Origin: Bacillaceae bacterium
GTDB lineage: Bacteria > Bacillota > Bacilli > JACDOE01
DNA: 64,000 bases
NCBI GenBank assembly: GCA_017656255.1
Contig: JACDOE010000001.1
Location: 248,001 to 312,000 of the forward strand
Reading direction: 5' to 3'
Positions 1-64,000 of the stretch are shown here, in pieces (positions within the stretch are counted from its first letter, which is position 1; the number at the start of each line of letters is the position of its first letter). Below the pieces are notes generated by a model. That model was not told where the DNA came from. It did not search any database and saw only the letters and a list, made by a program, of their open reading frames with translations. A program made the translations under genes and the position numbers.

Positions 1-1057
<1,057 letters not shown>

Positions 1058-1173
1058 TAAGAGTTTGGAAAATTCTTCATTAATCTGGTGTAATGGTTTT
1101 GTGAATTTTGTAAAGTTAGCAGACTATTTACAATTTTAACATCCCCTATACAAAATTCGAAAAGTGACTTAAC

Positions 1174-1205
1174 ACTTGATTAACAATCAAGTATTACAGT
1201 AATAG
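1174..1205 (+). promoter_or_regulatory. candidate promoter of the glpP-ugp operon with an inverted repeat
   Basis: A possible -35 TTGATT (1176-1181) and -10 TAATAG (1200-1205) are 18 bases apart. The -35 lies inside the inverted repeat ACTTGATT-aac-AATCAAGT (1174-1192). This is the only plausible start ahead of the leader terminator at 1241. Both boxes are imperfect. Confidence 0.4.
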
Positions 1206-1240
1206 ACAAGTGGATAGCTTTTCGGTTGAGAAGATGAGAG

Positions 1241-1293
1241 ACCATTGATAGTTGAGCGGTTCCCCCCTGGCGTTCAATCTGTCAATGGTTTTT
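1241..1293 (+). terminator. leader terminator upstream of glpP (candidate GlpP antitermination target)
   Basis: A long hairpin is followed by a T-run. ACCATTGA (1241-1248) pairs with TCAATGGT (1282-1289), and the stem continues inward to GCG/CGC around a 12-base loop with one bulge. TTTTTT lies at 1288-1293. It stands between the candidate promoter and glpP, so transcription of the operon should need read-through. In Bacillus, GlpP bound to glycerol-3-phosphate suppresses leader terminators of glp genes, which suggests autogenous control here. Confidence 0.75.
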
Positions 1294-1321
1294 TCATTCA
1301 ACCAGGATGCGGGGTGAGGAT

Positions 1322-1903
1322 GTGACCGGGAAAACCTTTGTCCAGACACTGGAAAATGACAGAATGATCGCAGCTGTTAAAGAACCGAAATACCTTGAAA
1401 AAGCCCTGTCTTCCGATATCGGTATTATCTTTCTTCTGACGGGGAATATCGGGGTGATCAAAAAGTATGTGGATCTCTTTCAAAAACATGGCCGACGGGT
1501 GTTTGTGCACCTTGAAAAAATCGGCGGATTAAGTACCGACCGGGAAGGTGTTGAATTTTTGGCGCGTTTTATCCAGCCTGATGGCATTATTACGACCAGA
1601 AAAAGCATGGTCAAACTGGCGGCATCATTTAACCTTCTCACTGTTCAACGTATTTTTCTGGTCGATACGGATGCGGTAAGTCGAGGCCTCGAATCAGTCA
1701 GGCAAAATGAACCCGATGCTGTTGAGGTGATGCCGGGATTAATTCCGGAAATGATTGAGGAAATCCGACAATTGACGGATATTCCCCTGATTACGGGTGG
1801 TTTGTTAAAGAAACGGGAACATATGGTCAATGCATTAAAACATGGAGCAATGGCGGTTTCAACGGGAAGCCCGCACTTATGGAAACAAAAATTGTCTGAT
1901 TGA
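1322..1903 (+). CDS. glpP: glycerol-3-phosphate-responsive antiterminator GlpP
   Basis: RNA-binding antiterminator of the GlpP family, about 193 residues and near the family's usual length. Recognisable features are the LEKIGGL stretch, PDGIITTRKSMVKLA, the VEVMPGLIPEMI segment and the C-terminal ITGGL(x)nALKHGAMAVSTG phosphate-binding-like motif of a TIM-barrel fold. I prefer the GTG at 1322 because GGGGTGAGGA lies immediately upstream; an in-frame ATG at 1307 has no good ribosome site. The gene leads an operon for uptake of glycerol-phosphate compounds and follows a terminator hairpin, so it probably controls itself and the transporter. In B. subtilis glpP controls glpFK, glpD and glpTQ. 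Confidence 0.88.
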   Translation: MTGKTFVQTLENDRMIAAVKEPKYLEKALSSDIGIIFLLTGNIGVIKKYVDLFQKHGRRVFVHLEKIGGLSTDREGVEFLARFIQPDGIITTRKSMVKLAASFNLLTVQRIFLVDTDAVSRGLESVRQNEPDAVEVMPGLIPEMIEEIRQLTDIPLITGGLLKKREHMVNALKHGAMAVSTGSPHLWKQKLSD

Positions 1904-1921
1904 AAAAAGGGAGGGAGTCGT

Positions 1922-3001
1922 ATGGCTGCGATTGAGTTGAAGGATGTGAGTAAACGATTCGGAAACCAAACGGTAATTCGGAATCTAAATCTGTGGGTTG
2001 AAGATGGGTCTTTCACTGTACTCGTTGGTCCTTCCGGTTGTGGAAAATCAACCACGCTGAGAATGATAGCAGGACTGGAACAGGTGAGTGACGGGGAAAT
2101 TAGAATGAATGGTGACCCGATCAACCATCTTCCACCGGGTAAAAGAGATGTTGCGATGGTCTTTCAAAACTATGCCCTTTATCCGACGATGACCGTAAGA
2201 GAAAACATTGAATTCGGACTAAAAAATAAAAAGGTACCTAAAAAAGAAAGACAGCAGTTGATCGAAGAAATTACAGCCGTTGTCGGTCTTGAAGCGTATC
2301 TGGATCGAAAACCTTCAACATTGTCGGGGGGACAGCGACAGCGTGTTGCCCTGGCCCGGGCCATGGTCAAAAAACCGAAAGTTTTCTTGATGGACGAACC
2401 GTTATCCAATCTGGATGCCAAATTGAGGGCCCAGATGAGGACGGAGCTTATTGAGTTGCACAAGAAACTGGGAACCACATTTATTTATGTGACGCATGAC
2501 CAGGTAGAAGCCATGTCCATGGGAGACAAAATTGTCATTATGAATGAGGGTGAGATTCAGCAGGCAACGGAGCCGATGGAAATTTACCAGCAACCAGCCA
2601 ATCTTTTTACAGCTCTTTTTATTGGGACGCCTCCGATGAATATCATTGAAAAGGACAAAATCCCTCAATTACATAGCCATAATAAAGATATTGTTTACGT
2701 GGGGTTTCGGCCTGAAAAAGTTGTTTTATCCAATGAACCGCTGGAGGGTGGACTTACCTTGCCTGCCGAGATTGTAAACCGTGAAATACTCGGACATGAA
2801 ACAATCTATCAAATGGAGATGTCGGGGATTCCGTTTAAAGTGAAACATTATGATCATCCCCTCGAAGAAGGTATGCGTTTATTTGCTTATATTGCTTATA
2901 AAAATCTGTACTTTTTTGATCGAGAAGGAAGGCGGATGGAAGTTGAGGAAAATAAGGCGGACTTACAGACTGTAGCCGGAGGTGTCCGTGTATGTCCTTA
3001 A
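1922..3001 (+). CDS. ABC transporter ATP-binding protein, UgpC/MsmX type
   Basis: Cytoplasmic ATPase of a carbohydrate-type ABC importer (CUT1), 359 residues. Walker A is GPSGCGKST (36-44), followed by a Q-loop in FQNYALYP, the LSGGQRQR signature, Walker B FLMDEP and the H-loop VTHD. The C-terminal 120 residues form the regulatory OB-type extension typical of MalK/UgpC. AAGGGAGGG precedes the ATG by about 9 bases. Its last 10 bases overlap the first permease gene, implying translational coupling. Context (GlpP, phosphodiesterase) points to glycerol-3-phosphate or glycerophosphodiesters as substrate; sequence alone gives only the CUT1 class. Confidence 0.9.
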   Translation: MAAIELKDVSKRFGNQTVIRNLNLWVEDGSFTVLVGPSGCGKSTTLRMIAGLEQVSDGEIRMNGDPINHLPPGKRDVAMVFQNYALYPTMTVRENIEFGLKNKKVPKKERQQLIEEITAVVGLEAYLDRKPSTLSGGQRQRVALARAMVKKPKVFLMDEPLSNLDAKLRAQMRTELIELHKKLGTTFIYVTHDQVEAMSMGDKIVIMNEGEIQQATEPMEIYQQPANLFTALFIGTPPMNIIEKDKIPQLHSHNKDIVYVGFRPEKVVLSNEPLEGGLTLPAEIVNREILGHETIYQMEMSGIPFKVKHYDHPLEEGMRLFAYIAYKNLYFFDREGRRMEVEENKADLQTVAGGVRVCP

Positions 3002-3861
3002 ACACCCTTCGGCCTTATCTCATGGTTGCGCCGTCCCTGATCATCTTTCTGTTGTTTTTCATCTATCCTATTTTTTATATGATTTACCTCAGCTTCACAT
3101 CGTGGAACCTGATCAGCCCGGATAAAACATTTGTCGGGGTTGCCAATTACGTAGAACTATTTCAGTCTCAAGATTTTCGCCAGGTATTTTTTAATACTGT
3201 GATTTACACTGTGTTAACGGTCTTCCTTTCCCTTACTGTCGCTCTGCTTCTGGCATTATGGCTGAATAAGTCCAGTGCGATATACGGAATTGTTCAGGGG
3301 GCGATTTTCAGTCCCTATATCATTTCCCTGGTATCCGTTTCCCTATTGTGGATGTGGATGATGGACCCCCAGTACGGGTTATTGAATTGGGTGCTCAACC
3401 TGTTTCATCTTCCACCGTCGCCATGGCTTACACATACCGACACGGCACTTCTATCCCTTGTGGTTGTTGGGGTTTGGAAAATCGTGGGTTACAATGCGCT
3501 GGTTTTTATTGCGGGATTGCAGAGTATTCCAAAAGACCTCTACGAAGCAGCTGCTCTTGATGAAGCGAGCCAGTGGGCTACCTTTGCCAGGATCACGCTT
3601 CCCATGCTGTCGCCCACACTGTTTTTTCTGCTTGTGGTTAATACGATTGCTTCTTTTCAAGTGTTTGACACCGTGCAGATCATGACCCAGGGCGGGCCGG
3701 TTAATTCAACAAACATGCTGGTCTATTACATCTATGAATACGGGTTTGATTTTTTCAAGATCGGATATGCCTCGGCCGCCGGGGTTGTATTGCTTGTGAT
3801 AGTAGGGGTCATGACGGTGTTTCATTTTAGGTTCATGGCGAAAAGGGTTCATTACAGATAG
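2992..3861 (+). CDS. ABC transporter permease, UgpA-like
   Basis: Integral membrane subunit of the same importer, 289 residues with about six hydrophobic segments. The EAA loop is EAAALDEASQWATFARITLPML, the contact site for the ATPase. The N-terminus (RPYLMVAPSLIIFLLFFIYPIFYMIYLSF) is typical of the first, MalF/UgpA-type permease of CUT1 systems. The start overlaps the ATPase gene by 10 bases, with GGAGGTG upstream inside that gene. Substrate is inferred from the operon. Confidence 0.88.
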   Translation: MSLNTLRPYLMVAPSLIIFLLFFIYPIFYMIYLSFTSWNLISPDKTFVGVANYVELFQSQDFRQVFFNTVIYTVLTVFLSLTVALLLALWLNKSSAIYGIVQGAIFSPYIISLVSVSLLWMWMMDPQYGLLNWVLNLFHLPPSPWLTHTDTALLSLVVVGVWKIVGYNALVFIAGLQSIPKDLYEAAALDEASQWATFARITLPMLSPTLFFLLVVNTIASFQVFDTVQIMTQGGPVNSTNMLVYYIYEYGFDFFKIGYASAAGVVLLVIVGVMTVFHFRFMAKRVHYR

Positions 3862-3872
3862 GAGGTGCGGAA

Positions 3873-4700
3873 ATGATCACAGTTGAGAAAATGTTGAAAA
3901 TCGTGGAATGGACAGGACTGGCCGTGATCACCCTGATCTTTGTTTTTCCTTTTATCTGGATGATGATCACAGCGTTAAAATCTTTGCCGGAAACGGTCGT
4001 CTTTCCACCAGAATGGATTCCGGAGACGTGGATGTGGAGCAATTTTAAGGTAGCATGGTCGTCGGGACCGTTTCTACGGTACTTTTTTAACAGCCTGTTC
4101 GTAGCCGTTGCGATACTGGTACTGCAAATTCTGACGATGGTACCGGCTGCCTATGCCTTTTCCCGGTATCAGTTTCCGGGACGTGGATTCCTGTTTGGCC
4201 TGACGATGGCAGCTCTGATGATTCCTCCTCAGATCACCTTTTTGCCTGTCTTTCTGCAAATGAGTGAGTGGGGATTCATCAATTCTTATATCCCATTAAT
4301 TCTGCCTTATGCAGCAAGTGCTTTCGGTATTTTTCTACTGAGGCAGTCGTTCATGCAGGTACCGGAAGAGTTGATTGAGGCAGCCCGACTTGATGAAGCC
4401 AGTGAATGGCGCATAATGTGGAGAATCATGGTGCCCATGGCCAGGCCAGTTTTGGTCACATTCGGCCTTTTCAGTTTCATTTACCACTGGAATGATTATT
4501 TCTGGCCGCTTGTCATGACCAACAGTGATGCATTTCGAACCCTGCCCATTGGCATTGCCATGTTAAAAGATGCGGAAGGGGGGATTGCCTGGAACATCGT
4601 TATGGCCGGAAACATGATTCTTGTGATTCCGATCCTGATCGTCTTCTTTGTGGCTCAGCGCCAGATTATCCGAGCGTTTGTATACTCGGGTGTCAAATAA
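3873..4700 (+). CDS. ABC transporter permease, UgpE-like
   Basis: Second permease of the importer, 275 residues and six predicted membrane segments. The EAA motif is EAARLDEASEWRIMWRIMVPMARP. The N-terminal FVFPFIWMMITALKSLPE and the C-terminal QRQIIRAFVYSGVK are hallmarks of MalG/UgpE-type proteins. It starts 11 bases after the first permease, with GGAGGTG before the ATG. It should pair with the upstream permease as a heterodimer. Confidence 0.88.
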   Translation: MITVEKMLKIVEWTGLAVITLIFVFPFIWMMITALKSLPETVVFPPEWIPETWMWSNFKVAWSSGPFLRYFFNSLFVAVAILVLQILTMVPAAYAFSRYQFPGRGFLFGLTMAALMIPPQITFLPVFLQMSEWGFINSYIPLILPYAASAFGIFLLRQSFMQVPEELIEAARLDEASEWRIMWRIMVPMARPVLVTFGLFSFIYHWNDYFWPLVMTNSDAFRTLPIGIAMLKDAEGGIAWNIVMAGNMILVIPILIVFFVAQRQIIRAFVYSGVK

Positions 4701-4717
4701 AATGAGGAGGGTTTGTT

Positions 4718-6037
4718 ATGAAAAAATGGGGAATGGTTTTATTAAGTGTATGGATAGTCGCAGCTCTTGCCGCCTGTGGAAATCAGGAAACTTCAGGGGG
4801 GAATGCTACGGCTTCTGCAGATGCGGGTCAAAACGGCAGCCAATCTTCATCAGAACCCGTTCAAATCGATTTCTGGTACTCTCTTGGTGGTAAAAACGGC
4901 GAAGTGATTGAACAGATGGTGAAGAAGTTTAACGCGTCCCAGGATGAGGTGGTAGTAAAACCTACATATCAGGGAGACTACTATGAGAACCACGCCAAAG
5001 TCATGGCTTCTCTTGCGGCCGGTACACAACCGGATGTCACTATGATTGAAATCGCATCGATTGGGGCTTTTGCTGATGCCGGTGCGCTACAGGACTTGCA
5101 ACCCTATGTGGAGGGTAAGAACGGGGTAGATATGAATGATTATATTCAGGGATTAATGGGGAATTCTTACTGGAAAGATACCCTGTATGCGATTCCGTTT
5201 AACCGGAGTACACCTCTTTTATACGTGAACAGGGACATGCTGGAAGAGGCAGGCCTGAATCCGGAAGGACCTAAAACATGGGAAGAATTGAGGGAATATG
5301 CCAGAGCCCTGACCATTGAAGGGGAACGCTGGGGTTTTTCAACGCCAATCGATATCTGGTTCTATGAAGCCCTGGTCTTTGAGAATGGTGGAAAAATCCT
5401 GACCGATGACGGCAAAAAACCGGCGTTTCATTCTTCGGAAGGGATCGAACCGGTTGAGTTCTGGAAGAGTATGATTGAGGAAGGCATTATGAAAATGCCC
5501 CCAGGAGAGAAATATAATGCCTGGGATGTCGCGGCACAGGATTTTACCAATCAGCGGGTCGGCATGATTTTCACTTCCACTGGTAGCCTGAACGGGCTTA
5601 TGGAACAAGCACAGGGATTTGAAGTGGGAACGGCATTTCTGCCTGCCAGGAAAAGTTTTGGAGTGCCTACCGGTGGTACGAACCTGGTTATGATGGCCAA
5701 ATCTTCTGAGGAAGAAAAAGAGGCAGCGTGGCAATTCATTAAATGGATGACCGACACAGAACAAACCATACATTGGAGCAAGAATACCGGGTACATGCCG
5801 GTTCGTGTATCAGCTGTTGAGAGTGATGAAATGAAACAACTGTATCAGGAAAAACCGCAGTTTAAAGTGGCGGTTGACCAGCTTGAATATGCGAAACCCC
5901 GTCCGATGGTTCCCGGTTATAAAGAACTGCAGGAAGTGATCATGGCAGAAATTCAGAGGGCTATTATCGATGAGAATATGACGGCTGAGGAAGCAATGCA
6001 GGCGGCAGCGGAAAAAGCTGAAAAACTTCTTAAATAG
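4718..6037 (+). CDS. extracellular solute-binding lipoprotein, UgpB-like
   Basis: Substrate-binding protein of the importer, 439 residues. A lipoprotein signal peptide ends in the lipobox LAAC (Cys about residue 20), followed by a Ser/Ala/Gly-rich linker and a family 1 solute-binding domain (VQIDFWYSLGGKNGEVIEQMVKKFN). Such proteins are anchored outside the membrane and deliver substrate to the permeases. UgpB-type proteins bind glycerol-3-phosphate or glycerophosphodiesters, and the neighbouring phosphodiesterase fits that. TGAGGAGG precedes the ATG. Ligand identity is inference. Confidence 0.87.
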   Translation: MKKWGMVLLSVWIVAALAACGNQETSGGNATASADAGQNGSQSSSEPVQIDFWYSLGGKNGEVIEQMVKKFNASQDEVVVKPTYQGDYYENHAKVMASLAAGTQPDVTMIEIASIGAFADAGALQDLQPYVEGKNGVDMNDYIQGLMGNSYWKDTLYAIPFNRSTPLLYVNRDMLEEAGLNPEGPKTWEELREYARALTIEGERWGFSTPIDIWFYEALVFENGGKILTDDGKKPAFHSSEGIEPVEFWKSMIEEGIMKMPPGEKYNAWDVAAQDFTNQRVGMIFTSTGSLNGLMEQAQGFEVGTAFLPARKSFGVPTGGTNLVMMAKSSEEEKEAAWQFIKWMTDTEQTIHWSKNTGYMPVRVSAVESDEMKQLYQEKPQFKVAVDQLEYAKPRPMVPGYKELQEVIMAEIQRAIIDENMTAEEAMQAAAEKAEKLLK

Positions 6038-6052
6038 ACGGTGTAAGGTGAA

Positions 6053-6080
6053 GGAGAGGGATAATACCCCTCTCCCTTTT
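6053..6080 (+). terminator. intra-operon hairpin between the binding protein and phosphodiesterase genes
   Basis: GGAGAGGG (6053-6060) pairs with CCCTCTCC (6068-6075), and a short TTTT (6077-6080) follows. The T-run is weak, so this may be a partial terminator or a processing/stability hairpin. It would lower expression of the phosphodiesterase or protect the transporter mRNA. Confidence 0.5.
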
Positions 6081-6098
6081 CAAAAGGAGTTGAATTCG

Positions 6099-6818
6099 AT
6101 GAATGTCTGTATGGCTCATCGCGGATGGTCCGGACGTGCACCTGAAAATACGATGGCGGCTATAAAAATGGCACTGGAGGAACCGCATGTTAGAGGGATT
6201 GAAATTGATGTCCATTTAAGCCAGGACGGTGTTCCGGTTGTGATTCATGACTTTACCCTGGATCGAACGACAAATGGGAAGGGATACGTAGGGGACCATC
6301 CCTTCGAGGAATTGTCCTGTCTGGATGCCGGGGGCTGGTTTTCGCCTGAATTTACGGGAGAAAAAATTCTCTCACTGCAAGAGGTTCTTGAAGTTGTCCG
6401 TGGAAAAACCAGATTAAATATTGAATTGAAACAGGCGGGCCAGCTTTACCCGGGGCTGGAGGAAAAAGTAGTGGAAATGATTGATCGGTACAATATGCAG
6501 TCAGATGTCTATGTAACGTCTTTTGACCATGAATCGGTAAAAAAAGTGAAGCTGTTAAATCCGGACCTGACGACCGGACTGATTATCATGGGCAAACCGG
6601 TGCTGGTACACGAACAACTGGAGGAAACAGGTGCGACTGTGCTCTCAATGGCCTATTCTTACCTGACAAAAACATTTTTACAGGAAATGTATGAAAACGG
6701 GATGGTTGTTATAGCCTGGACAGTAGATGATCAAGAGCATATTCGAAGCACCCTCAATTTACATCCCGACATTCAACTGTGCACCAATTTCCCTGAACGC
6801 GTGATCCCCTATTTATAG
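6099..6818 (+). CDS. glycerophosphodiester phosphodiesterase
   Basis: Hydrolyses glycerophosphodiesters to glycerol-3-phosphate and an alcohol. It has the classic GDPD motifs: AHRGWSGRAPENT at the N-terminus, EIDVHLSQDGVPVVIHDFTLDRTTNGKG with metal and catalytic residues, and NIELKQ. The length, 239 residues, matches cytoplasmic UgpQ-like enzymes. The start is the ATG at 6099, 6 bases after AAAGGAGTTG; a longer frame would begin inside the preceding hairpin. No signal peptide is seen, so it probably acts on imported glycerophosphodiesters. Confidence 0.92.
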   Translation: MNVCMAHRGWSGRAPENTMAAIKMALEEPHVRGIEIDVHLSQDGVPVVIHDFTLDRTTNGKGYVGDHPFEELSCLDAGGWFSPEFTGEKILSLQEVLEVVRGKTRLNIELKQAGQLYPGLEEKVVEMIDRYNMQSDVYVTSFDHESVKKVKLLNPDLTTGLIIMGKPVLVHEQLEETGATVLSMAYSYLTKTFLQEMYENGMVVIAWTVDDQEHIRSTLNLHPDIQLCTNFPERVIPYL

Positions 6819-6836
6819 ACAAAGGCTTTCTTATCA

Positions 6837-6870
6837 GATCCCTGTTATGAGTCGGGGATCTTATTTTTTT
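6837..6870 (+). terminator. terminator of the glpP-ugp operon
   Basis: GATCCC (6837-6842) and GGGATC (6855-6860) form a hairpin, followed by TTATTTTTTT. Confidence 0.85.
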
Positions 6871-6933
6871 AAAAAGGCAGTCGATTAATTATAATGGAAA
6901 TGTAAATGATCTGGTGGAAGGGGAAATGCTTTC

Positions 6934-7800
6934 ATGAAAATTGGATTTATCGGACTGGGCAACATGGGCAAACCGATGTCAATGAACCTGCAACAGGATG
7001 GATTTGAGTTGACGGTCTTTAACCGCACCCGTGAAAAAATGATCCCTCTTCAAGAAATGGGGGTTCGAACGGCGGAAAATCTTTCAGAGGCCGTAAAAGG
7101 ACAGGATGTTGTCATCACCATGCTTTCCGATGACCGTGCCGTCAAAGATGTGGTACTATCGGAGGACGGCATTGCCGGTCATGTTGCTCCCGGAACTGTT
7201 TTGATTGACATGAGTACCGTTTCACCTTCCACTTCGGAGGAAATAGCCAGCATCTGCCGTGAAAAAGGGATACACTTTCTGGATGCACCGGTTTCCGGAA
7301 GTGTCAACGCGGCAGAGTCCCGAAACCTTGTTTTTCTGGTTGGTGGAGAAAAACATACATATGAAAAATCTCAACCCATCTTTGAATCACTGGGAAAATG
7401 CCATTTTTATTTTGGTCCGGCAGGTAGTGGCGAAAAAGCGAAGCTGGTGGTCAATTTACTATTAGGGGTTACGATGCAGGGCATTTCTGAAGCGGTTCTG
7501 CTGGCAGACCGGGCCGGTCTGGAGAGGGAGACGGTTCTGGACATGATGAAAGAGACGGTTCTTTCATCCCCTCTGATGAATTTTAAAATCCCCCTCTACC
7601 TGAAAGACGAATACCCGGCTGCGTTTGCCCTCAAGCTCATGGCAAAAGACCTCGGTTTAATCGGTGAACTGGCCAATCAAACGGGGTCTAATTTGCCGGT
7701 AGCCTCTATCAGTCAAAAAACCTTTGAACAGGCAGTGGCTGAAGGGAAAGGGGACCTGGATATGGCGGGGATCATTCGTTACCTTGAGGATAAATCATAA
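6934..7800 (+). CDS. NAD(P)-dependent beta-hydroxyacid dehydrogenase (3-hydroxyisobutyrate dehydrogenase family)
   Basis: Oxidoreductase of 288 residues. The N-terminal Rossmann motif is GFIGLGNMGKPMSMNL. The substrate signature is DAPVSGS (about 120) and the catalytic lysine lies in GSGEKAKLVVNLLLG (about 170). The C-terminal half is the all-helical domain of the family. The family includes 3-hydroxyisobutyrate, tartronate-semialdehyde and glyoxylate reductases, and I cannot choose among them. GTGGAAGGGG precedes the ATG. It is a single gene between two terminators. Confidence 0.85.
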   Translation: MKIGFIGLGNMGKPMSMNLQQDGFELTVFNRTREKMIPLQEMGVRTAENLSEAVKGQDVVITMLSDDRAVKDVVLSEDGIAGHVAPGTVLIDMSTVSPSTSEEIASICREKGIHFLDAPVSGSVNAAESRNLVFLVGGEKHTYEKSQPIFESLGKCHFYFGPAGSGEKAKLVVNLLLGVTMQGISEAVLLADRAGLERETVLDMMKETVLSSPLMNFKIPLYLKDEYPAAFALKLMAKDLGLIGELANQTGSNLPVASISQKTFEQAVAEGKGDLDMAGIIRYLEDKS

Positions 7801-7821
7801 TCGTCTGATAAAAATGAAACA

Positions 7822-7844
7822 GGCCGGTACACAATTTACCGGCC
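7822..7844. terminator. hairpin between convergent genes
   Basis: GGCCGGTA (7822-7829) and TACCGGCC (7837-7844) pair around a 7-base loop. T-rich sequence lies on both sides, so it may end both the dehydrogenase gene and asnO. The T-runs are short. Confidence 0.6.
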
Positions 7845-7857
7845 ATTATCTATTAAT

Positions 7858-9702
7858 TTAAACAACTGAAACACGGTATTCTTTCAACCAGGTATTAACC
7901 TGGATCAAATAAGCAAAAAGTTGTGTTGTTCCCATCAGTTGCCCGAACCAGGGATTTTCGTCGGAACTGTATGATTTTAATGCTTTGTTTCGAACCTTAT
8001 CCCGGTTGATAAACGGAAGGATGGGGGAGGACGGATCGTCAAGAATGGCGATTATCCATCGGCGAATAGCCTGATCATAGGCCGGATGATGGGTTTTGGG
8101 GTAAGGGCTTTTGCGCCGTTCCAGGATATCTTGAGGAAGAATCCCTTTCAGCGCGCGGCGCAGCAACCCTTTTTCCCGGTCATCGCAAAATTTCTGGGCG
8201 ATGGGAACATTCCAGACATACTCCACGATACGGTGGTCACAGAAAGGAACACGAACTTCCAGACTGCAGGCCATGCTCATCCTGTCTTTGCGATCCAGCA
8301 GGATCGGCATCCAGCGGGTCAGGTTCAGATAAAAGATTTCTCGCATCCGTTTTTCATGATCCGATTCCCCTGGGAGTTCAGGGACTTCATCCAGGGCTTC
8401 CCGATATCGCTCCTGCAGGTACTTTTCGGGCTTAATTTCATGGATTAAGTCCTGGGAAAGGATGTTGGTCCTGATTTGCGGATTCATGGCCCAGGGAAAA
8501 GTATCGGCATGAACAGCTTCTTTTCGTCGTAACCAGGGATATCCCCCGAATACCTCATCAGCACATTCACCTGAAAGGGCGACCGTAGCCCTTTTTTTAA
8601 TTTCTCCGGAGAACAGATAGAGGGATGCATCAATGTCAGCCATACCGGGAAGATCGCGTGCCCGAACCGCAGGCGTCAAGGCTTCTACAAGCCGTGGCGT
8701 GTCGATAATCACATTGTGATGAGAGGTGCCCAGGTGCTTCGACATTCGTTCAATCCAGGGCGTGTCTGCTTGGGGTTGAAAGTCGCTCGGCCTGAAATGC
8801 CGGTCATTGTCTTTATAATCAACGGCGTAAGTCCGGATCGCGGAATGCCCTCTTTTTCTCATTTCTGCGGATGCAATGGCGGTAATGGCACTGGAGTCCA
8901 GCCCTCCCGAAAGAAAGGTGCAGACGTCGACATCGGCCACCAGCTGGCGAACAATCGCGTCCTGGACAAGCTCTCTCACGGTTGATACCGTCGTCGGGAA
9001 GTCATCGGGATGAGGACGGCTCTCAAGTGACCAGTAAGGTTTACTGCGCAGGAGATTCCCCTGAAAGGTCAGACAATGTCCCGGTTTTAATTCCTCAACG
9101 CCGCGAAATACACCATGACCGGGTGTGCGGGCAGGCCCGATGGCAAAAATTTCAGCAAGTCCGTCACGGTCTACTTCTGCTCGAATCTCGGGATGGGCAA
9201 GCAGGGCTTTTAATTCGGACCCAAAAATGAGGTCTCTCCCTCGCCGGTTATAAAATAAAGGTTTGACGCCGAGGCGGTCACGGGCCAGAAACAGACACTT
9301 TCGATTTTCATGCCAGACGGCAAAAGCATAGATGCCGTTCAACCGGTCCAGACAGCCCTCTCCCCATTGAAGATATGCGATGAGCAGGGTTTCCGTGTCG
9401 GAATGGGAATTAAAGGTATGCCCGTGTCCTTTCAACTCGTCCTGCAGTTCCTTCGTATTATACAGTTCACCGTTATATAACAAAACAAAGGTTTCCCCTC
9501 TGTAAGTTTTAACCATGGGTTGCCTGCCGCCTGAAGGATCGACCACAATCAGTCTGCGGTGTCCCAGGGCAGCGTGGGAACTTATCCATACGCCACGATC
9601 ATCGGGTCCCCGGGGAGTCAGTGTATCCGTCATGGATTCAATGACAGAGCGGTGGATGGAAAGATCTTTTTCCCCGCTGACCCATCCTGTAATGCCACAC
9701 AT
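7858..9702 (-). CDS. asnO: asparagine synthase (glutamine-hydrolysing), AsnB/AsnO class
   Basis: Makes asparagine from aspartate, ATP and glutamine. The N-terminal Ntn amidotransferase domain starts with the nucleophile Cys2 (MCGITGW), followed by RGPDDRG and LGHRRL. The C-terminal ATP-pyrophosphatase domain has the SGGLDSS PP-loop. The 614 residues equal my recollection of B. subtilis AsnO, the sporulation-linked paralogue, so I use that symbol, but asnB would also be acceptable. An AGGAGGT site precedes the ATG. It stands alone between convergent and divergent neighbours. Confidence 0.88.
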   Translation of the reverse strand: MCGITGWVSGEKDLSIHRSVIESMTDTLTPRGPDDRGVWISSHAALGHRRLIVVDPSGGRQPMVKTYRGETFVLLYNGELYNTKELQDELKGHGHTFNSHSDTETLLIAYLQWGEGCLDRLNGIYAFAVWHENRKCLFLARDRLGVKPLFYNRRGRDLIFGSELKALLAHPEIRAEVDRDGLAEIFAIGPARTPGHGVFRGVEELKPGHCLTFQGNLLRSKPYWSLESRPHPDDFPTTVSTVRELVQDAIVRQLVADVDVCTFLSGGLDSSAITAIASAEMRKRGHSAIRTYAVDYKDNDRHFRPSDFQPQADTPWIERMSKHLGTSHHNVIIDTPRLVEALTPAVRARDLPGMADIDASLYLFSGEIKKRATVALSGECADEVFGGYPWLRRKEAVHADTFPWAMNPQIRTNILSQDLIHEIKPEKYLQERYREALDEVPELPGESDHEKRMREIFYLNLTRWMPILLDRKDRMSMACSLEVRVPFCDHRIVEYVWNVPIAQKFCDDREKGLLRRALKGILPQDILERRKSPYPKTHHPAYDQAIRRWIIAILDDPSSPILPFINRDKVRNKALKSYSSDENPWFGQLMGTTQLFAYLIQVNTWLKEYRVSVV

Positions 9703-9838
9703 TTATCTTAAACCTCCTTATTTGATTGGTCTTGATCGTTTTTTATTCATAAATAGGCAAAAGCCTGCATTTATCTTATACACCTGAAACAAATGGGGTG
9801 CCTGTCCGATCAAAATCATTGACAATGACGGCGACTAT

Positions 9839-9866
9839 TTGACAAATCTCTAATTCCCGATAATCT
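9839..9866 (+). promoter_or_regulatory. predicted sigma-A promoter of the ArAE-family gene
   Basis: TTGACA (9839-9844) and TAATCT (9861-9866) are separated by 16 bases, about 55 bases before the start codon. Confidence 0.5.
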
Positions 9867-9922
9867 TGAATATAGAATAAAATGTGGGTACGAGTAAGGG
9901 TTTAAGACATGGAGTGACGTTT

Positions 9923-10939
9923 ATGAGCATTCAAAAAATACTGGGGGGACGGGTCCTGAAAACGGGGCTGTCCGTTTTGATCACAGCCGCCATCTGTCAG
10001 GCATTACAACTTCCCGTGATGTTCGCTGTCATTGCCGCCATTGTCACCATTGAACCGACCGCAGCTGCTTCTGTCAAAAAGGGGATGATTCGTCTGCCGG
10101 CTGCGGCAATCGGTTCCGGTTTTGCGATGTTCTTCGATTATCTGTTCGGTCAGGTGCCGGTTACATATGCGCTGGCAGCCGTTTTCACCATCCTGGTCTG
10201 CCACCGGCTTCACTGGGATGATGCGATCCTGGTTGCTACCCTGACCGCCGTGGCGATGATCCCGGAAACGGAGGATCATTTTTTAATGGCCTTTTTTACA
10301 CGGCTGGCCACAACCTCAATTGGCATCATTGTTTCCAGTCTGGTTAATCTGTTTGTTTTGCCGCCTCAATTCGGTTCCATGATTTCGAATTTAAAAAATG
10401 ATTTGTATTTCCGGTCTGCTTCTCTGATCCGTGACAGCGTGCGGTATGCATTATACCATGAGGGAAACCGCAAACAACTGCGGATGCGGTTCAATCGCCT
10501 TTCCAAAGATCTGGAACGAACCTTTCAGTATATACAATATCAACGGGAAGAGTGGGGATACCGCAGGCACAGTATGTCCGATATCCGGAAATTTACCGCA
10601 CAACAGAAAGAACTGGATCTGTTACAAAAAATGATGTATCACATCGGAAATTTAATCTCGACGGAAAGCCTGGAAGAGCAAAAAGACTGTTTTGAGAAGA
10701 TTGAGGATGCGGCCCGAATGATTGCAGATGCCGTCGAACACCATGACAGGGCCCGTGATCAATTGAATCAGGTGTCGACATGGTTGCGTAAAATTATTAA
10801 GGAAAATGAAAGAGAAATACCGGAATCCAGCGAACAGGAGGCTTATTTTTCTAACATTGTCCTTGTCTGTTATGAATTGCTGGCCATTGCTCAGGTGATG
10901 CATGAACATAAAAAAATACACCGTTATCTGGAAGAATAA
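9923..10939 (+). CDS. aromatic-acid-exporter (ArAE/FUSC-like) membrane protein
   Basis: Membrane protein of 338 residues resembling the DUF939/ArAE_1 family of Bacilli. The N-terminal 150 residues hold about four to six hydrophobic segments and the motif AAIVTIEPTAAASVKKG. The rest is a charged, helical cytoplasmic domain. I start at the ATG at 9923 because GGAGTGA lies 7 bases upstream and the sequence from MSIQKILGGRVLKTG onward looks conserved; a frame upstream to 9884 has no ribosome site. Substrate unknown; the exporter name is a family label only. Confidence 0.75.
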   Translation: MSIQKILGGRVLKTGLSVLITAAICQALQLPVMFAVIAAIVTIEPTAAASVKKGMIRLPAAAIGSGFAMFFDYLFGQVPVTYALAAVFTILVCHRLHWDDAILVATLTAVAMIPETEDHFLMAFFTRLATTSIGIIVSSLVNLFVLPPQFGSMISNLKNDLYFRSASLIRDSVRYALYHEGNRKQLRMRFNRLSKDLERTFQYIQYQREEWGYRRHSMSDIRKFTAQQKELDLLQKMMYHIGNLISTESLEEQKDCFEKIEDAARMIADAVEHHDRARDQLNQVSTWLRKIIKENEREIPESSEQEAYFSNIVLVCYELLAIAQVMHEHKKIHRYLEE

Positions 10940-10947
10940 TGTTAAAT

Positions 10948-10982
10948 GGCACAGGTAGCACATTCGCACCTGTGCCGTTTTT
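10948..10982 (+). terminator. terminator after the ArAE-family gene
   Basis: GGCACAGGT (10948-10956) and ACCTGTGCC (10968-10976) form a 9-bp stem followed by G and TTTTT. Confidence 0.88.
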
Positions 10983-11053
10983 ATCGTTCTGTGTTACCAT
11001 GGAATTACATAACAGAACTGTGAAACCGCCTTGGACAAAGGAGGAGTAAATCA

Positions 11054-12235
11054 TTGAAGTTGTTATCCATTGAACCGACTCCCAGTCCGAATTCAATGAA
11101 ACTGACTCTGGATGAGAAACTCCCGGACGGGGTGAGAAAAACTTATACAGATGAAAACAAACAGGACGCACCGGCCTATATACAAAAAATACTGGAGATT
11201 GAAGGGGTTAAAAGTCTGTTTCAGGTTGCTGATTTTATTGCGCTGGACCGAAAACCCGGTCATGACTGGCAGGACATTCTGTATCAAGTGAGGATCATCT
11301 TTGGAGAAGATGACGGCGGCATCCGCAAAGTATCACCGTTATCCGGTTCTCCTTCCGGAGCAGGTCAGGAAGCACATGTCCCGGGTGAAGTAAAGGTATA
11401 TGTTCAGCAGTTTCGGGAAATTCCCATGCAGATTAAACTGCTTGCCGGAGGTCAGGAATATCGTATCGGGCTCCCGGAACACTTTCAAAAAGCCGTCATG
11501 AAAGCCCAGGAAGCTGCAGATAATCTGATTCTGGAACGAAAGTGGGTGGAACAGGGATCCCGTTACGGATTACCAGACGAAGTAGGCGAACAGGTGGTCA
11601 TGGAACTGGAAGCGGCTTATTCCGAGGAGAGATTGACCAGACTGGTGAACCGGGCCCTGGATCAGTTCGGTTCAGAGGAGCCTGTCGAAAAAGAAGACCT
11701 ATCGCATGAAAAAATTAAACGAATGCTGGATGATCCTGACTGGAAGGTACGTTATGCCGCCCTGCAGCAAATGAAACCGGAAGTTAAATCCCTCTCTTTG
11801 TTGCAAAAAGCATTGCAGGATGAGCACATCTCCGTTCGGCGTCTGGCCGTCGCTTATCTGGGTGAAATCGAAGATTCCAAAGTACTGCCGCTGTTGTTTG
11901 AGGCATTGAAAGATTCGTCTTTTATTATCAGACGTACAGCGGGGGATGCGCTTTCCGATCTCGGAGATCCCCAGGCCATCGGTCCGATGTGTGATGCATT
12001 AAAAGACAAGAACAAGCTGGTCCGCTGGCGTGCCGCCATGTTCCTTTATGAAGTGGGAGATGAATCGGCGCTACCCGCGCTTCACGAAGCTAAGGATGAT
12101 CCGGAATTCGAGGTACAGATGCAGGTCAAAATGGCGATTGAGCGCATAGAAGGAGGGGAAGAAGCAGAAGGGTCCGTCTGGAAACAGATGACACGTGCCG
12201 TCTCCCATTCAGACTCCTCCCGCCATCAAGAATAA
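11054..12235 (+). CDS. Nfu N-terminal / HEAT-repeat protein (conserved virulence factor C, YpgR-like)
   Basis: Protein of 393 residues. Residues 1-90 match the Nfu/NifU N-terminal domain (SIEPTPSPNSMKLTLDEKLPDG). After a linker the C-terminal 170 residues carry HEAT-like repeats (DPDWKVRYAALQQM, DEHISVRRLAVAYLGEI, DSSFIIRRTAGDALSDLGD). This arrangement is that of B. subtilis YpgR and S. aureus CvfC. The start is TTG, chosen because AAAGGAGGAG sits 7 bases upstream and no ATG competes. The biochemical role is not established; the Nfu-like part suggests a link to iron-sulfur cluster handling. Confidence 0.8.
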   Translation: MKLLSIEPTPSPNSMKLTLDEKLPDGVRKTYTDENKQDAPAYIQKILEIEGVKSLFQVADFIALDRKPGHDWQDILYQVRIIFGEDDGGIRKVSPLSGSPSGAGQEAHVPGEVKVYVQQFREIPMQIKLLAGGQEYRIGLPEHFQKAVMKAQEAADNLILERKWVEQGSRYGLPDEVGEQVVMELEAAYSEERLTRLVNRALDQFGSEEPVEKEDLSHEKIKRMLDDPDWKVRYAALQQMKPEVKSLSLLQKALQDEHISVRRLAVAYLGEIEDSKVLPLLFEALKDSSFIIRRTAGDALSDLGDPQAIGPMCDALKDKNKLVRWRAAMFLYEVGDESALPALHEAKDDPEFEVQMQVKMAIERIEGGEEAEGSVWKQMTRAVSHSDSSRHQE

Positions 12236-12238
12236 ACC

Positions 12239-13498
12239 TCAGGCCTTGATCCATCCCCGGGCAACCATGGCTTCTGATACACGCTTCATCGCGATCATGT
12301 AGGCTGCAGACCGGAGGTCGACCCGGTTGTTTTGTGCGACCCGGTTGATTTCCCGAAACGCGTCTACCATGATCTGTTTCAGGCGGGAATTGATTTCTTC
12401 TTCGCTCCAGTAGAAATTCATGATATTTTGGACCCATTCAAAATAGGATACGGTAACCCCGCCGGCATTGGCCAGAATATCAGGAATCACGGTCACATTC
12501 TTTTTGCCCAGGATCTTATCGGCTTCTGCCGTGGTCGGTCCATTAGCTGCTTCCGCAATGAGGGAGGCTTTGATACGACTGGCATTTTCGGCTGTAATTA
12601 TATTTTCAAGTGCTGCGGGTACCAGAATATCCGTATTTAACTCCAGCAGTTCTTCATTGGTGATACGGGTTGCACCCGGATAATCCTGTAAAGAACCCCG
12701 ATCTTTTACTTGTTCGGCTCGGGGAATATCCAGCCCGTTCGGATCATAGATCCCGCCCCGGGAATCACTGACCGCGATTACCCGCACTCCTGATTCCCAC
12801 AGAAGTCGTGCAACGGTCCTTCCTGCATTCCCAAATCCATGAATGACTGCCCGAGTGCCCTGCACCGGCGTATTCAATAGATTTAACGCTTCCAGAATCG
12901 TATAGACACAGCCACGTCCCGTTGCTTCATTTCTTCCTTTTGAACCACCGATGATCGGGGGTTTTCCGGTTACGATCCCGGGGGTGTAGGTCTGGTTCAG
13001 TTTGCTGACGGCATCCATCATCCAGCCCATCACTCTGGAATTCGTGTAAACATCGGGGGCGGGGATGTCCCGATCCGGTCCCACCAGGCGGGATATAGCC
13101 TCAATGTATCCGCGACTGACTCTCTCCAGTTCACCCTCACTTAAATTCCGCGGATCACAGATGACACCTCCTTTAGCACCGCCATAAGGGAGACCGGCTA
13201 CGGCACACTTCAGCGTCATCAACATGGAAAGCGCTTTCACTTCGTCCATGTCAACGTCCGGATGAAAACGAATACCACCTTTGGTCGGTCCCATCGCATC
13301 ATTGTGTTGTGAACGATACCCTTCAAAAACACGAATGGAACCATCGTCCATTTTTACGGGGAAAGATACCATCAGTACCCGCATCGGATTTTTCAGAATT
13401 TCCACAGCATCCCGGCTGATGTTTACCTGCGCTGCCACCTGTTCCATCTGCCTCTTTACCTTTTCATACGAATTTAAATACACAACACTCGTTTTCAT
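12239..13498 (-). CDS. glutamate dehydrogenase (Glu/Leu/Phe/Val family)
   Basis: NAD(P)-dependent glutamate dehydrogenase, 419 residues, like RocG/GudB. N-terminal domain motifs are GPTKGGIRFHPDV, LKCAVAGLPYGGAKGGV with the catalytic lysine, and PAPDVYTNSRVMGWMMD. The nucleotide-binding domain has HGFGNAGRTVARLL. The ATG at 13498 follows GGGGGAGATATC; an in-frame ATG at 13519 has a weaker site. It stops 3 bases from the convergent HEAT-repeat gene, with no clear terminator between. Whether it is catabolic (RocG) or GudB cannot be read from sequence. Confidence 0.9.
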   Translation of the reverse strand: MKTSVVYLNSYEKVKRQMEQVAAQVNISRDAVEILKNPMRVLMVSFPVKMDDGSIRVFEGYRSQHNDAMGPTKGGIRFHPDVDMDEVKALSMLMTLKCAVAGLPYGGAKGGVICDPRNLSEGELERVSRGYIEAISRLVGPDRDIPAPDVYTNSRVMGWMMDAVSKLNQTYTPGIVTGKPPIIGGSKGRNEATGRGCVYTILEALNLLNTPVQGTRAVIHGFGNAGRTVARLLWESGVRVIAVSDSRGGIYDPNGLDIPRAEQVKDRGSLQDYPGATRITNEELLELNTDILVPAALENIITAENASRIKASLIAEAANGPTTAEADKILGKKNVTVIPDILANAGGVTVSYFEWVQNIMNFYWSEEEINSRLKQIMVDAFREINRVAQNNRVDLRSAAYMIAMKRVSEAMVARGWIKA

Positions 13499-13668
13499 GA
13501 TATCTCCCCCGATTCTCATTAGTTCCCAACCCTTTCCAGCAGGTGGTTATGGTTTATCGTACGTTGTATTTAATCAAAGGTAAATAACTATACGGAATTT
13601 TTATAGGATATAAGCGAATGTTTTGATCATACACATGTTAATAAAAATGTTTAAAAGGGGGGATCACA

Positions 13669-13824
13669 TTGCTCGCTTTTCTCATCTTCCTGTTTTTCAT
13701 GTTTCTGGTATTTGGTTCTGTTATTTTTATGCTTTATCAAATGGTCCGGCATGATACGGGGAACTATGACCGAAAATATCTGTGGAAAAACATAGACCCC
13801 GACCGCATTGATGAGGAAATCTGA
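13669..13824 (+). CDS. small single-pass membrane protein, unknown
   Basis: A 51-codon frame starts with TTG, 6 bases after AAAAGGGGGG. Residues 2-25 are one strongly hydrophobic segment (LAFLIFLFFMFLVFGSVIFML), followed by a short polar tail rich in Asp, Arg and Lys ending DRIDEEI. I do not recognise a family. The ribosome site, membrane anchor and charged tail argue that it is translated. It stands alone between gdh (divergent) and the MOSC gene. Confidence 0.6.
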   Translation: MLAFLIFLFFMFLVFGSVIFMLYQMVRHDTGNYDRKYLWKNIDPDRIDEEI

Positions 13825-13911
13825 CTTACAACGGCAATTTGAACAGGTCTGCCGATGAAGTATCCATTTAAAAATTGTATACTGGGGAGGAGGAGAGGAG
13901 ATGAAACCTGC

Positions 13912-14568
13912 ATGAGTCAAGCGATTTTATTATCCATGCAAACCGGAAAAACCAGGACGATCCGGGATGGTCGGGGAAAAGACTGGACAAGCGCCATTCA
14001 CAAGCAACCGGTTGATGGGCCGTTATGGTTAAGCAGGAACGGACTGGAGGGAGACCAGCAGGCCGACCTCAAGCATCACGGCGGAGTAGACAAAGCCATT
14101 CTGGCTTATGGTGCGTCTCGCTATGCATTCTGGCAAAAGGAATGGAACCGAACAGATCTCTTTTTCGGAGGGTTCGGTGAAAATTTTACGGTGGATGGCC
14201 TGGACGAAGAGGGGGTCTGTATCGGAGATGTTTATCAGGTGGGCAATACGGTGGTTCAAGTGTCGCAACCCCGTCAGCCCTGCTGGAAACTCGCCCGTCG
14301 CTGGAGCACCCCTGATCTGGTGCAAAAAATTTTGCGGCTGGGTTATTCCGGCTGGTATATGCGTGTGATTGAGGAAGGATATGTACAAAAAGGGGATTCA
14401 TTCACACGAATTGAGCAACCCTTTCCGGAATGGACCATTATACGCTGTCATCAACTCATGAATAAGCCGGAAGCGGACACTGAGCAGGCAGTGGAGCTGG
14501 CATCCTGTCCCGTTCTTGCCCGGGCATGGAGAGATACGTTGAAGGCCCGGGTTGAACGTTTGCGTTAG
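13912..14568 (+). CDS. MOSC-domain protein (YiiM-like)
   Basis: MOSC domains are sulfur-carrier relatives of the molybdenum cofactor sulfurase C-terminus. The 218 residues show GLEGDQQADLKHHGGVDKAI, FGENFTVDGLDEEGVCIGDVYQVG and SQPRQPCWKLARRW, with the conserved Cys in PCWKL. YiiM-type proteins reduce 6-N-hydroxylaminopurine in a cofactor-dependent way. I start at the ATG at 13912. GGAGGAGGAGAGGAG lies 11 bases upstream but directly in front of a four-codon ATG frame at 13901 whose stop overlaps this start, so coupling is possible. Its 3' end overlaps nhaC on the other strand. Confidence 0.82.
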   Translation: MSQAILLSMQTGKTRTIRDGRGKDWTSAIHKQPVDGPLWLSRNGLEGDQQADLKHHGGVDKAILAYGASRYAFWQKEWNRTDLFFGGFGENFTVDGLDEEGVCIGDVYQVGNTVVQVSQPRQPCWKLARRWSTPDLVQKILRLGYSGWYMRVIEEGYVQKGDSFTRIEQPFPEWTIIRCHQLMNKPEADTEQAVELASCPVLARAWRDTLKARVERLR

Positions 14569-15909
14569 AGGTTTTTTCATTAAAGACATCGGTTGTTTTC
14601 GGTCATACATCGTGGACAGGGTCAGGGTTAACAATGGCAGGATCCACAGAAATACCGCGTAAAACATGTAAGAGGTGACGGGGACCCCGATCACCGTACT
14701 GCACAGTATGGCCAGCATATTCCATGGAATCAGCCCGGCCATGACCAGTGCCGAGTCGGCAATGATACGGGATAACTGAGTAGAATCAAACCGTTCTTTC
14801 CAGACAGGCAAAAGATTTCTCGCTGTGACCATGATCGGCAGAGTCTGATTGCAGGAAATAAGGGCCATGCCCAGGCCAAACAGGGAGACGCGCCAGGTGG
14901 CCGTACGGAGTGAAGTCAGGGAACCCATGATTTTTTTTACATAGGGTCTGATCAACTCCGTTTCTTCCAGGATACCGTTAAAGGCTCCGGTAAGGGCGAT
15001 AAACAACATCAATTCAACCATGTCCAGCAGTCCCTTACTGTGAAGGACGCTGATATCGGTCTCATCAAATCCCAATAATAAATCAACGATCAGGACATCA
15101 GGACTGACATCCTGATAAAAAAGACTGATGATCACGCCGGCCAAAATGGCGATATAAAAAGCGACTCTCGTTTTCAGGCGAAACAGGATGGCCCCGATCA
15201 ACAGGATCGGTGGAATCAAAAGAATCGGATGCAGATGAAACCAGTTTTCAAATGGATACCCCCCGTAAGCCGCCTCCGTTACATCTCTCTGTGTGCTCAG
15301 GTCCAGCCACAGAAAAAAGAGGGCTGAAAAAAGGATCGCTCCGATTGTTGTGGGAAACATCGCTTTTCCCTGCTCTGCCTTACAGGTTTCCGTCATTGAG
15401 GCAACCAGGAGCCGGGCACTCGACAGCGGTGATGTTCGGTCCCCGATAAACGCCCCGGATATCAGGGCTCCGGCGGTTTGATCCAGCGGAACGTTGTACA
15501 GCGATGCTATCCCGATAATCGGGATTCCCACGGCACTTAAACTTCCCACTGAGGTGCCCAGGATGTAAGATATGATACCCATTACTAAAAACGAATCGAT
15601 CAACAGATAATCGGGATGGATCAGGGATATGCCGGTATCAATCAGATAGGGGATGGTACCGGCAGCTGTCCACGCCGGGATCATGATACCGATAAAAACA
15701 AGAATCCAGATCACTTCCTGTGTACGACGAATCCCGTTTTTCATCCCTTTCCAGAGTCGGGCCGGGTGGGCTCCCGTTTTTAAAGCGAGATAAAAAAGCA
15801 CGGTTAGTCCCAGTAAAAACCCGACAGGCAGCGGGATCGGTGTCATAAAAGAGAGAATTAGTCCGGCTATGGTTACGGTGACAAGCAAGGTTAACTGGCG
15901 TGTTGACAT
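14398..15909 (-). CDS. nhaC: Na+/H+ antiporter, NhaC family, with an antisense-derived C-terminal tail
   Basis: Membrane antiporter of 503 residues with about 11-12 hydrophobic segments. NhaC-type motifs include GTSVGSLSAVGIPIIGIA and ISGAFIGDRTSPLSSARLL. The membrane domain ends near TLSTMYDRKQ, about residue 440. The remaining frame, 57 codons including the stop, runs antisense through the 3' end of the MOSC gene. That tail is polar, low-complexity and unlike NhaC proteins, so an ancestral stop has probably been lost. AAAGGAAAAAA precedes the ATG. Ion specificity (it could exchange malate for lactate like MleN) is not decided by sequence. Confidence 0.82.
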   Translation of the reverse strand: MSTRQLTLLVTVTIAGLILSFMTPIPLPVGFLLGLTVLFYLALKTGAHPARLWKGMKNGIRRTQEVIWILVFIGIMIPAWTAAGTIPYLIDTGISLIHPDYLLIDSFLVMGIISYILGTSVGSLSAVGIPIIGIASLYNVPLDQTAGALISGAFIGDRTSPLSSARLLVASMTETCKAEQGKAMFPTTIGAILFSALFFLWLDLSTQRDVTEAAYGGYPFENWFHLHPILLIPPILLIGAILFRLKTRVAFYIAILAGVIISLFYQDVSPDVLIVDLLLGFDETDISVLHSKGLLDMVELMLFIALTGAFNGILEETELIRPYVKKIMGSLTSLRTATWRVSLFGLGMALISCNQTLPIMVTARNLLPVWKERFDSTQLSRIIADSALVMAGLIPWNMLAILCSTVIGVPVTSYMFYAVFLWILPLLTLTLSTMYDRKQPMSLMKKPLTQTFNPGLQRISPCPGKNGTGCQLHCLLSVRFRLIHELMTAYNGPFRKGLLNSCE

Positions 15910-15983
15910 GGTCGATTTTTTCCTTTCATGAGAAGGAGTAACAAACTCTATTTTAATTAAAATGTCAAAGAAATGAAAATAAA

Positions 15984-16016
15984 AATCCCCTTCGGCGTGA
16001 TCTGCCGAAGGGGATT
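15984..16016. terminator. strong hairpin terminator of cwlJ-gerQ
   Basis: AATCCCCTTCGGC (15984-15996) and GCCGAAGGGGATT (16004-16016) form a 13-bp stem. On the minus strand it is followed by TTTTATTTTCATTT, so it most likely ends cwlJ-gerQ transcription. Confidence 0.85.
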
Positions 16017-16026
16017 TTCTGTGCAG

Positions 16027-16479
16027 TCAATCGTGGCTGGAACCACGTGGCATATAGGGAAGTGGAGCAGGATAGAAATAATTCAGTTCTTCATCAAACG
16101 TGATATAATCCAGATTGACCATTAACAACAGATAGCGTCTTCCTGTTTTGGGATCACTGATAATGATATGGTCACGCCCGGCTGCTTCCAGAACACCACG
16201 GAATACCTTGGCGTTCCATTCCTCGTTGTTTTCAAATGTCATATAAATGGTGGCCACTTTTCCCAGATTGAGTCTCAGGATGTTTTCAATGTAGGATTCT
16301 TCAAGTGGCAGCCGCGGATACCCGGGTGTTATGGTTTGCTGGGGAGCGGCTGCATACGGTGTTACACTCGGCAGCGTCACGCCTGACGGGGGAATCGGGG
16401 TCTGGGCGGTCGGTGTCTGAACCGGATATCCGTAGGGAGTGGTCATCCCCGGGTTGTAATAAGGGTTATTCATACTCAT
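16027..16479 (-). CDS. gerQ: spore coat protein GerQ
   Basis: Coat protein of 150 residues needed for CwlJ localisation and for germination by calcium dipicolinate; it is cross-linked by transglutaminase in Bacillus. The N-terminal 60 residues are Pro/Thr/Gln-rich. The conserved C-terminal domain contains PLEESYIENILRLNLGK, AAGRDHIIISDPKTGRRYLLL and NLDYITFDEELNYFYP, all hallmarks of GerQ. The ATG at 16479 is 6 bases after AAGGAGGAG. It lies just downstream of cwlJ, the usual pairing. Confidence 0.93.
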   Translation of the reverse strand: MSMNNPYYNPGMTTPYGYPVQTPTAQTPIPPSGVTLPSVTPYAAAPQQTITPGYPRLPLEESYIENILRLNLGKVATIYMTFENNEEWNAKVFRGVLEAAGRDHIIISDPKTGRRYLLLMVNLDYITFDEELNYFYPAPLPYMPRGSSHD

Positions 16480-16500
16480 CACAGACTCCTCCTTCTTATT

Positions 16501-16932
16501 TTAATAGGTTCCATAAACATTCGGACAATTTTCTCCCGTGGGAGCAAAAAAGCAATGAGCTTTATATCGTCCTGTATTGGGCTGGTTATACCAGTTGGCA
16601 GGACACGCTCCCTGGGGTTTGAAAAACCAGAGGGCATAGCTGGCCGGGTGATAACGTTCACCGTTAATCACTTTTCGGGCCAGTCGAATTTCAGATTCAC
16701 GCGCCCGTTGATAAAAATAGGACTTAATCGTTGCCTCAAATCCGCCGGGGCGCTGAAACACCATCTGTCTGATGGTGCGAATCCCCTTGAAGTCCAGACA
16801 GTTTGAACGAACCCGGTTGACCCCGACATTACCGACCATCAGCATGCCAAGGTCCCCTTCACCTTCGGCTTCCGCCCGCATTAATCGCGCCAGAAGTTTT
16901 ACGTCCTCGGAAGAAGCTTTTACTACGGCCAT
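16501..16932 (-). CDS. cwlJ: spore cortex-lytic hydrolase CwlJ
   Basis: Cell-wall hydrolase of the SleB/CwlJ family, 143 residues, without signal peptide as usual for CwlJ. It shows DVKLLARLMRAEAEGEGDLGMLMVGNVGVNRV with the catalytic Glu of the RAEAxGE motif, TIRQMVFQRPGGFEA and RHPASYALWFFKPQG-like C-terminal sequence. The ATG at 16932 has GAAGGG 5 bases upstream; the in-frame GTG at 16944 is too close to its AAAGGA. It is the first gene of the cwlJ-gerQ unit. I could not find a convincing sigma-E promoter. Confidence 0.92.
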   Translation of the reverse strand: MAVVKASSEDVKLLARLMRAEAEGEGDLGMLMVGNVGVNRVRSNCLDFKGIRTIRQMVFQRPGGFEATIKSYFYQRARESEIRLARKVINGERYHPASYALWFFKPQGACPANWYNQPNTGRYKAHCFFAPTGENCPNVYGTY

Positions 16933-17081
16933 ATATCCCTTCACGTTCCTTTCTGGGCTTGAATCTCACTTACCAATATATTAAGAACATTCAAAATGGT
17001 GCCTGGGTCGTTTCGTTTTTCTATAAAAAAGAAAGTGATTGTGTTAAGATATGGGGTGTAATGGGAAGAGGAGGCGTATTT

Positions 17082-18470
17082 ATGCAGAAAGCCATGCAAC
17101 AAACCATTGATCCAACCATTCAAAAACGCATTGTACCCCTGTTAAGTTTTATCATCTTTTTTTCTGTCTTGAATGGGACGATGTTTAATGTAGCCGTTCC
17201 GGCCATTGCCGAACAATTCGATCTTTCCCACTCGGAAGTCAGCTGGGTGGTGGCCGGTTATGTCATTTTCTTCTCGATTGGTTCGGTCACATACGGGAAA
17301 CTTGCTGACAAGTTTCCGGTAAAAAATCTGATTACGGCAGGATTATTGATATTCAGTACGGGATCTCTCCTGGGTTCGCTTTCCCAGTGGTACTTTATGC
17401 TGGTGGGCGGCAGAATGATCCAGGCTACCGGTGCCGCCGCCATTCCAGCGCTGGCCATGCTGGTTGCCACCCGTTATTTTCCATCCAATCAGCGAGGCAG
17501 AGTGCTGGGGGTTATCGCCTCGACCGTTGCCTTCGGGTCCGGGATCGGTCCCATCGTTGGGGGATTTATCACCGGGTTTCTACACTGGCGCTACCTGTTT
17601 CTGATATCGCTGATGACACTGGTCACCATTCCTTTTTTTCGTAAATGGTTACCGGAGGAAGAAACGAAGGAAGGACGGTTTGATATTAAAGGAGCTCTTT
17701 TAATGGCAATCGGAATCGCCGGGTTCCTGTTGTTTATCACGCAATTAATCTGGTGGATGCTGGCATTGAGCCTGGTATTTTTGAGCTGGTTTGTCTGGCA
17801 CATCAATAAGGTGGATGATCCGTTCATCCAGCCGTCATTGTTCGTCAACACCCATTTTCGTTACGGGCTAGTTTCCGTGTTCCTTGCCGTGGGCACGGTA
17901 TTCGGGATGATGTTTATGGTGCCGCTTATGCTGAAGGATGTTTATCACCTGTCTGCAGAACAGATTGGGCTGGCCATGTTTCCCGGTGCTATCAGTGCCG
18001 CTATTCTGGGAACCTTCGGAGGGAAACTGGCGGATAAAAAAGGAAGTATCCCTGTGGTCATTCTGGCCCTGTGTCTTTTAATGGCCGGTTTTTTGACCCT
18101 GTCCTCTCTGGCGGGCCATGTCATCTGGCTGATCAGTCTTACTTTAATCATTAATTATGTCGGTTTTTCCTTTTTGCAATCTTCCATGGCCAATACCGTA
18201 TCAAGAACACTCATGCCGGAACAGACCGGTGTGGGGATGGGCATCTACAACCTGATTTTCTTTATGGCGGGGGCCTTCAGCTTTTCCATTGTGGGAAAGA
18301 TTCTGGATTATTCACCGGACGGTATCGTGTTAAACCCTCTGACCGGATTTTCTTCGGCTACGTCTTACAGCAACCTTTTTTTCGCCTTTATTCTGGTTGA
18401 TTTGATCAGTTTTGTTCTGTTTATATATACATTTAAAAGAAAACAGCAAGTGAAGGCACATGTCGGTTAA
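17082..18470 (+). CDS. MFS drug/H+ antiporter, DHA2 (14-segment) family
   Basis: Proton-coupled exporter of 462 residues with 14 probable membrane segments. The N-terminal half has FNVAVPAIAEQFDLSHSEVSWVVAGYVIFFSIG, the loop GKLADKFPVKNL and the antiporter motif C stretch GSGIGPIVGGFI. It resembles the TetK/TetL/LmrB group. GAAGAGGAGG stands 7 bases before the ATG; longer frames back to 16959 overlap the cwlJ promoter region. Substrate cannot be told. No regulator gene is adjacent. Confidence 0.85.
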   Translation: MQKAMQQTIDPTIQKRIVPLLSFIIFFSVLNGTMFNVAVPAIAEQFDLSHSEVSWVVAGYVIFFSIGSVTYGKLADKFPVKNLITAGLLIFSTGSLLGSLSQWYFMLVGGRMIQATGAAAIPALAMLVATRYFPSNQRGRVLGVIASTVAFGSGIGPIVGGFITGFLHWRYLFLISLMTLVTIPFFRKWLPEEETKEGRFDIKGALLMAIGIAGFLLFITQLIWWMLALSLVFLSWFVWHINKVDDPFIQPSLFVNTHFRYGLVSVFLAVGTVFGMMFMVPLMLKDVYHLSAEQIGLAMFPGAISAAILGTFGGKLADKKGSIPVVILALCLLMAGFLTLSSLAGHVIWLISLTLIINYVGFSFLQSSMANTVSRTLMPEQTGVGMGIYNLIFFMAGAFSFSIVGKILDYSPDGIVLNPLTGFSSATSYSNLFFAFILVDLISFVLFIYTFKRKQQVKAHVG

Positions 18471-18497
18471 TCTTTTTTAGGACCAATTACCTTATAT

Positions 18498-18550
18498 CTG
18501 TCTCCTCTGAAGGGAATGATAATGACAAACCGTTGATAAGGAGGAGACAG
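18498..18550 (+). promoter_or_regulatory. inverted repeat that can mask a ribosome-binding site
   Basis: CTGTCTCCTC (18498-18507) is the exact reverse complement of GAGGAGACAG (18541-18550). The latter contains the Shine-Dalgarno sequence of the next gene. In RNA a 10-bp stem with a 33-base loop would close the ribosome site. Confidence 0.5.
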
Positions 18551-18551
18551 C

Positions 18552-18839
18552 ATGGCCAGAAACGATTTGCAAAAGCAGGACACCTACACCCCATTGTCGA
18601 CAGATCATGATCATATCCATTCACGTACGCTCGAAGAATTTCCGGAAGGACCCTACGGTTCACCATTGCTTCAGACCAGCCTGGGTAAAAGCTCAGGATG
18701 GGATACCGGGGAACATGTCAACCCGAGGTTTTCCTTTGAAAACAAAAGGTTGCATAACGATCTTCCCCGGCTTGACCCGCCGGCAGATCCCATCCGGTAT
18801 GAAGATGCAAAAGATGAAACAATGGATAATCTGGAGTGA
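18552..18839 (+). CDS. small conserved-looking protein, DUF3905-like
   Basis: A hydrophilic protein of 95 residues with many His, Asp and Pro residues and no membrane segment. The middle (PYGSPLLQTSLGKSSGWDTGE, then NPRFSFENKRLHNDL) reminds me of the DUF3905 family of spore-formers, from memory only. GAGGAGACAGC precedes the ATG, and a terminator follows. Its ribosome site is part of an inverted repeat. Function unknown. Confidence 0.6.
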   Translation: MARNDLQKQDTYTPLSTDHDHIHSRTLEEFPEGPYGSPLLQTSLGKSSGWDTGEHVNPRFSFENKRLHNDLPRLDPPADPIRYEDAKDETMDNLE

Positions 18840-18862
18840 ATTAAAATAAGGGTTTTAGAAAG

Positions 18863-18889
18863 CCACCCTGAGATGTCAGGGGGGTTTTT
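18863..18889 (+). terminator. terminator after the small gene
   Basis: CCACCCTGA (18863-18871) and TCAGGGGGG (18876-18884) pair with one mismatch, followed by TTTTT. Confidence 0.8.
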
Positions 18890-18985
18890 CTTATAGATAA
18901 TCCACAAAAATGCATACAAACAGTGGATGAAAGGCGTCAGAATTGATATAATATCTTAATCCATAAATTTTGACGGGTGGTAAAC

Positions 18986-20041
18986 ATGGTTCACAAAAAG
19001 AGCCTTGATAATGTTATCCTGTTTCCCGGCATGATTCAAAAGCGGCTGGAACAGGCTGTCAGGGCCAGGGAAAACGGAAATTATGACGAAGCGGTCCGCC
19101 TGTTTCTAGAGGTGCTCGAATTCGAGCCTGAGAATGCTTCAGCTCGTTACGGGTTGGGGCTCTCTTATTATGACTCGGGGGATTTCCAGAAATCGAGAGA
19201 ACTGGCTGAGTCCATGATGTACAGCGAGGTCGGCAATGACCCCCAGGTACTTCGGCTCTACATTGTCTCTTTAATCCAGATCGAAGATTATGAGGCAGCG
19301 TACAACGTTTTGCAATCCGTACTTGAAGCGCATCAACTTCCTCCTCATTTGTACCAGGAATTTGAGGAATTGAAGAAAACCTGTGCCTCTCTTTTTGAGA
19401 TGGAGACGGAACAGGAATGGGAAGGGGGATGGACAGAAGCTTCTGTTCTTAAAAAACTGGAAGAAAACCCCCGCTTTGTGGAAGAATTGTACGAACAATT
19501 AACAAACGGCGATTTTGAACAGCAACTGGCCGCCATTGAACGGATGAAATTCGTCAATGAACCGGAAGTGATTGAAATGCTGAAAGAATATCTGGTATTA
19601 CCAGGTCCACATCCCATGTTGAAAACCTTCGCCTTAAAGGCATTAAAGGAGATGGGGGTAACCGGCAAAGTTTCGGTATTTAAATTCAAACAACTCGTTG
19701 AAACCGAACTGTCGGATATCCCGATTGATGATGATGAGATTCCGGATCCCCAGAAAAGCGTTATTGATCTGGTGTCAACGAAGACCCAGGATCATGATCC
19801 CACGGTTTCCTCGTTCGCCTATCAGTTATGGATGGAATATTTGCTTACCGTCTATCCGTTTCATCCTGACATCGGGCAGGTGGAGACCTGGGCCGCTGCC
19901 CTGCATTTTGCCACCTATCGCACGATGCAGCGCGACATATCCAGGGAACAGGTTGCGGACATGTATCGCGTTTCCGTATCGGAGATCACCCATCGGTTCA
20001 ACGAATTGAATCAGGTTTTACAGATCCCGGCAGAAACATAA
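18986..20041 (+). CDS. TPR-repeat protein upstream of tig (YsoA-like)
   Basis: Soluble protein of 351 residues. The N-terminus holds TPR units (REKGNYDEAVRLFLEVLEFEPENASARYGLGLSYYDSGDFQ-like), a HEAT-like middle follows (DFEQQLAAIERMKFVNEPEVIEMLKEYL), and the C-terminus ends in a helical domain with DISREQVADMYRVSVSEITHRFNEL, which looks like a helix-turn-helix. B. subtilis ysoA has the same place ahead of tig. The ATG at 18986 has GGGTGG 5 bases upstream; a GTG at 18977 would overlap that site. Molecular role unknown. Confidence 0.75.
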   Translation: MVHKKSLDNVILFPGMIQKRLEQAVRARENGNYDEAVRLFLEVLEFEPENASARYGLGLSYYDSGDFQKSRELAESMMYSEVGNDPQVLRLYIVSLIQIEDYEAAYNVLQSVLEAHQLPPHLYQEFEELKKTCASLFEMETEQEWEGGWTEASVLKKLEENPRFVEELYEQLTNGDFEQQLAAIERMKFVNEPEVIEMLKEYLVLPGPHPMLKTFALKALKEMGVTGKVSVFKFKQLVETELSDIPIDDDEIPDPQKSVIDLVSTKTQDHDPTVSSFAYQLWMEYLLTVYPFHPDIGQVETWAAALHFATYRTMQRDISREQVADMYRVSVSEITHRFNELNQVLQIPAET

Positions 20042-20060
20042 TCCAGATATTAGCCCCTTG

Positions 20061-20088
20061 TTGAAATCGAGGCGGTTTATGTTATAAT
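20061..20088 (+). promoter_or_regulatory. sigma-A promoter of tig
   Basis: TTGAAA (20061-20066) and TATAAT (20083-20088) with a 16-base spacer and an extended -10 TG at 20080. Confidence 0.75.
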
Positions 20089-20170
20089 GAAGTGGTTATA
20101 CTTGCAGGTATTATCATGAATACATATGATCACACATGTATTGTATGCTTTGTAGGAGGGGTTTTAAAGA

Positions 20171-21463
20171 ATGAAAGCGAACTGGGAAAAACAAGAAAAC
20201 AACCAGGGGATTTTAACCGTCGAAGTGGATACAGACCAGGTGGACAGAGCACTGGACCAGGCTTTTAAAAAAGTGGTCAAGAAAGTCAATGTCCCCGGGT
20301 TCAGAAAGGGGAAAGTTCCCAGAAAATTGTTTGAGGCCAGATTCGGGGTAGAGTCGCTGTATCAGGATGCACTGGATATCCTGTTGCCAGAGGCCTACAG
20401 CCAGGCTGTTGAAGAAACAGGGATCGAACCGGTTGATCGTCCGGAAGTGGACATTGAACAGATGGAGAAGGGTCAGCCGCTTGTCTTCAAAGCAACGGTT
20501 ACAGTAAAACCCGAACCGCAGCTGGGTCAATATAAAGGCCTTGAAGTAGAAGAAAAAGATTTCTCCGTAAAGCCGGAGGATATCGATGAAGAACTGAAGA
20601 AAATGCAGGAGCGCCAGGGTGAACTCGAAGTTGTGGAAGAGGGCGAATTGCAAAATGGGGACCATGCCATCATTGATTTTGAAGGATTTAAAGATGGCGA
20701 ACCGTTTGAAGGTGGAAAAGGAGAAAAATTTGATCTGGAAATTGGGTCCGGTACATTCATTCCGGGATTCGAAGACCAGCTGGTCGGCATGAAACCCGGC
20801 GAGGAAAAAGAGATTGAAGTCACCTTCCCGGAAGAATATCATGCCGAAGAACTGGCCGGTCAGCCGGTGACATTCAAGGTAAAACTGCATGAGATCAAGC
20901 GTCTGAATCTGCCGGAACTCGACGATGAATTTGCCAGGGATGTCAGTGAATTTGACACCCTTGACGAATTAAAAGAAGACATTAAGAATAAACTGGAAGA
21001 AAAAGCAGAGCAGGATGCTGAGAATTACAAGCGTGAAGCTGTCATTGAAAAAGCAACGGAGAATACGACCATCGATTTGCCGGACGTGATGGTAGAAAAT
21101 GAAGTGGACCAGATGGTACAGGAGTTTGCTCAGCGCCTGCAAATGCAGGGAATGACACTGGACATTTATTATCAATATGCAGGTTTAAATGAAGAGCAGT
21201 TAAGGGAACAATTTAAAGAGGATGCCGAAAAACGGGTACGTACCCGGTTAACCCTTGAAGCGATCGCTGAAGCTGAAAACATTGAAGTCACAGAAGAAGA
21301 TGTGGAAGAAGAACTGAAGAAACTGGCTGAAATGTACAGCCGGGATGTGGAAGAAATCCGCAAGATCTTTATGGTACAGGATGGCATGGAAGGGGTTAAG
21401 AACGACATCAAGATCCGTAAAACCATCGACCTGCTGGTGGAAAATTCAAAACCTGCCGCATAA
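20171..21463 (+). CDS. tig: trigger factor
   Basis: Ribosome-associated chaperone and peptidyl-prolyl isomerase, 430 residues. The N-terminal ribosome-binding domain has the signature [19 protein letters not shown]. The FKBP-type PPIase domain (about 160-245) has [22 protein letters not shown] and [22 protein letters not shown]. The rest is the helical C-terminal domain. TAGGAGGGG precedes the ATG. It has its own promoter and a terminator before clpP. Confidence 0.97.
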
Positions 21464-21475
21464 GCCCAAAATATG

Positions 21476-21511
21476 AAACAAGGCACGAATCGCTGACTTC
21501 GTGCCTTGTTT
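21476..21511 (+). terminator. hairpin between tig and clpP
   Basis: AAACAAGGCACGAA (21476-21489) and TTCGTGCCTTGTTT (21498-21511) form a 14-bp stem. The T-run is within the descending arm, so termination may be partial and feed clpP by read-through. Confidence 0.75.
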
Positions 21512-21541
21512 TACCAAATTGGAAGGAGGAAACTGATTCAG

Positions 21542-22144
21542 ATGAGCAATTTGATTCCCATGGTTGTGGAACAGACCAACAGGGGAGAAAGAGCCTATGA
21601 CATTTACTCACGTCTGTTGAAAGATCGTATCATCTTTATCGGTACGCCGATTGATGATAATGTATCCAATGTTGTTGTCGCCCAGATGCTTTTTCTGGCC
21701 GCCGAGGATCCGGATAAAGACATCAACCTGTACATAAATTCACCCGGTGGTTCCATTACAGCCGGCATGGCCATCTATGATACCATGCAATACATAAAAC
21801 CTGATGTTTCTACAATCTGTGTGGGGCTTGCTGCGAGTATGGGATCCTTCCTGCTTGCGGCAGGAGCGCCCGGTAAGCGTTTTGCACTTCCGAACAGTGA
21901 GGTGATGATTCACCAGCCTCTTGGGGGTGTCAAGGGTCAGGCATCCGATATTAAAATCCATGCAGATTGGATTGAAAAGACCAAACAAAAATTAAACCGC
22001 ATCTATGCGGAAAGAACAGGTCAACCCCTTGAGAGAATCGAAAAGGACACCGACCGTGATTTCTTCATGAGTGCTGATGAAGCCCGGGAGTATGGGATTA
22101 TTGATCAGGTGATCGTCCACAAAGACCAACAGAAACAGGGGTGA
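21542..22144 (+). CDS. clpP: ATP-dependent Clp protease proteolytic subunit
   Basis: Serine peptidase of 200 residues that forms the tetradecameric chamber used by ClpX and other Clp ATPases. Start region [27 protein letters not shown]; nucleophile Ser in [14 protein letters not shown] and His in MIHQPLGG; the catalytic Asp lies in [18 protein letters not shown]. The ATG at 21542 follows GGAAGGAGGAAA. It sits directly before clpX, with 4 bases between. In B. subtilis clpP is elsewhere, so this tig-clpP-clpX order resembles the general bacterial arrangement. Confidence 0.97.
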
Positions 22145-22148
22145 AAAA

Positions 22149-23414
22149 ATGTTTAAGTTCAATGATGAGAAAGGTCAGTTGAAATGCTCGTTCTGCGGCA
22201 AATCACAGGACCAGGTCAGGAAACTCGTCGCCGGTCCCGGTGTATATATATGCGATGAATGTATTGAACTCTGTACCGAAATTGTGGAAGAGGAACTGGG
22301 TGGCGAAGAGGAACTGGATCTTCAGGAAGTTCCCAAACCGGAGGAAATCCGTAAAATTCTGGACGATTATGTAATCGGTCAGGAATCCGCAAAGAAAACC
22401 ATGTCTGTTGCGGTATACAATCACTATAAGCGGATTAACTCCAATGCCAAAGTGGACGATGTTGAACTGCAGAAAAGTAACATTGTGATGATCGGTCCGA
22501 CCGGAAGCGGTAAAACACTTTTGGCCCAGACACTGGCCAAGATCCTGAATGTTCCTTTCGCTATCGCCGATGCCACCTCTTTAACCGAAGCCGGATATGT
22601 GGGAGAAGATGTTGAAAACATCCTCCTCAAACTGATTCAGGCGGCGGATTATGATGTAGAGAAAGCGGAAAAAGGGATCATCTACATTGATGAAATCGAT
22701 AAGGTGGCGCGTAAATCGGAGAATCCGTCCATCACTCGTGATGTTTCAGGTGAAGGGGTTCAACAGGCACTGCTCAAAATTCTTGAAGGGACGGTTGCCA
22801 GTGTTCCGCCTCAGGGGGGAAGAAAACATCCCCATCAGGAGTTCATCCAGATTGATACCTCCAATGTCCTGTTTATCTGCGGCGGGGCTTTTGACGGCAT
22901 CGAGCAGATCATCAAACGCCGTATCGGAAAGAAAGTTATCGGGTTTGGTACAGGCACAGAGGGTAAAGGTGAATTTAAAGAAGGCGAACTGCTGAGTCAG
23001 GTTCTTCCGGAAGACCTTTTGAAATATGGCCTGATTCCGGAATTTGTGGGACGCCTGCCGGTCATCAGTACACTCGAGCCTCTGGATGAGGATGCTCTGG
23101 TTCGTATCCTGACCGAACCGAAAAATGCCCTGGTCAAACAGTACAAAAAATTGTTTGAAATGGATGGTGTGGAACTGGAGTTTGAAGAAAGAGCACTCCG
23201 GGAGATTGCCCGCCAGGCGATCAAAAGAAATACCGGAGCCCGCGGATTGCGCTCCATTCTGGAATCGATCATGCTGGATGTCATGTTCGAACTGCCGTCA
23301 CGGGATGACGTTCAGAAGTGTATTGTAACGGAAAAAACGGTTCGAGATAAATTGAAACCGGAACTCGAACTGAAGAATAACGGCAAAAGCAAAAAACCGA
23401 AAGAAAGTGCCTGA
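22149..23414 (+). CDS. clpX: Clp protease ATP-binding subunit ClpX
   Basis: AAA+ unfoldase of 421 residues. The N-terminal zinc-binding domain has CSFCGKSQ and CDECIELC (residues 12-15 and 37-40 approx). Walker A is GPTGSGKT, Walker [10 protein letters not shown], with the arginine-rich sensor stretch and the IGF loop IGFG that docks ClpP. GGGGTGA at the clpP stop serves as ribosome site, so translation is probably coupled to clpP. Confidence 0.97.
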
Positions 23415-23438
23415 TCAGGTCGATAAGGCCTGAAACAA

Positions 23439-23470
23439 TCGCAGTGAATTCGTTCACTGCGATTTTTTTA
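23439..23470 (+). terminator. terminator after clpX
   Basis: ATCGCAGTGAA (23439-23449) and TTCACTGCGAT (23454-23464) form an 11-bp stem around a TTCG tetraloop, followed by a T7 run. Confidence 0.92.
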
Positions 23471-23559
23471 TCCGATCGTATTAACTATACATTATCCCCC
23501 GATTTGCTACCCGGTTTTTATAAAATGAAAAACATCCATCCCTTTCCATCCGGCATATC

Positions 23560-23588
23560 GTTTATCCGGCCTCTCACAGGGCAATAAT
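23560..23588 (+). promoter_or_regulatory. possible sigma-F/sigma-G promoter of lonB
   Basis: GTTTA (23560-23564) and GGCAATAAT (23580-23588), spaced 15 bases, resemble the forespore consensus GTATA and GGnnAnAnT. B. subtilis lonB is transcribed by sigma-F, which fits. One mismatch in the -35. Confidence 0.45.
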
Positions 23589-23633
23589 ACATTGTATGAA
23601 CAGGATAATATATGTTCGGGAGGCAAAAAGACG

Positions 23634-25346
23634 ATGAACTGGACATCTATCATTGTGCTGGTACAACTGTTTTTCTCGATTGTAATCGGGTTGTATTTCT
23701 GGAATTTGTTAAAAAATCAGCGGACCAATAAAACGTCTGTAGACCGGGAATCTCGTAAGGAAATGGAGCATCTGCGTAAAATGCGGGCCATTTCATTGAC
23801 CGAGCCCATTGCAGAAAAAACACGCCCCAGTAAACTCGAAGAGGTGATCGGACAGAAGGATGGTATCCGGGCTTTGCGGGCAGCTCTCTGTGGTCCCAAT
23901 CCACAGCACGTGATCATTTATGGCCCGCCGGGGGTGGGAAAAACGGCAGCGGCCCGGATCATACTGGAAGAAGCGAAGAAAAACAAGCATTCCCCTTTTC
24001 GGGACGATGCGATCTTTGTGGAACTGGATGCAACTACGGCACGATTTGACGAACGGGGGATTGCAGATCCGCTGATCGGGTCCGTCCACGATCCGATTTA
24101 TCAGGGAGCGGGCGCCATGGGACAGGCGGGAATACCGCAGCCCAAACCGGGAGCGGTGACTAAGGCCCACGGCGGTATGCTGTTTATCGATGAGATCGGG
24201 GAACTTCATCCGATTCAGATGAACAAATTGTTGAAGGTACTGGAAGACCGGAAAGTCTTTCTGGAAAGCGCCTACTACAATGAAGAAAATGTCAACATTC
24301 CGAGTCATATCCACGATATTTTCCAGAACGGGCTGCCGGCGGATTTTCGGCTGGTAGGGGCCACCACGCGAACCCCGCAGGAGATCCCGCCGGCGATTCG
24401 TTCCCGCTGTCTGGAAATCTATTTCCGCCCGCTTTTACCGGATGAAATTATCACCATTACCAGAAATGCTATTCAAAAAATTGAATTTAAATACGAACCG
24501 GAAGCACTGGATGTCATCAGCCGCTATGCCACCAATGGGCGCGAGGCTGTCAACACTGTGCAGATTGCAGCGGGCATCGCACTGTCGGAAAACCGGAAGA
24601 AAATCAAAACCGAGGATGTCGAGTGGGTCATCCACAGCAGTCAGAAAGCTCCCCGTCCCGATAAAAAAATTCCCGATCGCCCACAGGTCGGTCTTGTCAA
24701 CGGACTTGCCGTTTACGGGCCCAACATGGGTGCGTTGCTCGAAATTGAAGTCACCGCCCGTCGGGCAGTCCGAGCCGGTGAAGGACGGATTTATATGACC
24801 GGTTTTGTGGAAGAAGAAGAAATGGGCAATCAACAGCGTACATTGAGACGAAAATCGATGGCCAAGGGCTCTGTTGAAAATGTGCTGACCATTTTATCAC
24901 AAAAAGGGATTAACCCTTATGACTATGACCTGCATATCAATTTTCCGGGGGGCACGCCCGTCGACGGTCCTTCCGCCGGAATTTCCATGGCTACCGCGAT
25001 TTATTCCGCCATTGTCGGTGCACCTGTCGATAACCGGATCGCCATGACCGGAGAGATCAGCATCCATGGCAAAGTAAAGCCGGTAGGGGGAATTGTGGCG
25101 AAAGTGGAAGCAGCCAGACAGGCCGGTGCGGAAAAAGTCCTGATACCCCGGGACAACTGGCAGGCCATTTTTGAACATGAGAAAGAGATTCAGGTGATAG
25201 CAGTCGAACATATTGACCAGGTCCTGCAATATGCTGTATTAAAGAGGGAAAAGGAAACGGAAAGTCATCAGGCTTCCCCGGCCACGGATTTTTTAACGGC
25301 GTCGCCGCCTTTATTTGATGCCGACTCTTCATTTCGTATAAAATAA
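23634..25346 (+). CDS. lonB: ATP-dependent protease LonB
   Basis: Forespore-type Lon paralogue, 570 residues. An N-terminal membrane segment (residues 4-27, IIVLVQLFFSIVIGLYFWNLL) replaces the usual Lon substrate domain. The AAA+ domain has Walker A GPPGVGKT and MLFIDEIGEL as Walker B. The C-terminal protease domain carries the Ser of DGPSAGISMA and the lysine region GGIVAKVEAARQAG. The ATG at 23634 has GGGAGG upstream at a slightly long 10 bases. It sits between clpX and lonA as in B. subtilis. Confidence 0.95.
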   Translation: MNWTSIIVLVQLFFSIVIGLYFWNLLKNQRTNKTSVDRESRKEMEHLRKMRAISLTEPIAEKTRPSKLEEVIGQKDGIRALRAALCGPNPQHVIIYGPPGVGKTAAARIILEEAKKNKHSPFRDDAIFVELDATTARFDERGIADPLIGSVHDPIYQGAGAMGQAGIPQPKPGAVTKAHGGMLFIDEIGELHPIQMNKLLKVLEDRKVFLESAYYNEENVNIPSHIHDIFQNGLPADFRLVGATTRTPQEIPPAIRSRCLEIYFRPLLPDEIITITRNAIQKIEFKYEPEALDVISRYATNGREAVNTVQIAAGIALSENRKKIKTEDVEWVIHSSQKAPRPDKKIPDRPQVGLVNGLAVYGPNMGALLEIEVTARRAVRAGEGRIYMTGFVEEEEMGNQQRTLRRKSMAKGSVENVLTILSQKGINPYDYDLHINFPGGTPVDGPSAGISMATAIYSAIVGAPVDNRIAMTGEISIHGKVKPVGGIVAKVEAARQAGAEKVLIPRDNWQAIFEHEKEIQVIAVEHIDQVLQYAVLKREKETESHQASPATDFLTASPPLFDADSSFRIK

Positions 25347-25371
25347 TATTTCAGATTTGAAAATATGTGCA

Positions 25372-25401
25372 TTGTATTAGACAATCCCACAGGCATAAGA
25401 T
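25372..25401 (+). promoter_or_regulatory. possible sigma-A promoter of lonA
   Basis: TTGTAT (25372-25377) and TAAGAT (25396-25401) with an 18-base spacer. No CIRCE or CtsR repeat was seen near it. Confidence 0.45.
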
Positions 25402-25444
25402 AAAATATTGTTCACAGGTATACATGGCAATGGAGGTGCAAGCA

Positions 25445-27775
25445 GTGGGAGAAATAACCGAAACAGAAAGAACGATTCCTCTCCTTCCTTTAAGGGGATT
25501 ACTGGTATATCCGAGTATGGTTCTGCATCTGGATGTCGGAAGAGATAAATCAGTCAAGGCACTGGAGCAGGCCATGGTTGAAGATAATTTGATTTTGCTT
25601 GCCACTCAGGAAGAAGTGCAGGTTGAAGATCCGAGTGAAGCTGACATTTTTAAAGTAGGAACAGTCGCTAAAGTCAAGCAGATGCTGAAACTTCCGAACG
25701 GGACCATTCGGGTCCTGGTTGAAGGACTGAAACGTGCCCGGATTGATTCATTCATCGATCACCAGCCCTATTTCCGCGTCCAGATAACATATCTGGAAGA
25801 AGCACTGGAAATCACACCTGAGATTGAAGCGTTAATGAGAAGCGTCCTCGATCATTTTGAACAATATATCCGACTTTCCAAAAAGGTGACGCCGGAAACG
25901 CTGACGGCTGTTTCGGATATTGATGACCCGGGACGCCTGGCCGATGTGATCGCGTCTCATTTAAGCTTGCGTATCAAGGATAAACAATTAATTCTGGAAA
26001 CGATCGATGTCAAAGAGCGTCTGGATAAATTGCTCAACATTTTGAACAACGAACGCGAAGTGCTGGAGTTGGAGAGAAAAATAAGCCAGCGCGTTAAAAA
26101 ACAGATGGAAAAGACGCAGAAAGAATATTATCTGCGGGAACAGATGAAAGCGATTCAGAAAGAGCTCGGCGAAAAAGAAGGACGTGCCGGTGAAATCGAA
26201 GAATTGCGCAATCAGATTCGTGACCTGGCAGCCCCGGACAATGTCAAGGAAAAAGCAGAAAAAGAGCTGGACCGGCTGGAGAAAATGCCGCCCACTTCAG
26301 CAGAAGGAAGTGTGATTCGTACATATATTGAATGGATCTTGTCCCTTCCGTGGACGGAAAAAACGGAAGATGATCTGGATATCGCCCATGTGGAAAAGGT
26401 CCTGGACGAGGATCACTATGGACTGGAAAAGGCCAAGGAACGGGTTGTAGAATACCTTGCCGTCCAGAAGATGGTAGACAAATTAAAGGGGCCCATCCTC
26501 TGTTTTGTTGGTCCTCCGGGAGTGGGTAAAACCTCTCTGGCACGCTCGATTGCCCGGGCGATGGGGCGTGAGTTTGTCCGCATATCGCTGGGGGGAGTGC
26601 GCGATGAGGCAGAAATTCGCGGTCATCGTCGGACCTATGTCGGTGCGATGCCCGGCCGGATTATTCAGGGAATGAAAACAGCTGGTACAGTCAATCCTGT
26701 TTTTCTGCTGGATGAAATCGATAAAATGGCAATGGATTTCAGAGGGGATCCTGCTTCGGCTTTGCTGGAAGTCCTTGATCCCAATCAGAACGATACGTTC
26801 AGTGACCATTACATTGAAGAGCCTTACGATCTGTCCAATGTGATGTTTATTACAACAGCGAATGCCCTGCACAATATTCCGCGACCACTGCTGGACCGGA
26901 TGGAAGTCCTTTACATTTCCGGATATACGGAAGTGGAAAAACTGAAAATCGCCCAGGGCTATCTGATTCCGGATCAGATGAAAGAACACGGATTATCCAG
27001 AGAGCAGCTTCAGATCAATGAGGAGGCGCTGTTGAAAATCATTCGTGAATATACGAGGGAAGCCGGTGTTCGTAACCTGAACCGGCTGATCGGAACCGTC
27101 TGCCGGAAAGCGGTTAAAATGATTGTATCCGGTGAGAAAAAGAAAGTGGTCGTCACGCCGAATACCCTTGAAAAGATGCTGGGTAAACCCAGATTTCGAT
27201 ATGGTACAGCTGAAAAGGAAGACCAGATCGGTGCGGTCACCGGGCTTGCCTGGACCGAATCGGGAGGAGATACACTGTCGATCGAAGTCTCCATTTTACC
27301 GGGAAAAGGCAAGTTAACCCTGACAGGAAAACTGGGCGATGTCATGAAGGAATCCGCCCAGGCAGCATTCAGCTATATTCGCTCCAGAGCGGATCAACTG
27401 GGTATTGATCCCGAATTTAATGAGAAAAATGATATCCATATTCATGTCCCGGAAGGTGCCATTCCAAAGGATGGGCCGTCAGCCGGGATTACCATGGCGA
27501 CGGCGTTGGTCTCGGCGCTGGCAAACATTCCCGTTTCCCGGGAAATCGGGATGACCGGCGAAATCACCCTTCGCGGTCGTGTGCTTCCGATCGGAGGCCT
27601 TAAAGAAAAAGCCCTGGCTGCACACCGTGCCGGGATTAAGAAAGTGATCATTCCGAAGGAAAATGAGAAAGATATCGAAGATGTACCGGAAACCGTGAGA
27701 GAAGATCTGAAATTTATCATGGTTGAACACATGGACGAAGTGCTCGATCATGCACTGGTAAAAGTAAAACAATAG
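25445..27775 (+). CDS. lonA: ATP-dependent protease LonA
   Basis: Cytosolic Lon protease, about 776 residues. Domain order: N-terminal substrate domain ([23 protein letters not shown]), coiled segment, AAA+ domain with GPPGVGKTS and VFLLDEIDK, and protease domain with catalytic Ser in [15 protein letters not shown] and Lys in [15 protein letters not shown] choose the GTG at 25445 because GGAGGTG is 6 bases upstream; this gives nearly the B. subtilis length. An in-frame ATG at 25424 lacks a site. Confidence 0.96.
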
Positions 27776-27792
27776 TTTGTGGGGAATCGAAA

Positions 27793-28389
27793 ATGAAAAT
27801 CAAGGATGCAAATCTGGTCATCAGTGCTGTCAAACCTGACCAATATCCAGGAGAATCCCTGCCGGAACTGGCTCTGGCAGGGCGTTCCAATGTGGGGAAA
27901 TCCTCTTTGATCAATAAACTGATCGGTCGTAAGAAACTGGCTCACACCAGTTCCAAACCGGGCAAAACCAGAACACTCAATTTTTACCGGATTCAGGGGG
28001 AAAAAGGGGATCTGTTTTTTGTCGACCTGCCCGGATACGGTTTTGCGAAAGTATCCAAGCAAATGAAGGAACAATGGGGAGAGATGATCGAATCATATCT
28101 TTCCAGGCGTGAATCTTTAGAGGCTGTGATTCAGGTGGTGGATCTGAGGCATCCGCCCAGTAAGGACGATATCCAGATGTATGACTGGTTGAAACACTTC
28201 GACATACCGGTCATCGTGGCGGCGACCAAAGCGGATAAAGTCCCGCGCGGTAAGTGGCAGAAACATGTGAAAATCATCAAGGAACAACTGGAGATGGAAG
28301 CCGGAGATGAACTCGTGATCTTCTCCGCAGAGACGGGGAACGGGAAGGACGAACTGTGGAAAGCGATTTTCAATGTGATCAAAGCCTGA
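27793..28389 (+). CDS. engB: ribosome biogenesis GTPase EngB/YsxC
   Basis: TRAFAC GTPase needed for assembly of the large ribosomal subunit, 198 residues. G1 is GRSNVGKSS (residues 31-39), G2 TRT in [13 protein letters not shown]3 [11 protein letters not shown], and G4 TKADK. GTGGGGAATC precedes the ATG, 17 bases after lonA, so it is likely in the lonA transcript, as in Bacillus. Confidence 0.95.
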
Positions 28390-28417
28390 TCGTCATGGTC
28401 CTCCCGTTCGTGCAGAA

Positions 28418-29215
28418 TCAGGATAAAACAAACTCATCCAGAACCTGTTTGACCCCGTTTTCATTATTGGTGGCCGATATATAATCGGCCTTTTCTTTTA
28501 AGGAGTCAACGGCATTTCCCATGGCAACTCCCAGACCTGCTGTCTCCAGCATATCCAGATCGTTGTAACTGTCGCCGATGGCAATGGTCCTCGACAGGGG
28601 AACATCAAAATAATCGGAGAGAAACCGCATGGCCTGCCCCTTACTCGCATCGGGATGCAATATTTCAAGAAAATAAGGTTTTGACTTTGTGATGTAAGCT
28701 TTGTCTCCGAAGCGACGAACCAATTCGATTTTGATCTCATCAAGTTTTACCGGGTCTTCGAAATATAACAGTTTTGTGGAAGGATTTTCGAGCAGAGAAG
28801 GAAAATCCTTTTCGACGTTATAGGGGACGCCGGCCACGTGAGAGTACTGGCGTACTTTTTCGTTGTCTTCCTGTACATAAAGTGTGTCATTCTGGTAAAT
28901 CTGTAAATGGAGCCCCTGGTCAACGGCGATGTCATAAACGACTCGGGCTATGGAAGGGGCAACCTTTTTTTCGTAAAGGGTTTTCCGGTCTAACAACCCT
29001 TTGACCAGAGCTCCCTGATAGGTAATAATCGGAACATTAATTCCGAGACGGGCCGCGATGGGTCGAGCGGAGGCATACATCCGTCCCGTGGCAAGCGTAA
29101 CAATAACCCCCTTTTGCACCGCTTTCTGAATCGCCTCTCTGGTTTCGGGTGTAATGGTTAATTCATCGGTGAGTAATGTATCGTCCAGATCGATCATGAC
29201 CATTTTATAATTCAT
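28418..29215 (-). CDS. HAD-superfamily hydrolase, Cof type
   Basis: Phosphatase of 265 residues, probably acting on small phosphorylated metabolites. Motif I is IDLDDTLLTDE, motif II TLATGRMY, and motifs III/IV GDSYNDLDML with K in DASKGQAMRFL. The C2-type cap lies between. The ATG at 29215 follows GGGAGGG by 10 bases. It follows and nearly abuts the EamA gene on the same strand, so they may form an operon. Substrate unknown. Confidence 0.85.
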   Translation of the reverse strand: MNYKMVMIDLDDTLLTDELTITPETREAIQKAVQKGVIVTLATGRMYASARPIAARLGINVPIITYQGALVKGLLDRKTLYEKKVAPSIARVVYDIAVDQGLHLQIYQNDTLYVQEDNEKVRQYSHVAGVPYNVEKDFPSLLENPSTKLLYFEDPVKLDEIKIELVRRFGDKAYITKSKPYFLEILHPDASKGQAMRFLSDYFDVPLSRTIAIGDSYNDLDMLETAGLGVAMGNAVDSLKEKADYISATNNENGVKQVLDEFVLS

Positions 29216-29234
29216 TTTACATTTACCCTCCCGT

Positions 29235-30167
29235 TTATGGTGAAACACAGTGGTTTTCAGATTTTTTCCTTCGTTTCAGGGACAGATATTCCGGCGGCAT
29301 TTCAGCCAGAATCATGCCGGTAAAAATACCAAGGCAGCCAAGGATAGCTTTCGCTGTCAGTACTTCATCCGTCCACAGGAAAGCGGCAATGGCGGCAAAG
29401 ACCGGTTCCATGGCATAGATTAGGGCCACCCGTGTCGCCGTCGTGAATTTCTGAGCTTGAGTTTGCACCAGAAATGCCAGGGCCGTCGCGGGAATAACGG
29501 TGATGATCAAGGCCCAGAACACTTCCGGTGTCCCCATGATCTGTGGATCAAACGCCTTCTGCCAGTCTTCGAACAGAAATCCGCCCATGGCACTGATGAC
29601 TCCGACAGTTGTAATCTGAATCAATGCCAGAGCCAGCGACGGAAAATGAGGTGCATATTTTCCGGTCAGCGTAATTTGCATGGCAAAAGAGACGGCACAA
29701 AAAAAAGACCAGACATCACCCGGATTGATATCCAATGATTCCCCCAGTGTCAACAGATAAAGACCGACTGTTGCAATGATGACACCGATGACGGCAGGCA
29801 ATTTCGGAAGCTGTTTCAGAATAAAAATACCCAGTACGGGAACCAGTACCACCGAAAGGCCCGTGATAAAGGCAGATTTGGACGTGGTCGTAAATTGCAG
29901 CCCGATGGTCTGGAAACCGTAACCGCCGAACAGCCAGATGCCAAGTATAATCCCGGAAAAAACAAGCTTTTTATTTATCGCTTTTAATTGTTTTTTATAA
30001 AAAAGGGCCAGCAGCATAAACAGAAACCCGGATGCCATCAAAAAACGGACGGCATTGAAAGTCAATGGTGGAAGAAAGGCGATGGCATTCTGTACCAGAA
30101 CAAATGTTGCTCCCCATACAAACGCGACCATTAACAAGCTAAAGTCGGCTATCACATGCTTTTTCAA
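29235..30167 (-). CDS. EamA/DMT-family permease
   Basis: Drug/metabolite transporter of about 310 residues with ten hydrophobic segments and two EamA repeats (LLMVAFVWGATFVLVQNAI near the N-terminus; VIPATALAFLVQTQAQ and YAMEPVFAAIAAFLW in the second half). The start is uncertain: the TTG at 30167 has AGGAGTG 9 bases upstream, while the GTG at 30179 is fused to that site. Substrate unknown; relatives export amino acids or other metabolites. Confidence 0.8.
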   Translation of the reverse strand: MKKHVIADFSLLMVAFVWGATFVLVQNAIAFLPPLTFNAVRFLMASGFLFMLLALFYKKQLKAINKKLVFSGIILGIWLFGGYGFQTIGLQFTTTSKSAFITGLSVVLVPVLGIFILKQLPKLPAVIGVIIATVGLYLLTLGESLDINPGDVWSFFCAVSFAMQITLTGKYAPHFPSLALALIQITTVGVISAMGGFLFEDWQKAFDPQIMGTPEVFWALIITVIPATALAFLVQTQAQKFTTATRVALIYAMEPVFAAIAAFLWTDEVLTAKAILGCLGIFTGMILAEMPPEYLSLKRRKKSENHCVSP

Positions 30168-30380
30168 TTTTATTGTCACTCCTGCTCATCACTGATCTAA
30201 GGTAAGTTACTGATACTTTCCTATTATACCTGAAGCCGTTTAGAATAAAAATAAATAGTTGTTAATTCATAAACGTTGAAAAATTCAATTTTTTTTAGCA
30301 GGGATTTTAAAAGAAAAAACGAAAAAGATAAAAGGAAAAAATTAGACATATTATTTTACGTTTCGATAAGGGGGGTACGT

Positions 30381-32006
30381 ATGAAACAATCAGTTCTACG
30401 ATCAGGAAGAGCACGTTCTGCACTGAAGAAGGCTACCTCCATTGCAGACAAAATTCGACCGTTATTGAAAGGGGTTACAAATTTCGAGGATGTGAAGGAT
30501 AAGGTTGGGGAAGTCCTCGACCAGGAATTGAAAGATGATGAATATGTACTGGTCATTGATCAGGACGGGAAAGCGCTTCGACATACCAACCGGTTACGGG
30601 AGGGGCTTTTATTTAATGACGATGTGGGGATTAAAGCAGCCTCAACCGATCAACCGATCCTGCAGTTATATCCGAGAAATACAGGAGAACTGGTTATCGA
30701 TGCTTCCTGCCCGATTTATAAAGGGGACGGCTACCGATATAATCTGCGTCTCGGAAGAATTGTCCACAAACCATTCTTGGGCCCGTTAATTTTCGGACTG
30801 GCGCTTGGTCCGACTGTACTTGCCAGTATAGTTGCTTTTTTTATGGATCTTCCTTGGCAATCGATTATTCTTTCCATGTCGGGTGGAATCGTTGTGGGTC
30901 TTGCAGGTGGAATATGGGGCTATCGCCGGTTGACCGGCAGCCTGAGAGAATGGTACACCATGACCCGAAACATTTCGTCCGGTGACCTGACTTCCCTTTT
31001 AAAACCGAGGGGTCGCAATCATTTTGACCAGATGGGTTATGAATTGAACAAAGTAGCCCTTGGAATGAGCTCAATTATGAAAGAACTGGGTACCTCTGCA
31101 GAAACGACCAAAGAAATCAGTCAGGCGCAATCCAAAGAAACAGAACGGCAGGTTCAGGTTTTCGAACAACTTTCATCGACGATACAAAAATTTTCGACCG
31201 GAACGGAAGAGCAGTTGTCCTCCCTGCAGAATGCTCTGGGGATGATTAACGAAATGAGAAACGCAGCACAGGGGATGAAGGACAACATAGACGTTACAAT
31301 GGAGCACAGTGAAAATGCTTCGCAAACTGCCCAAAAGGGTACGGAATCAGCCAGCCGATCGGTCGAACAAATGAAGTTGATTCAGGAAACAGTAGCAGAA
31401 TTATCTTCTGTAATTTCCATGATGGCGGATGATTCCAGACAAATTACCGAGCAGGTAGCTGCGATCACAGATATCGCCCGCCAAACGAATCTGCTGGCTT
31501 TAAATGCGTCTATCGAAGCATCCAGAGCCGGAGAGAATGGAAGAGGCTTCGCTGTGGTCGCAGAGGAGGTCAGAAAGCTGGCTGAGGATACGTCTACCTT
31601 TGCCGATAAAATCATGAGTGTGTTGACACATATGGATGAGGAAGCGAATCAGGCTGTTGACAAAGTTAAAAACAGTGTGGAAGAGATCGGGCAGGGCGTG
31701 TCGCTGGTCGAGTCCTCACGGAATGCGATAAGTGAACTGAATGATGTGGTGGAGCAAACACGTCATCAGGTTCTTGAAAATCGAAAACATGCTGAGGTAC
31801 TGATTGATGACAGTACGGAACTGCAAAATATTATGGAAAGTTTAACACATATCAGTGAAGAATTTACAGAGTCAGCGTCAGAAACAGCGGGGACAGTCGA
31901 TCAACAGGTCAAAGGCATACAGGAACTGGCTGAGGATGCGGGTGTCCTGCTTGACAAGTCATCGGATCTGGAGCAAATTGTAAAGCGGTTTAAGTTTTCG
32001 AAGTAG
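30381..32006 (+). CDS. methyl-accepting chemotaxis protein with a cytoplasmic N-terminal sensor
   Basis: Chemoreceptor of 541 residues. There is no N-terminal membrane anchor. Residues 1-120 are a soluble domain with Cache/PAS-like texture ([24 protein letters not shown], then [20 protein letters not shown]-like). Next come two close hydrophobic segments (about 130-180), a HAMP-like piece ([19 protein letters not shown]) and the signalling coiled coil with the hairpin core [37 protein letters not shown]. The short hydrophobic hairpin implies that the sensor faces the cytoplasm. AAGGGGGG precedes the ATG. Ligand unknown. Confidence 0.85.
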
Positions 32007-32033
32007 CTGGATAAACCTGCTGATATATAAATT

Positions 32034-32135
32034 TAAAAACAGGTAAAGATTAGATGTTGAAAGTTCGATGTAAATGTGTTATTTTATTAATTGCCGTGCT
32101 TCTGACGGACACGATCTGATCTTTACCTGTTTTTA
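32034..32135. repeat. 17-bp perfect inverted repeat flanking the tRNA promoter
   Basis: TAAAAACAGGTAAAGAT (32034-32050) is exactly repeated in reverse complement at 32119-32135, with 68 bases between. The right arm ends in TTTTTA, so it may terminate the chemoreceptor mRNA. The interval contains the likely tRNA promoter. Confidence 0.85.
32057..32085 (+). promoter_or_regulatory. predicted promoter of the first tRNA group
   Basis: TTGAAA (32057-32062) and TATTTT (32080-32085) with a 17-base spacer, inside the inverted repeat 32034-32135. Confidence 0.5.
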
Positions 32136-32143
32136 TATGGATG

Positions 32144-32187
32144 AAGACTTACACAACCAACTGTTTTCAGTTGGTTGCCTGTGTCTT
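32144..32187. repeat. hairpin in the tRNA leader
   Basis: AAGAC/GTCTT, ACACA/TGTGT and CCAACTG/CAGTTGG nest around a TTTT loop, 19 bases before the first tRNA. It may be a processing or attenuation structure. Confidence 0.5.
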
Positions 32188-32205
32188 ACATGTTCTGAAT
32201 ATAAA

Positions 32206-32299
32206 GGAGAGGTGTCCGAGCTGGCCGAAGGAGCACGATTGGAAATCGTGTAGGCGGGGTCAACCCGTCTCGAGGGTTCGAATCCCTCCCTCTCCGCCA
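32206..32299 (+). tRNA. tRNA-Ser(GGA)
   Basis: Class II tRNA with acceptor GGAGAGG paired to the 3' end, a long variable arm, T-loop GGTTCGAATCC and encoded CCA. The anticodon loop TTGGAAA gives GGA. Its last bases are duplicated at 32485-32506. Confidence 0.96.
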
Positions 32300-32502
32300 T
32301 AATGTAAAAACGTATGATTTATCAGACTGGTATAATCGGAAACCTGTAGCAGGGTTTCGAACCCTCTCTCCGAAGGAGAGAGCACAGGGTTCGCTGGAAA
32401 CACGACGAGGACAGGGCGAAAAGCCCGTGCCGAGTCGATGTTGGATTCCGGAGCCGAGCCGATGAAATCGGCGAAGGGGAAGGTATCCCTCCCTCTCCGC
32501 CA
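32300..32502 (+). mobile_element. structured element A behind tRNA-Ser(GGA), ending in a copy of its 3' end
   Basis: A 203-base unit follows the tRNA's CCA. The first 49 bases are AT-rich. From 32349 the core folds into GC-rich hairpins: GAACCCT/AGGGTTC (32359-32365, 32386-32392) around CTCTCC-GAA-GGAGAG; GGGC/GCCC (32414-32417, 32423-32426); and GCCGAT-GAA-ATCGGC (32458-32472). It ends with a second copy of the tRNA-Ser(GGA) terminus: 22 identical bases at 32282-32303 and 32485-32506. The core is nearly identical to element B. No coding frame is credible, because antisense frames cross the tRNA. The layout resembles an att-site duplication at a tRNA 3' end, but the unit is too short to carry an integrase. 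Confidence 0.7.
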
Positions 32503-32525
32503 TAATAATACCTGTTAATTTTAAT

Positions 32526-32601
32526 GCTCCTGTAGCTCAGTTGGTAGAGCGCATCCATGGTAAGGATGAGGTCGCAGGTTCGATCCCTGTCGGGAGCACC
32601 A
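32526..32601 (+). tRNA. tRNA-Thr(GGT)
   Basis: 76 bases with acceptor GCTCCTG..., anticodon loop ATGGTAA (GGT), T-loop GGTTCGATCC and encoded CCA. Confidence 0.95.
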
Positions 32602-32608
32602 TAGAAGT

Positions 32609-32685
32609 GGCGGCGTAGCTCAGATGGCTAGAGCGTACGGTTCATACCCGTGAGGTCGGGGGTTCGATTCCCTCCGCCGCTACCA
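32609..32685 (+). tRNA. tRNA-Met(CAT), elongator
   Basis: 77 bases, anticodon loop TTCATAC. It closely resembles the B. subtilis elongator tRNA-Met and lacks the three G-C anticodon-stem pairs of initiators. CCA is encoded. Confidence 0.94.
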
Positions 32686-32691
32686 TTACAC

Positions 32692-32765
32692 AGGGGCATA
32701 GTTTAATGGTAGAACAGCGGTCTCCAAAACCGCCAGTGTGGGTTCGATTCCTACTGCCCCTGCCA
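32692..32765 (+). tRNA. tRNA-Trp(CCA)
   Basis: 74 bases, acceptor AGGGGCA, anticodon loop CTCCAAA, encoded CCA end. Confidence 0.96.
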
Positions 32766-32776
32766 CTCAAGATAAT

Positions 32777-32853
32777 GGCGGCTATGGCGAAGTGGTTAAC
32801 GCACCGGATTGTGGCTCCGGCATTCGTGGGTTCGATTCCCACTAGTCGCCCCA
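32777..32853 (+). tRNA. tRNA-His(GTG)
   Basis: Anticodon loop TTGTGGC. The extra 5' G (32777) pairs with C73 (32850), the mark of tRNA-His. CCA is encoded. Confidence 0.95.
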
Positions 32854-32859
32854 AAGTAC

Positions 32860-32952
32860 GGAGGAGTACCCAAGTCTGGCTGAAGGGAGCGGTCTTGAAA
32901 ACCGCCAGGGCGTTCGCGCGCCGCGGGGGTTCGAATCCCTCCTCCTCCGCCA
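32860..32952 (+). tRNA. tRNA-Ser(TGA)
   Basis: Class II tRNA, acceptor GGAGGAG, anticodon loop CTTGAAA, GC-rich long variable arm, encoded CCA. Its 3' end is duplicated at 33138-33157. Confidence 0.96.
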
Positions 32953-33155
32953 TGAAAATTGATCAATGAATAACAAACATCAATAATTAAAATAAATCCT
33001 CGGCAGGGATGAAGAACCCCCTCTCCGAAGGAGAGAGTGCGGGGTTCGCTGGAAACACGACGAGGACAGGGCAAAGCCCGTGCCGAGTCGATGTTGGATT
33101 CCGGAGCCGAGCCGACGAAGTCGGCGAAGGGGAAGGTATCCCTCCTCCTCCGCCA
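32953..33155 (+). mobile_element. structured element B behind tRNA-Ser(TGA), ending in a copy of its 3' end
   Basis: Second copy of the element. After an AT-rich stretch of about 50 bases the core (33003-33155) matches element A almost base for base. Differences fall mainly at paired positions: stem GAACCCC/GGGGTTC (33014-33020, 33041-33047) and GCCGAC-GAA-GTCGGC (33111-33125), each with compensatory change against A, plus a shorter loop in GGGC-AAA-GCCC. The last 20 bases of tRNA-Ser(TGA), 32935-32954, recur at 33138-33157. The offset between the duplicated tRNA ends is 203 bases, the same as in A, although the AT-rich halves differ. Confidence 0.7.
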
Positions 33156-33226
33156 TGTAATAAACAAACAACAACACAAAAGAGAAGGTGACTCACCTCT
33201 CATTTCTCACATCCCACATCCAACCC

Positions 33227-33319
33227 GGAGAGATACCCAAGTGGCTGAAGGGGACGGTTTGCTAAACCGTTAGTGGGCCTATTGGCCCAGCGCGGGTTCG
33301 AATCCCGCTCTCTCCGCCA
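33227..33319 (+). tRNA. tRNA-Ser(GCT)
   Basis: Class II tRNA, acceptor GGAGAGA, anticodon loop TTGCTAA, long variable arm, encoded CCA. Its 3' end is duplicated at 33494-33509. The 71 bases before it contain a palindrome, AGGTGA-C-TCACCT, near 33186-33198. Confidence 0.96.
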
Positions 33320-33509
33320 TAATCATAAATATAGCGTATAGCAGTAAACACAAAGTTGAATCATACATAACAAGTAAATCGCGCGGGATTCAGAACCCGC
33401 GCAGCGGAGTTCGCAACTTAGACACAGCGGCTACGTCGAACAAGCATCAGCGCAGCTGTGTCATCCGGGTGCTGGTGCAAAGCAGCAGTGAATCCGCTCT
33501 CTCCGCCAT
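33320..33509 (+). mobile_element. divergent structured element C behind tRNA-Ser(GCT), ending in a copy of its 3' end
   Basis: A 190-base unit with the same plan as A and B but little sequence identity. An AT-rich start is followed by GCGCGGG/CCCGCGC (33381-33387, 33396-33402), overlapping an alternative hairpin GAAC-CCGC-GCA-GCGG-A-GTTC (33393-33412) that mirrors the first stem of A and B and is likewise followed by GC. Then GACACAGC/GCTGTGTC (33421-33428, 33455-33462). GGATTC (33386-33391) can pair with GAATCC (33490-33495) to close the unit. It ends with 16 bases identical to the tRNA-Ser(GCT) terminus (33305-33320 and 33494-33509). Confidence 0.6.
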
Positions 33510-33526
33510 CAACCATAAATTACATC

Positions 33527-33555
33527 TTGAAAATCATGCAATAACACGTTATAAT
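33527..33555 (+). promoter_or_regulatory. strong predicted promoter of the Asp-Lys-Ile tRNA group
   Basis: TTGAAA (33527-33532) and TATAAT (33550-33555) with a 17-base spacer, 20 bases before tRNA-Asp. Confidence 0.8.
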
Positions 33556-33574
33556 AAATCTTGTTTTCTCACCG

Positions 33575-33651
33575 GGAGCTGTGGTGAAGCTGGAGTTCAC
33601 GCCGGTCTGTCACACCGGAGGCCGCGGGTTCGAGTCCCGTCAGCTCCGCCA
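33575..33651 (+). tRNA. tRNA-Asp(GTC)
   Basis: 77 bases, acceptor GGAGCTG, anticodon loop CTGTCAC, encoded CCA. The D-arm GTGAA/TTCAC is unusually self-complementary. Confidence 0.94.
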
Positions 33652-33663
33652 TTACCGAATCAT

Positions 33664-33739
33664 GAGCCATTAGCTCAGTTGGTAGAGCACCTGACTTTTA
33701 ATCAGGGTGTCGCAGGTTCGAATCCTGCATGGCTCACCA
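33664..33739 (+). tRNA. tRNA-Lys(TTT)
   Basis: 76 bases, acceptor GAGCCAT, anticodon loop CTTTTAA, encoded CCA. Confidence 0.96.
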
Positions 33740-33749
33740 TTTCTATTTT

Positions 33750-33826
33750 GGGCCTATAGCTCAGTTGGTCAGAGCGCACGCCTGATAAGCGTGAGGTCGG
33801 TGGTTCAAGTCCACTTAGGCCCACCA
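33750..33826 (+). tRNA. tRNA-Ile(GAT)
   Basis: 77 bases, acceptor GGGCCTA, anticodon loop CTGATAA, encoded CCA. Confidence 0.96.
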
Positions 33827-33871
33827 TATTATTTCTTTAAATTAAGTGAGATGGTATAGATACCCTGTTGT

Positions 33872-33902
33872 AAGAGCTTTCCATTAGCGAAAGGCTCTTT
33901 TT
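33872..33902 (+). terminator. terminator of the tRNA operon
   Basis: AAGAGCTTTC (33872-33881) pairs with GAAAGGCTCTT (33889-33899) with one bulge, and T-rich sequence follows. Between here and the aminotransferase gene at 34147 lie only the motifs described next. Confidence 0.85.
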
Positions 33903-33949
33903 ATTTTGCCGTTTTTACACCACCGCGATACTTGAAGAAAACTCAGGAG

Positions 33950-34038
33950 ACTTGTGATCACACATTTCAGTCCCGATTCAATCACTTGTGTACCATTCCC
34001 CTTTTTCATAAAATCAAGTCATCCAACGCGACTTGTGA
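33950..34038. repeat. three ACTTGTG repeats upstream of the aminotransferase gene
   Basis: ACTTGTGA at 33950-33957, ACTTGTGT at 33984-33991 and ACTTGTGA at 34031-34038. The first merges into the palindrome TGTGATCACA (33953-33962). They could be activator sites upstream of the promoter at 34070; no regulator gene is adjacent. Confidence 0.4.
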
Positions 34039-34045
34039 CATAAAA

Positions 34046-34098
34046 TGTCTAAATTTATAGACAAATTATTTGTCTCTCTTTAAAAAGAATGCTACTAT
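34046..34098 (+). promoter_or_regulatory. promoter with overlapping palindromic operator
   Basis: TTGTCT (34070-34075) and TACTAT (34093-34098) with a 17-base spacer form the promoter. Two nested palindromes share a half-site: TGTCTA-N6-TAGACA (34046-34063) and AGACAAAT-T-ATTTGTCT (34059-34075), the second covering the -35. This is the form of a repressor operator. Confidence 0.55.
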
Positions 34099-34146
34099 TT
34101 ACAACAGATGACTTTAATAAGAAACACAAGGGAGTGAGAAGCAGGT

Positions 34147-35316
34147 ATGTTCAAAGAATTGAATCCGCCTTCACGTATTTTAATGGGGCCCGGGCCGAGT
34201 GATGTACATCCCCGTGTACTGAAAGCCATGTCAACGCCGTTAATCGGTCACCTGGATCCCCATTTTCTCGAAATTATGAATGAAAATATGGAACTGCTCC
34301 GGCAGGTCTTTGAAACCAAAAATGAGGTGACACTGGCCATGTCCGGTACCGGAAGCTCCGGTATGGAAACGGTATTCGTCAATCTGGTTGAACCCGGTGA
34401 CAAAGTGGTCATTGGCGTTAACGGACTGTTCGGACAGAGAATGGTGGACGTTGCCGAGCGTTGTGGCGCCGAAGTGGTTCAGGTTACCGGAGAATGGGGT
34501 CATATTATCGAACCCGAGCAAATTGAAAACACTCTTCAGAATAATCCGGGTGTCAAACTGGTCGCACTGGTTCATGCGGAAACATCAACCGGTGTGTTAC
34601 AGCCTCTCAAGGAAATCGCCGATATTGTCCATCAGCATGGTGCCCTGTTTGTGGTGGATGCTGTGACGTCACTCGGGGGTATCCAGGTTGGGATTGACAC
34701 CAATGACGTGGATGCCTGCTACAGCGGGACGCAAAAATGTCTCAGTGTGCCACCTGGGCTGTCTCCGGTTACATTTAACGAGAAGGCCCTGGAAGTTATG
34801 CGAAAAAGAAAAACAAAAGTTCAGAGCTGGTATCTGGATCTTTCCATGATTCAGAATTACTGGGGCGAGGATCGTTTTTACCACCATACCGCTCCCATTT
34901 CCATGGCCTATGCCCTGAGAGAAGGTCTGAAACTGGTCGTGGAAGAAGGGCTGGAGACTACATATGAAAGGCACTGGAAACTGGGCCAGGCACTGCAGGC
35001 CGGACTGGAAGCCATGGGGCTCACCCTTCATGTCCGGGAGGGACACCGTCTTCCCCAGTTAACCTCGGTGAGAATACCGGAAAATATTGAAGATGCAGTT
35101 GTGCGAAAACAACTCCTCGAACAATTTAATATCGAAATCGGTGGCGGACTTGGCGCATTAAAAGGAAAGGTCTGGCGGGTCGGTTTAATGGGTTATTCCT
35201 GTAATCGCCGAAATGTGCTGATTTTCTTGTCCGCACTGGAACAAATATTGTCTGAGCACGGATTTGAAGTGGAAAAAGGAAAAGCGATTGCGACTGCGTA
35301 TGAGTATATGAAATAA
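34147..35316 (+). CDS. class V aminotransferase, alanine-glyoxylate / PucG type
   Basis: PLP enzyme of 389 residues. N-terminus LMGPGPSDVHPRVLKAMSTPLIGHLDP; glycine-rich AMSGTGSSGMETVFVNL; PLP Asp in FVVDAVTSLGG; Schiff-base lysine in SGTQKCLSVPPG. Relatives act on glyoxylate with alanine, serine or (S)-ureidoglycine (PucG); the substrate cannot be fixed here, and no purine-catabolism genes are near. GGGAGTGAGAAGCAGGT precedes the ATG. It has its own promoter with a palindrome over the -35. Confidence 0.83.
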   Translation: MFKELNPPSRILMGPGPSDVHPRVLKAMSTPLIGHLDPHFLEIMNENMELLRQVFETKNEVTLAMSGTGSSGMETVFVNLVEPGDKVVIGVNGLFGQRMVDVAERCGAEVVQVTGEWGHIIEPEQIENTLQNNPGVKLVALVHAETSTGVLQPLKEIADIVHQHGALFVVDAVTSLGGIQVGIDTNDVDACYSGTQKCLSVPPGLSPVTFNEKALEVMRKRKTKVQSWYLDLSMIQNYWGEDRFYHHTAPISMAYALREGLKLVVEEGLETTYERHWKLGQALQAGLEAMGLTLHVREGHRLPQLTSVRIPENIEDAVVRKQLLEQFNIEIGGGLGALKGKVWRVGLMGYSCNRRNVLIFLSALEQILSEHGFEVEKGKAIATAYEYMK

Positions 35317-35355
35317 TGAATGATTGTCTGGCCATCACAAAAGGAGGAATCGCTG

Positions 35356-36348
35356 TTGCGTTATCGAAAACTGGGTAACACAGACATGAATGTTTCCGTG
35401 ATTGGATTCGGTTGCTGGGCCATGGGAGGAGATGTCTGGGGAGAAGTGGAAGACAGGGAATCCATCGAGGCCATTCAGTACGCCCTCGATCAGGGGGTTA
35501 ACCTGTTCGACACCGCTCCTGTATATGGAATGGGTCATTCAGAAGAAGTTCTGGCAAAAGCGTTGGGAGCGAAGCGAAAAGATGTTTATATCGCGACCAA
35601 GGCCGGGCTGGAATGGAATGATCAGCACAACAAAATCTGGCGTAACAGTACGAAAGAGCGGATTTTTAAAGAAGTGGAGGACAGTCTGCGCCGGTTAAAA
35701 ACGGATTACATTGACCTTTACCAGATTCACTGGCCGGATCAGGAAACGCCTTTTGAAGAAACGATGGAAGCGCTGGACCAATTGATTCAGGATGGAAAGG
35801 TTCGTTATATCGGGGTTTCCAATTTTAACGTTGAACAGATGGAAGCGTGTCGCAAAGTCAGGCCCATTCATACTCTTCAACCCCCTTATCATTTGTTCAG
35901 AAGGGATATTGAGCAGGACATTCTGCCTTACTGCAAAGAACATGATATTGGCGTACTTGCTTACGGACCGATGGCACATGGCTTATTAACCGGAAAAATC
36001 ACACCCGAGACCACTTTCCCGCCGTCTGACTGGCGTTCCCGCAATGTTCTGTTCAGGGAAGAATCGTTGAAATTACGTCTCCCGATCATTGATCGATTGA
36101 AAGAACTGGCTCAATCTTATAATCATACATTAATCGATCTGGCCATTTCCTGGGTTCTGGCACAAGAAGGCGTCACAGTCGCACTTGTCGGAGCGAAAAG
36201 GCGGTCACAGGTTGAGAAAAACCTGCCGGCAGCGGACTGGATCCTTGATGAGTCCATTCTAAAAGAAGTGGAACAGATCCTGAAGGATGATCACCCCATC
36301 ACAACCTGGGGAGGGCCACCGCATCGTTCCCAGATAACTCAGGGTTGA
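35356..36348 (+). CDS. aldo/keto reductase
   Basis: NAD(P)H-dependent oxidoreductase of 330 residues. The tetrad is visible: Asp in LFDTAPVYG with Tyr four residues on, Lys in YIATKAGL, and His in QIHWPD. The C-terminus has LVGAKRRSQVEKNL, a cofactor-binding signature. The TTG at 35356 follows AAAGGAGGAA by 7 bases, a far better start than the ATG at 35320. It lies 39 bases after the aminotransferase gene, so cotranscription is likely. Confidence 0.88.
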   Translation: MRYRKLGNTDMNVSVIGFGCWAMGGDVWGEVEDRESIEAIQYALDQGVNLFDTAPVYGMGHSEEVLAKALGAKRKDVYIATKAGLEWNDQHNKIWRNSTKERIFKEVEDSLRRLKTDYIDLYQIHWPDQETPFEETMEALDQLIQDGKVRYIGVSNFNVEQMEACRKVRPIHTLQPPYHLFRRDIEQDILPYCKEHDIGVLAYGPMAHGLLTGKITPETTFPPSDWRSRNVLFREESLKLRLPIIDRLKELAQSYNHTLIDLAISWVLAQEGVTVALVGAKRRSQVEKNLPAADWILDESILKEVEQILKDDHPITTWGGPPHRSQITQG

Positions 36349-36359
36349 TAAAAGGATTA

Positions 36360-36386
36360 GCCTCTGTATGATACAGAGGCTTTTTT
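36360..36386. terminator. bidirectional terminator
   Basis: GCCTCTGTA (36360-36368) and TACAGAGGC (36372-36380) with TTTTTT after it on the plus strand; it can serve both convergent genes. Confidence 0.9.
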
Positions 36387-36420
36387 AATGAACAAATCAT
36401 GGTTAAATAACGTCACATTC

Positions 36421-37692
36421 TCAGGGGGAACGGATTGGCAGAATGACACGGAAAAGTGTTCCGACATTTTTTTTACTTTCCATCTCCAGACGGCCGCCAT
36501 GTTGGTCAAGCAGTTTTTTGCTGACAGCCAGTCCGATCCCTGAATGTTTAAACTTGGTGGAATAACCGGGTTCGAATATTTTCTGGGCTTTGTGTTGATC
36601 AATGTACGAGTTTGCATTGTAAATTTTGATCTCATTGTATTTATTGAACTGATCAATGGTCACTTTAACCAGCCGTTTGTCCACGGGGGCATGCTGTTCT
36701 TCCTCGAGAGCGTTATCGATCAGGTTTCCTACCACTTTGACCAGATCAAAGGGACGAATGCTGATCGATTGCAATCTGGACAGAATCTTGATTTCAAATC
36801 GGATGCCACTGGTGGCGGCGATGGACTCTTTTGCCCTGAGAAGGGCAGCCAGGGCAGGGTGATTGATCTCAAGATATTCGCCGATCCCTCTTACGTCCTT
36901 TATCATATCGTCCAGGTATTGTTTAATATCATCGAACCGGTTTAGTTTACTGTACGAATGAATGACCTGGAGGTGATTCAAATAATCGTGCCGCTGGGAT
37001 CGAACAGATAGCAACAGATCCTCTACATTTTGCAGGTAGGATTCAGAATGATCCATGTGTTTGGATTCGATGGACTGACTCATTTTTATAAAGATGATTA
37101 AATAGGTGATGATCAGGCCCGCACTCATAAGATCCAGCCATATTCCGATGGAAGTTAACTCCTGATAATAAAAGGAACCCGTCGAATGCGTGGTGATGAT
37201 CGTCTGGAACATCAACAGAATAGTGACCACGAAGAGTAAATGATATTTCCTGTCGTTGAGGTACATCACGACATGCGGGATGGAAATGTTTCGATATGTG
37301 GTATAGAGAGTCAGAAAAAATAAGAAAGTAAGGGCAATCCAGGGTGTAATGGATGTGTGGATGGTAAGTGATGATTGGGAACCGGTGGTGAAAATGAAAG
37401 GCGTTAACAACGTATGCAGAACCAGACCGGCGAATAACCCCACCAGCAGGGATTCTTTCATCTTTCTGAATAACAATATTCTTAACAACAGGATATATCC
37501 AGCCACAAAAACAAATATACGAAGTTCATCCGGAACTTGAAATAAAACAATGGCGATCTTGAAAGGAACAAAAAGCAACGTGAAGAGCATGATGTTTTTG
37601 GTATAATCTTTCACTTTGTATCCGAGGATCGTCAGGGTAAAGAGTAAAACAATCAGGGTTTCAAAGATGGTGTAGGCAATCTGAAGAGCCAT
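36421..37692 (-). CDS. orphan sensor histidine kinase, AgrC/GHKL type
   Basis: Membrane kinase of 423 residues. The first 210 residues have about six to seven hydrophobic segments and no large external domain. The phosphoacceptor box is SQRHDYLNHLQVIHSYSKL (His about 237), typical of AgrC-like kinases. The GHKL ATPase follows, with NLIDNALEE (N box), FEPGYSTKFKHSGIGLAVSK (G boxes) and a C-terminal GTLFRVILP. No response regulator is adjacent. A TGTAGAATT motif occurs twice in its upstream region. Signal unknown. Confidence 0.85.
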   Translation of the reverse strand: MALQIAYTIFETLIVLLFTLTILGYKVKDYTKNIMLFTLLFVPFKIAIVLFQVPDELRIFVFVAGYILLLRILLFRKMKESLLVGLFAGLVLHTLLTPFIFTTGSQSSLTIHTSITPWIALTFLFFLTLYTTYRNISIPHVVMYLNDRKYHLLFVVTILLMFQTIITTHSTGSFYYQELTSIGIWLDLMSAGLIITYLIIFIKMSQSIESKHMDHSESYLQNVEDLLLSVRSQRHDYLNHLQVIHSYSKLNRFDDIKQYLDDMIKDVRGIGEYLEINHPALAALLRAKESIAATSGIRFEIKILSRLQSISIRPFDLVKVVGNLIDNALEEEQHAPVDKRLVKVTIDQFNKYNEIKIYNANSYIDQHKAQKIFEPGYSTKFKHSGIGLAVSKKLLDQHGGRLEMESKKNVGTLFRVILPIRSP

Positions 37693-37760
37693 CTTTCAAT
37701 ACCTCCTTTCCTTCAAAATGAGGAGGCCATGATTTAAAAGAAATTTACCTCATCTTATTA

Positions 37761-37896
37761 AAAATTCTACAAGAATCGTCAGTATCCTTTTATTTCCTTA
37801 CACACCCTTTTTTGATGGCACGACAAGTCCTTTATTTTTACGATTTATGGTTATCATTGGAAATTATTTTCTTCGTAATATGATAAAATTCTACAA
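37761..37896. repeat. 12-bp direct repeat between kinase and HD-GYP genes
   Basis: AAAATTCTACAA occurs at 37761-37772 and 37885-37896, in the 272-base divergent region. Its reverse complement contains TTGTAGAA, one base from the Spo0A box TTGTCGAA. The same 9-mer TGTAGAATT recurs upstream of the response regulator at 59182. Confidence 0.6.
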
Positions 37897-37964
37897 AAAT
37901 AAAATGTTCCTGTGATATGATGATAGTAATTCCATAACCCATTACGAATACATAGGAGGACAAC

Positions 37965-39116
37965 ATGAGGCACGTTAGTCTGGACAATGTTGAACCGGGA
38001 CAGGTGCTGGCCAAAAGTATTTACAGCAGCGATGGCCGCACGCTTTTAAACACAGGTGTTCAATTGACCGTTGGAATGATCAACAAACTCCGCCGTGTTG
38101 GAGTTACAATGGTATATATTCAGGATTCACAATTTCAGGATATCAAGATTCAGGATGTCGTTTCGGATGAAACGAGACGAGAGGCTCTTTCTACCCTTTC
38201 ACAGGCTTTTCAATTTGTGCAGGAAGGGAAAAATCTCGATACCAGGCAAATTAATCATACGGCGACCAATATTATCGATGAAATCATGCGTAATCGGAAT
38301 GTCTTGCTCCATTTATCCGATATTCGAACATATGACAACCACTTGTTTATCCACTCCTTGAATGTCTGTATTATGTCCATTCTGATCGGAGTCAATATGG
38401 GGCTGAATCTGACCCAGTTGAAAGATCTGGCCGTAGGTGCACTGCTGCATGATATCGGGAAGGCACCGGAACGGGTTCGGGAAGAAGAAGTTGAAGAAGT
38501 TGTGCATCAGACCGGAGCAGGTCAGACCGTACCTGCCGCCATTAACGAATATCCGGGTGGGGATGTCGATGACATCTCAGTGGAGGGAGATGCCCACACC
38601 AATTATGATGACCATACCTGGAAAGGGTTTAATGCACTGAGGCGCAAACACGAAGTGAGCATCGTCGCTGCTCATGTTGCGCTGCAGCATCATGAACATA
38701 TTGACGGAACCGGTCAACCGCGCGGACTGAGTGAAGAGGAAATTCACCCTTTTGCGAAAATTGTGTCCGTTGCCAACTATTATGATAATCTTATATCTCC
38801 GTTTTCAACGGAACCGGCCTACGTTCCGCATGAAGCCTGTGAACATTTGATGGGACTGGCCAACAAACGGTTTGATCATGGTGTCGTAATCCATTTTTTA
38901 CGGTCGATTGCGGCGTATCCCACCGGTACATCCGTTCGTCTCAGTACCGGTGATGTGGGGGTTGTGGTCGGTCAGCACAAGGGGTTACCGACCCGCCCCG
39001 TGATTCGTGTGATCAAGAAAACAAATTTTGATGGGGAAGAGAGCGAACCCAAAGTGTTTGAAATTGATCTGGCAAAAGAGACCACTGTTTTCATCAAAGA
39101 GGTACTTGATAGCTAA
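37965..39116 (+). CDS. HD-GYP-type phosphohydrolase with variant GYP motif
   Basis: Protein of 383 residues. The N-terminal 60 residues form a small domain common to many HD-GYP proteins (PGQVLAKSIYSSDGRTLLNTGVQLT). The HD core has HSLNVCIMSI, GALLHDIGK and VALQHHEHIDGTGQPRGL. The usual GYP triad reads GQP, and an acidic insertion of about 50 residues follows HDIGK. Most metal ligands appear kept. HD-GYP enzymes break down cyclic di-GMP, but the altered motif makes activity uncertain. TAGGAGG precedes the ATG. Confidence 0.82.
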   Translation: MRHVSLDNVEPGQVLAKSIYSSDGRTLLNTGVQLTVGMINKLRRVGVTMVYIQDSQFQDIKIQDVVSDETRREALSTLSQAFQFVQEGKNLDTRQINHTATNIIDEIMRNRNVLLHLSDIRTYDNHLFIHSLNVCIMSILIGVNMGLNLTQLKDLAVGALLHDIGKAPERVREEEVEEVVHQTGAGQTVPAAINEYPGGDVDDISVEGDAHTNYDDHTWKGFNALRRKHEVSIVAAHVALQHHEHIDGTGQPRGLSEEEIHPFAKIVSVANYYDNLISPFSTEPAYVPHEACEHLMGLANKRFDHGVVIHFLRSIAAYPTGTSVRLSTGDVGVVVGQHKGLPTRPVIRVIKKTNFDGEESEPKVFEIDLAKETTVFIKEVLDS

Positions 39117-39128
39117 GGAGTCGGACAT

Positions 39129-41261
39129 ATGATTTTGAAATGGTTTCAGAAAATAAGATTAGCACTCGAAAGTCAACAAAGAAAAAAAGGGAAATCGCAG
39201 GCCCCCCAGTCCCCTGTAAAAGGTACATCAACGCTCAATATCAAAATGAAAACCGTTTATCCGCGTGAGGAACTGTCTGCCAGATATCGGCAACGGAAAA
39301 TGAATACTCAGCTTAAAATGAATGACATCCGGGATAAAGCCCAACCGGAACGTATAAATCCTGATCAAGATCAAGATGTAAAACCGATCAAACGAAAACA
39401 AAAATTTCAACCAACGGAGATGGTTTCCCCGATTTTTGGTCAACAGGTGAAACGGAAGGAGCGCCGTGAACCAGTTTCGGGGACCGTTTTTGAGGAAGAA
39501 ACGTCCTCCGGGTCGGACCGGGAGGAGAAGGATAAGATCGAACATTCATCCGAGGTCGGGACACACGATTCGCTAACTTTGAACGGGAAAAATGAAACGG
39601 ATGATACATGGCTGCGGGAGGAAGTTGAACACCATTCGGAGCCGGAAGAACAGTTACACACACAGGCATCGATTGTGGAAACGGAATCTCAAAATGAGAA
39701 CGTTGTAGAGGAGCGGGCTGAACGTTTACAGGAAACACCGATTCCGGTACAAAAGGCAGATCAACCTCTCTTTTCAACGTTCCACATACCTCAACCCGAT
39801 GAACATGCGGATAAGGGAAATCAGGATCTGTACGCAACGGGAAACCGAGAGGCCAGACTTCCCTCACTGGATCTTCTGAATTCGGCCCTGGCCGGTTCTG
39901 TCGATGATGAAGAACAGATCGATGAAAAAAAAGAAATACTCCGGACGACACTGGCCCATTTTAATGTGGATGCCACTGTCATCGGCGCGGTACGCGGCCC
40001 GTCCGTCACCCGGTATGAGATACAGCCGGCACCCGGGGTCAAGGTGAACAAAATCACTAACCTTTCGGATGATCTCAAATTAAGCCTGGCTGCAAAAGAG
40101 ATCCGAATTGAAGCCCCGATTCCGGGACGTTCCGCCATCGGGATTGAAGTGCCCAATGACAATCCACGTCCCGTTTTTCTGAGAGAGGTTCTGGAACATC
40201 CGGAATTTAAAAACAGTTCGTCGCCATTAACGATTGCGTTGGGGGTCGACATCAGCGGACAAGTGATTATGACCGACATTAAAAAAATGCCGCACGGATT
40301 AATCGCCGGAGCTACCGGATCGGGAAAAAGCGTCTGTATGAACACGATTATTCTCAGCCTGTTATATAAAGCATCACCGGACCAGGTGAAACTGTTACTG
40401 ATTGATCCCAAAATGGTGGAATTGGCACCCTATCATGAACTTCCTCATCTGGTGACTCCCGTGGTCACGGATCCGAAACAGGCGACAGCGGCGCTCAAAT
40501 GGGCAGTCCAGGAAATGGAACGCCGATATGAACTGTTTTCCCAGAATGGGGTACGAGATATTGAGCGATATAACGAGTTGATGAAAACAAAACAACCGGA
40601 CCTGGACGGCCCGGCCCTGCCATATATTGTGGTGATGATTGATGAGCTGGCGGATTTAATGATGGTCGCGCCCCAGGATGTTGAGGAAGCGATTGCCCGA
40701 ATCGCTCAGAAAGCCAGGGCATGCGGTATACACCTTTTGATGGCTACCCAGCGGCCATCAGTCGATGTCATCACCGGTCTGATTAAAGCCAACGTTCCCA
40801 CCCGCCTATCCTTTGCGGTCTCTTCGCAGACGGATTCCAGAACGATTCTGGATACAGGCGGTGCGGAAAAGTTGCTCGGCCGGGGGGATATGCTGTTTTT
40901 ACCGAATGGCTCCTCAAAACCAATCCGGGTACAGGGTGTTTTTGTTGCCGATGACGAAATCGAACGGGTAACGGCATATGTTCGCCGGACAGAGCAGCCC
41001 CATTATCTGTTTGAAAAAGAACAGCTGGTCAAAGAGGTGCAGTCTGAACAGGAAGATGAACTGTTTGAAGAAGCGGTCCTGTTTTGTGTGGAACAGGGGC
41101 ACGCTTCTGCCTCATCGCTTCAGCGACGTTTTCGTATCGGGTATAATCGGGCGGCAAGATTGATCGATATGATGGTGGAGCAGGGGTATATATCCGAACA
41201 ATCCGGACGAAAGGCCAGAGACGTTCTGGTGTCCCGCGAGGAACTGGAAAATCATTCTTAG
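39129..41261 (+). CDS. sftA: FtsK/SpoIIIE-family DNA translocase without membrane domain (SftA-like)
   Basis: Motor of 710 residues that moves DNA at division. The N-terminal 250 residues are hydrophilic, Glu/Lys/Gln-rich and without membrane segments, which marks the soluble SftA branch rather than SpoIIIE. The beta domain (VTRYEIQPAPGVKVNKI) and alpha domain with Walker A GATGSGKS and Walker B YIVVMIDELADLMM follow. The winged-helix gamma domain is C-terminal (FEEAVLFCVEQGHASASSLQRRF). TAAGGAGTCGG precedes the ATG; a terminator follows at 41322. The linker is shorter than in B. subtilis SftA. Confidence 0.88.
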   Translation: MILKWFQKIRLALESQQRKKGKSQAPQSPVKGTSTLNIKMKTVYPREELSARYRQRKMNTQLKMNDIRDKAQPERINPDQDQDVKPIKRKQKFQPTEMVSPIFGQQVKRKERREPVSGTVFEEETSSGSDREEKDKIEHSSEVGTHDSLTLNGKNETDDTWLREEVEHHSEPEEQLHTQASIVETESQNENVVEERAERLQETPIPVQKADQPLFSTFHIPQPDEHADKGNQDLYATGNREARLPSLDLLNSALAGSVDDEEQIDEKKEILRTTLAHFNVDATVIGAVRGPSVTRYEIQPAPGVKVNKITNLSDDLKLSLAAKEIRIEAPIPGRSAIGIEVPNDNPRPVFLREVLEHPEFKNSSSPLTIALGVDISGQVIMTDIKKMPHGLIAGATGSGKSVCMNTIILSLLYKASPDQVKLLLIDPKMVELAPYHELPHLVTPVVTDPKQATAALKWAVQEMERRYELFSQNGVRDIERYNELMKTKQPDLDGPALPYIVVMIDELADLMMVAPQDVEEAIARIAQKARACGIHLLMATQRPSVDVITGLIKANVPTRLSFAVSSQTDSRTILDTGGAEKLLGRGDMLFLPNGSSKPIRVQGVFVADDEIERVTAYVRRTEQPHYLFEKEQLVKEVQSEQEDELFEEAVLFCVEQGHASASSLQRRFRIGYNRAARLIDMMVEQGYISEQSGRKARDVLVSREELENHS

Positions 41262-41321
41262 CTGGATAAACTGATAAATACCGAATCCATTACAAGATAA
41301 AAAAATAAATGAGATATCAAG

Positions 41322-41358
41322 AAAGCATGTGACTTATCAATAAATCACATGCTTTTTT
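41322..41358 (+). terminator. terminator after the translocase gene
   Basis: AAAGCATGTGA (41322-41332) and TCACATGCTTT (41345-41355) form an 11-bp stem, followed by TTT within a T6 run. Confidence 0.9.
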
Positions 41359-41446
41359 ATTTATAAATTAACTGAAGAAGGAATTTTCATAATTTTATTG
41401 AAATTAACCGGATATAAGTCAAAAAATCGATTTAGGAGGAATTGAT

Positions 41447-41833
41447 ATGAAATTTAAGACACCTCAAATAAATATTTATGTAGAGAATCTGGAAGTATCC
41501 AGAGCGTTCTATGAAAAGCTTGGATTCAAATTAAACTTTACTGCTGAAATTAATGGCAAAGCAGTACATCATGAATTATTATTAGATGGATTCAATCTGG
41601 GAATCGCAACGAAAGAAGCTGTAGAAAATATTCATGGTTTGAAGCCGGGGAACAATTCAGGTTGCGAGCTTGTCTTATGGACAGAAGACACTGATTCAGC
41701 GATTCAATATCTATTAGAAAATGGTGCGGCTTTGTTATCTAAACCTCATGACTTTTTAGATCAGTTAAGGGCAGGTTGGGTGCAAGATCCCGATGGAAAT
41801 CCAATTCAGGTGGTTTGTAAGAGGAAAAAATGA
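41447..41833 (+). CDS. VOC-family (glyoxalase/bleomycin-resistance fold) protein, AT-rich
   Basis: Small metal-dependent-fold protein of 128 residues, one VOC unit pair: NIYVENLEVSRAFYEKLGF, HHELLLDGFNLGIA and the closing GWVQDPDGNPIQVVCKRKK. Codons end in A or T far more often than in neighbours (runs such as TTATTATTAGAT), pointing to recent acquisition. AGGAGGAATTGAT precedes the ATG. Some VOC proteins bind drugs, others isomerise or hydrolyse small molecules; the role here is unknown. Confidence 0.82.
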   Translation: MKFKTPQINIYVENLEVSRAFYEKLGFKLNFTAEINGKAVHHELLLDGFNLGIATKEAVENIHGLKPGNNSGCELVLWTEDTDSAIQYLLENGAALLSKPHDFLDQLRAGWVQDPDGNPIQVVCKRKK

Positions 41834-41915
41834 CGGGGTACATCAGTTGGAAGGTTATAATAAAAATGAAAGGAGCCCGATTTGACGGCTCCTTTTTCAT
41901 CGTTCAAACCCTGCT

Positions 41916-42956
41916 CTACATACCGACATATCTGGCGTACAGGGAACGGGCGACGCTCATATCGTCGGTTCCCTGGATTAAAACCCGTCCGTCCGGGAAA
42001 AAGATCAAAACATATGAGTCGACATGTAACCTGAGTAAAAATTTATTGCGTTCGACCCGGCCCAGGGATGAAAATTGTTTTTCCATCTCATCCAGGTTAA
42101 AGCGCCGTTCCTTCGCCGGTGTAATCTGAATGGTATCCCGGCCGCACAGCGTTGTAAACTGTTCTTCTTCGGTCGCCGGGTTCAAAAACTCAAAATGTTG
42201 TTTCCCGCAGGCGGGACATTCCGGATTACGGGCATTTTGGATGTTCATGCCGGAATGTACATTCTGCCAGATCTCCAGATGTTCCAGATTCGGATTTAAA
42301 TGCTCCGTGTCGCCGACAAGCAATTTCAGGGCTTCGGTGGCCTGGTAGGAAGCGACAATGTGAACAAGCGGGCCGATGACGCCCACCGTATCACACGTTT
42401 CCTGTCTCCCTTCGGGCGGCTGATTGAACAGGCAACGAAAACAGGGGGTTTCGTAAGGCCTGATCACGGCGAACATCCCTTTGGAACTGACGGCACCACC
42501 GTAGATCCAGGGAATGTGATGCTTGACGGCCACATCATTAATCAAAAAACGGATCTGAAAGTTGTCTGTAGCGTCCAGAATGAGATCCGTACCGGTCAGC
42601 AATTTCTCGGCATTGGCAGCATGAACATCAGCTAGTTCAGGCTCAATTTCTACACCGGAATTGACGGAACGAAGTTTTTCCGTCGCCGCCATGACCTTCG
42701 GCATATGGTTTTTTGCATCGTTTTCATCATATAGCATCTGCCGCTGCAGATTACTTTCTTCAACGAAGTCCCGGTCAATCAGGCGTATTTTTCCAACCCC
42801 TGCCCGTACCATATGGTTGGCAAGAACGGTCCCCAGTGCTCCCATCCCGACGATGGTCACATGGGATGTCAACAGCTTTTCCTGGCCTTCACGGCCGATG
42901 GCCGGAAACAAAATTTGCCGGGAGTAACGTGTATGAATACGGTCGTTATTTGGCAT
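41916..42956 (-). CDS. moeB: molybdopterin-synthase adenylyltransferase MoeB (ThiF family)
   Basis: E1-like enzyme that adenylates the C-terminal Gly-Gly of MoaD. It has 346 residues. Features: RYSRQILFPAIGREGQEKL, the nucleotide motif VGMGALGT, LIDRDFVEESNLQRQ, DATDNFQIRFLIND, and zinc Cys pairs CFRC and CPAC. After the zinc site a C-terminal domain of about 90 residues follows. The ATG at 42956 has GGAGGATGGGAG upstream. It is downstream of the moaD-moaE gene on the same strand, which supports MoeB over ThiF. Confidence 0.87.
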   Translation of the reverse strand: MPNNDRIHTRYSRQILFPAIGREGQEKLLTSHVTIVGMGALGTVLANHMVRAGVGKIRLIDRDFVEESNLQRQMLYDENDAKNHMPKVMAATEKLRSVNSGVEIEPELADVHAANAEKLLTGTDLILDATDNFQIRFLINDVAVKHHIPWIYGGAVSSKGMFAVIRPYETPCFRCLFNQPPEGRQETCDTVGVIGPLVHIVASYQATEALKLLVGDTEHLNPNLEHLEIWQNVHSGMNIQNARNPECPACGKQHFEFLNPATEEEQFTTLCGRDTIQITPAKERRFNLDEMEKQFSSLGRVERNKFLLRLHVDSYVLIFFPDGRVLIQGTDDMSVARSLYARYVGM

Positions 42957-42983
42957 CTCCCATCCTCCTGTTTCTTTCACTGG

Positions 42984-43700
42984 TTAAGAGTCCAAATCCA
43001 GTTTTTCCGTCGGATTCCAGGGTCCGAGCTGGTGTCCTTTCCATTCTGATCCATCTTCCCATATTTCTTTTTTCCAGATCGGGACAATCTGTTTCAGGCG
43101 CTCAATGGCATAACGGCCGGCTTTGAATGAATCATCCCGGTGAGGGGTGGCAACCGCGATAATCACACTGATCTCTTCAATATCCAGTTCTCCGATCCGG
43201 TGATGAATCGCGACGCGGGCATCCGGCCATTTTTCCAGAATTTCCTGTTCGATCTGTTTCATCGTTTTGACGGCCATATCCTGATAAGCTTCATATTTCA
43301 GATAGACGGTTTTTTGTCCGTTGGTAAATTCCCTGACCGTCCCAACAAATGTGAGAACGGCTCCGGCATAGGGATTGACCACCTGCTGAATCACGCGATC
43401 AGCTGATAACGGCTCCGTTGTGATTAGAAAGCGGTCCTCGTCTGATTCTTCTTCGCTACCGCCACTGACCGGCGGAAGAAGGGCGATTTCATCAGATGCC
43501 TGAACCGGTTGCGAGTCCGTCGCGTATTCCTGATTCACGGATGCAAAACAGTTTTCGAGGGAGCTTTTCAAATCCGGAAGTTGCTCACCCAGGGCCTGTT
43601 TGACATCCAGTACCGTCGCACCTTCATTTAACTCGAGTTCAACCTGCGATGTACCTGCTGTCTCAGCAAGTCCTGCGAATAGTAATACTGTTATTTTCAT
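42984..43700 (-). CDS. fused molybdopterin synthase MoaD-MoaE
   Basis: One reading frame of 238 residues joins both subunits of molybdopterin synthase. Residues 1-81 are MoaD-like (beta-grasp) and end in PPVSGG at 80-81, where a free MoaD would terminate for thiocarboxylation. Residues about 90-238 are MoaE-like: AGAVLTFVGTVREF, AIHHRIGELDIEEISVIIAVATPHRDDSF and the active-site region VPIWKKEIWEDGSEW. The ATG at 43700 follows GGAGGAGTCT. Fusions such as mycobacterial MoaX are cleaved after the Gly-Gly; whether this one is cut is unknown. A second, free MoaD is at 46254. Confidence 0.88.
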   Translation of the reverse strand: MKITVLLFAGLAETAGTSQVELELNEGATVLDVKQALGEQLPDLKSSLENCFASVNQEYATDSQPVQASDEIALLPPVSGGSEEESDEDRFLITTEPLSADRVIQQVVNPYAGAVLTFVGTVREFTNGQKTVYLKYEAYQDMAVKTMKQIEQEILEKWPDARVAIHHRIGELDIEEISVIIAVATPHRDDSFKAGRYAIERLKQIVPIWKKEIWEDGSEWKGHQLGPWNPTEKLDLDS

Positions 43701-44070
43701 AGACTCCTCCATGACTCGAATCCATATTTTTGTAAATCGTATTCAGAGGTCAGACAATCTGAATACCGATTTTATATCCTTCAACATGCTTCTTTTATAA
43801 GATACCACAGTTTTTGAGGCAATCCAATTGATATGAATAGTTATAAAACCGAAAAATAAAAAATATTTATAAAAATTAAGAAGGGAAATCTCGGTGTTAA
43901 GTCGAATCTAATCTATAGAATCCATCTGTAACTATCAAAAATATAGAACTTGTAAAATTATGTTGTTGAAAAAGGGGAGCTTTTAAATCTATCATAGTAG
44001 TAAGGACCTATCATTTTCTTATCGATGTTTTCTATGATTTTTTATTTATAAAGTGGGAGGGGTTATGTCA
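43701..44070. promoter_or_regulatory. divergent AT-rich control region between moaD-moaE and aor
   Basis: 370 bases without a gene. On the plus strand ATCATAG (43991-43997) can pair with CTATGAT (44032-44038), and TTTTTTATTT follows, so an attenuator-like hairpin may sit in the aor leader. Several AT-rich boxes such as TATAGAAT and TATAGAAC could be -10 elements; I cannot pick one. I do not recognise the conserved Moco riboswitch. Confidence 0.35.
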
Positions 44071-45876
44071 ATGAAGCTTGGTGGTTATCGTAACCGTGAG
44101 GCATGGGTTGATTTATCCAGTGGTCAGGTAGAGTACAAACCGCTGAATGAAGAGTATGTGAAGAAGTATATCGGAGCACGGGGCCTGGGAGTCAAGTATA
44201 TGCTTGATAATGGACCTGAAGTGGAACCGCTGTCATCCGATAACCTTCTCTGCGTCATGACCGGACCTTTAACCGGGACAAGAATTAATATGAGTGGACG
44301 TCTCTGTGTGGTGACCAAATCACCGCTAACAGGTACTGTGACAGACTCTCATATGGGAGGATGGACAGCTGCTCGCCTGAAATGGGCCGGTTTTGACAAC
44401 CTTATTTTTAAAGGAAAAAGTGATAAGCCGGTTTACCTTTATGTAGAAGATGGAAAAGCAGAATTGCGCGATGCTTCTGATCTCTGGGGCAAAAGTACCC
44501 GCGAAACCGTGGCGGCCATGAAAGATCGTTATGGCGAAGAAGATCTTTCCGTCATGGCAATTGGGGTCGCCGGAGAAAATCAGGTTCGTTTTGCTAACAT
44601 CATGAATGAACATGACCGTGCTTCCGGAAGAGGAGGAACCGGAGCTGTCGCCGGATTTAAAAACCTGAAGGCGATTGTTATCAAGGCAGCACAAAAAGGC
44701 AACATGCCGGAGCCTGCTGACAACAACAAGTTCCCGGACGCTCAGAAAAAAGCGCTGAAGGCTTTGATGGACAGCCCGGTTACCGCTCCGAAAAAAGGCG
44801 GACTTTCCGTGTATGGTACCAATGTATTGACTAATATTACCAATGAAGCGGGAGCACTTCCCACTAAAAACTCGATGGTTTCCAACTTTGAACATGCGGA
44901 AGAACACAGTGGAGAAATGATCAACAATACCATCCATGTAAGTGACCCGACCTGCCACGCCTGCCCGGTTGCCTGTAAGATCGAGGTAGAGGTTAAGGAA
45001 GGCCCTTACAAAACCCGGGTGGAAAGTTATGAGTATGAATCGGCATGGGCTCTGGGCGCGAACTGTTTCAACGGAAACCGTGAAGCCATCGCCAAAATGA
45101 TCGACCTCTGTAACGAATATGGATTTGACACCATTGAGATGGGTAATGTTCTTTCAACAGCGATGGAAGCTTATGAAAAAGGATTGATCGAGGAGTCCAT
45201 CCCGTGGGGAGATGCCGATCGAATGATTGAATTGATTGAAGAAACGGCATATCGCCGCGGCATTGGAGATACACTGGCAGAAGGAACAGGACGTGCGGCT
45301 CAGGCCTTTGGAAACGCGGATCTGGCTATGGTTGTTAAGAATCAGGCGATTCCGGCCTACGATCCCCGCGGTATTCAGGGCATCGGTCTTGGATATGCCA
45401 CCAGTAACCGTGGTGCCTGCCATCTGCGCGGATATTCCGTTGCCAGTGAAATCATGGGCATTCCGGAACCGACAGATCGCCTGAAAGCTGAAGGAAAAGG
45501 CGAATTGCTGAAGATTTTCCAGGACCTGCATGCCTTCTCTGATTCACTTGACATCTGTAAATTCTCTGCATTCGCTGAGAATGCTGAACATTATGCCGAA
45601 CAGTACTCTGCTGTTGTGGGCATTGAGATCGATATGGACGATGTTCTGAAAATCGGAGAAAGAATCTATAACCTGGAACGTCATTTCAACAACCTGGCCG
45701 GTTTTGACGGCAAGGACGATACACTGCCGAAACGTTTCCTTGAAGAGCCGGCAACCGGTGGTAGTGAGGGAGAAGTCAGCCACCTGCCCGAAATGCTTAA
45801 AGAATATTATCAGGTACGGGGATGGGAAAACGGAGTCGTTCCGGAAGGTAAGTTGAAAGAACTGGGTATTGCATAA
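44071..45876 (+). CDS. aor: aldehyde:ferredoxin oxidoreductase (tungsten-type)
   Basis: Pterin-dependent enzyme that oxidises aldehydes to acids, or the reverse, with ferredoxin. About 601 residues, the family's usual size. The N-terminal domain has GYRNREAWVDLSSG and IGARGLGVKYM. Pterin-contact motifs include RGGTGAVAGFKNLKAI. Cluster ligands are CHACPVAC plus the later Cys in DSLDICKFSAF. I choose the ATG at 44071, 8 bases after GGGAGGGG; the ATG at 44065 is also possible. AORs of this class usually use tungsten; metal cannot be read here. It is flanked by cofactor genes on both sides. Confidence 0.93.
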   Translation: MKLGGYRNREAWVDLSSGQVEYKPLNEEYVKKYIGARGLGVKYMLDNGPEVEPLSSDNLLCVMTGPLTGTRINMSGRLCVVTKSPLTGTVTDSHMGGWTAARLKWAGFDNLIFKGKSDKPVYLYVEDGKAELRDASDLWGKSTRETVAAMKDRYGEEDLSVMAIGVAGENQVRFANIMNEHDRASGRGGTGAVAGFKNLKAIVIKAAQKGNMPEPADNNKFPDAQKKALKALMDSPVTAPKKGGLSVYGTNVLTNITNEAGALPTKNSMVSNFEHAEEHSGEMINNTIHVSDPTCHACPVACKIEVEVKEGPYKTRVESYEYESAWALGANCFNGNREAIAKMIDLCNEYGFDTIEMGNVLSTAMEAYEKGLIEESIPWGDADRMIELIEETAYRRGIGDTLAEGTGRAAQAFGNADLAMVVKNQAIPAYDPRGIQGIGLGYATSNRGACHLRGYSVASEIMGIPEPTDRLKAEGKGELLKIFQDLHAFSDSLDICKFSAFAENAEHYAEQYSAVVGIEIDMDDVLKIGERIYNLERHFNNLAGFDGKDDTLPKRFLEEPATGGSEGEVSHLPEMLKEYYQVRGWENGVVPEGKLKELGIA

Positions 45877-45956
45877 ACGGACATCACAAAATAATAAAAA
45901 CAGAACACGGAAAAAGAAGGGCCTAACCAGCCCTTCTTCTTTTCTTCCCATTTGTT

Positions 45957-46253
45957 TCAGCCGCCGGCACGCATGATTTTACGGCGGAACAGCGGAACGA
46001 TACGATTGACGGCTTCTGTCGATCCGGAGAAAATGACGAAAATCTGCGGGATTGTAAGCGAGGCAAAGGAAATGGATTGGTCAGGTTTCAACCAGACGAT
46101 CCAGTCCTTCCCCTGCAGTCGAACCCCCTGTTCAGGATGATCGGGGGAATCGATAACCCCACCCAGTTCCTGGATATATTCAATCAGGTGATGGCGGGGG
46201 ATACCGCGAACTTCGATTTCCTCCTCCATAAACGGTTGACTGTCATTTACCAT
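45957..46253 (-). CDS. small protein coupled to moaD, unknown, ends in Gly-Gly
   Basis: A 98-residue protein whose ATG directly abuts the stop of the upstream moaD gene. It begins MVNDSQPFMEEEIEVRGIPRHHLIEYI-like and ends IMRAGG. A hydrophobic stretch FASLTIPQIFVIFSGS occupies the middle. I do not recognise the family. The GGAGGCGGTGG inside the moaD 3' end serves as ribosome site, so the two are translated together. The C-terminal Gly-Gly recalls sulfur-carrier proteins but the rest does not look beta-grasp. Confidence 0.65.
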   Translation of the reverse strand: MVNDSQPFMEEEIEVRGIPRHHLIEYIQELGGVIDSPDHPEQGVRLQGKDWIVWLKPDQSISFASLTIPQIFVIFSGSTEAVNRIVPLFRRKIMRAGG

Positions 46254-46529
46254 TTAACCACCGCCTACCGGAGGAAACAGCGCGACCTGGTCGGACTCCT
46301 TCAGTTCAGTTTCCAGTCCGTCGCCATGAATAATATTTTTACCGTTTACAAAGACATGGACAAAAGGCTGCAGATTCCCCTGTTCGTCAAACAGTTCCTC
46401 CTGCATTGGAGGGAATTGCTGGATCAACCGGTCGAGGACGGCACGTACCGTGGGACTGTCACCAAGTGGGATATCCAGTTCCTTGGCATTACAGATTTCC
46501 CGGTATGTAGCGAACACTTTGACCTTCAT
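46254..46529 (-). CDS. moaD: MoaD-family sulfur carrier
   Basis: Ubiquitin-like sulfur carrier of 91 residues. N-terminal MKVKVFATYREIC, central FVHVFVNGKNI and C-terminal DQVALFPPVGGG, whose terminal Gly-Gly is the site of adenylation and thiocarboxylation. It is free-standing, unlike the MoaD domain fused to MoaE at 42984, so two carriers share one MoeB. GGGAGGTGTCTT precedes the ATG. It is divergent from moeA across 119 bases. Confidence 0.88.
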   Translation of the reverse strand: MKVKVFATYREICNAKELDIPLGDSPTVRAVLDRLIQQFPPMQEELFDEQGNLQPFVHVFVNGKNIIHGDGLETELKESDQVALFPPVGGG

Positions 46530-46544
46530 AAGACACCTCCCGAC

Positions 46545-46572
46545 TTGACATGGACTCTTAACATCATATTAT
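46545..46572 (+). promoter_or_regulatory. sigma-A promoter of the moeA operon
   Basis: TTGACA (46545-46550) and TATTAT (46567-46572) with a 16-base spacer, about 75 bases before the start codon. Confidence 0.65.
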
Positions 46573-46648
46573 GAGTTTAGTCATATCTTTTGGCAAGTGG
46601 TAAAATGTAAACAGACAAAGATTTTACTGAGATGTACAAGGAGGAACC

Positions 46649-47887
46649 ATGAAATTTTTTAATGTACATACCGTTCAAGAAACGTTTGAAGTTATCGATC
46701 AATACATTCAGCCCTATGAGAAAACAACTGTGCTCCCATTACGAGAAATAAACGGGCATGTTCTGGCGGAAGAAGTTATTTCTCCGGAAGATGTGCCGGC
46801 GTTTTCCCGCTCGACGGTGGACGGGTATGCCGTCAGGGCAAAGGACACATACGGCTCATCACAGTCTCTGCCATCTTTTCTCCAGATTACCGGCAAGGTT
46901 GACATGGGAAAAGCAGCTGACACCCCCCTCAAAGAAGGGGAGGCACAGTATATCCCTACCGGTGGTATGCTTCCTCCGGGAGCAGACGGTGTGGTCATGA
47001 TTGAGCATGTTGAAGAAGTCGGCTCATTGTTAAATGTCTACCAGCAGGTGGCTCCGGGAGAAAATGTGATCCGGGCCGGTGACGATGTCAAAAATGGACA
47101 GGTTGTAATGAAACCGGGACGCAGGCTGAGACCCCAGGACCTGGGGGTTCTGTCTGCGGTAGGAAAAACAGAGGTCAAAGTTTATGAGCGGCCTGTCGTC
47201 GGCATTCTGTCCACCGGGGACGAGATTGTACCGGCCGACAAACGCGAGCTCAGTCCTGGTGAGGTTCGGGATATCAACGGAATCACCATTTCTGCGACCT
47301 GTAACGGATTGGGCTGCCGGGTTGTGGACGGCGGCATTGTCGGAGATGATTATGAACAGTTTGTCAAAAGGACCCGGGAACTTTATGAACAGGTGGATTT
47401 CCTGATCCTGTCAGGGGGAAGTTCGGTGGGCAATCGGGATTTCACCACGCAGGTAATGCAATCTCTCGGTGAACCCGGGATTCTCGTCCATGGCGTATCT
47501 GTTAAACCGGGAAAGCCGACCATTCTGGCAAAAGCGGGAGATAAACCGGTTCTGGGCCTGCCGGGACACCCCGCATCCGCCATGATCATTTTTGACTTGT
47601 TTGGCAGACGCATTATTAATCGTCTGCAGGGCTATCAGCCTGCCGGTATTGACTCACGGATTCCCGCCCGTATTTCGCGCAACATTCCATCGTCAGCGGG
47701 AAGATCCGATTACATTCGGGTTAAAATGGAATATCGCGACGATGAGGTATGGGCCGTCCCTGTTTTCGGAAAATCCGGTTTGATCCGGACGCTGGTAGAA
47801 AGTGACGGGATTGTGGAAATACCGGAGGAGAAAGAAGGACTGCTGGAAGGAGAGTTTGTGAAAGTGAGGTTATTCAGCTATGAGTAA
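46649..47887 (+). CDS. moeA: molybdopterin molybdenumtransferase MoeA
   Basis: Inserts molybdate or tungstate into adenylated molybdopterin. 412 residues with PAFSRSTVDGYAVRA, PTGGMLPPGADGVVMIEHV, ILSTGDEIV, LSGGSSVGNRDFT, and GLPGHPASAMI. AAGGAGGAACC precedes the ATG. Its stop overlaps the start of a second moeA-type gene by 8 bases. A pair of MoeA paralogues beside an AOR suggests separate handling of Mo and W, which is inference. Confidence 0.93.
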   Translation: MKFFNVHTVQETFEVIDQYIQPYEKTTVLPLREINGHVLAEEVISPEDVPAFSRSTVDGYAVRAKDTYGSSQSLPSFLQITGKVDMGKAADTPLKEGEAQYIPTGGMLPPGADGVVMIEHVEEVGSLLNVYQQVAPGENVIRAGDDVKNGQVVMKPGRRLRPQDLGVLSAVGKTEVKVYERPVVGILSTGDEIVPADKRELSPGEVRDINGITISATCNGLGCRVVDGGIVGDDYEQFVKRTRELYEQVDFLILSGGSSVGNRDFTTQVMQSLGEPGILVHGVSVKPGKPTILAKAGDKPVLGLPGHPASAMIIFDLFGRRIINRLQGYQPAGIDSRIPARISRNIPSSAGRSDYIRVKMEYRDDEVWAVPVFGKSGLIRTLVESDGIVEIPEEKEGLLEGEFVKVRLFSYE

Positions 47888-49799
47888 AGATATGAGAAAG
47901 ATATACCTTGAAGATACGCCTCTGAAGGAAGCACAGGAAACCTTTTTACAGAAAGTCCGTTTTAATCGGGAAGTTGAGCGGATTCCAACTGCTCAAGCCC
48001 GGGGAAGGGTGACGGCGGAGCCTGTTTTTGCCAGGGTTTCCATGCCCAATTACCATGCTTCGGCGATGGATGGGATTGCTGTCAGAGCGGAGTCGACCTA
48101 TGGCGCCCATGAACAGGAACCGAAGCAGCTTAAAAAGGGTGAGGATTACGTTATCGTCGACACAGGTGACCCCATTCCTGCCGGTTATGATGCGGTGATT
48201 ATGATTGAAAACCTTCATCAGATTAATGACAGTACCGTGGAAATCATGGAACCGGTCAGTCCCTGGAAACATATCCGTCCCATAGGGGAGGATGTCGTGG
48301 TCGGGGAAGTGATCGTACCGGCCAACCACAAACTTCGTCCGGTTGATCTCGGCGCACTTCTGGCAGGTGGCAATGTGGATGTAGACGTCTGGAAAAAGCC
48401 GGCGGTTGCCGTCATACCTACCGGTACTGAATTGATTCCCCCCAGCCAAAACGTTGAGGAAGGGGAGATCATCGAATTTAACGGTACCGTTTTTTCAGCC
48501 TATCTGGAAGAATGGGGAGCGAAACCGGTTTACCACGGGATTGTCAGGGACGATTATGAATCGATCAAACAGGCGGTTCTACAGGCGGCCGAGGAGTCAG
48601 ATATCGTTTTAATTAATGCCGGATCATCTGCAGGAACGGAAGATTATACGGTTCATGTGATTGAAGAACTGGGTGAAGTGATCACGCACGGGGTTGCCAC
48701 CCGTCCCGGAAAACCTGTTGTACTGGGGCTTGTTCATGGAACGCCGGTGGTCGGACTGCCAGGTTATCCCGTCTCCGCTTATTTGAATCTGGAATGGTTT
48801 GTCAGACCGTTAGTCCATCAATATCTGGGATTGACGGAACCGGTGAGATCAAAAATCAAGGTAAAACTTGGAAGGCGAATCGTATCCGGCATGGGGTCTG
48901 AGGATTTCGTCAGGATGACCATCGGTAAAGTGAACGGACAATATGTCGCCAACCCGCTTACCCGTTCAGCCGGGGTGACCATGTCTATGGTCCGGGCGGA
49001 CGGTCTGTTGCGTGTTCCTGCAGAAAGCACGGGATATGAACAGGGCGACGAAGTGGAACTGGAGCTATATCGTCCGCTTGATCATGTGGACGCGACGATG
49101 GTGGTCACCGGAAGCCATGATCTGACTCTGGATCTGTTAAGTTCCATGATTCGCAAAAAAAACCCCGGGCGGTTCATGTCATCTTCCCATGTTGGAAGTA
49201 TGGGAGGTATTCTGGCCATTCAAAAAGGGGAATGCCATGCAGCGGGTGTTCACCTTTTCGACGCAGAAAGCGGAACCTACAACATCCCCTTTATCAAAAA
49301 ATACCTGGCGGATCAGGAGATCGTGCTGATCAATCTCGTTTACCGTCAGCAGGGATGGATGGTTCCGAAGGGGAATCCGAAAAAGATAGAAAATCTGGCC
49401 GATCTCACCAGGGAAGATGTGGTGTTTATCAACCGGCAACGTGGATCCGGTACCCGGTTGCTTCTCGATTATCTGTTGCAGCAGCAACAAATTTCGCGGG
49501 ATGACATCTATGGCTATGACCGGGAGGCACTGTCACACCTCAGTGTCGCCGCTGCCGTAGCGGGTGGTACAGCGGATGTCGGACTTGGAATTCTCCCCGC
49601 TGCCCGGGCGATGGGCCTGGACTTCATCGAGGTCGGAGAAGAAAGATACGATCTGATTTTGACCCGGTCCTTCTTTGAAAGCGATGCGGGTGAGGAATTT
49701 ATGGAGGTTGTCCGGGGTGAGGCATTCCAGCAGCAGGTTGAATCCCTGGGTGGCTACAGTTGCAGGGATAGTGGGAAAATATTGTTTCAATCTTATTGA
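47880..49799 (+). CDS. MoeA paralogue fused to a periplasmic-binding-protein-like domain
   Basis: 639 residues. The first 400 are a full MoeA (YHASAMDGIAVRAEST, DTGDPIPAGYDAVIMIEN, VIPTGTELIPP, NAGSSAGTEDYT, GLPGYPVSAYL). The last 220 resemble a substrate-binding domain (VTGSHDLTLDLLSSMI, FINRQRGSGTRLLLDYLL, GTADVGLGILPAARAMGLDFI), the type that reads molybdate or tungstate in ModE/ModA-like proteins. There is no signal peptide, so this domain works in the cytoplasm. Translation is coupled to the upstream moeA by an 8-base overlap. It may choose the metal; that is inference. Confidence 0.9.
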   Translation: MSKDMRKIYLEDTPLKEAQETFLQKVRFNREVERIPTAQARGRVTAEPVFARVSMPNYHASAMDGIAVRAESTYGAHEQEPKQLKKGEDYVIVDTGDPIPAGYDAVIMIENLHQINDSTVEIMEPVSPWKHIRPIGEDVVVGEVIVPANHKLRPVDLGALLAGGNVDVDVWKKPAVAVIPTGTELIPPSQNVEEGEIIEFNGTVFSAYLEEWGAKPVYHGIVRDDYESIKQAVLQAAEESDIVLINAGSSAGTEDYTVHVIEELGEVITHGVATRPGKPVVLGLVHGTPVVGLPGYPVSAYLNLEWFVRPLVHQYLGLTEPVRSKIKVKLGRRIVSGMGSEDFVRMTIGKVNGQYVANPLTRSAGVTMSMVRADGLLRVPAESTGYEQGDEVELELYRPLDHVDATMVVTGSHDLTLDLLSSMIRKKNPGRFMSSSHVGSMGGILAIQKGECHAAGVHLFDAESGTYNIPFIKKYLADQEIVLINLVYRQQGWMVPKGNPKKIENLADLTREDVVFINRQRGSGTRLLLDYLLQQQQISRDDIYGYDREALSHLSVAAAVAGGTADVGLGILPAARAMGLDFIEVGEERYDLILTRSFFESDAGEEFMEVVRGEAFQQQVESLGGYSCRDSGKILFQSY

Positions 49800-49889
49800 C
49801 ACTTATGAGATGTAATTCTGGCTGTAATCCATTACAATAGAGATAAGCCCTGTCAATATTTCATAACTTATTAAAAAGGGGTTAGACTT

Positions 49890-50420
49890 ATGACGCAACA
49901 AAACAAACATCCTCACAACGCGGATGAAAAGGATCCCTTAACGCATATTAATGAACAGAAACGTGCCCGCATGGTGGACTTATCAGATAAAGACAGCACC
50001 CGACGAACAGCTGTTGCTCACAGTCGGGTCAAAATGGATCCTGCAACGCTGGAACGCATCAAACAGGGAAAAGTGGGAAAAGGCGATGTTCTGGCGGTGG
50101 CACAGGTAGCAGGTGTGATGGCGGCGAAGAAGACGTCGGATCTCATCCCCATGTGCCACCCCATTCCGATTACAGGTGTCGATATTCATTTCAGTGATAA
50201 TGATCGTGATACACTGTTTGTGGAAGCTACCGTTAAAACGACCGGTCAAACCGGGGTGGAAATGGAGGCCCTGACGGCTGCCAGTGCAACGGTTTTAACG
50301 ATCTATGACATGTGTAAGGCGATGGATAAGGGCATGGTCCTCGGGCCTACCTATTTACAGAAAAAAACAGGCGGTAAAAGTGGAGATTTTATCAGGGAGG
50401 AGATGGGGGAAACGTTTTGA
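49890..50420 (+). CDS. moaC: cyclic pyranopterin monophosphate synthase MoaC
   Basis: Second enzyme of molybdopterin synthesis, 176 residues with a somewhat long N-terminal lead of about 15 residues. Key motifs: [49 protein letters not shown] and [27 protein letters not shown] with the catalytic Asp and Lys. AAAAGGGG precedes the ATG by about 8 bases. A small palindrome, TGTAAT-CC-ATTACA (49823-49836), lies upstream over a possible -10. Confidence 0.93.
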
Positions 50421-50444
50421 GAGTATTCCGGGGGGTGTCTTATT

Positions 50445-51470
50445 TTGAATGATGTGAAAGATAAAGTAAAAGACAAACTGCAACGCCCGCTTCGTGATCT
50501 GCGTATTTCAGTGACGGACAAATGTAATTTTCGCTGCCGTTATTGTATGCCTGAAGAAATTTTCGGACCGGATTATCCTTTTTTGAAAAGAGACCAGTTG
50601 CTCAGTTTTGAAGAGATTGAGCGGGTCACACGGATATTCGTTTCACTGGGTGTTGAAAAAATAAGGATTACCGGCGGAGAACCCCTGTTAAGGAGAGATC
50701 TCCCCACACTTATTCAAAAAATTAAAAATATTGAGGGTGTTCGGGAAGTTGCTATGACCACCAATGGCTCTCTGCTCCCGAAACATGCCGAAGCATTAAG
50801 AGAGGCCGGGCTGGATCGGGTTACCGTCAGTTTGGACAGCCTGGATGATGAGCGATTTGGTCGGCTGAACGGAAGAGGATACACGGTCAGGCAGGTACTG
50901 GACGGGATTGAAGCGGCGGAAAAAGCAGGATTCCCCGTCAAAATCAATATGGTTGTGCAGAAAGGCGTGAATGACCGGGACATTTTACCGATGGCCCGTT
51001 ATTTTAAAGGAACCGGTCACATCCTGCGGTTTATTGAGTTTATGGATGTCGGCAATTCAAACGGCTGGAAACTGGATCACGTGGTCCCCAGCCGGGAGAT
51101 CATCCGTATGATTGACCGGGAAATGCCCCTGGAACCAGTTGACCCCAATTATTATGGTGAAGTGGCGTCCCGTTACCGCTACAAGGGAACGGATGAAGAA
51201 ATCGGTGTCATTTCATCGGTCACACAGGCATTCTGTTCCACCTGTACCCGTGCCCGAATATCGGCAGAAGGCAAACTCTATACCTGCCTGTTTGCTTCAG
51301 AGGGACATGATCTCCGCACACCACTCAGAGACCACAAAACCGATGAAGAGATACAGGCGTTGATCACAGAGATCTGGAACAGGCGTGACGATCGTTATTC
51401 CGAAATCAGACTCAGTCATACGAAGGAGTTAAAAAGAAACAAGGTGGAAATGTCCCATATTGGCGGATAA
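50445..51470 (+). CDS. moaA: GTP 3',8-cyclase MoaA
   Basis: Radical SAM enzyme for the first step of molybdopterin synthesis, 341 residues. N-terminal cluster [22 protein letters not shown], second cluster Cys in [10 protein letters not shown] and a later CLF, and the C-terminal Gly-Gly (SHIGG) that enters the active site. The start is TTG at 50445 with GGGGGGTG 8 bases upstream. It follows moaC by 24 bases in one operon and ends at a terminator. Confidence 0.94.
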
Positions 51471-51477
51471 CGGAAAT

Positions 51478-51510
51478 AACCTTTCACTCCGGGTGAAAGG
51501 TTTTTCTTTT
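51478..51510 (+). terminator. terminator after moaA
   Basis: AACCTTTCAC (51478-51487) and GTGAAAGGTT (51493-51502), followed by a T-rich tail. Confidence 0.9.
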
Positions 51511-51608
51511 TAACGTGAACATAAAAACGTCACCTTAATCTTCTGACATGCTTGAAGATGGTCCGGGAAACACTAAGGTCAGATTCTAAAAAGGAGTGAA
51601 TGCGTCAA

Positions 51609-51965
51609 ATGGCACAATCCGATCAATTTCCATTACAGGATCTGACCTCAATCCTTGAAAACTGGAAAGGCGAAGAAGTCCGGATCACCCGGGAAGAAGA
51701 CGGTGAAAGAATTCAGGCTGTTTTACACCTGCAGGATGTCGAAACAGGGGAAAGAGGATCGACCATTGACGATTATGTGGCAAAGCGTTTTATCCGGTTA
51801 ACCGGACCCGGGACCATTATCACCGATGAGGCAGGAGGACCGCTCCCCGATGAACGTTATGAAATTCCGCTGGACACTGTCATAGACAAAACATATGACG
51901 GCGTTCAGCTCTATTTGACGACTGGTCGCGGCTTTTACATTTTGACCGGTCCGGCGGAATGTTGA
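51609..51965 (+). CDS. hypothetical soluble protein
   Basis: About 118 residues, acidic, predicted beta-rich (EEVRITREEDGERIQAVLHLQDVE; FIRLTGPGTIITDEAG; VQLYLTTGRGFYILTG). I do not recognise it. The ATG at 51609 is 9 bases after AAGGAGTGA; the ATG at 51600 touches that site. It stands between moaA and lutA with its own short leader. Confidence 0.6.
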   Translation: MAQSDQFPLQDLTSILENWKGEEVRITREEDGERIQAVLHLQDVETGERGSTIDDYVAKRFIRLTGPGTIITDEAGGPLPDERYEIPLDTVIDKTYDGVQLYLTTGRGFYILTGPAEC

Positions 51966-51988
51966 ACCATGCTCGGAACAATTCCCTA

Positions 51989-52017
51989 TTGCGATCGATG
52001 ACTGAGTTGCCTATAAT
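51989..52017 (+). promoter_or_regulatory. predicted promoter of lutABC
   Basis: TTGCGA (51989-51994) and TATAAT (52012-52017) with a 17-base spacer. Confidence 0.6.
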
Positions 52018-52108
52018 CGTAGTATCTTATACCCTAATAGACTGAAAAATCTGAAGATAGATTTTAAGTATTTCAAATAGATTATTATTTTTGGGAGAGG
52101 AGAACAAC

Positions 52109-52837
52109 ATGCATGCATCTTTAATGATCACCTGTCTTTCTGATGCGTTTTATCCCCGCGTTGGCATCAGTGTGGTTCACGTCCTGGAGAAAATGGGTGT
52201 CAAACTGGATTTTCCGGAAGAACAGACCTGCTGCGGCCAGCCGGCCTATAACAGCGGATATCGCCGCGAAGCGCTTCAGGCAGCAAAGCAGATGATTCAG
52301 GCATTTGAACACAGTCCTTATGTGGTCACGCCTTCCGGATCGTGTGCGGCCATGATTCGCCATTACTATCCGGACATGTTTGCCGGGGATGGGGAATGGG
52401 AAGAAAAGGCGCGCAATCTCGCTGACAAAACCTACGAATTTTCCGAGTTTCTGGTCAGGGTTCTGAAAGTGGACCAGATTGACGCGGAATTAAAAGGGAA
52501 AGCCACCTATCATCATTCCTGTCATATGATGAGAGGCCTCGGAGTAAAAGACGAGCCGATTACACTGTTGAAGAAGGTCAGGGGACTGGAATTGAATGAA
52601 CTTCCGTTTGCGGATGATTGTTGCGGGTTCGGGGGCACCTTTTCCGTCAAAATGGACAATATCTCTGAAGCGATGGTGGATGAAAAGGTTCGCCATATTC
52701 AGGATACCGGTGCCGAGTATTTGATTGGTTCCGATCTGGGTTGCCTGATGAATATTGGCGGAAGGCTGGAGCGCATGAATGTACCTGTGAAGGTCTTGCA
52801 TCTGGCGGAAGTTCTCGCAGGGGAGGGGAATTCATGA
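52109..52837 (+). CDS. lutA: L-lactate utilisation protein LutA
   Basis: Fe-S (CCG-domain) subunit of the LutABC lactate oxidase, 242 residues. Two CCG motifs: QTCCGQPAYNSG and DDCCGFGGTFSVK. The ATG at 52109 follows GGGAGAGGAG; an upstream TTG frame is weaker. Its stop overlaps lutB as ATGA. LutABC oxidises L-lactate to pyruvate in Bacillus under LutR and SinR control; no lutR gene is adjacent. Confidence 0.93.
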   Translation: MHASLMITCLSDAFYPRVGISVVHVLEKMGVKLDFPEEQTCCGQPAYNSGYRREALQAAKQMIQAFEHSPYVVTPSGSCAAMIRHYYPDMFAGDGEWEEKARNLADKTYEFSEFLVRVLKVDQIDAELKGKATYHHSCHMMRGLGVKDEPITLLKKVRGLELNELPFADDCCGFGGTFSVKMDNISEAMVDEKVRHIQDTGAEYLIGSDLGCLMNIGGRLERMNVPVKVLHLAEVLAGEGNS

Positions 52838-54261
52838 AACAGACTCAAACACAGGCAGAACCGATTCCATTTTACCGAAGAGTCGATGAGGCCCTGAAAG
52901 ACCCGATGCTTCAAAAGGCTGTCACCATTGCTCAGGACCGTTTGCGGAATGGGCGAATCCAGGCAGGTGAAATACTTGGAAACGTGGATGAATGGCGAAA
53001 ACGTGCCGAGGAAATCCGACGCCATACCATTGAAAACCTGGACAGTTACCTGGAGCAACTGGCGGCAAACGTTCAAAAAGCCGGAGGAAAGGTTCACTTT
53101 GCCAGTGACGGGGATGAAGCTGTCAGCATCATCAAAACGATTGCACAGGAGAAACAGGCGAGGTCTGTCGTTAAATCCAAATCGATGGTAACAGAAGAGA
53201 TCGGATTAAACGAAGCCCTGGAAGAAATGAATATCGATGTGGCAGAGACAGATCTCGGTGAATATATTATTCAGCTTGCCGGTGAAAAACCTTCTCATAT
53301 TATTGCACCGGCCATTCACAAGACACGGGAACAGGTGGCAGAGCTGTTTTCTGAAAAGGGGAAAAAGAGACTATCTTCAGAAACCCCCGAATTGACGGCT
53401 TTTGCCAGAGAACAGCTCAGAAACAAATTTATCAACGCTGATATCGGGATTTCGGGCTGTAACTTTGCCGTTGCCGAATCGGGTTCGGTGGTGCTGGTCA
53501 GTAACGAAGGTAATGCACGGATGACCACGACACTGCCCAAAACCCATATTGCCGTGATGGGGATGGAGCGAATCGCCCCTACCTGGCGTGACCTGGATGT
53601 GCTTTTGTCCATGCTGGTCCGAAGTGCCACCGGGCAAAAAATCAGCGTCTATGTGACGGCGCTGACCGGTCCCAGACGTGCAGAAGATGCTGATGGTCCC
53701 GAAGAATTTCATCTTGTTGTTCTCGATAACGGCAGATCGGATATTCTGGGCACGAAGTATCAGGATGTGTTGCATTGTATCCGCTGTGGAGCCTGCCTGA
53801 ATGTCTGCCCGGTCTATCGTCATATCGGCGGACATGCCTATGGCGGGGTTTACAGTGGTCCGATCGGGGCGGTCCTTTCTCCGCTCCTGGACGGGTATGA
53901 CCAATGGGGTGAGTTGCCCTATGCCTCAAGTCTCTGTGGCGCCTGCACGGAAGCATGCCCGGTTCGGATTCCGCTCCATGATTTGTTGATTGAACACCGC
54001 CAGGATATGGTCAATCAGGGTGATGCTCCGATGGGGGAACGTCTGTTGATGAAAGCTTATGGATTCAGTACGTCCAGACCGGGGTTATATGAGAAAGCCC
54101 TGAAATGGGGATACCGAGCCGCCGGATTTATTTCGGATGGCGATACGATCAAAAAAGGACCGGGACCGTTGAAGGGCTGGACGGACCACCGGGATTTTCC
54201 GCGTCCTGCCTCACAATCTTTTCGTGAATGGTGGCAGAAAGAAAAGAAGGGGGATTCATAA
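52834..54261 (+). CDS. lutB: L-lactate utilisation protein LutB
   Basis: Iron-sulfur protein of 475 residues. The N-terminal LUD domain is followed by two 4Fe-4S sites, CIRCGACLNVCPVYRHIGG and CGACTEACPVRIP. The ATG overlaps the lutA stop, with GGGAGGGG upstream. The stop overlaps the lutC start by one base, so the three are translated as a unit. Confidence 0.94.
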   Translation: MKQTQTQAEPIPFYRRVDEALKDPMLQKAVTIAQDRLRNGRIQAGEILGNVDEWRKRAEEIRRHTIENLDSYLEQLAANVQKAGGKVHFASDGDEAVSIIKTIAQEKQARSVVKSKSMVTEEIGLNEALEEMNIDVAETDLGEYIIQLAGEKPSHIIAPAIHKTREQVAELFSEKGKKRLSSETPELTAFAREQLRNKFINADIGISGCNFAVAESGSVVLVSNEGNARMTTTLPKTHIAVMGMERIAPTWRDLDVLLSMLVRSATGQKISVYVTALTGPRRAEDADGPEEFHLVVLDNGRSDILGTKYQDVLHCIRCGACLNVCPVYRHIGGHAYGGVYSGPIGAVLSPLLDGYDQWGELPYASSLCGACTEACPVRIPLHDLLIEHRQDMVNQGDAPMGERLLMKAYGFSTSRPGLYEKALKWGYRAAGFISDGDTIKKGPGPLKGWTDHRDFPRPASQSFREWWQKEKKGDS

Positions 54262-54980
54262 TGGGACAGTCAACCGATCAGGAAACCTTTTTAAACCGTA
54301 TCGCACAAAAACTGGGGAGGGAAAGGCGATCCGGTATAACACCGCCTGAATGGCCCGATCACCCTTATCAGAACATGACGTTGCCGGTCACACGGGAAGA
54401 CAAGATTCGCCATTTTATTGATAACCTGGCCGCCCTGGATACCCGGGCGGAAATGATCTCTGAAAACGAGGTGGCGGAAAAAATCCTGGACGTAATCCGC
54501 CGGGAAAATGTGAGATCCGTTGTCTATCAGGATGATGAGCGGCTCGAACAGATTGGATTGGGGGAGGGCCTTCAACGAGCCGGCGTGGATACACTTAAAT
54601 GGTCGGCAGAACCTGATTCGAAAGAACAGCAGTTGCAAAACGTTGAGCAGGCCGACATGGGGGTTACCATGGCGGACATCGGACTGGCTGAAACCGGGTC
54701 CGTTGTTCTGTTTAACGGTGGAGGCCGGGGGCGGGTTACCAGTCTTCTTCCTCCAATCTATGTGGCCTTTCTGGAAGCAGACCGGATTGTCCCCCGGATA
54801 ACACAGGCGCTAAAGAGAATCGATGAAATGGCTGGAGCATACAGAGAAAACGGAACGCCTCAACTGCCGTCCTGTATCAATTTTATTACCGGCCCCAGTC
54901 GCAGTGCGGATATCGAAATGGATCTCAGTCTCGGGGTTCACGGACCGGGAAAAGTATATGTCTTTATCCTTGATCGTTGA
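54261..54980 (+). CDS. lutC: L-lactate utilisation protein LutC
   Basis: LUD-domain subunit of 239 residues. Contains MGVTMADIGLAETGSVVLFN, PPIYVAFLEADRIVP and NFITGPSRSADIEMDLSLGVHGP, typical of LutC/YkgG. AAGGGGGATTC precedes the ATG, which overlaps the lutB stop. End of the lut operon. Confidence 0.94.
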   Translation: MGQSTDQETFLNRIAQKLGRERRSGITPPEWPDHPYQNMTLPVTREDKIRHFIDNLAALDTRAEMISENEVAEKILDVIRRENVRSVVYQDDERLEQIGLGEGLQRAGVDTLKWSAEPDSKEQQLQNVEQADMGVTMADIGLAETGSVVLFNGGGRGRVTSLLPPIYVAFLEADRIVPRITQALKRIDEMAGAYRENGTPQLPSCINFITGPSRSADIEMDLSLGVHGPGKVYVFILDR

Positions 54981-54988
54981 AATGTGGA

Positions 54989-55017
54989 TTGTTTCTTTGT
55001 ATACATTTTGATAGAGT
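54989..55017 (+). promoter_or_regulatory. predicted promoter of dapH-dapL
   Basis: TTGTTT (54989-54994) and TAGAGT (55012-55017) with a 17-base spacer, 9 bases after lutC. Confidence 0.5.
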
Positions 55018-55052
55018 AAAAAAAGGATTTCTAGTAAAGGAGAAGATGCGTT

Positions 55053-55763
55053 ATGGAAATGATGGATGCCAATCAAATTATTGAATTTATTCAAAAAAGT
55101 GAAAAGAAGACTCCGGTTAAGGTTCACCTTAAAGGAGATCTTGCAGACATACAATGGGGAGACAATGTTAAATCTTTTATTACAGGAAATGTCGGGGTTG
55201 TATTCGGGGACTGGAAAGAGATTCAGCCGGTTCTTGAAGCGAATGAAGGTAAAATCGACGATTATGTGATCGAAAATGATCGTCGCAATTCTGCGATTCC
55301 CCTGCTGGATATGAAAAATATTGAAGCGCGCATCGAACCGGGTGCCATCATCCGGGAAAACGTCACCATTGGTAAGAACGCTGTGATCATGATGGGAGCA
55401 GCGATCAATATCGGGGCCGTGATCGGGGAAGGAACCATGATTGATATGAATGTTGTCGTCGGAGGACGCGGTACCATCGGCAAGAACTGCCACATCGGAG
55501 CCGGTGCGGTAATTGCCGGTGTGATTGAGCCGCCTTCCGCCAAACCGGTTGTCATTGAAGATGACGTGGTCGTCGGGGCCAATGCCGTCATTCTGGAAGG
55601 GGTCCGTGTCGGAAAAGGATCGGTTGTGGCAGCCGGAGCCATCGTGGTGGAAGACGTTCCGGAAAACGTGGTTGTGGCCGGAACACCGGCGAAAGTAATT
55701 AAAAAAATCGATGAAAGCACGAAAGCGAAAACGGAAATTAAACAGGAACTGCGCCAGTTATAA
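55053..55763 (+). CDS. dapH: tetrahydrodipicolinate N-acetyltransferase
   Basis: Acetyl-CoA-dependent step of the acetylase branch of lysine/DAP synthesis. 236 residues, the Bacillus length. An N-terminal helical domain of about 90 residues precedes a left-handed beta helix of hexapeptide repeats ([40 protein letters not shown]). AAAGGAGAAG precedes the ATG. It forms an operon with dapL. Confidence 0.95.
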
Positions 55764-55801
55764 GCATCGGGGATAAACACCGCAGGAAAGGGGTGGCGTC
55801 A

Positions 55802-56929
55802 GTGGCGGCAGCGCAAAAATTTATTGAGATTCGCAGAGAACTGCATCAAATCCCGGAACTGGGGTTTCAAGAACATCAAACACAGCAATTTTTGCTAAAT
55901 TATCTGGCCGGTCTCCCGCAGGATCGGATCGAAATTCAGACCTGGAAAACCGGTGTTCTGGTTAAAGTGAAGGGTACGCATCCGACGAAGCGGATCGGGT
56001 ATCGGGCGGACATGGATGGACTTCCTATCGAAGAGGAAACGTCTTACGATTTCCGTTCCCGTCATCCCGGCCGCATGCATGCCTGTGGTCATGACATGCA
56101 TATGGCCATCGCCCTTGGTGTGCTGACCCATTTTGTCCATCAGCCGGTACGAGATGATCTGATCTTTATCTTTCAGCCGGCTGAAGAAGGCCCCGGTGGA
56201 GCCAGACCCATGCTTGAAAGCGAAGCGTTCAAGGCCTGGAAGCCGGATTTAATCCTGGCCCTGCATATTGCGCCGGAGTATCCGGTCGGCACTATTGCTA
56301 CCAGACCGGGCGTCCTGTTTGCCAATACATCGGAGTTGTTTATTGATTTGAAGGGTAAAGGCGGACATGCCGCTTTCCCTCATCAAGCCAACGACATGGT
56401 GATTGCCGCCGCTTATCTGGCAACCCAGATCCAGAGTGTGATTTCCCGCAATCTGAATCCGCTTGACGCGGCCGTAATCAATATCGGGAAGATCTCGGGT
56501 GGCAATATGATGAATATTGTGGCGGAAAAAGCACGGCTGGAAGGAACCATTCGCACCCTTTCCATGGAGGCCATGCAAAAAATAAAATCCCGTATTGAAT
56601 CTCTGGTGAAGGGAATTGAGACGGGATTTGAATGTTCCGTCGAAATTGACTATGGTGCCAATTACTGTCAGGTGTATAATGAAGAAACGCTGACCCGTGA
56701 ATTTATGGATTATGTGCGGCATAAAAGTGATTGTCAGCTGGTCGAATGTGATGTGGCCATGACCGGAGAAGATTTCGGTTATTTTCTGGCTGAAATTCCG
56801 GGATTTATGTTTTGGCTGGGGGTTGAAACGCCGTATGGACTGCATCACGCCCGAATTGAACCTCGTGAAGAGGCTATTCCTGTTGCGATTAAATTGTTGA
56901 CCGGATATCTGGAAACGGTTATGTCCTGA
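55802..56929 (+). CDS. dapL: N-acetyldiaminopimelate deacetylase
   Basis: M20-family amidohydrolase, 375 residues. Removes acetyl from N-acetyl-LL-DAP. Motifs: [47 protein letters not shown] and the dimerisation-domain [11 protein letters not shown]. The GTG at 55802 has GGAAAGGGG 8 bases upstream and gives nearly the Bacillus length; another GTG at 55793 is part of that site. A strong terminator follows. Confidence 0.93.
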
Positions 56930-56952
56930 CAGACAAATAACTGATAAATCGA

Positions 56953-56990
56953 AAAAGGGATGTTAACACTTAAGAGTTAACATCCCTTTT
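56953..56990. terminator. bidirectional terminator between dapL and the lyase gene
   Basis: AAAAGGGATGTTAAC (56953-56967) and GTTAACATCCCTTTT (56976-56990) form a 15-bp stem with A/T tails on both sides. Confidence 0.93.
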
Positions 56991-57011
56991 CCTGTATCAA
57001 AGAGGGGGAGG

Positions 57012-58202
57012 TTATCCGGCATATGACAGCGCTTGTTCCAGATCCTCAATGATATCACGGATATCCTCAATTCCCACAGATAAACGAATTAACCCGTCAG
57101 TGATCCCCATTTTTTCCCGTTCTTCTCGGGGGACGATGGAGTGCGTCATGGAAGCGGGGTGTTGGATCAATGTGTCCACATCCCCCAGACTGACTGCCAG
57201 CCTGGCCATTTTGACGTGATTCATCACGTTTTTGCCGGCCTCCAGCCCGCCTTCAATTTCAAAACTTAACACGGCTCCGAACTGATCCATTTGCTTACGG
57301 GCCAGATCATGCTGGGGGAAATCAGGCAATCCGGGGTAATACACGTTTTTGACCCGGGGATGCCCGGCCAGGTACTGTGCCACTTCCTGCGCATTTTCAC
57401 AGTGACGATCCATACGCACCGCCAGTGTTTTTAATCCGCGAATGAGAAGAAAGGCTTCAAAGGGACCGAGGATCCCGCCCACATCCTTCTGGGTGGTCAC
57501 CCGAATCTCGTCGATAATATCCTGCGGACCCACTGCGATACCAGCCACAACATCGCCGTGGCCTCCAATGTATTTGGTGGCACTGTGTACGACGATGTCG
57601 GCACCCAGCTCAAGGGGGCGCTGCAGGTAAGGGGTCATAAAGGTGTTGTCCACGACTACACGGGCATCCTGTTTGCCGGCAATCTCGGCTACCATCTCCA
57701 GGTCGGCCAGTTCCATAGTCGGGTTGGTGGGACTCTCCACATAGATCACTCTGGTGTTGGGTTGGACTGCCTTTTCAATCTGTTCCCGGTCCGACATGTC
57801 CACAAGTGAATATTCAACATTAAACTTTTGATTGAGAAGCTGAAGAAGTCCATACGTGCAACCGTAAAGTGTTTTGGAGCAGAGAATATGGTCGCCGCTT
57901 TTGACCAGATTAATCAGAACAGCAGAAATGGCTGCCATCCCTGAACTGAAGGCGAGAGCAGCGTCCCCTTTTTCCAGGGCAGCCATTTTTTCTTCCAGCG
58001 CCCGGGTGGTGGGGTTCCCCAGACGCGTGTAGATATAGCCGTCTTCCTCTCCGGCAAAACGGGACCCGCCCGCTTCGGCAGAAGGAAACACAAACGTAGA
58101 AGTCTGGTAAATCGGCGTTGCATGAGCCCCGGTTACCGGATCGGGTGACGACCCGTCGTGAATTAACCTGGAGGAAAAACGAAGATTTTCTTTTTTAGCC
58201 AC
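57012..58202 (-). CDS. PLP-dependent gamma-lyase, methionine gamma-lyase type
   Basis: Cys/Met-metabolism PLP enzyme of 396 residues. N-terminus GAHATPIYQTSTFVF; YIYTRLGNPTTRALE; PLP lysine in VVHSATKYIGGHGDVVAG. The loop LYGCTYGLL has the Tyr-x-Cys of methionine gamma-lyases, which make methanethiol, 2-oxobutyrate and ammonia. Cystathionine gamma-lyase or synthase is the alternative. AAAGGAGAG precedes the ATG. Its promoter carries a palindrome over the -35. Confidence 0.84.
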   Translation of the reverse strand: MAKKENLRFSSRLIHDGSSPDPVTGAHATPIYQTSTFVFPSAEAGGSRFAGEEDGYIYTRLGNPTTRALEEKMAALEKGDAALAFSSGMAAISAVLINLVKSGDHILCSKTLYGCTYGLLQLLNQKFNVEYSLVDMSDREQIEKAVQPNTRVIYVESPTNPTMELADLEMVAEIAGKQDARVVVDNTFMTPYLQRPLELGADIVVHSATKYIGGHGDVVAGIAVGPQDIIDEIRVTTQKDVGGILGPFEAFLLIRGLKTLAVRMDRHCENAQEVAQYLAGHPRVKNVYYPGLPDFPQHDLARKQMDQFGAVLSFEIEGGLEAGKNVMNHVKMARLAVSLGDVDTLIQHPASMTHSIVPREEREKMGITDGLIRLSVGIEDIRDIIEDLEQALSYAG

Positions 58203-58234
58203 AGATAACTCTCCTTTAGCAACGTGTTACTTTT

Positions 58235-58273
58235 ATTATATGGTTTTCCAGTTGTAACCGACAACCGGTTGTC
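58235..58273 (-). promoter_or_regulatory. lyase promoter with palindromic operator
   Basis: On the minus strand TTGTCG (58264-58259) and TATAAT (58240-58235) are 18 bases apart. A perfect 14-base palindrome, GACAACCGGTTGTC (58260-58273), covers the -35. Confidence 0.6.
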
Positions 58274-58290
58274 ATTTACAAAGAAGCGTA

Positions 58291-58998
58291 TCAGGGTAAA
58301 AAACGTCTGATTCTCGATTTGATGCTGTCGATTCCGATGGCAAACCCGAGCCCCTGGTTTGATTTTATAATGAAAGCGTTCATGCCGATTGCTTCCCCGT
58401 TCATGTTGATTAACGGGCCTCCGCTATTCCCGGGATTAATGGCGGCGTCCGTTTGAATCACATCGTCATAGGTTTTGTTTGATATACGGACCGGTCTGTT
58501 TTTGGCACTGATGACACCAACCGTGACCGAATGATCCAGACCGAGCGGATTTCCGATCGAGATGACCCATTCGCCCACACGAGCCTGGGATGAGGAGCCC
58601 AGCGGAAGAGGAGGAAGCGTTTTGCGTGTTTTGAGACGCAGGACGGCAATGTCGTGACTCTGGTCCTCCCACACCGTTTCGGCCTCTTTTACGGCACCAT
58701 TGGACAGGCGGGCATAGATCTGTCTGGCTTTGTGAATCACATGCTGGCTGGTCAGAATATATCCTGCCGGATGAATCACGAACCCCGAACCAAACCCGCG
58801 GGTGGGAGGGGAAGAATCATATTCAGGAAATAAGAATTGGAAGATATCATGCATGTCTTTACTTCTTGATTTATCTTGTGTTTCAATAGATACAATACTG
58901 TTTTTTACTTGTTCCACAACGGGAACAAACATATTATACGCGGCGTGAGGCTGGGATTTCCTTTTTTTAGGATGGAAATAAGTAAATTTTTTACGCAC
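58291..58998 (-). CDS. HtrA/DegP-type serine protease lacking membrane anchor and PDZ domain
   Basis: Trypsin-fold protease of 235 residues. Catalytic His in LTSQHVIHKA, Asp in SHDIAVLRL, Ser in INPGNSGGPL; FGSGFVIHPAGYILT precedes. The N-terminus is basic (RKKFTYFHPKKRKSQPH) without a hydrophobic segment, and the protein ends after the protease domain, so both the usual anchor and PDZ are missing. The GTG at 58998 is 7 bases after AAAGGAGGG. It probably acts in the cytoplasm. Substrates unknown. Confidence 0.85.
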   Translation of the reverse strand: MRKKFTYFHPKKRKSQPHAAYNMFVPVVEQVKNSIVSIETQDKSRSKDMHDIFQFLFPEYDSSPPTRGFGSGFVIHPAGYILTSQHVIHKARQIYARLSNGAVKEAETVWEDQSHDIAVLRLKTRKTLPPLPLGSSSQARVGEWVISIGNPLGLDHSVTVGVISAKNRPVRISNKTYDDVIQTDAAINPGNSGGPLINMNGEAIGMNAFIIKSNQGLGFAIGIDSIKSRIRRFLP

Positions 58999-59119
58999 CT
59001 CTTGCCCTCCTTTGGACTGCTGTTCCTTTTCATCATATGCGGAAATCGGAAGGCTGCTCAGAATATAACACATTTTTGTCCGCTGATTTCACAAAATAGG
59101 CAGGAATCACCCGTCAGTC

Positions 59120-59149
59120 TGTAGAATTATAAGGTGATTTGTAGAATTA
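59120..59149. repeat. tandem TGTAGAATTA boxes upstream of the response regulator
   Basis: TGTAGAATTA occurs at 59120-59129 and 59140-59149, exactly 20 bases apart, 32 bases before the start codon. The second overlaps a possible -35. The core is one base from the Spo0A box TGTCGAA and matches the repeat at 37761. Confidence 0.6.
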
Positions 59150-59181
59150 AGTATTCTTATTAAAATCATGGGGGAAAAAAC

Positions 59182-59712
59182 ATGGGCCGTCATATTCTGG
59201 TGATTGATGATGCCAGGGACATTACGCAGCTTATCGAGATCACACTGACAAATGAAAACTACCAGGTTTCATCCCGTTATTCAGCGGCCGAGGCCCTTTC
59301 GTTTTTAAAAGAACACAGCCCTGATCTGGTGCTTCTCGACATTATGTTGCCGGATCAAAATGGGATCGAATTGCTTCAGACGATAAAATCAGACTATCCG
59401 TTCCTGCCTGTTGTGATGATTACCGCTTTTGCGGAAGTAAATACAGCAGTGGATGCCATGAAAAAAGGAGCTTCCGATTATATCTGCAAACCCTTTAAAG
59501 TGGATGAACTGAAAAAAGTGGTGGAACAAAATTTACAGATGAGACCGGTCGGCCAGCCTATGAACAATCCTCCGACACTGGAAGAAGTTGAGAAGATACA
59601 CATCGAACAGACATTGAAAAATTTTGACGGAAATCGCCGAAAGGCTGCCGAGGCCCTGGGGATTAGTCTTCGGGCCCTGTATTATAAAATCAAACAATAT
59701 GATCTTGATTAA
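59182..59712 (+). CDS. response regulator with Fis-type DNA-binding domain (RegA/ActR-like)
   Basis: 176 residues. Receiver domain with the acidic pair in VIDDARD, phospho-Asp in LVLLDIMLPDQ (about 54), Thr/Ser switch in VMITAFAE and Lys in CKPFKVDEL. The C-terminal 45 residues are a Fis-like helix-turn-helix (HIEQTLKNFDGNRRKAAEALGISLRALYYKIKQY). There is no AAA+ domain, so it looks like NtrC with the middle missing, as in RegA/ActR. No kinase is adjacent. Such regulators are commoner in Proteobacteria. Confidence 0.85.
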   Translation: MGRHILVIDDARDITQLIEITLTNENYQVSSRYSAAEALSFLKEHSPDLVLLDIMLPDQNGIELLQTIKSDYPFLPVVMITAFAEVNTAVDAMKKGASDYICKPFKVDELKKVVEQNLQMRPVGQPMNNPPTLEEVEKIHIEQTLKNFDGNRRKAAEALGISLRALYYKIKQYDLD

Positions 59713-59790
59713 TAAAAGCGATCCGTCTGTTTAATTTCCGTAAAAATTGGCAATATTATGGATACCATTTTTTTACGGGAGGTTATGAAG

Positions 59791-60024
59791 ATGGATCGTG
59801 ACATGTATGAGTATACCGGACGGGGAACCGGTGATCTTTCCATTCTGGTTGGAGATTCATTCAAGCCGATCGTCTGGCAGGCGGATTACGATATGGATTT
59901 TTCATCGGATTGTTTATTCTGTCATAACGAGGATCTGAAAGGGTACCAGGTTGTCGATGAACAGGGAATGTCCGGAAAAATCGCCGTCTGTCCGTCCTGT
60001 TTGAAAGTCAATGCCCGCTATTAG
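59791..60024 (+). CDS. small zinc-ribbon protein, unknown
   Basis: 77 residues with two Cys pairs, CLFC and CPSC, 32 residues apart, likely one zinc site. The N-terminal half (DMYEYTGRGTGDLSILVGDSF) is acidic. GGGAGGTT is 8 bases before the ATG at 59791; the ATG at 59785 is too near. I do not recognise a named family. Confidence 0.65.
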   Translation: MDRDMYEYTGRGTGDLSILVGDSFKPIVWQADYDMDFSSDCLFCHNEDLKGYQVVDEQGMSGKIAVCPSCLKVNARY

Positions 60025-60058
60025 ATGACCGAGAGAAAAATACAGGGGAGGGGAGAGT

Positions 60059-60460
60059 ATGACTCCTTTTGTTCGCTGGATTCCATCCCTGATCTGGATG
60101 GCTTTTATTTTTTATATGTCTTCTCGAACCGGCGCTGATCTTCAATCTATGTTTCCGATGTTTGAACAATTTGACTGGGGGCATTTTGCCGCCTATTTTA
60201 TTCTGGCTCTGTTGTATTATTTGGCACTTTCCGGGACCCGGGTCCGGATGCCGGGAGTGGGAGCGGTTGTGATGTCTGTTTTATACGGGATAACGGACGA
60301 ATGGCACCAGATGTACGTAGAAACGCGTACGCCGGAACTGGGGGATCTGATCCTGGATTTTGTCGGAGCTGCCAGTGCGGTGATCCTGTTAAAAACGGGT
60401 TTTAGAATGGGCATTTTATCACCGGTCAAAAAGGTGAAAGCGGATCGTGTCGAAAAATGA
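60059..60460 (+). CDS. VanZ-family membrane protein
   Basis: 133 residues, four hydrophobic segments. VanZ features: PSLIWMAFIFYMSS, KxxHFxxY-like WGHFAAYFILALL, and GITDEWHQMYVETRTPELGDLILDFVGA. VanZ of enterococci gives low-level teicoplanin resistance, but chromosomal homologues such as this are of unknown role. GGGGAGGGGAG precedes the ATG. Confidence 0.87.
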   Translation: MTPFVRWIPSLIWMAFIFYMSSRTGADLQSMFPMFEQFDWGHFAAYFILALLYYLALSGTRVRMPGVGAVVMSVLYGITDEWHQMYVETRTPELGDLILDFVGAASAVILLKTGFRMGILSPVKKVKADRVEK

Positions 60461-60592
60461 AAAAATTTGCAAGTATTTTTTCAGAAATAAAAAAAGGATT
60501 TTCAAAACAAAAGATGAAATCTAATTTATACCTTTTTTATAGCTAGATGTGTATCGCCGTTTTATTATGATCCGATGAAGGTGTGGTCTTTT

Positions 60593-61810
60593 ATGCCCCA
60601 TACAAAATCCTTCCATCTTTTCACATTCTTGACCGGTGCATCAGGCACTCTTCTTTTTTTCTATCAGGCAGGAATTCCTGAAATTTCTCTCTGGAAAGAG
60701 ATTGTGCTGCTTTCAATTTTCACTATCCTGTTGTACCTCGGTGAAATTCGGCTTCCGGGTGGAAGTTATCTGTCTTTTATCTCGATCGGGCTATTATCTT
60801 CGCTTTTTATATATGGATTATCTGTGGCCAACTGGGTGGTTTTCATGACCATCCTTTTTTCCCTTTTTAAGCGAAAAGGGGAGTATATCAAAGTGTTTTT
60901 TAATTTCGGTGTGTTCATTATCATGCTTAATGCCACCTATTATACATATCGTTTTCTGGCCGGCCATGATTTTCCCGTCCGATTTGATGAATATATACCA
61001 CTGTTGAGCAGTATTCTTGTCTATTCTTTTGTCAACATCCTGTTTATTTTTTTCTTTCATGTTTTATCGGGCAAGCAGACGGTCCAACAGGTGTACAGGC
61101 AGATTGTGTCGAACCTGAGCAATTTTTTTGTCACGATCGTTCCGGCGCTCTTGTTTGCGGTTGTCTTAAAATACCAGCCTGTGCTCGGTTCCATCAGCCT
61201 GTTAATTATTGTCGGATTAATCAATCGTAATTTTTCGAAATATTATACACTTTTCAACAAGTATGAAAAGGTTTCGGTGATGGCGTCAACGGATGAAGTG
61301 ACGGGTCTTAAAAACCATCGCTATTTTCAGGAAAAGTTGAGTTTGTTGCTCGGGAATGCGGGCAAAGAAGAAAAGGTTCTCTCCGTGATATTTATCGATA
61401 TTGATTATTTCAAGCATTACAATGACACATTTGGTCATCCTTCGGGCGACAAGTTGCTTCATCAGCTTGCCCGCATTTTAAAAGAAAATTTCAGGTCCAC
61501 AGACGTTGTTGCCCGTTATGGTGGAGAAGAATTTGTGGTGATTGCCTGGGATGCGGATGAAACCGCTGCTTTCAACATGTCGGAACGGGCCCGTTCCCAG
61601 GTGGAGGCATATCCCTTTTTCGGGGCGGATAAACAGCCTCAGGGAAAGTTGACGATTTCCTGCGGGATTGCAACTTTTCCTTCACATACCCGGGATAAGG
61701 AAAAGTTGATCGAACTGGCTGATCAGGCACTTTATCAGGCCAAATCGCAGGGTAAAAACAAAGTATGTATTTATGGACAGCCTCCCCCTGGACATCAATC
61801 AGCCCTGTAA
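60593..61810 (+). CDS. membrane diguanylate cyclase (GGDEF)
   Basis: About 405 residues. The first 225 form six to seven membrane segments without a known sensor. The GGDEF domain has TDEVTGLKNHRYFQEKL, the active site YGGEEF and, five residues before it, RSTD, the product-inhibition I-site. The signature is therefore complete for cyclic di-GMP synthesis. The ATG at 60593 has AAGGTG 9 bases upstream; the ATG at 60575 has no clear site. Confidence 0.85.
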   Translation: MPHTKSFHLFTFLTGASGTLLFFYQAGIPEISLWKEIVLLSIFTILLYLGEIRLPGGSYLSFISIGLLSSLFIYGLSVANWVVFMTILFSLFKRKGEYIKVFFNFGVFIIMLNATYYTYRFLAGHDFPVRFDEYIPLLSSILVYSFVNILFIFFFHVLSGKQTVQQVYRQIVSNLSNFFVTIVPALLFAVVLKYQPVLGSISLLIIVGLINRNFSKYYTLFNKYEKVSVMASTDEVTGLKNHRYFQEKLSLLLGNAGKEEKVLSVIFIDIDYFKHYNDTFGHPSGDKLLHQLARILKENFRSTDVVARYGGEEFVVIAWDADETAAFNMSERARSQVEAYPFFGADKQPQGKLTISCGIATFPSHTRDKEKLIELADQALYQAKSQGKNKVCIYGQPPPGHQSAL

Positions 61811-61885
61811 TTTTTAACAAAAATCAGTTTCAAACAGAAGCATTTTTACATTAATAATATGTATCTGTCGCAATTAAACGTCTCA

Positions 61886-61908
61886 GTCAGCCTTTCAATT
61901 GTCAGCCT
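61886..61908. repeat. short direct repeat upstream of glnA
   Basis: GTCAGCCT at 61886-61893 and 61901-61908, 15 bases apart, about 50 bases before the promoter. Significance unknown. Confidence 0.35.
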
Positions 61909-61945
61909 GTTAATTCCGTTATCTTAATAAAGTTTTAAGGTTAAT

Positions 61946-61980
61946 ACCCATTTGTCATGGGTTCGTTCAAGTGGTAAAAT
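61946..61980 (+). promoter_or_regulatory. glnA promoter with overlapping inverted repeat
   Basis: TTGTCA (61952-61957) and TAAAAT (61975-61980), 17-base spacer. ACCCAT-TTGTC-ATGGGT (61946-61962) spans the -35. I do not find a GlnR box of the TGTTA-N7-TAACA kind. The leader is about 100 bases. Confidence 0.65.
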
Positions 61981-62088
61981 TTTAAAGAAATGAATGAGAG
62001 GTGACTGTTTTTCCTGTAAGTAACGTAGTGGAAGTTGGCGTTGTCGATTGCCTGGAGCATAATCAGAACAAGGAGGAAGTTAATTTAT

Positions 62089-63438
62089 ATGTATTCGTCT
62101 GAATCAGACCCCGAGTCTAAAAAACAGATGATCTGGGAGAAAGTAAAAGAAAAGAACATTCAATTTATCCGTCTTCAATTTACCGACATCTTTGGATTTG
62201 CCAAGAATGTGGCCATCACGCCGGACGAACTTGATAAAGCCCTTGATGGTGAACTGATGTTTGATGGATCATCCGTCGATGGTTTTGCCAGAGTGGAAGA
62301 ATCGGACATGTATCTGAAGCCTGATCTGGATACGTTTCGTACCATCACGTGGCGTCCGGATGAGCACGGGGTCGGATATATGTACTGTGACGTTTACACC
62401 ACGGAAGGAGAACCCTTTGAAGGGTGTCCGAGGAATACGCTGAAACGGACGCTGAAGGAAGCGGAAGAGATGGGCTTTTCGCTTAATGTAGGACCCGAAG
62501 GTGAATTTTTCCTTTTCTATACGGATGACAAAGGAAATCCGGTGTTTGATATCCATGATGAGGCCGGTTATTTTGACCTGTCCCCGGTTGACCGGGGGGA
62601 AGATGCCCGCCGTGACATTATTTTGACGATGAGAAAACTGGGCTTTTCCATTGAAGCGTCCCACCATGAAGTAGCGCCCGGACAGCATGAAGTGGATTTC
62701 AAATACGATGAAGCACTCAAGATGGCAGACAAGTGGATGACCTTTAAACAGATTGTCAAAAACATCGCCAGTTCTCATGGCCTGTATGCCTCTTTCATTC
62801 CGAAACCATTTGCCCGACAAAACGGGAATGCTATGCACTGCAATCAGTCTCTGGTCCGGGATGGGGAAAATGTTTTTTCCGATCCTGAGGATGAATATGG
62901 ACTCAGTGACCTCGCGAAATATTATATCGGCGGATTGCTGAAGCACGCCAGAGGAATGGCCGCCATCTGTAATCCGACCATCAACTCCTATAAAAGACTG
63001 CTCCCCGGTTATGAAGCACCTACCAATATCGCCTGGTCCGCATCGAATCGCACGGCCCTGATTCGAATCCCCAATGCCAATGGAAAAGCGACACGAATAG
63101 AGCTCAGGAATCCCGATCCCACAGCCAATCCCTATCTGGTTTATGCCGTGATGCTGAAAGCAGGATTAAAAGGTATCAAGGAAAAAATCACGCCGCCGCC
63201 GGAAGTCGACAAGAATATTTTTGATCTGACGGAATCGGAGCGGAATGATTATCAGATCGGCAGATTCCCGCGTAACCTGCAGGAAGCGCTGGATGAGATG
63301 GAGAAGGATGACCTGGTTCGTGAAACACTCGGGGATCATGGTTTCGAATCCTTCCTGAAAGCGAAGCGAAAAGAATGGGACGATTATGCGGAACAGGTTC
63401 ATACCTGGGAGATAAAAAAATATCTCAAACAATATTAA
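62089..63438 (+). CDS. glnA: glutamine synthetase type I
   Basis: Makes glutamine from glutamate, ammonia and ATP. 449 residues, the short GSI-alpha class of Firmicutes. Motifs: FDGSSVDGF, GPEGEFFLF, HHEVAPGQHEVDF, NGNAMHCNQSL, NRTALIRIP and the metal/substrate EIRNPDP-like ELRNPDPTANPY. The adenylylation loop of the beta class is absent. AAGGAGGAAG is 8 bases before the ATG. glnR, which normally precedes glnA in Bacillus, is not here. Confidence 0.96.
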   Translation: MYSSESDPESKKQMIWEKVKEKNIQFIRLQFTDIFGFAKNVAITPDELDKALDGELMFDGSSVDGFARVEESDMYLKPDLDTFRTITWRPDEHGVGYMYCDVYTTEGEPFEGCPRNTLKRTLKEAEEMGFSLNVGPEGEFFLFYTDDKGNPVFDIHDEAGYFDLSPVDRGEDARRDIILTMRKLGFSIEASHHEVAPGQHEVDFKYDEALKMADKWMTFKQIVKNIASSHGLYASFIPKPFARQNGNAMHCNQSLVRDGENVFSDPEDEYGLSDLAKYYIGGLLKHARGMAAICNPTINSYKRLLPGYEAPTNIAWSASNRTALIRIPNANGKATRIELRNPDPTANPYLVYAVMLKAGLKGIKEKITPPPEVDKNIFDLTESERNDYQIGRFPRNLQEALDEMEKDDLVRETLGDHGFESFLKAKRKEWDDYAEQVHTWEIKKYLKQY

Positions 63439-63454
63439 TGATATTCATATTTTG

Positions 63455-63482
63455 AAACGGATCCTTTGCGGGATCCGTTTTT
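63455..63482 (+). terminator. terminator after glnA
   Basis: AAACGGATCC (63455-63464) and GGATCCGTTT (63471-63480), T5 run. Confidence 0.88.
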
Positions 63483-63490
63483 AACAGGAC

Positions 63491-63802
63491 TTATAAATAA
63501 GACTTGATCGTGTAATATAAATCATCCGGTGTGCGTACGCCGAACAGGGTATGGACTTGCTCCCCTTCTTTGAACAGCTTCAGGCAGGGGATACTGCTGA
63601 TGTGATATTTTTCCGCCAGTTCCCCCGAATCCTGAGTGTTATATTTGTAGATGGAAAATGGGGGAAGGGACGGTAAAATCTGTTGCAGATTACGCTCCAG
63701 CATCGTACAATAGCCACAGGCAGGCGAAGAAAACAGAATGGCTACCAGATTTTTTTCCGACTCAATTGCCTGTTCAATCGTTTGCTGATCACAGTATTCC
63801 AT
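63491..63802 (-). CDS. thioredoxin-like protein
   Basis: 103 residues with redox motif CGYC in FSSPACGYCTMLE and the cis-proline site SSIPCLKLF, where a third Cys follows the proline. No signal peptide, so cytoplasmic. GGGAGGG is 7 bases before the ATG at 63802. Likely general thiol reductase; partner unknown. Confidence 0.85.
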   Translation of the reverse strand: MEYCDQQTIEQAIESEKNLVAILFSSPACGYCTMLERNLQQILPSLPPFSIYKYNTQDSGELAEKYHISSIPCLKLFKEGEQVHTLFGVRTPDDLYYTIKSYL

Positions 63803-63850
63803 GTTTAAACCCTCCCGTTCCTTTTTCATATTACCTCAAAGGAGGCTATC

Positions 63851-64000
63851 ATGCCAAACATCTGGACACATATTTTATATGGTGAAAAATTGTTGGAATC
63901 TCTTGATATCAAGTTCGACAACCCGGATGAGCGGCAACTTTTTCGACTGGGGACACAGGGACCGGATTTCTTTTTTTATCACCGTTTCTGGCCGTGGATG
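63851..64000 (+). CDS. zinc-dependent phospholipase C-like protein, 5' part only
   Basis: The first 50 codons of a gene cut by the right edge. MPNIWTHILYGEKLLESL and LGTQGPDFFFYHRFWPW resemble the N-terminus of the bacterial zinc-dependent phospholipase C / S1-P1 nuclease-fold family, with candidate metal residues Trp5, His7 and Asp at GPD. CAAAGGAGGCTATC precedes the ATG. Not enough is visible for a firm call. Confidence 0.65.
   Translation, partial: MPNIWTHILYGEKLLESLDIKFDNPDERQLFRLGTQGPDFFFYHRFWPWM

Follow-up and report, generated by a model that had tools for sequence, protein, structure and literature searches.

The window analysed here (64,000 nucleotides, positions 248,001 to 312,000 of contig JACDOE010000001.1, assembly GCA_017656255.1 of a Bacillaceae bacterium) carries a cluster of tRNA genes at positions 32206–33509. 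ARAGORN identified exactly ten tRNAs in this interval, three of which are tRNA-Ser, in agreement with the original prediction of three tRNA-Ser and seven other tRNAs. That prediction had also described a downstream copy of the 3' end of each tRNA-Ser, and reading of the sequence confirmed all three direct repeats: ATCCCTCCCTCTCCGCCATAAT (22 bp, 32282/32485), ATCCCTCCTCCTCCGCCATG (20 bp, 32935/33138) and CCGCTCTCTCCGCCAT (16 bp, 33305/33494). The three loci comprise the following features:

32206..32299, + strand: tRNA-Ser(GGA), in which the copied segment begins at T-loop position ~59 (32282) and takes in the rest of the 3' end (sequence, ARAGORN)
32300..32484, + strand: element behind tRNA-Ser(GGA)
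32350..32366, + strand: GGA unit, near-antisense T-arm copy CAGGGTTTCGAACCCTC (sequence)
32386..32393, + strand: GGA unit, sense copy of the 5' half of the T-arm, AGGGTTCG, which pairs with the antisense copy as helix P1
32396..32443, + strand: GGA unit, conserved core GGAAACACG...CGATGTTG, a helix with a covarying pair (AU/GU/GC) and a bulged A
32443..32483, + strand: GGA unit, 3' hairpin region with a covarying stem (GCCGAT/ATCGGC, GCCGAC/GTCGGC, GCCG/CGGC)
32485..32506, + strand: copy of the tRNA-Ser(GGA) 3' end, 22 bp (sequence)
32860..32952, + strand: tRNA-Ser(TGA) (ARAGORN)
32953..33137, + strand: element behind tRNA-Ser(TGA), belonging with the GGA unit in one sequence family
33004..33021, + strand: TGA unit, near-antisense T-arm CAGGGATGAAGAACCCCC (sequence)
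33041..33048, + strand: TGA unit, sense 5' half of the T-arm GGGGTTCG (sequence)
33138..33157, + strand: copy of the tRNA-Ser(TGA) 3' end, 20 bp (sequence)
33227..33319, + strand: tRNA-Ser(GCT) (ARAGORN)
33320..33493, + strand: element behind tRNA-Ser(GCT), of a second sequence family with unchanged layout
33380..33402, + strand: GCT unit, near-antisense T-arm of the GCT type CGCGCGGGATTCAGAACCCGCGC (sequence)
33406..33413, + strand: GCT unit, sense T-arm-like segment GGAGTTCG (sequence)
33494..33509, + strand: copy of the tRNA-Ser(GCT) 3' end, 16 bp (sequence)

Each unit starts just past the CCA of its tRNA and ends with a copy that runs from T-loop position ~59 to the CCA or a few bases past it. 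The order from 5' to 3' is a spacer, often with a hairpin, a near-antisense T-arm, a hairpin ending in the sense 5' half of the T-arm, a structured core, a 3' hairpin and the 3'-end copy. Over the part they share, the GGA unit is ~93% identical to the TGA unit; the GCT unit is unlike both in sequence and identical in layout. The core reads GGAAACACG...CGATGTTGG in the source genome, where changes in its stems between copies are compensatory, and folding was moderately favourable compared with shuffled sequences (z scores of -3.5, -2.5 and -3.3). The units contain no meaningful open reading frame. A minus-strand ORF at 32796–33203, which crosses tRNA genes and the TGA unit, was taken as spurious, and a long minus-strand ORF over units and tRNA genes at a second locus (L009, 2445–3234) is probably spurious too; such frames are apt to yield false hypothetical proteins.

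We then sought the last 17 nt of each of the 56 tRNAs of the source genome downstream of its gene, requiring at least 14 of 17 matches outside another tRNA. A copy was found behind six tRNAs, namely all five tRNA-Ser (GGA, two TGA and two GCT) and one tRNA-Arg(TCT), and at the same threshold behind none of the other 50; shuffled downstream regions reached at most 13/17 in ~2,200 trials. The proposed check for a second 3'-end copy behind every tRNA-Ser gene of the genome was thus positive in all five, and the proposed limitation to tRNA-Ser holds within the window but not genome-wide, where the tRNA-Arg(TCT) also carries a unit. Tandem units follow three of the six tRNAs: two with a period of 197 at L008, three with a period of 207 behind the tRNA-Arg (L009), and two plus one partial unit behind the other tRNA-Ser(GCT) (L011). 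The genome's other tRNA-Arg(TCT) gene (L014, 6744–6820) differs in its T-stem, GGGAGTTCGAATCTCTCC, and is without an element.

A covariance model from the source genome recovered relatives behind tRNAs of other Bacilli, and broader models gave matches in 16 (model R2) and 34 (model R3) of 399 Bacilli genomes; in a phylum sample of 299 genomes, R2 matched nothing except the source genome. The hosts include Vulcanibacillus modesticaldus and Bacillales bacterium UBA6259, and the largest host group, family f4 with genomes of 4.6–7.6 Mb, we infer to be Paenibacillaceae. All 105 re-examined matches sit behind a tRNA and on its strand, the hosts being Arg(TCT) in 63 cases, Ser in 24 (GCT 15, GGA 4, TGA 3, CGA 2), Glu(TTC) in 10, Asp(GTC) in four and Arg(ACG) in four. 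The suggestion that the element targets tRNA-Ser was not upheld, as the same element follows both kinds of tRNA-Arg, tRNA-Glu and tRNA-Asp in the source and related genomes; a Ser-specific element is ruled out by the tRNA-Arg array of the source genome and by these other hosts. Units behind many non-Ser tRNAs had been named in advance as evidence against the prediction; their presence counts against Ser-specificity only, and no copy of the tRNA-type family was seen away from a tRNA among the matches examined. In a tree of 93 cores, in which few columns make the counts rough, the host tRNA changes at least 17 times compared with 41.8 times after shuffling. Since host tRNAs cluster strongly on this tree, units mostly keep to one kind of tRNA; supported clades with mixed hosts comprise Ser, Arg(ACG) and Glu in one genome (G013) and Ser and Arg in the source genome.

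Where units are arranged in tandem, their number varies and the array often closes with a partial unit. The 3' end next to the tRNA is intact without exception, while mutations or truncations are frequent in distal copies: 71 of the 105 matches have a 3'-end copy whose first 15 bases are exact, and many of the others are distal or end units. This pattern bears on the idea of an intron-like ribozyme in the T-loop, in which the distal 3' end would complete the tRNA by splicing and the antisense T-arm would act as guide. The antisense T-arm does span the would-be junction, the 3' copy begins at a fixed T-loop position, and group I introns in tRNA genes resemble the units in size range and in having a guide-like complementary segment. 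Splicing, however, predicts the opposite of the observed decay, no known intron core was matched in Rfam, and the tRNA gene at Bacilli units, in contrast to one that houses a group I intron, is uninterrupted. We regard an intron as extremely unlikely and rejected it on the retention of the proximal 3' end and the decay of distal copies.

Paralogous tRNA-Glu genes of a single genome provided exact empty and filled sites (L222/L224 against L218/L225). The empty site reads TTCGAATCCCCTACGGGTCA|TAATATGGAGGCTTAGC; in the filled site the tRNA end is followed by TAGCAATATCTATTGCTTCAACAAGGGATGAGAATCCC...GAGAGT and then ATCCCCTACGGGTCA|TAATATGGAGGC. The insertion is ~113 bp long and is flanked by a direct repeat of the segment from the T-loop to the tRNA 3' end, of which empty sites have one copy and filled sites two. 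As the spacer is missing at empty sites it belongs to the insert, and the possibility that the flank between tRNA and element is native DNA was rejected on the same sites. The direct repeat measures 15–16 bp where the tRNA gene is without CCA and 18–19 bp where CCA is present, so its length is set by where the tRNA ends and not by a staggered cut of constant width. Two further loci (L226 and L227) hold the left part of the element only: ~40 bp behind tRNA-Glu, a hairpin and GGGATGAGAATCCC stand without core or 3' copy and the native flank follows directly.

Ever since its first sequencing, the RtT repeat of the E. coli tyrT operon has counted as a curiosity, with no settled view of what it does or where it comes from. 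In E. coli K-12, RtT at tyrT/tyrV consists of GGGGAAGGATGAGAA, in which GAGAA follows the antisense T-stem, then AAGGTTCG, hairpins that include CTCGAGC..GCGAGAG, and finally AATCCTTCCCCCACCACCA. It shares with the Bacilli units the position behind a tRNA, an antisense T-arm followed by GAGAA, a sense T-arm half (AGGUUCG in RtT), several hairpins, a 3'-end copy (T-loop to CCA in RtT) and an arrangement in tandem. The same-strand position directly 3' of the tRNA is common to RtT and all 105 Bacilli matches, and the tandem-GA motif reported for RtT (PMC7657543) recurs in the 3' hairpin of Bacilli units from families other than the window's own, in whose units it has no clear counterpart. RtT matches occur at 1 to 14 places each in 4,711 of 5,426 complete E. 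coli genomes, and strain SK1144 has an exact empty site behind tyrT, a counterpart to the empty tRNA-Glu sites of the Bacilli element; ~13% of the complete E. coli genomes are without an RtT match. The initial view that no described class fits was not supported: an antisense T-arm, hairpins, a copied 3' end, units in tandem and a precise empty site make up the architecture of RtT as well.

The Bacilli units differ from RtT in belonging to another phylum, in having Ser, Arg, Glu and Asp tRNAs rather than Tyr as hosts, and in forming several subfamilies; in Actinobacillus, RtT homologues have been described beside tRNA genes for Asn and Lys (PMC4986893). The Rfam model of RtT (RF00391) did not match the Bacilli elements even at E 10, which places them below its gathering threshold, and when the window, related loci and individual units were scanned with Rfam, only tRNA, rRNA and noise were returned. 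For want of an RF00391 match the Bacilli element is not filed in that family, and we call it RtT-type by architecture. In the reverse direction, Bacilli model R3 scored 20.2 bits (E 1.8e-4) on the E. coli tyrT unit, compared with at most 9.5 bits at a control site without annotated RtT; its scores on three tyrV-side RtT units, 9.7–10.8 bits, were no better than this control. A specific deviation, GGAUGAGAA, replaces the exact antisense T-arm in E. coli RtT, in most Paenibacillaceae-like units and at L011; it has one extra base in the TGA unit of the window and is missing from the GGA unit, which is also without the GATGAGAA motif.

Direct repeats from the T-loop to the 3' end are typical of many integrations that target tRNA genes, and the att-like geometry originally noted is that of a real insertion, with exact empty sites at the tRNA-Glu paralogues and in SK1144. 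An att-type event, in which a tyrosine recombinase acts at the T-arm on a very small satellite and the direct repeat is the attL/attR core, is accordingly a serious if minor possibility: the repeat begins in the T-loop, reaches the tRNA 3' end and is single at an exact empty site, and tandem units could represent repeated integrations. On the other hand, no integrase or other mobility gene is present among the genes at 25.4–41.3 kb of the window, whose translations were read, and plasmids, phages and viral contigs gave no match to the element. The many copies across many species came with no larger autonomous relative in view, and conserved, covarying RNA-like hairpins would be superfluous for an att core. 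In contrast to elements of tyrosine recombinases, the Bacilli units carry neither integrase nor cargo, span only ~95–210 bp, and have a structured core and a same-strand, RNA-like organisation.

The empty sites also bear on whether the units are functionless debris of ordinary tandem duplication of tRNA spacers. Array number varies and distal units decay, as such debris might, and rtT RNA has been described as a 175-bp VNTR in Salmonella (PMC2658671). As spacer and core are missing at empty sites, however, the units were not made by duplicating the locus, which bears out the early statement that they are not a simple tandem duplication of one locus; the core is moreover conserved across families and the hairpins covary. 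Debris is disfavoured by the empty sites and is very unlikely as an explanation. Other small structured Bacillus repeats such as bcr1 (PMC2267715) are likewise short, structured, non-coding and found in Bacilli; these are dispersed and not described in that source as tied to tRNA ends, bcr1 being compared by description only.

Among the Bacilli units examined the 3' hairpin occurs in 40 versions, with whole stems exchanged and still complementary. The arms of helix P4 pair at 5.3 of 7 positions with their own partner, compared with a mean of 3.7 when partners are swapped (maximum 4.2 in 500 shuffles). Such complete stem replacement is hard to explain without a pairing constraint, although relatedness inflates the arm-pairing counts. 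Identities of separate segments were left out of account, since the search expression biased them for every segment but the spacer, the P3 loop and the flank. The antisense T-arm forms 4.3 pairs with its own tRNA and 3.9 with others, a difference in means that is small because most T-stems share ATCCC and the register is imperfect; a better fit to the own tRNA is clear only for Arg(ACG) and for E. coli Tyr.

Hairpins of this kind could instead belong to a DNA element that moves as single-stranded DNA, like the REP/PATE elements of HUH transposases. Bacilli units have GNA triloops and perfect hairpins, and they persist behind terminator-like hairpins. Model R2 also matches a ~150-bp dispersed repeat in 24 of the 31 genomes of family f41 (loci L039, L046, L052, L057 and L068–L097), which has up to 40 copies per genome, lies away from tRNAs, is sometimes tandem and matched no Rfam family. 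With the tRNA-linked elements it has in common the core GGAAACACG...CGATGTTGA and a closing stem, and would be their free-moving relative. This repeat may possibly belong to a wider family with the tRNA-linked elements, the model scores being weak (E 1e-5 to 1e-3), and the same weakness tells against the single-stranded DNA explanation. So do the G-U pairs in the stems of Bacilli units, the location of all tRNA-type matches on the strand of the tRNA, and the 15–19 bp target duplication, since to our knowledge HUH elements do not duplicate 15–19 bp of target. We consider movement as single-stranded DNA doubtful.

Taken together, the insertion is real, precise and structured. We think it probable that each unit is an RtT-type, non-coding element whose insertion point lies immediately after the mature tRNA 3' end, and that these units form a divergent Bacilli branch of RtT-type tRNA-linked RNA elements that spreads and varies by recombination between copied tRNA ends and occasionally switches host tRNA. 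This RtT-type interpretation is supported by the chance test, the tandem arrays, the empty and filled tRNA-Glu paralogues, the same-strand tRNA hosts, and the RtT layout with its empty site in SK1144; further support comes from the R3 score on tyrT, the common GGAUGAGAA deviation, the tandem-GA hairpin, the P4 pairing and the clustering of hosts with at least 17 changes. It is weakened by the missing RF00391 match, the tyrV-side scores at control level, the GGA unit without GATGAGAA and a terminator-like hairpin that stands between tRNA and element behind tRNA-Arg(TCT), on account of which cotranscription there is uncertain. In the tRNA-Arg(TCT) arrays L132, L139, L161, L173 and similar ones, each tandem unit has its own terminator-like hairpin.

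We infer that the element may function as an RNA. The earlier alternative of an RNA processed together with tRNA-Ser is plausible in its link to tRNA processing, though not in its restriction to Ser. A stable RNA released from the tRNA transcript has been reported for E. coli RtT (Bosl and Kersten 1991, as cited in PMC4986893), for which a stringent-response role has also been proposed, as related in PMC4986893. The RNA of the Bacilli element would be made as part of the tRNA transcript and closed by a helix in which the antisense T-arm pairs with the copied strand of the T-stem, and the copied end would give it a tRNA-like 3' terminus, by analogy with the annotated E. coli rttR RNA, whose last bases are the copied CCA. 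Recombination between copied ends, or between paralogous tRNA operons, could produce precise loss, growth of arrays and spread from one tRNA gene to others of its kind; the rare move to another kind of tRNA would need a further step beyond recombination. A bolder proposal is a class of tRNA-parasitic RNA elements in at least two bacterial phyla, in which the antisense T-arm is a target-matching guide for insertion at tRNA ends, a switch of host rewrites the guide and the 3' copy at once, and the element persists as an RNA whose tRNA 3' end is borrowed; in this extended form we consider it unlikely.

The architectural class is already known from RtT; its Bacilli branch is absent from Rfam, and we found no description of it in the open literature. 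It adds a family that Rfam lacks, and gives warning of spurious ORF predictions on such units. What was the oddity of a single locus can now be studied comparatively through a divergent RtT counterpart that follows Ser, Arg, Glu and Asp tRNAs in many Bacilli and offers covarying stems, host switches, paralogous copies and exact empty sites; the RtT puzzle is thereby extended to a second major bacterial group. Comparison of these loci establishes three points: the element was inserted, its constant right border is the copied tRNA end, and related units follow different tRNAs. Genomes that have filled and empty paralogues side by side now allow a test between a selfish element and a processed regulatory RNA.

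Follow-up and report, generated by a model that had tools for sequence, protein, structure and literature searches.

Probable tRNA-linked repeats with a conserved fold behind tRNA-Ser genes of a Bacillaceae bacterium

Introduction

Behind two tRNA-Ser genes of a Bacillaceae genome, within the 64,000-nucleotide stretch of DNA analysed here (the window), lie two closely similar elements, A and B. The original prediction, made from the letters alone, held that both keep a fold by compensatory base changes and that selection acts on a folded RNA or a single-stranded DNA and not on a protein. The locus thus raises the question of what kind of element this is and in which form its fold matters. We consider it probable that A, B and a third element, C, are tRNA-linked repeats (TLRs), non-coding cassettes of ~190-205 bp that would be cut from the tRNA transcript as folded RNA. 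TLRs have been known in E. coli since 1978 and are said, in the accessible parts of PMC8144298, to have no known function. The same source counts 22 TLRs in strain K-12 and cites TLR papers of 1978, 1991 and 1999.

Results and discussion

ARAGORN places ten tRNA genes at 32206-33826 of the window. A, B and C directly follow those for tRNA-Ser (GGA), (TGA) and (GCT), respectively, and run in the same direction. The parts of the three elements are listed below with the evidence used to place them.

32206..32299 (+), tRNA-Ser (GGA), host gene of A (ARAGORN); its last 18 nt, 32282-32299, recur at A's end
32300..32348 (+), leader of A, A/T-rich and unconserved across loci (alignment)
32349..32484 (+), folded body of A, from the 5' strand of the closing stem P1 to the tail copy (alignment, RNAalifold, folding energy)
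32351..32366 (+), inverted T-arm copy of tRNA-Ser (GGA) in A, AGGGTTTCGAACCCTC
32359..32392 (+), stem GAACCCT/AGGGTTC of A, 32359-32365 with 32386-32392, enclosing the hairpin CTCTCC-GAA-GGAGAG; T32365-A32386
32414..32426 (+), hairpin GGGC-GAAAA-GCCC of A
32458..32472 (+), last hairpin of A, GCCGAT-GAA-ATCGGC
32485..32502 (+), tail copy of A, which repeats the final 18 nt of tRNA-Ser (GGA) in direct orientation and begins with the P1 3' strand
32860..32952 (+), tRNA-Ser (TGA), host gene of B (ARAGORN); tail 32935-32952
32953..33003 (+), leader of B (alignment)
33004..33137 (+), folded body of B (alignment, RNAalifold, folding energy)
33014..33047 (+), stem GAACCCC/GGGGTTC of B, enclosing CTCTCC-GAA-GGAGAG; C33020-G33041
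33111..33125 (+), last hairpin of B, GCCGAC-GAA-GTCGGC
33138..33155 (+), tail copy of B, which repeats the final 18 nt of tRNA-Ser (TGA) in direct orientation
33227..33319 (+), tRNA-Ser (GCT), host gene of C (ARAGORN); tail 33302-33319
33381..33491 (+), C, a second body family with the layout of A and B; inverted T-arm at 33381-33402
33492..33508 (+), tail copy of C, 17 nt of tRNA-Ser (GCT) with one C fewer than the tRNA

In each cassette a leader is followed by a folded body and then by the repeated tRNA 3' end, which starts inside the T loop. The body opens with an inverted T-arm copy of the adjacent tRNA in A, B and C alike, while the body sequence of C differs from that of A and B. The distance from tail to tail is 203 bp in both A and B, and their tails are identical to those of their own upstream tRNAs (18/18 each), with C falling one C short at 17 nt. 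The original prediction, in the span it gives, makes no mention of the 18-nt tail copies, the inverted T-arm copy or element C, and the TLR identity of the elements had gone unseen. Upstream, between an ORF end at 32006 and the tRNA cluster, lies an inverted repeat (32031-32138) with 25-nt arms that are 92% complementary and 58 nt apart. A promoter scan of the tRNA cluster was at chance level (3 found, 2.4 expected).

The TLRs of E. coli K-12, rtT/RttR of tyrT-tyrV and RrA/RrB/RrF behind 5S rRNA, resemble A, B and C in being non-coding, adjacent to a tRNA or 5S gene and oriented in its direction. They likewise share 18-19 bp of 3' end with the upstream gene and occur in tandem copies. The likeness extends to the E. 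coli tyr units, in which an inverted T-arm opens the body, and to the tyr, lys and arg units, which have a P1 matched to their tails. A/B and C differ from the E. coli TLRs by their own body sequences, by the absence of the GCCCGAAGGGC hairpin typical of proteobacterial units and by their position behind tRNA-Ser and tRNA-Arg genes in a Bacilli genome.

The same genome carries 11 units behind six tRNA genes (1, 1, 1, 2, 3 and 3 per gene), so that several loci hold one to several units each. Tandem arrays occur at three of the six, and all five tRNA-Ser genes seen are among these six genes. Seven copies belong to the A/B family: besides A and B, a second tRNA-Ser (TGA) is followed by a tandem pair and tRNA-Arg (TCT) by a tandem array of three. 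Their bodies are 86-93% identical to A or B, while the leader from tRNA to body varies by locus. The C family has four copies, C itself and a tandem array of three that follows a second tRNA-Ser (GCT). It was located at 33363-33508 of the window and at 816-1376 of locus L022, which holds this second gene; the third L022 copy retains ATCCCG and has lost the acceptor part of its tail. Rfam reports 57 tRNA matches in the genome. Tail copies were counted by a script over the ARAGORN tRNAs of 14 sources covering the Rfam tRNA places, apart from one partial tRNA match at a contig end, with a cut-off of at least 16 of 18 letters; tRNAs other than the six unit-bearing ones reached at most 14/18. Among 60 class-level relatives, no close homologues of B and C were found besides those in the own genome.

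The letters and coordinates on which compensation between A and B had been argued are all correct. The closing pair of the first stem, GAACCC(T/C)...(A/G)GGGTTC, is T32365-A32386 in A and C33020-G33041 in B, and the last hairpin reads GCCGAT-GAA-ATCGGC at 32458-32472 of A and GCCGAC-GAA-GTCGGC at 33111-33125 of B. The third hairpin changes in its loop alone (GGGC-GAAAA-GCCC in A, GGGC-AAA-GCCC in B). Five more copies from the same genome, two termed D and three termed E, were added to this comparison. RNAalifold found 42 pairs in the seven A/B rows, two of them changed on both sides, with the second compensated site passing through a wobble (columns 118/148; A-U in A and B, G-U in D, G-C in E). 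A third compensated pair, that of the last hairpin, was scored by eye because MAFFT misaligns this hairpin. There are also breaks: P1 is imperfect in A and in D, with a U-U mismatch in A at a site that is A-U in the remaining copies, the tail is mutated (ATGCC) in both D copies, and the third E copy has a broken last hairpin. With about three independent compensations, A/B alone provide modest evidence for a maintained fold; the strong evidence comes from the wider class. Folding energies lie below those of shuffled sequences (z -3.2 for A, -3.7 for B), more weakly so in copy L010 (-1.65) and in a C-type L022 copy (-1.04). A protein-coding gene was rejected: no frame is conserved, copies differ by 1- and 2-base indels in loops, and changes track the stems. 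The predicted selection on a fold and not on a protein is therefore supported, both by these loop indels and by the wider covariation described below.

For a survey of other bacteria, the order of E. coli rtT (leader, inverted T-arm, T-arm 5' strand, body, then T-arm 3' strand with acceptor 3' strand and CCA) was turned into one DNA pattern and scanned over one genome per species. The scan yielded at least 116 stretches, and the 80 loci listed correspond to 89 matches. A tail copy of the upstream tRNA with at least 16 of 18 letters was present in 79 of the 89 matches listed and one more had 15, while the other nine had no tRNA within 1500 nt upstream. By record title, the hosts of the tail-matching hits listed include Proteobacteria, Verrucomicrobia, Chlorobium, Clostridia, Saccharibacteria, Gracilibacteria and Gastranaerophilales. 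For 72 loci among those listed the isotypes were Ser 24, Tyr 12, Lys 11, Gln 10, Arg 10, Pro 2, His 2 and Glu 1, counts that are biased because the pattern demands ATCC tails. Within E. coli, the layout recurs at tyrT/tyrV and in both the lys and the arg operon; inspection of argX-hisR-leuT-proM by eye revealed no unit. TLR anatomy is spread over many bacterial groups, namely Bacilli, Clostridia, Verrucomicrobia, Chlorobium, Saccharibacteria and Proteobacteria. Simple chance is rejected by the tail identity and by the shuffles given below.

Homologues were gathered, a covariance model was built and covariation was scored. The alignment holds 33 elements with a clear body, hand-picked from the 80 listed loci, a choice that favours agreement; 32 are proteobacterial by title or look, one is from Chlorobium and none is from Bacilli. 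Across these 33, 14 of 25 consensus pairs are changed on both sides and 92.4% of cells are paired, with a covariation score of 0.315 compared with 0.048-0.072 for slid controls and 0.100 for shuffles. The helices follow in the order P1, P2, P3, P4, P5 (GCCCGAAGGGC), P6 and P1', with P4 assigned by eye outside the model. P2 is GAACC/GGTTC, with either GA/GA or TC/GA flanks. A tandem GA motif is mentioned for RtT in the accessible part of PMC7657543, in keeping with the first of these flanks.

The 3' strand of P1 is the copied tRNA tail itself, and the stem joins segments ~100-150 nt apart. We compared P1 with the host tRNA at six outer positions outside GGAT/ATCC, which the pattern leaves unconstrained, using the first unit per tRNA. 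At 72 loci among those listed, a mean of 3.53 of the 6 positions form Watson-Crick pairs compared with 2.13 for shuffled tails (0/5000 shuffles); with one locus per distinct tail (41 loci), the values were 3.39 and 2.03 (0/5000). The lys, arg and tyr units of E. coli K-12 resemble each other in P4-P5, but each has a P1 strand that fits its own tail. The P1 5' strand follows the local tRNA sequence. This shared fold with a tail-made P1 is a feature that we propose here, outside the published TLR definition.

The covariance model from the 33 units (R1) contains no Bacilli unit. It aligns at full model length to A (32343-32502, 21.8 bits), B (32997-33155, 21.8 bits) and C (33377-33508, 14.8 bits), and to two C-type L022 copies at 29-30 bits. 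Bare tRNA tails score 13-15 bits. Compared with one such tail (15.4 bits), A/B lie ~6 bits higher and C no higher, so that R1 by itself tells A/B only weakly apart from a bare tail and fails to distinguish C from one. It is therefore mainly the layout, and less the model, that assigns A, B and C to the class. All three have P1 and P2 but lack the usual form of P5. At E <=1e-3 per genome, with a rough, proteobacteria-heavy model and strict filters, R1 had hits in 3 of 299 genomes of the window's class. Equally rough searches, with hits partly checked, covered the class that includes Nitrococcus mobilis (97 of 229 genomes hit), the class to which a Clostridia MAG belongs (7 of 245) and the phylum that contains an Akkermansiaceae MAG (21 of 194). 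Of the loci fetched by R1 in these three other groups, 22 of 25 have a tail of at least 17/18 behind a tRNA, and the fetched stretches of the remaining 3 contain no tRNA.

Rfam has no named family for A, B or C. Its family RF00391 (RtT) matches units behind Tyr, Lys, Gln and Ser tRNAs at several of the scan loci listed, and describes one branch of the TLR class. No RtT match was found in 32290-33560 of the window, even with E up to 5, and A, B and C fall short of the gathering cut-off of 45 bits. Weak Rfam matches to sX4 and YrlA were discarded, as they fall on tRNA genes, tRNA gene borders or the leader of B.

The original prediction had left it open whether the fold matters as RNA or as single-stranded DNA, and rightly so. 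If an RNA is under selection, single departures from a stem should be G-U pairs rather than A-C mismatches. Reference ratios of G-U to A-C were 28:1 for tRNA acceptor stems, 97:23 for tRNA arms and 55:22 for terminator-like hairpins. The ratio for TLR hairpins was 13:17 when six or more Watson-Crick pairs were required, 9:6 at seven and 8:4 at eight. Counted over every pair, the unfitted alignment gave 12:9, and P3-P6 gave 21:19 (96 non-redundant rows). The outer two pairs of P1 reached 22:2 in the 96 non-redundant rows and 14:3 in the unfitted data. Outer pairs 3-5 showed the reverse (9:26), perhaps since P1 ends there in many units, and the outer four pooled gave 19:19. An alignment fitted with the covariance model, which leans to G-U by construction, gave 90:36. 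The answer thus varies with how the test is run.

With no preference for G-U over A-C, the hairpins, including those first cited for A and B, fit hairpin-templated DNA mutation and could equally be kept by it. More generally, the fold might matter as DNA or be a by-product of palindrome-correcting mutation of this kind, with no RNA function. This reading, which we regard as rather unlikely, draws on the contrast of the 13:17, 12:9 and 21:19 ratios with those of tRNA acceptor stems and terminator-like hairpins, and on the reverse strand, where folding energy is equally extreme (z -3.3 for A, -3.7 for B). It is at odds with P1, a stem that spans ~100-150 nt, follows the tRNA and favours G-U in its first two outer pairs (14 to 3), and with RrA/B/F, which are made as RNA in E. 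coli according to the accessible parts of PMC8144298. For the long-range closing stem, the counts in its inner part look like the product of an RNA constraint.

The left edge of the copied stretch is sharp. At the 68 loci with exact tails among those listed it always lies inside the T loop, no more than 3 nt from ATCC (+0 nt in 18, +1 in 43, +2 in 3 and +3 in 4). The right edge is at or a few nt past CCA in most and much further in ~20 of the 68, and such far edges are followed by tandem copies or a shared terminator. The E. coli lysQ unit (L279 2136-2346) repeats the tRNA tail plus ~36 nt with the following terminator. Filled and empty sites both occur in E. coli, where the spacer after argY equals the flank after the argV and argZ units. 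Behind the first tRNA-Tyr, the flank follows directly in strain MB07011, after one 175-bp unit in K-12 and after two units in EH09-18-41, and the number of annotated RtT at the matching region ranges from 0 to 6 among the 40 E. coli strains listed. The unit has no essential role there, as tyrT strains without units exist and the number of whole units varies. In strains AVS0754 (L282) and S21EC (L283), which have no RtT unit at tyrT, a desaturase gene replaces narI; it ends ~16 nt behind tRNA-Tyr on the opposite strand.

These edges could also be read as those of tiny mobile elements that target tRNA 3' ends. They would be joined at the T loop (A59) by a recombinase or ssDNA transposase supplied in trans, with the P1 GGAT guiding them to the target ATCC and the tail being an attachment-site repeat. 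A left edge inside the T loop at 68 of 68 loci among those listed is as expected for tRNA-directed integration, and bodies that are 86-93% identical stand behind Ser GGA, Ser TGA and Arg TCT tRNAs, all with ATCCCT tails. Filled and empty sites at the E. coli arg and tyr loci are joined exactly at the tail, and a related body is dispersed in ~30 copies away from tRNAs in Pantoea. However, loss by recombination between tails explains the filled and empty sites as well as gain does, no enzyme has been identified, and no insertion into a new tRNA has been caught. No integrase was noticed among the ORFs listed for the window. BLAST found no copy of B in plasmid and phage collections and viral contigs contained no exact 22-mer of the element; a consensus unit compared with phage sequences matched four Salmonella/Escherichia records with 65% of the query covered. 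We consider mobility of this kind possible, if doubtful.

Integron attC sites and IS200/IS605-type ends work as folded single strands that recreate a duplex resembling the target, with guide-like pairing. TLRs would share such a strand and the guide-like pairing (GGAT/ATCC) with them and differ in having no associated enzyme identified and in their 18-19 bp repeat of the target. The dispersed repeat of Pantoea agglomerans contains P3, P4, P5, P6 and the GTAATC of the proteobacterial TLR body, and scores 54 bits with R1 without a tail. It differs from TLRs in lying off tRNA genes, with its own outer stem and no tail copy. The ~30 dispersed copies are at L214-L218, L221, L222, L224 and L249-L278, and the repeat also occurs in 43 Pantoea plasmid records.

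A duplicated tRNA 3' end is a common downstream remnant of integrated elements, and the tail copies might accordingly be scars of lost prophages or islands in tRNA genes, with the body being unrelated debris. The similar unit length, the tandem arrays, the conserved fold and the match of P1 to the tail speak against such an origin, which we find hardly credible; as a pure phage scar it is ruled out by the conserved body and P1.

For the preferred reading, that A, B and C are TLRs released as folded RNA, the best-described case is RrB, a TLR linked to 5S rRNA. According to the accessible parts of PMC8144298, it arises by read-through transcription, its 5' end is at an RNase E site 3 nt after 5S and its 3' end lies 3 nt past the 18-nt repeat, for which the authors suggest recognition by RNase E. 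By extension of this case, A, B and C would be cut from the tRNA transcript between two copies of one 3' end. The cassette would be transcribed together with the tRNA, and 3'-end processing after each tail copy would release a folded RNA with a tRNA-like 3' end. P1 would close the released RNA and may present or protect its end. Units would be gained and lost by recombination between tails, and bodies would have spread to other tRNA genes. Such units may be largely self-maintaining and not essential. Deletion of rrA/B/F had modest effects in the experiments described in the accessible parts of PMC8144298.

The released RNA might instead be a regulator, for instance a sponge for CsrA/RsmA that acts through GGA motifs in its loops. 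Binding of RrA/B/F to CsrA and Hfq is described in vitro (accessible parts of PMC8144298), and in many gammaproteobacterial units the P3 loop contains GGGAG and the P6 loop AGGAT. The hairpin loops of A/B, however, are GAA, GAAAA and AAA, without GGA, and 19 tRNA-linked units have a CsrA score <0.01 in the same parts of PMC8144298, making this role quite improbable in our estimate.

The most far-reaching proposal would unite transposition with release: TLRs would be a single family across phyla, made up of minimal mobile elements without proteins that settle at tRNA 3' ends guided by P1, have the tail copied on arrival and are then released as folded RNA by host tRNA processing. We offer this as speculation that is unlikely to hold in full.

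The TLR class itself is known, while its wide distribution, common fold and tRNA-matched P1 are apparently new. In the literature searched, where most subscription papers lay beyond reach, we found neither TLRs outside Enterobacteriales nor a fold common to several tRNA types or a P1 match to the host tRNA. A curiosity of E. coli thereby becomes a general, testable problem: what keeps P1 paired, and how do units reach new tRNA genes? Another Bacilli genome has a TLR-like unit behind a tRNA-SeC gene (L234 409-695), with a tail of 18/18. At L225 of Pantoea agglomerans, three tRNA-Arg (ACG) genes are each followed by a unit, like part of the E. coli argVYZQ operon.
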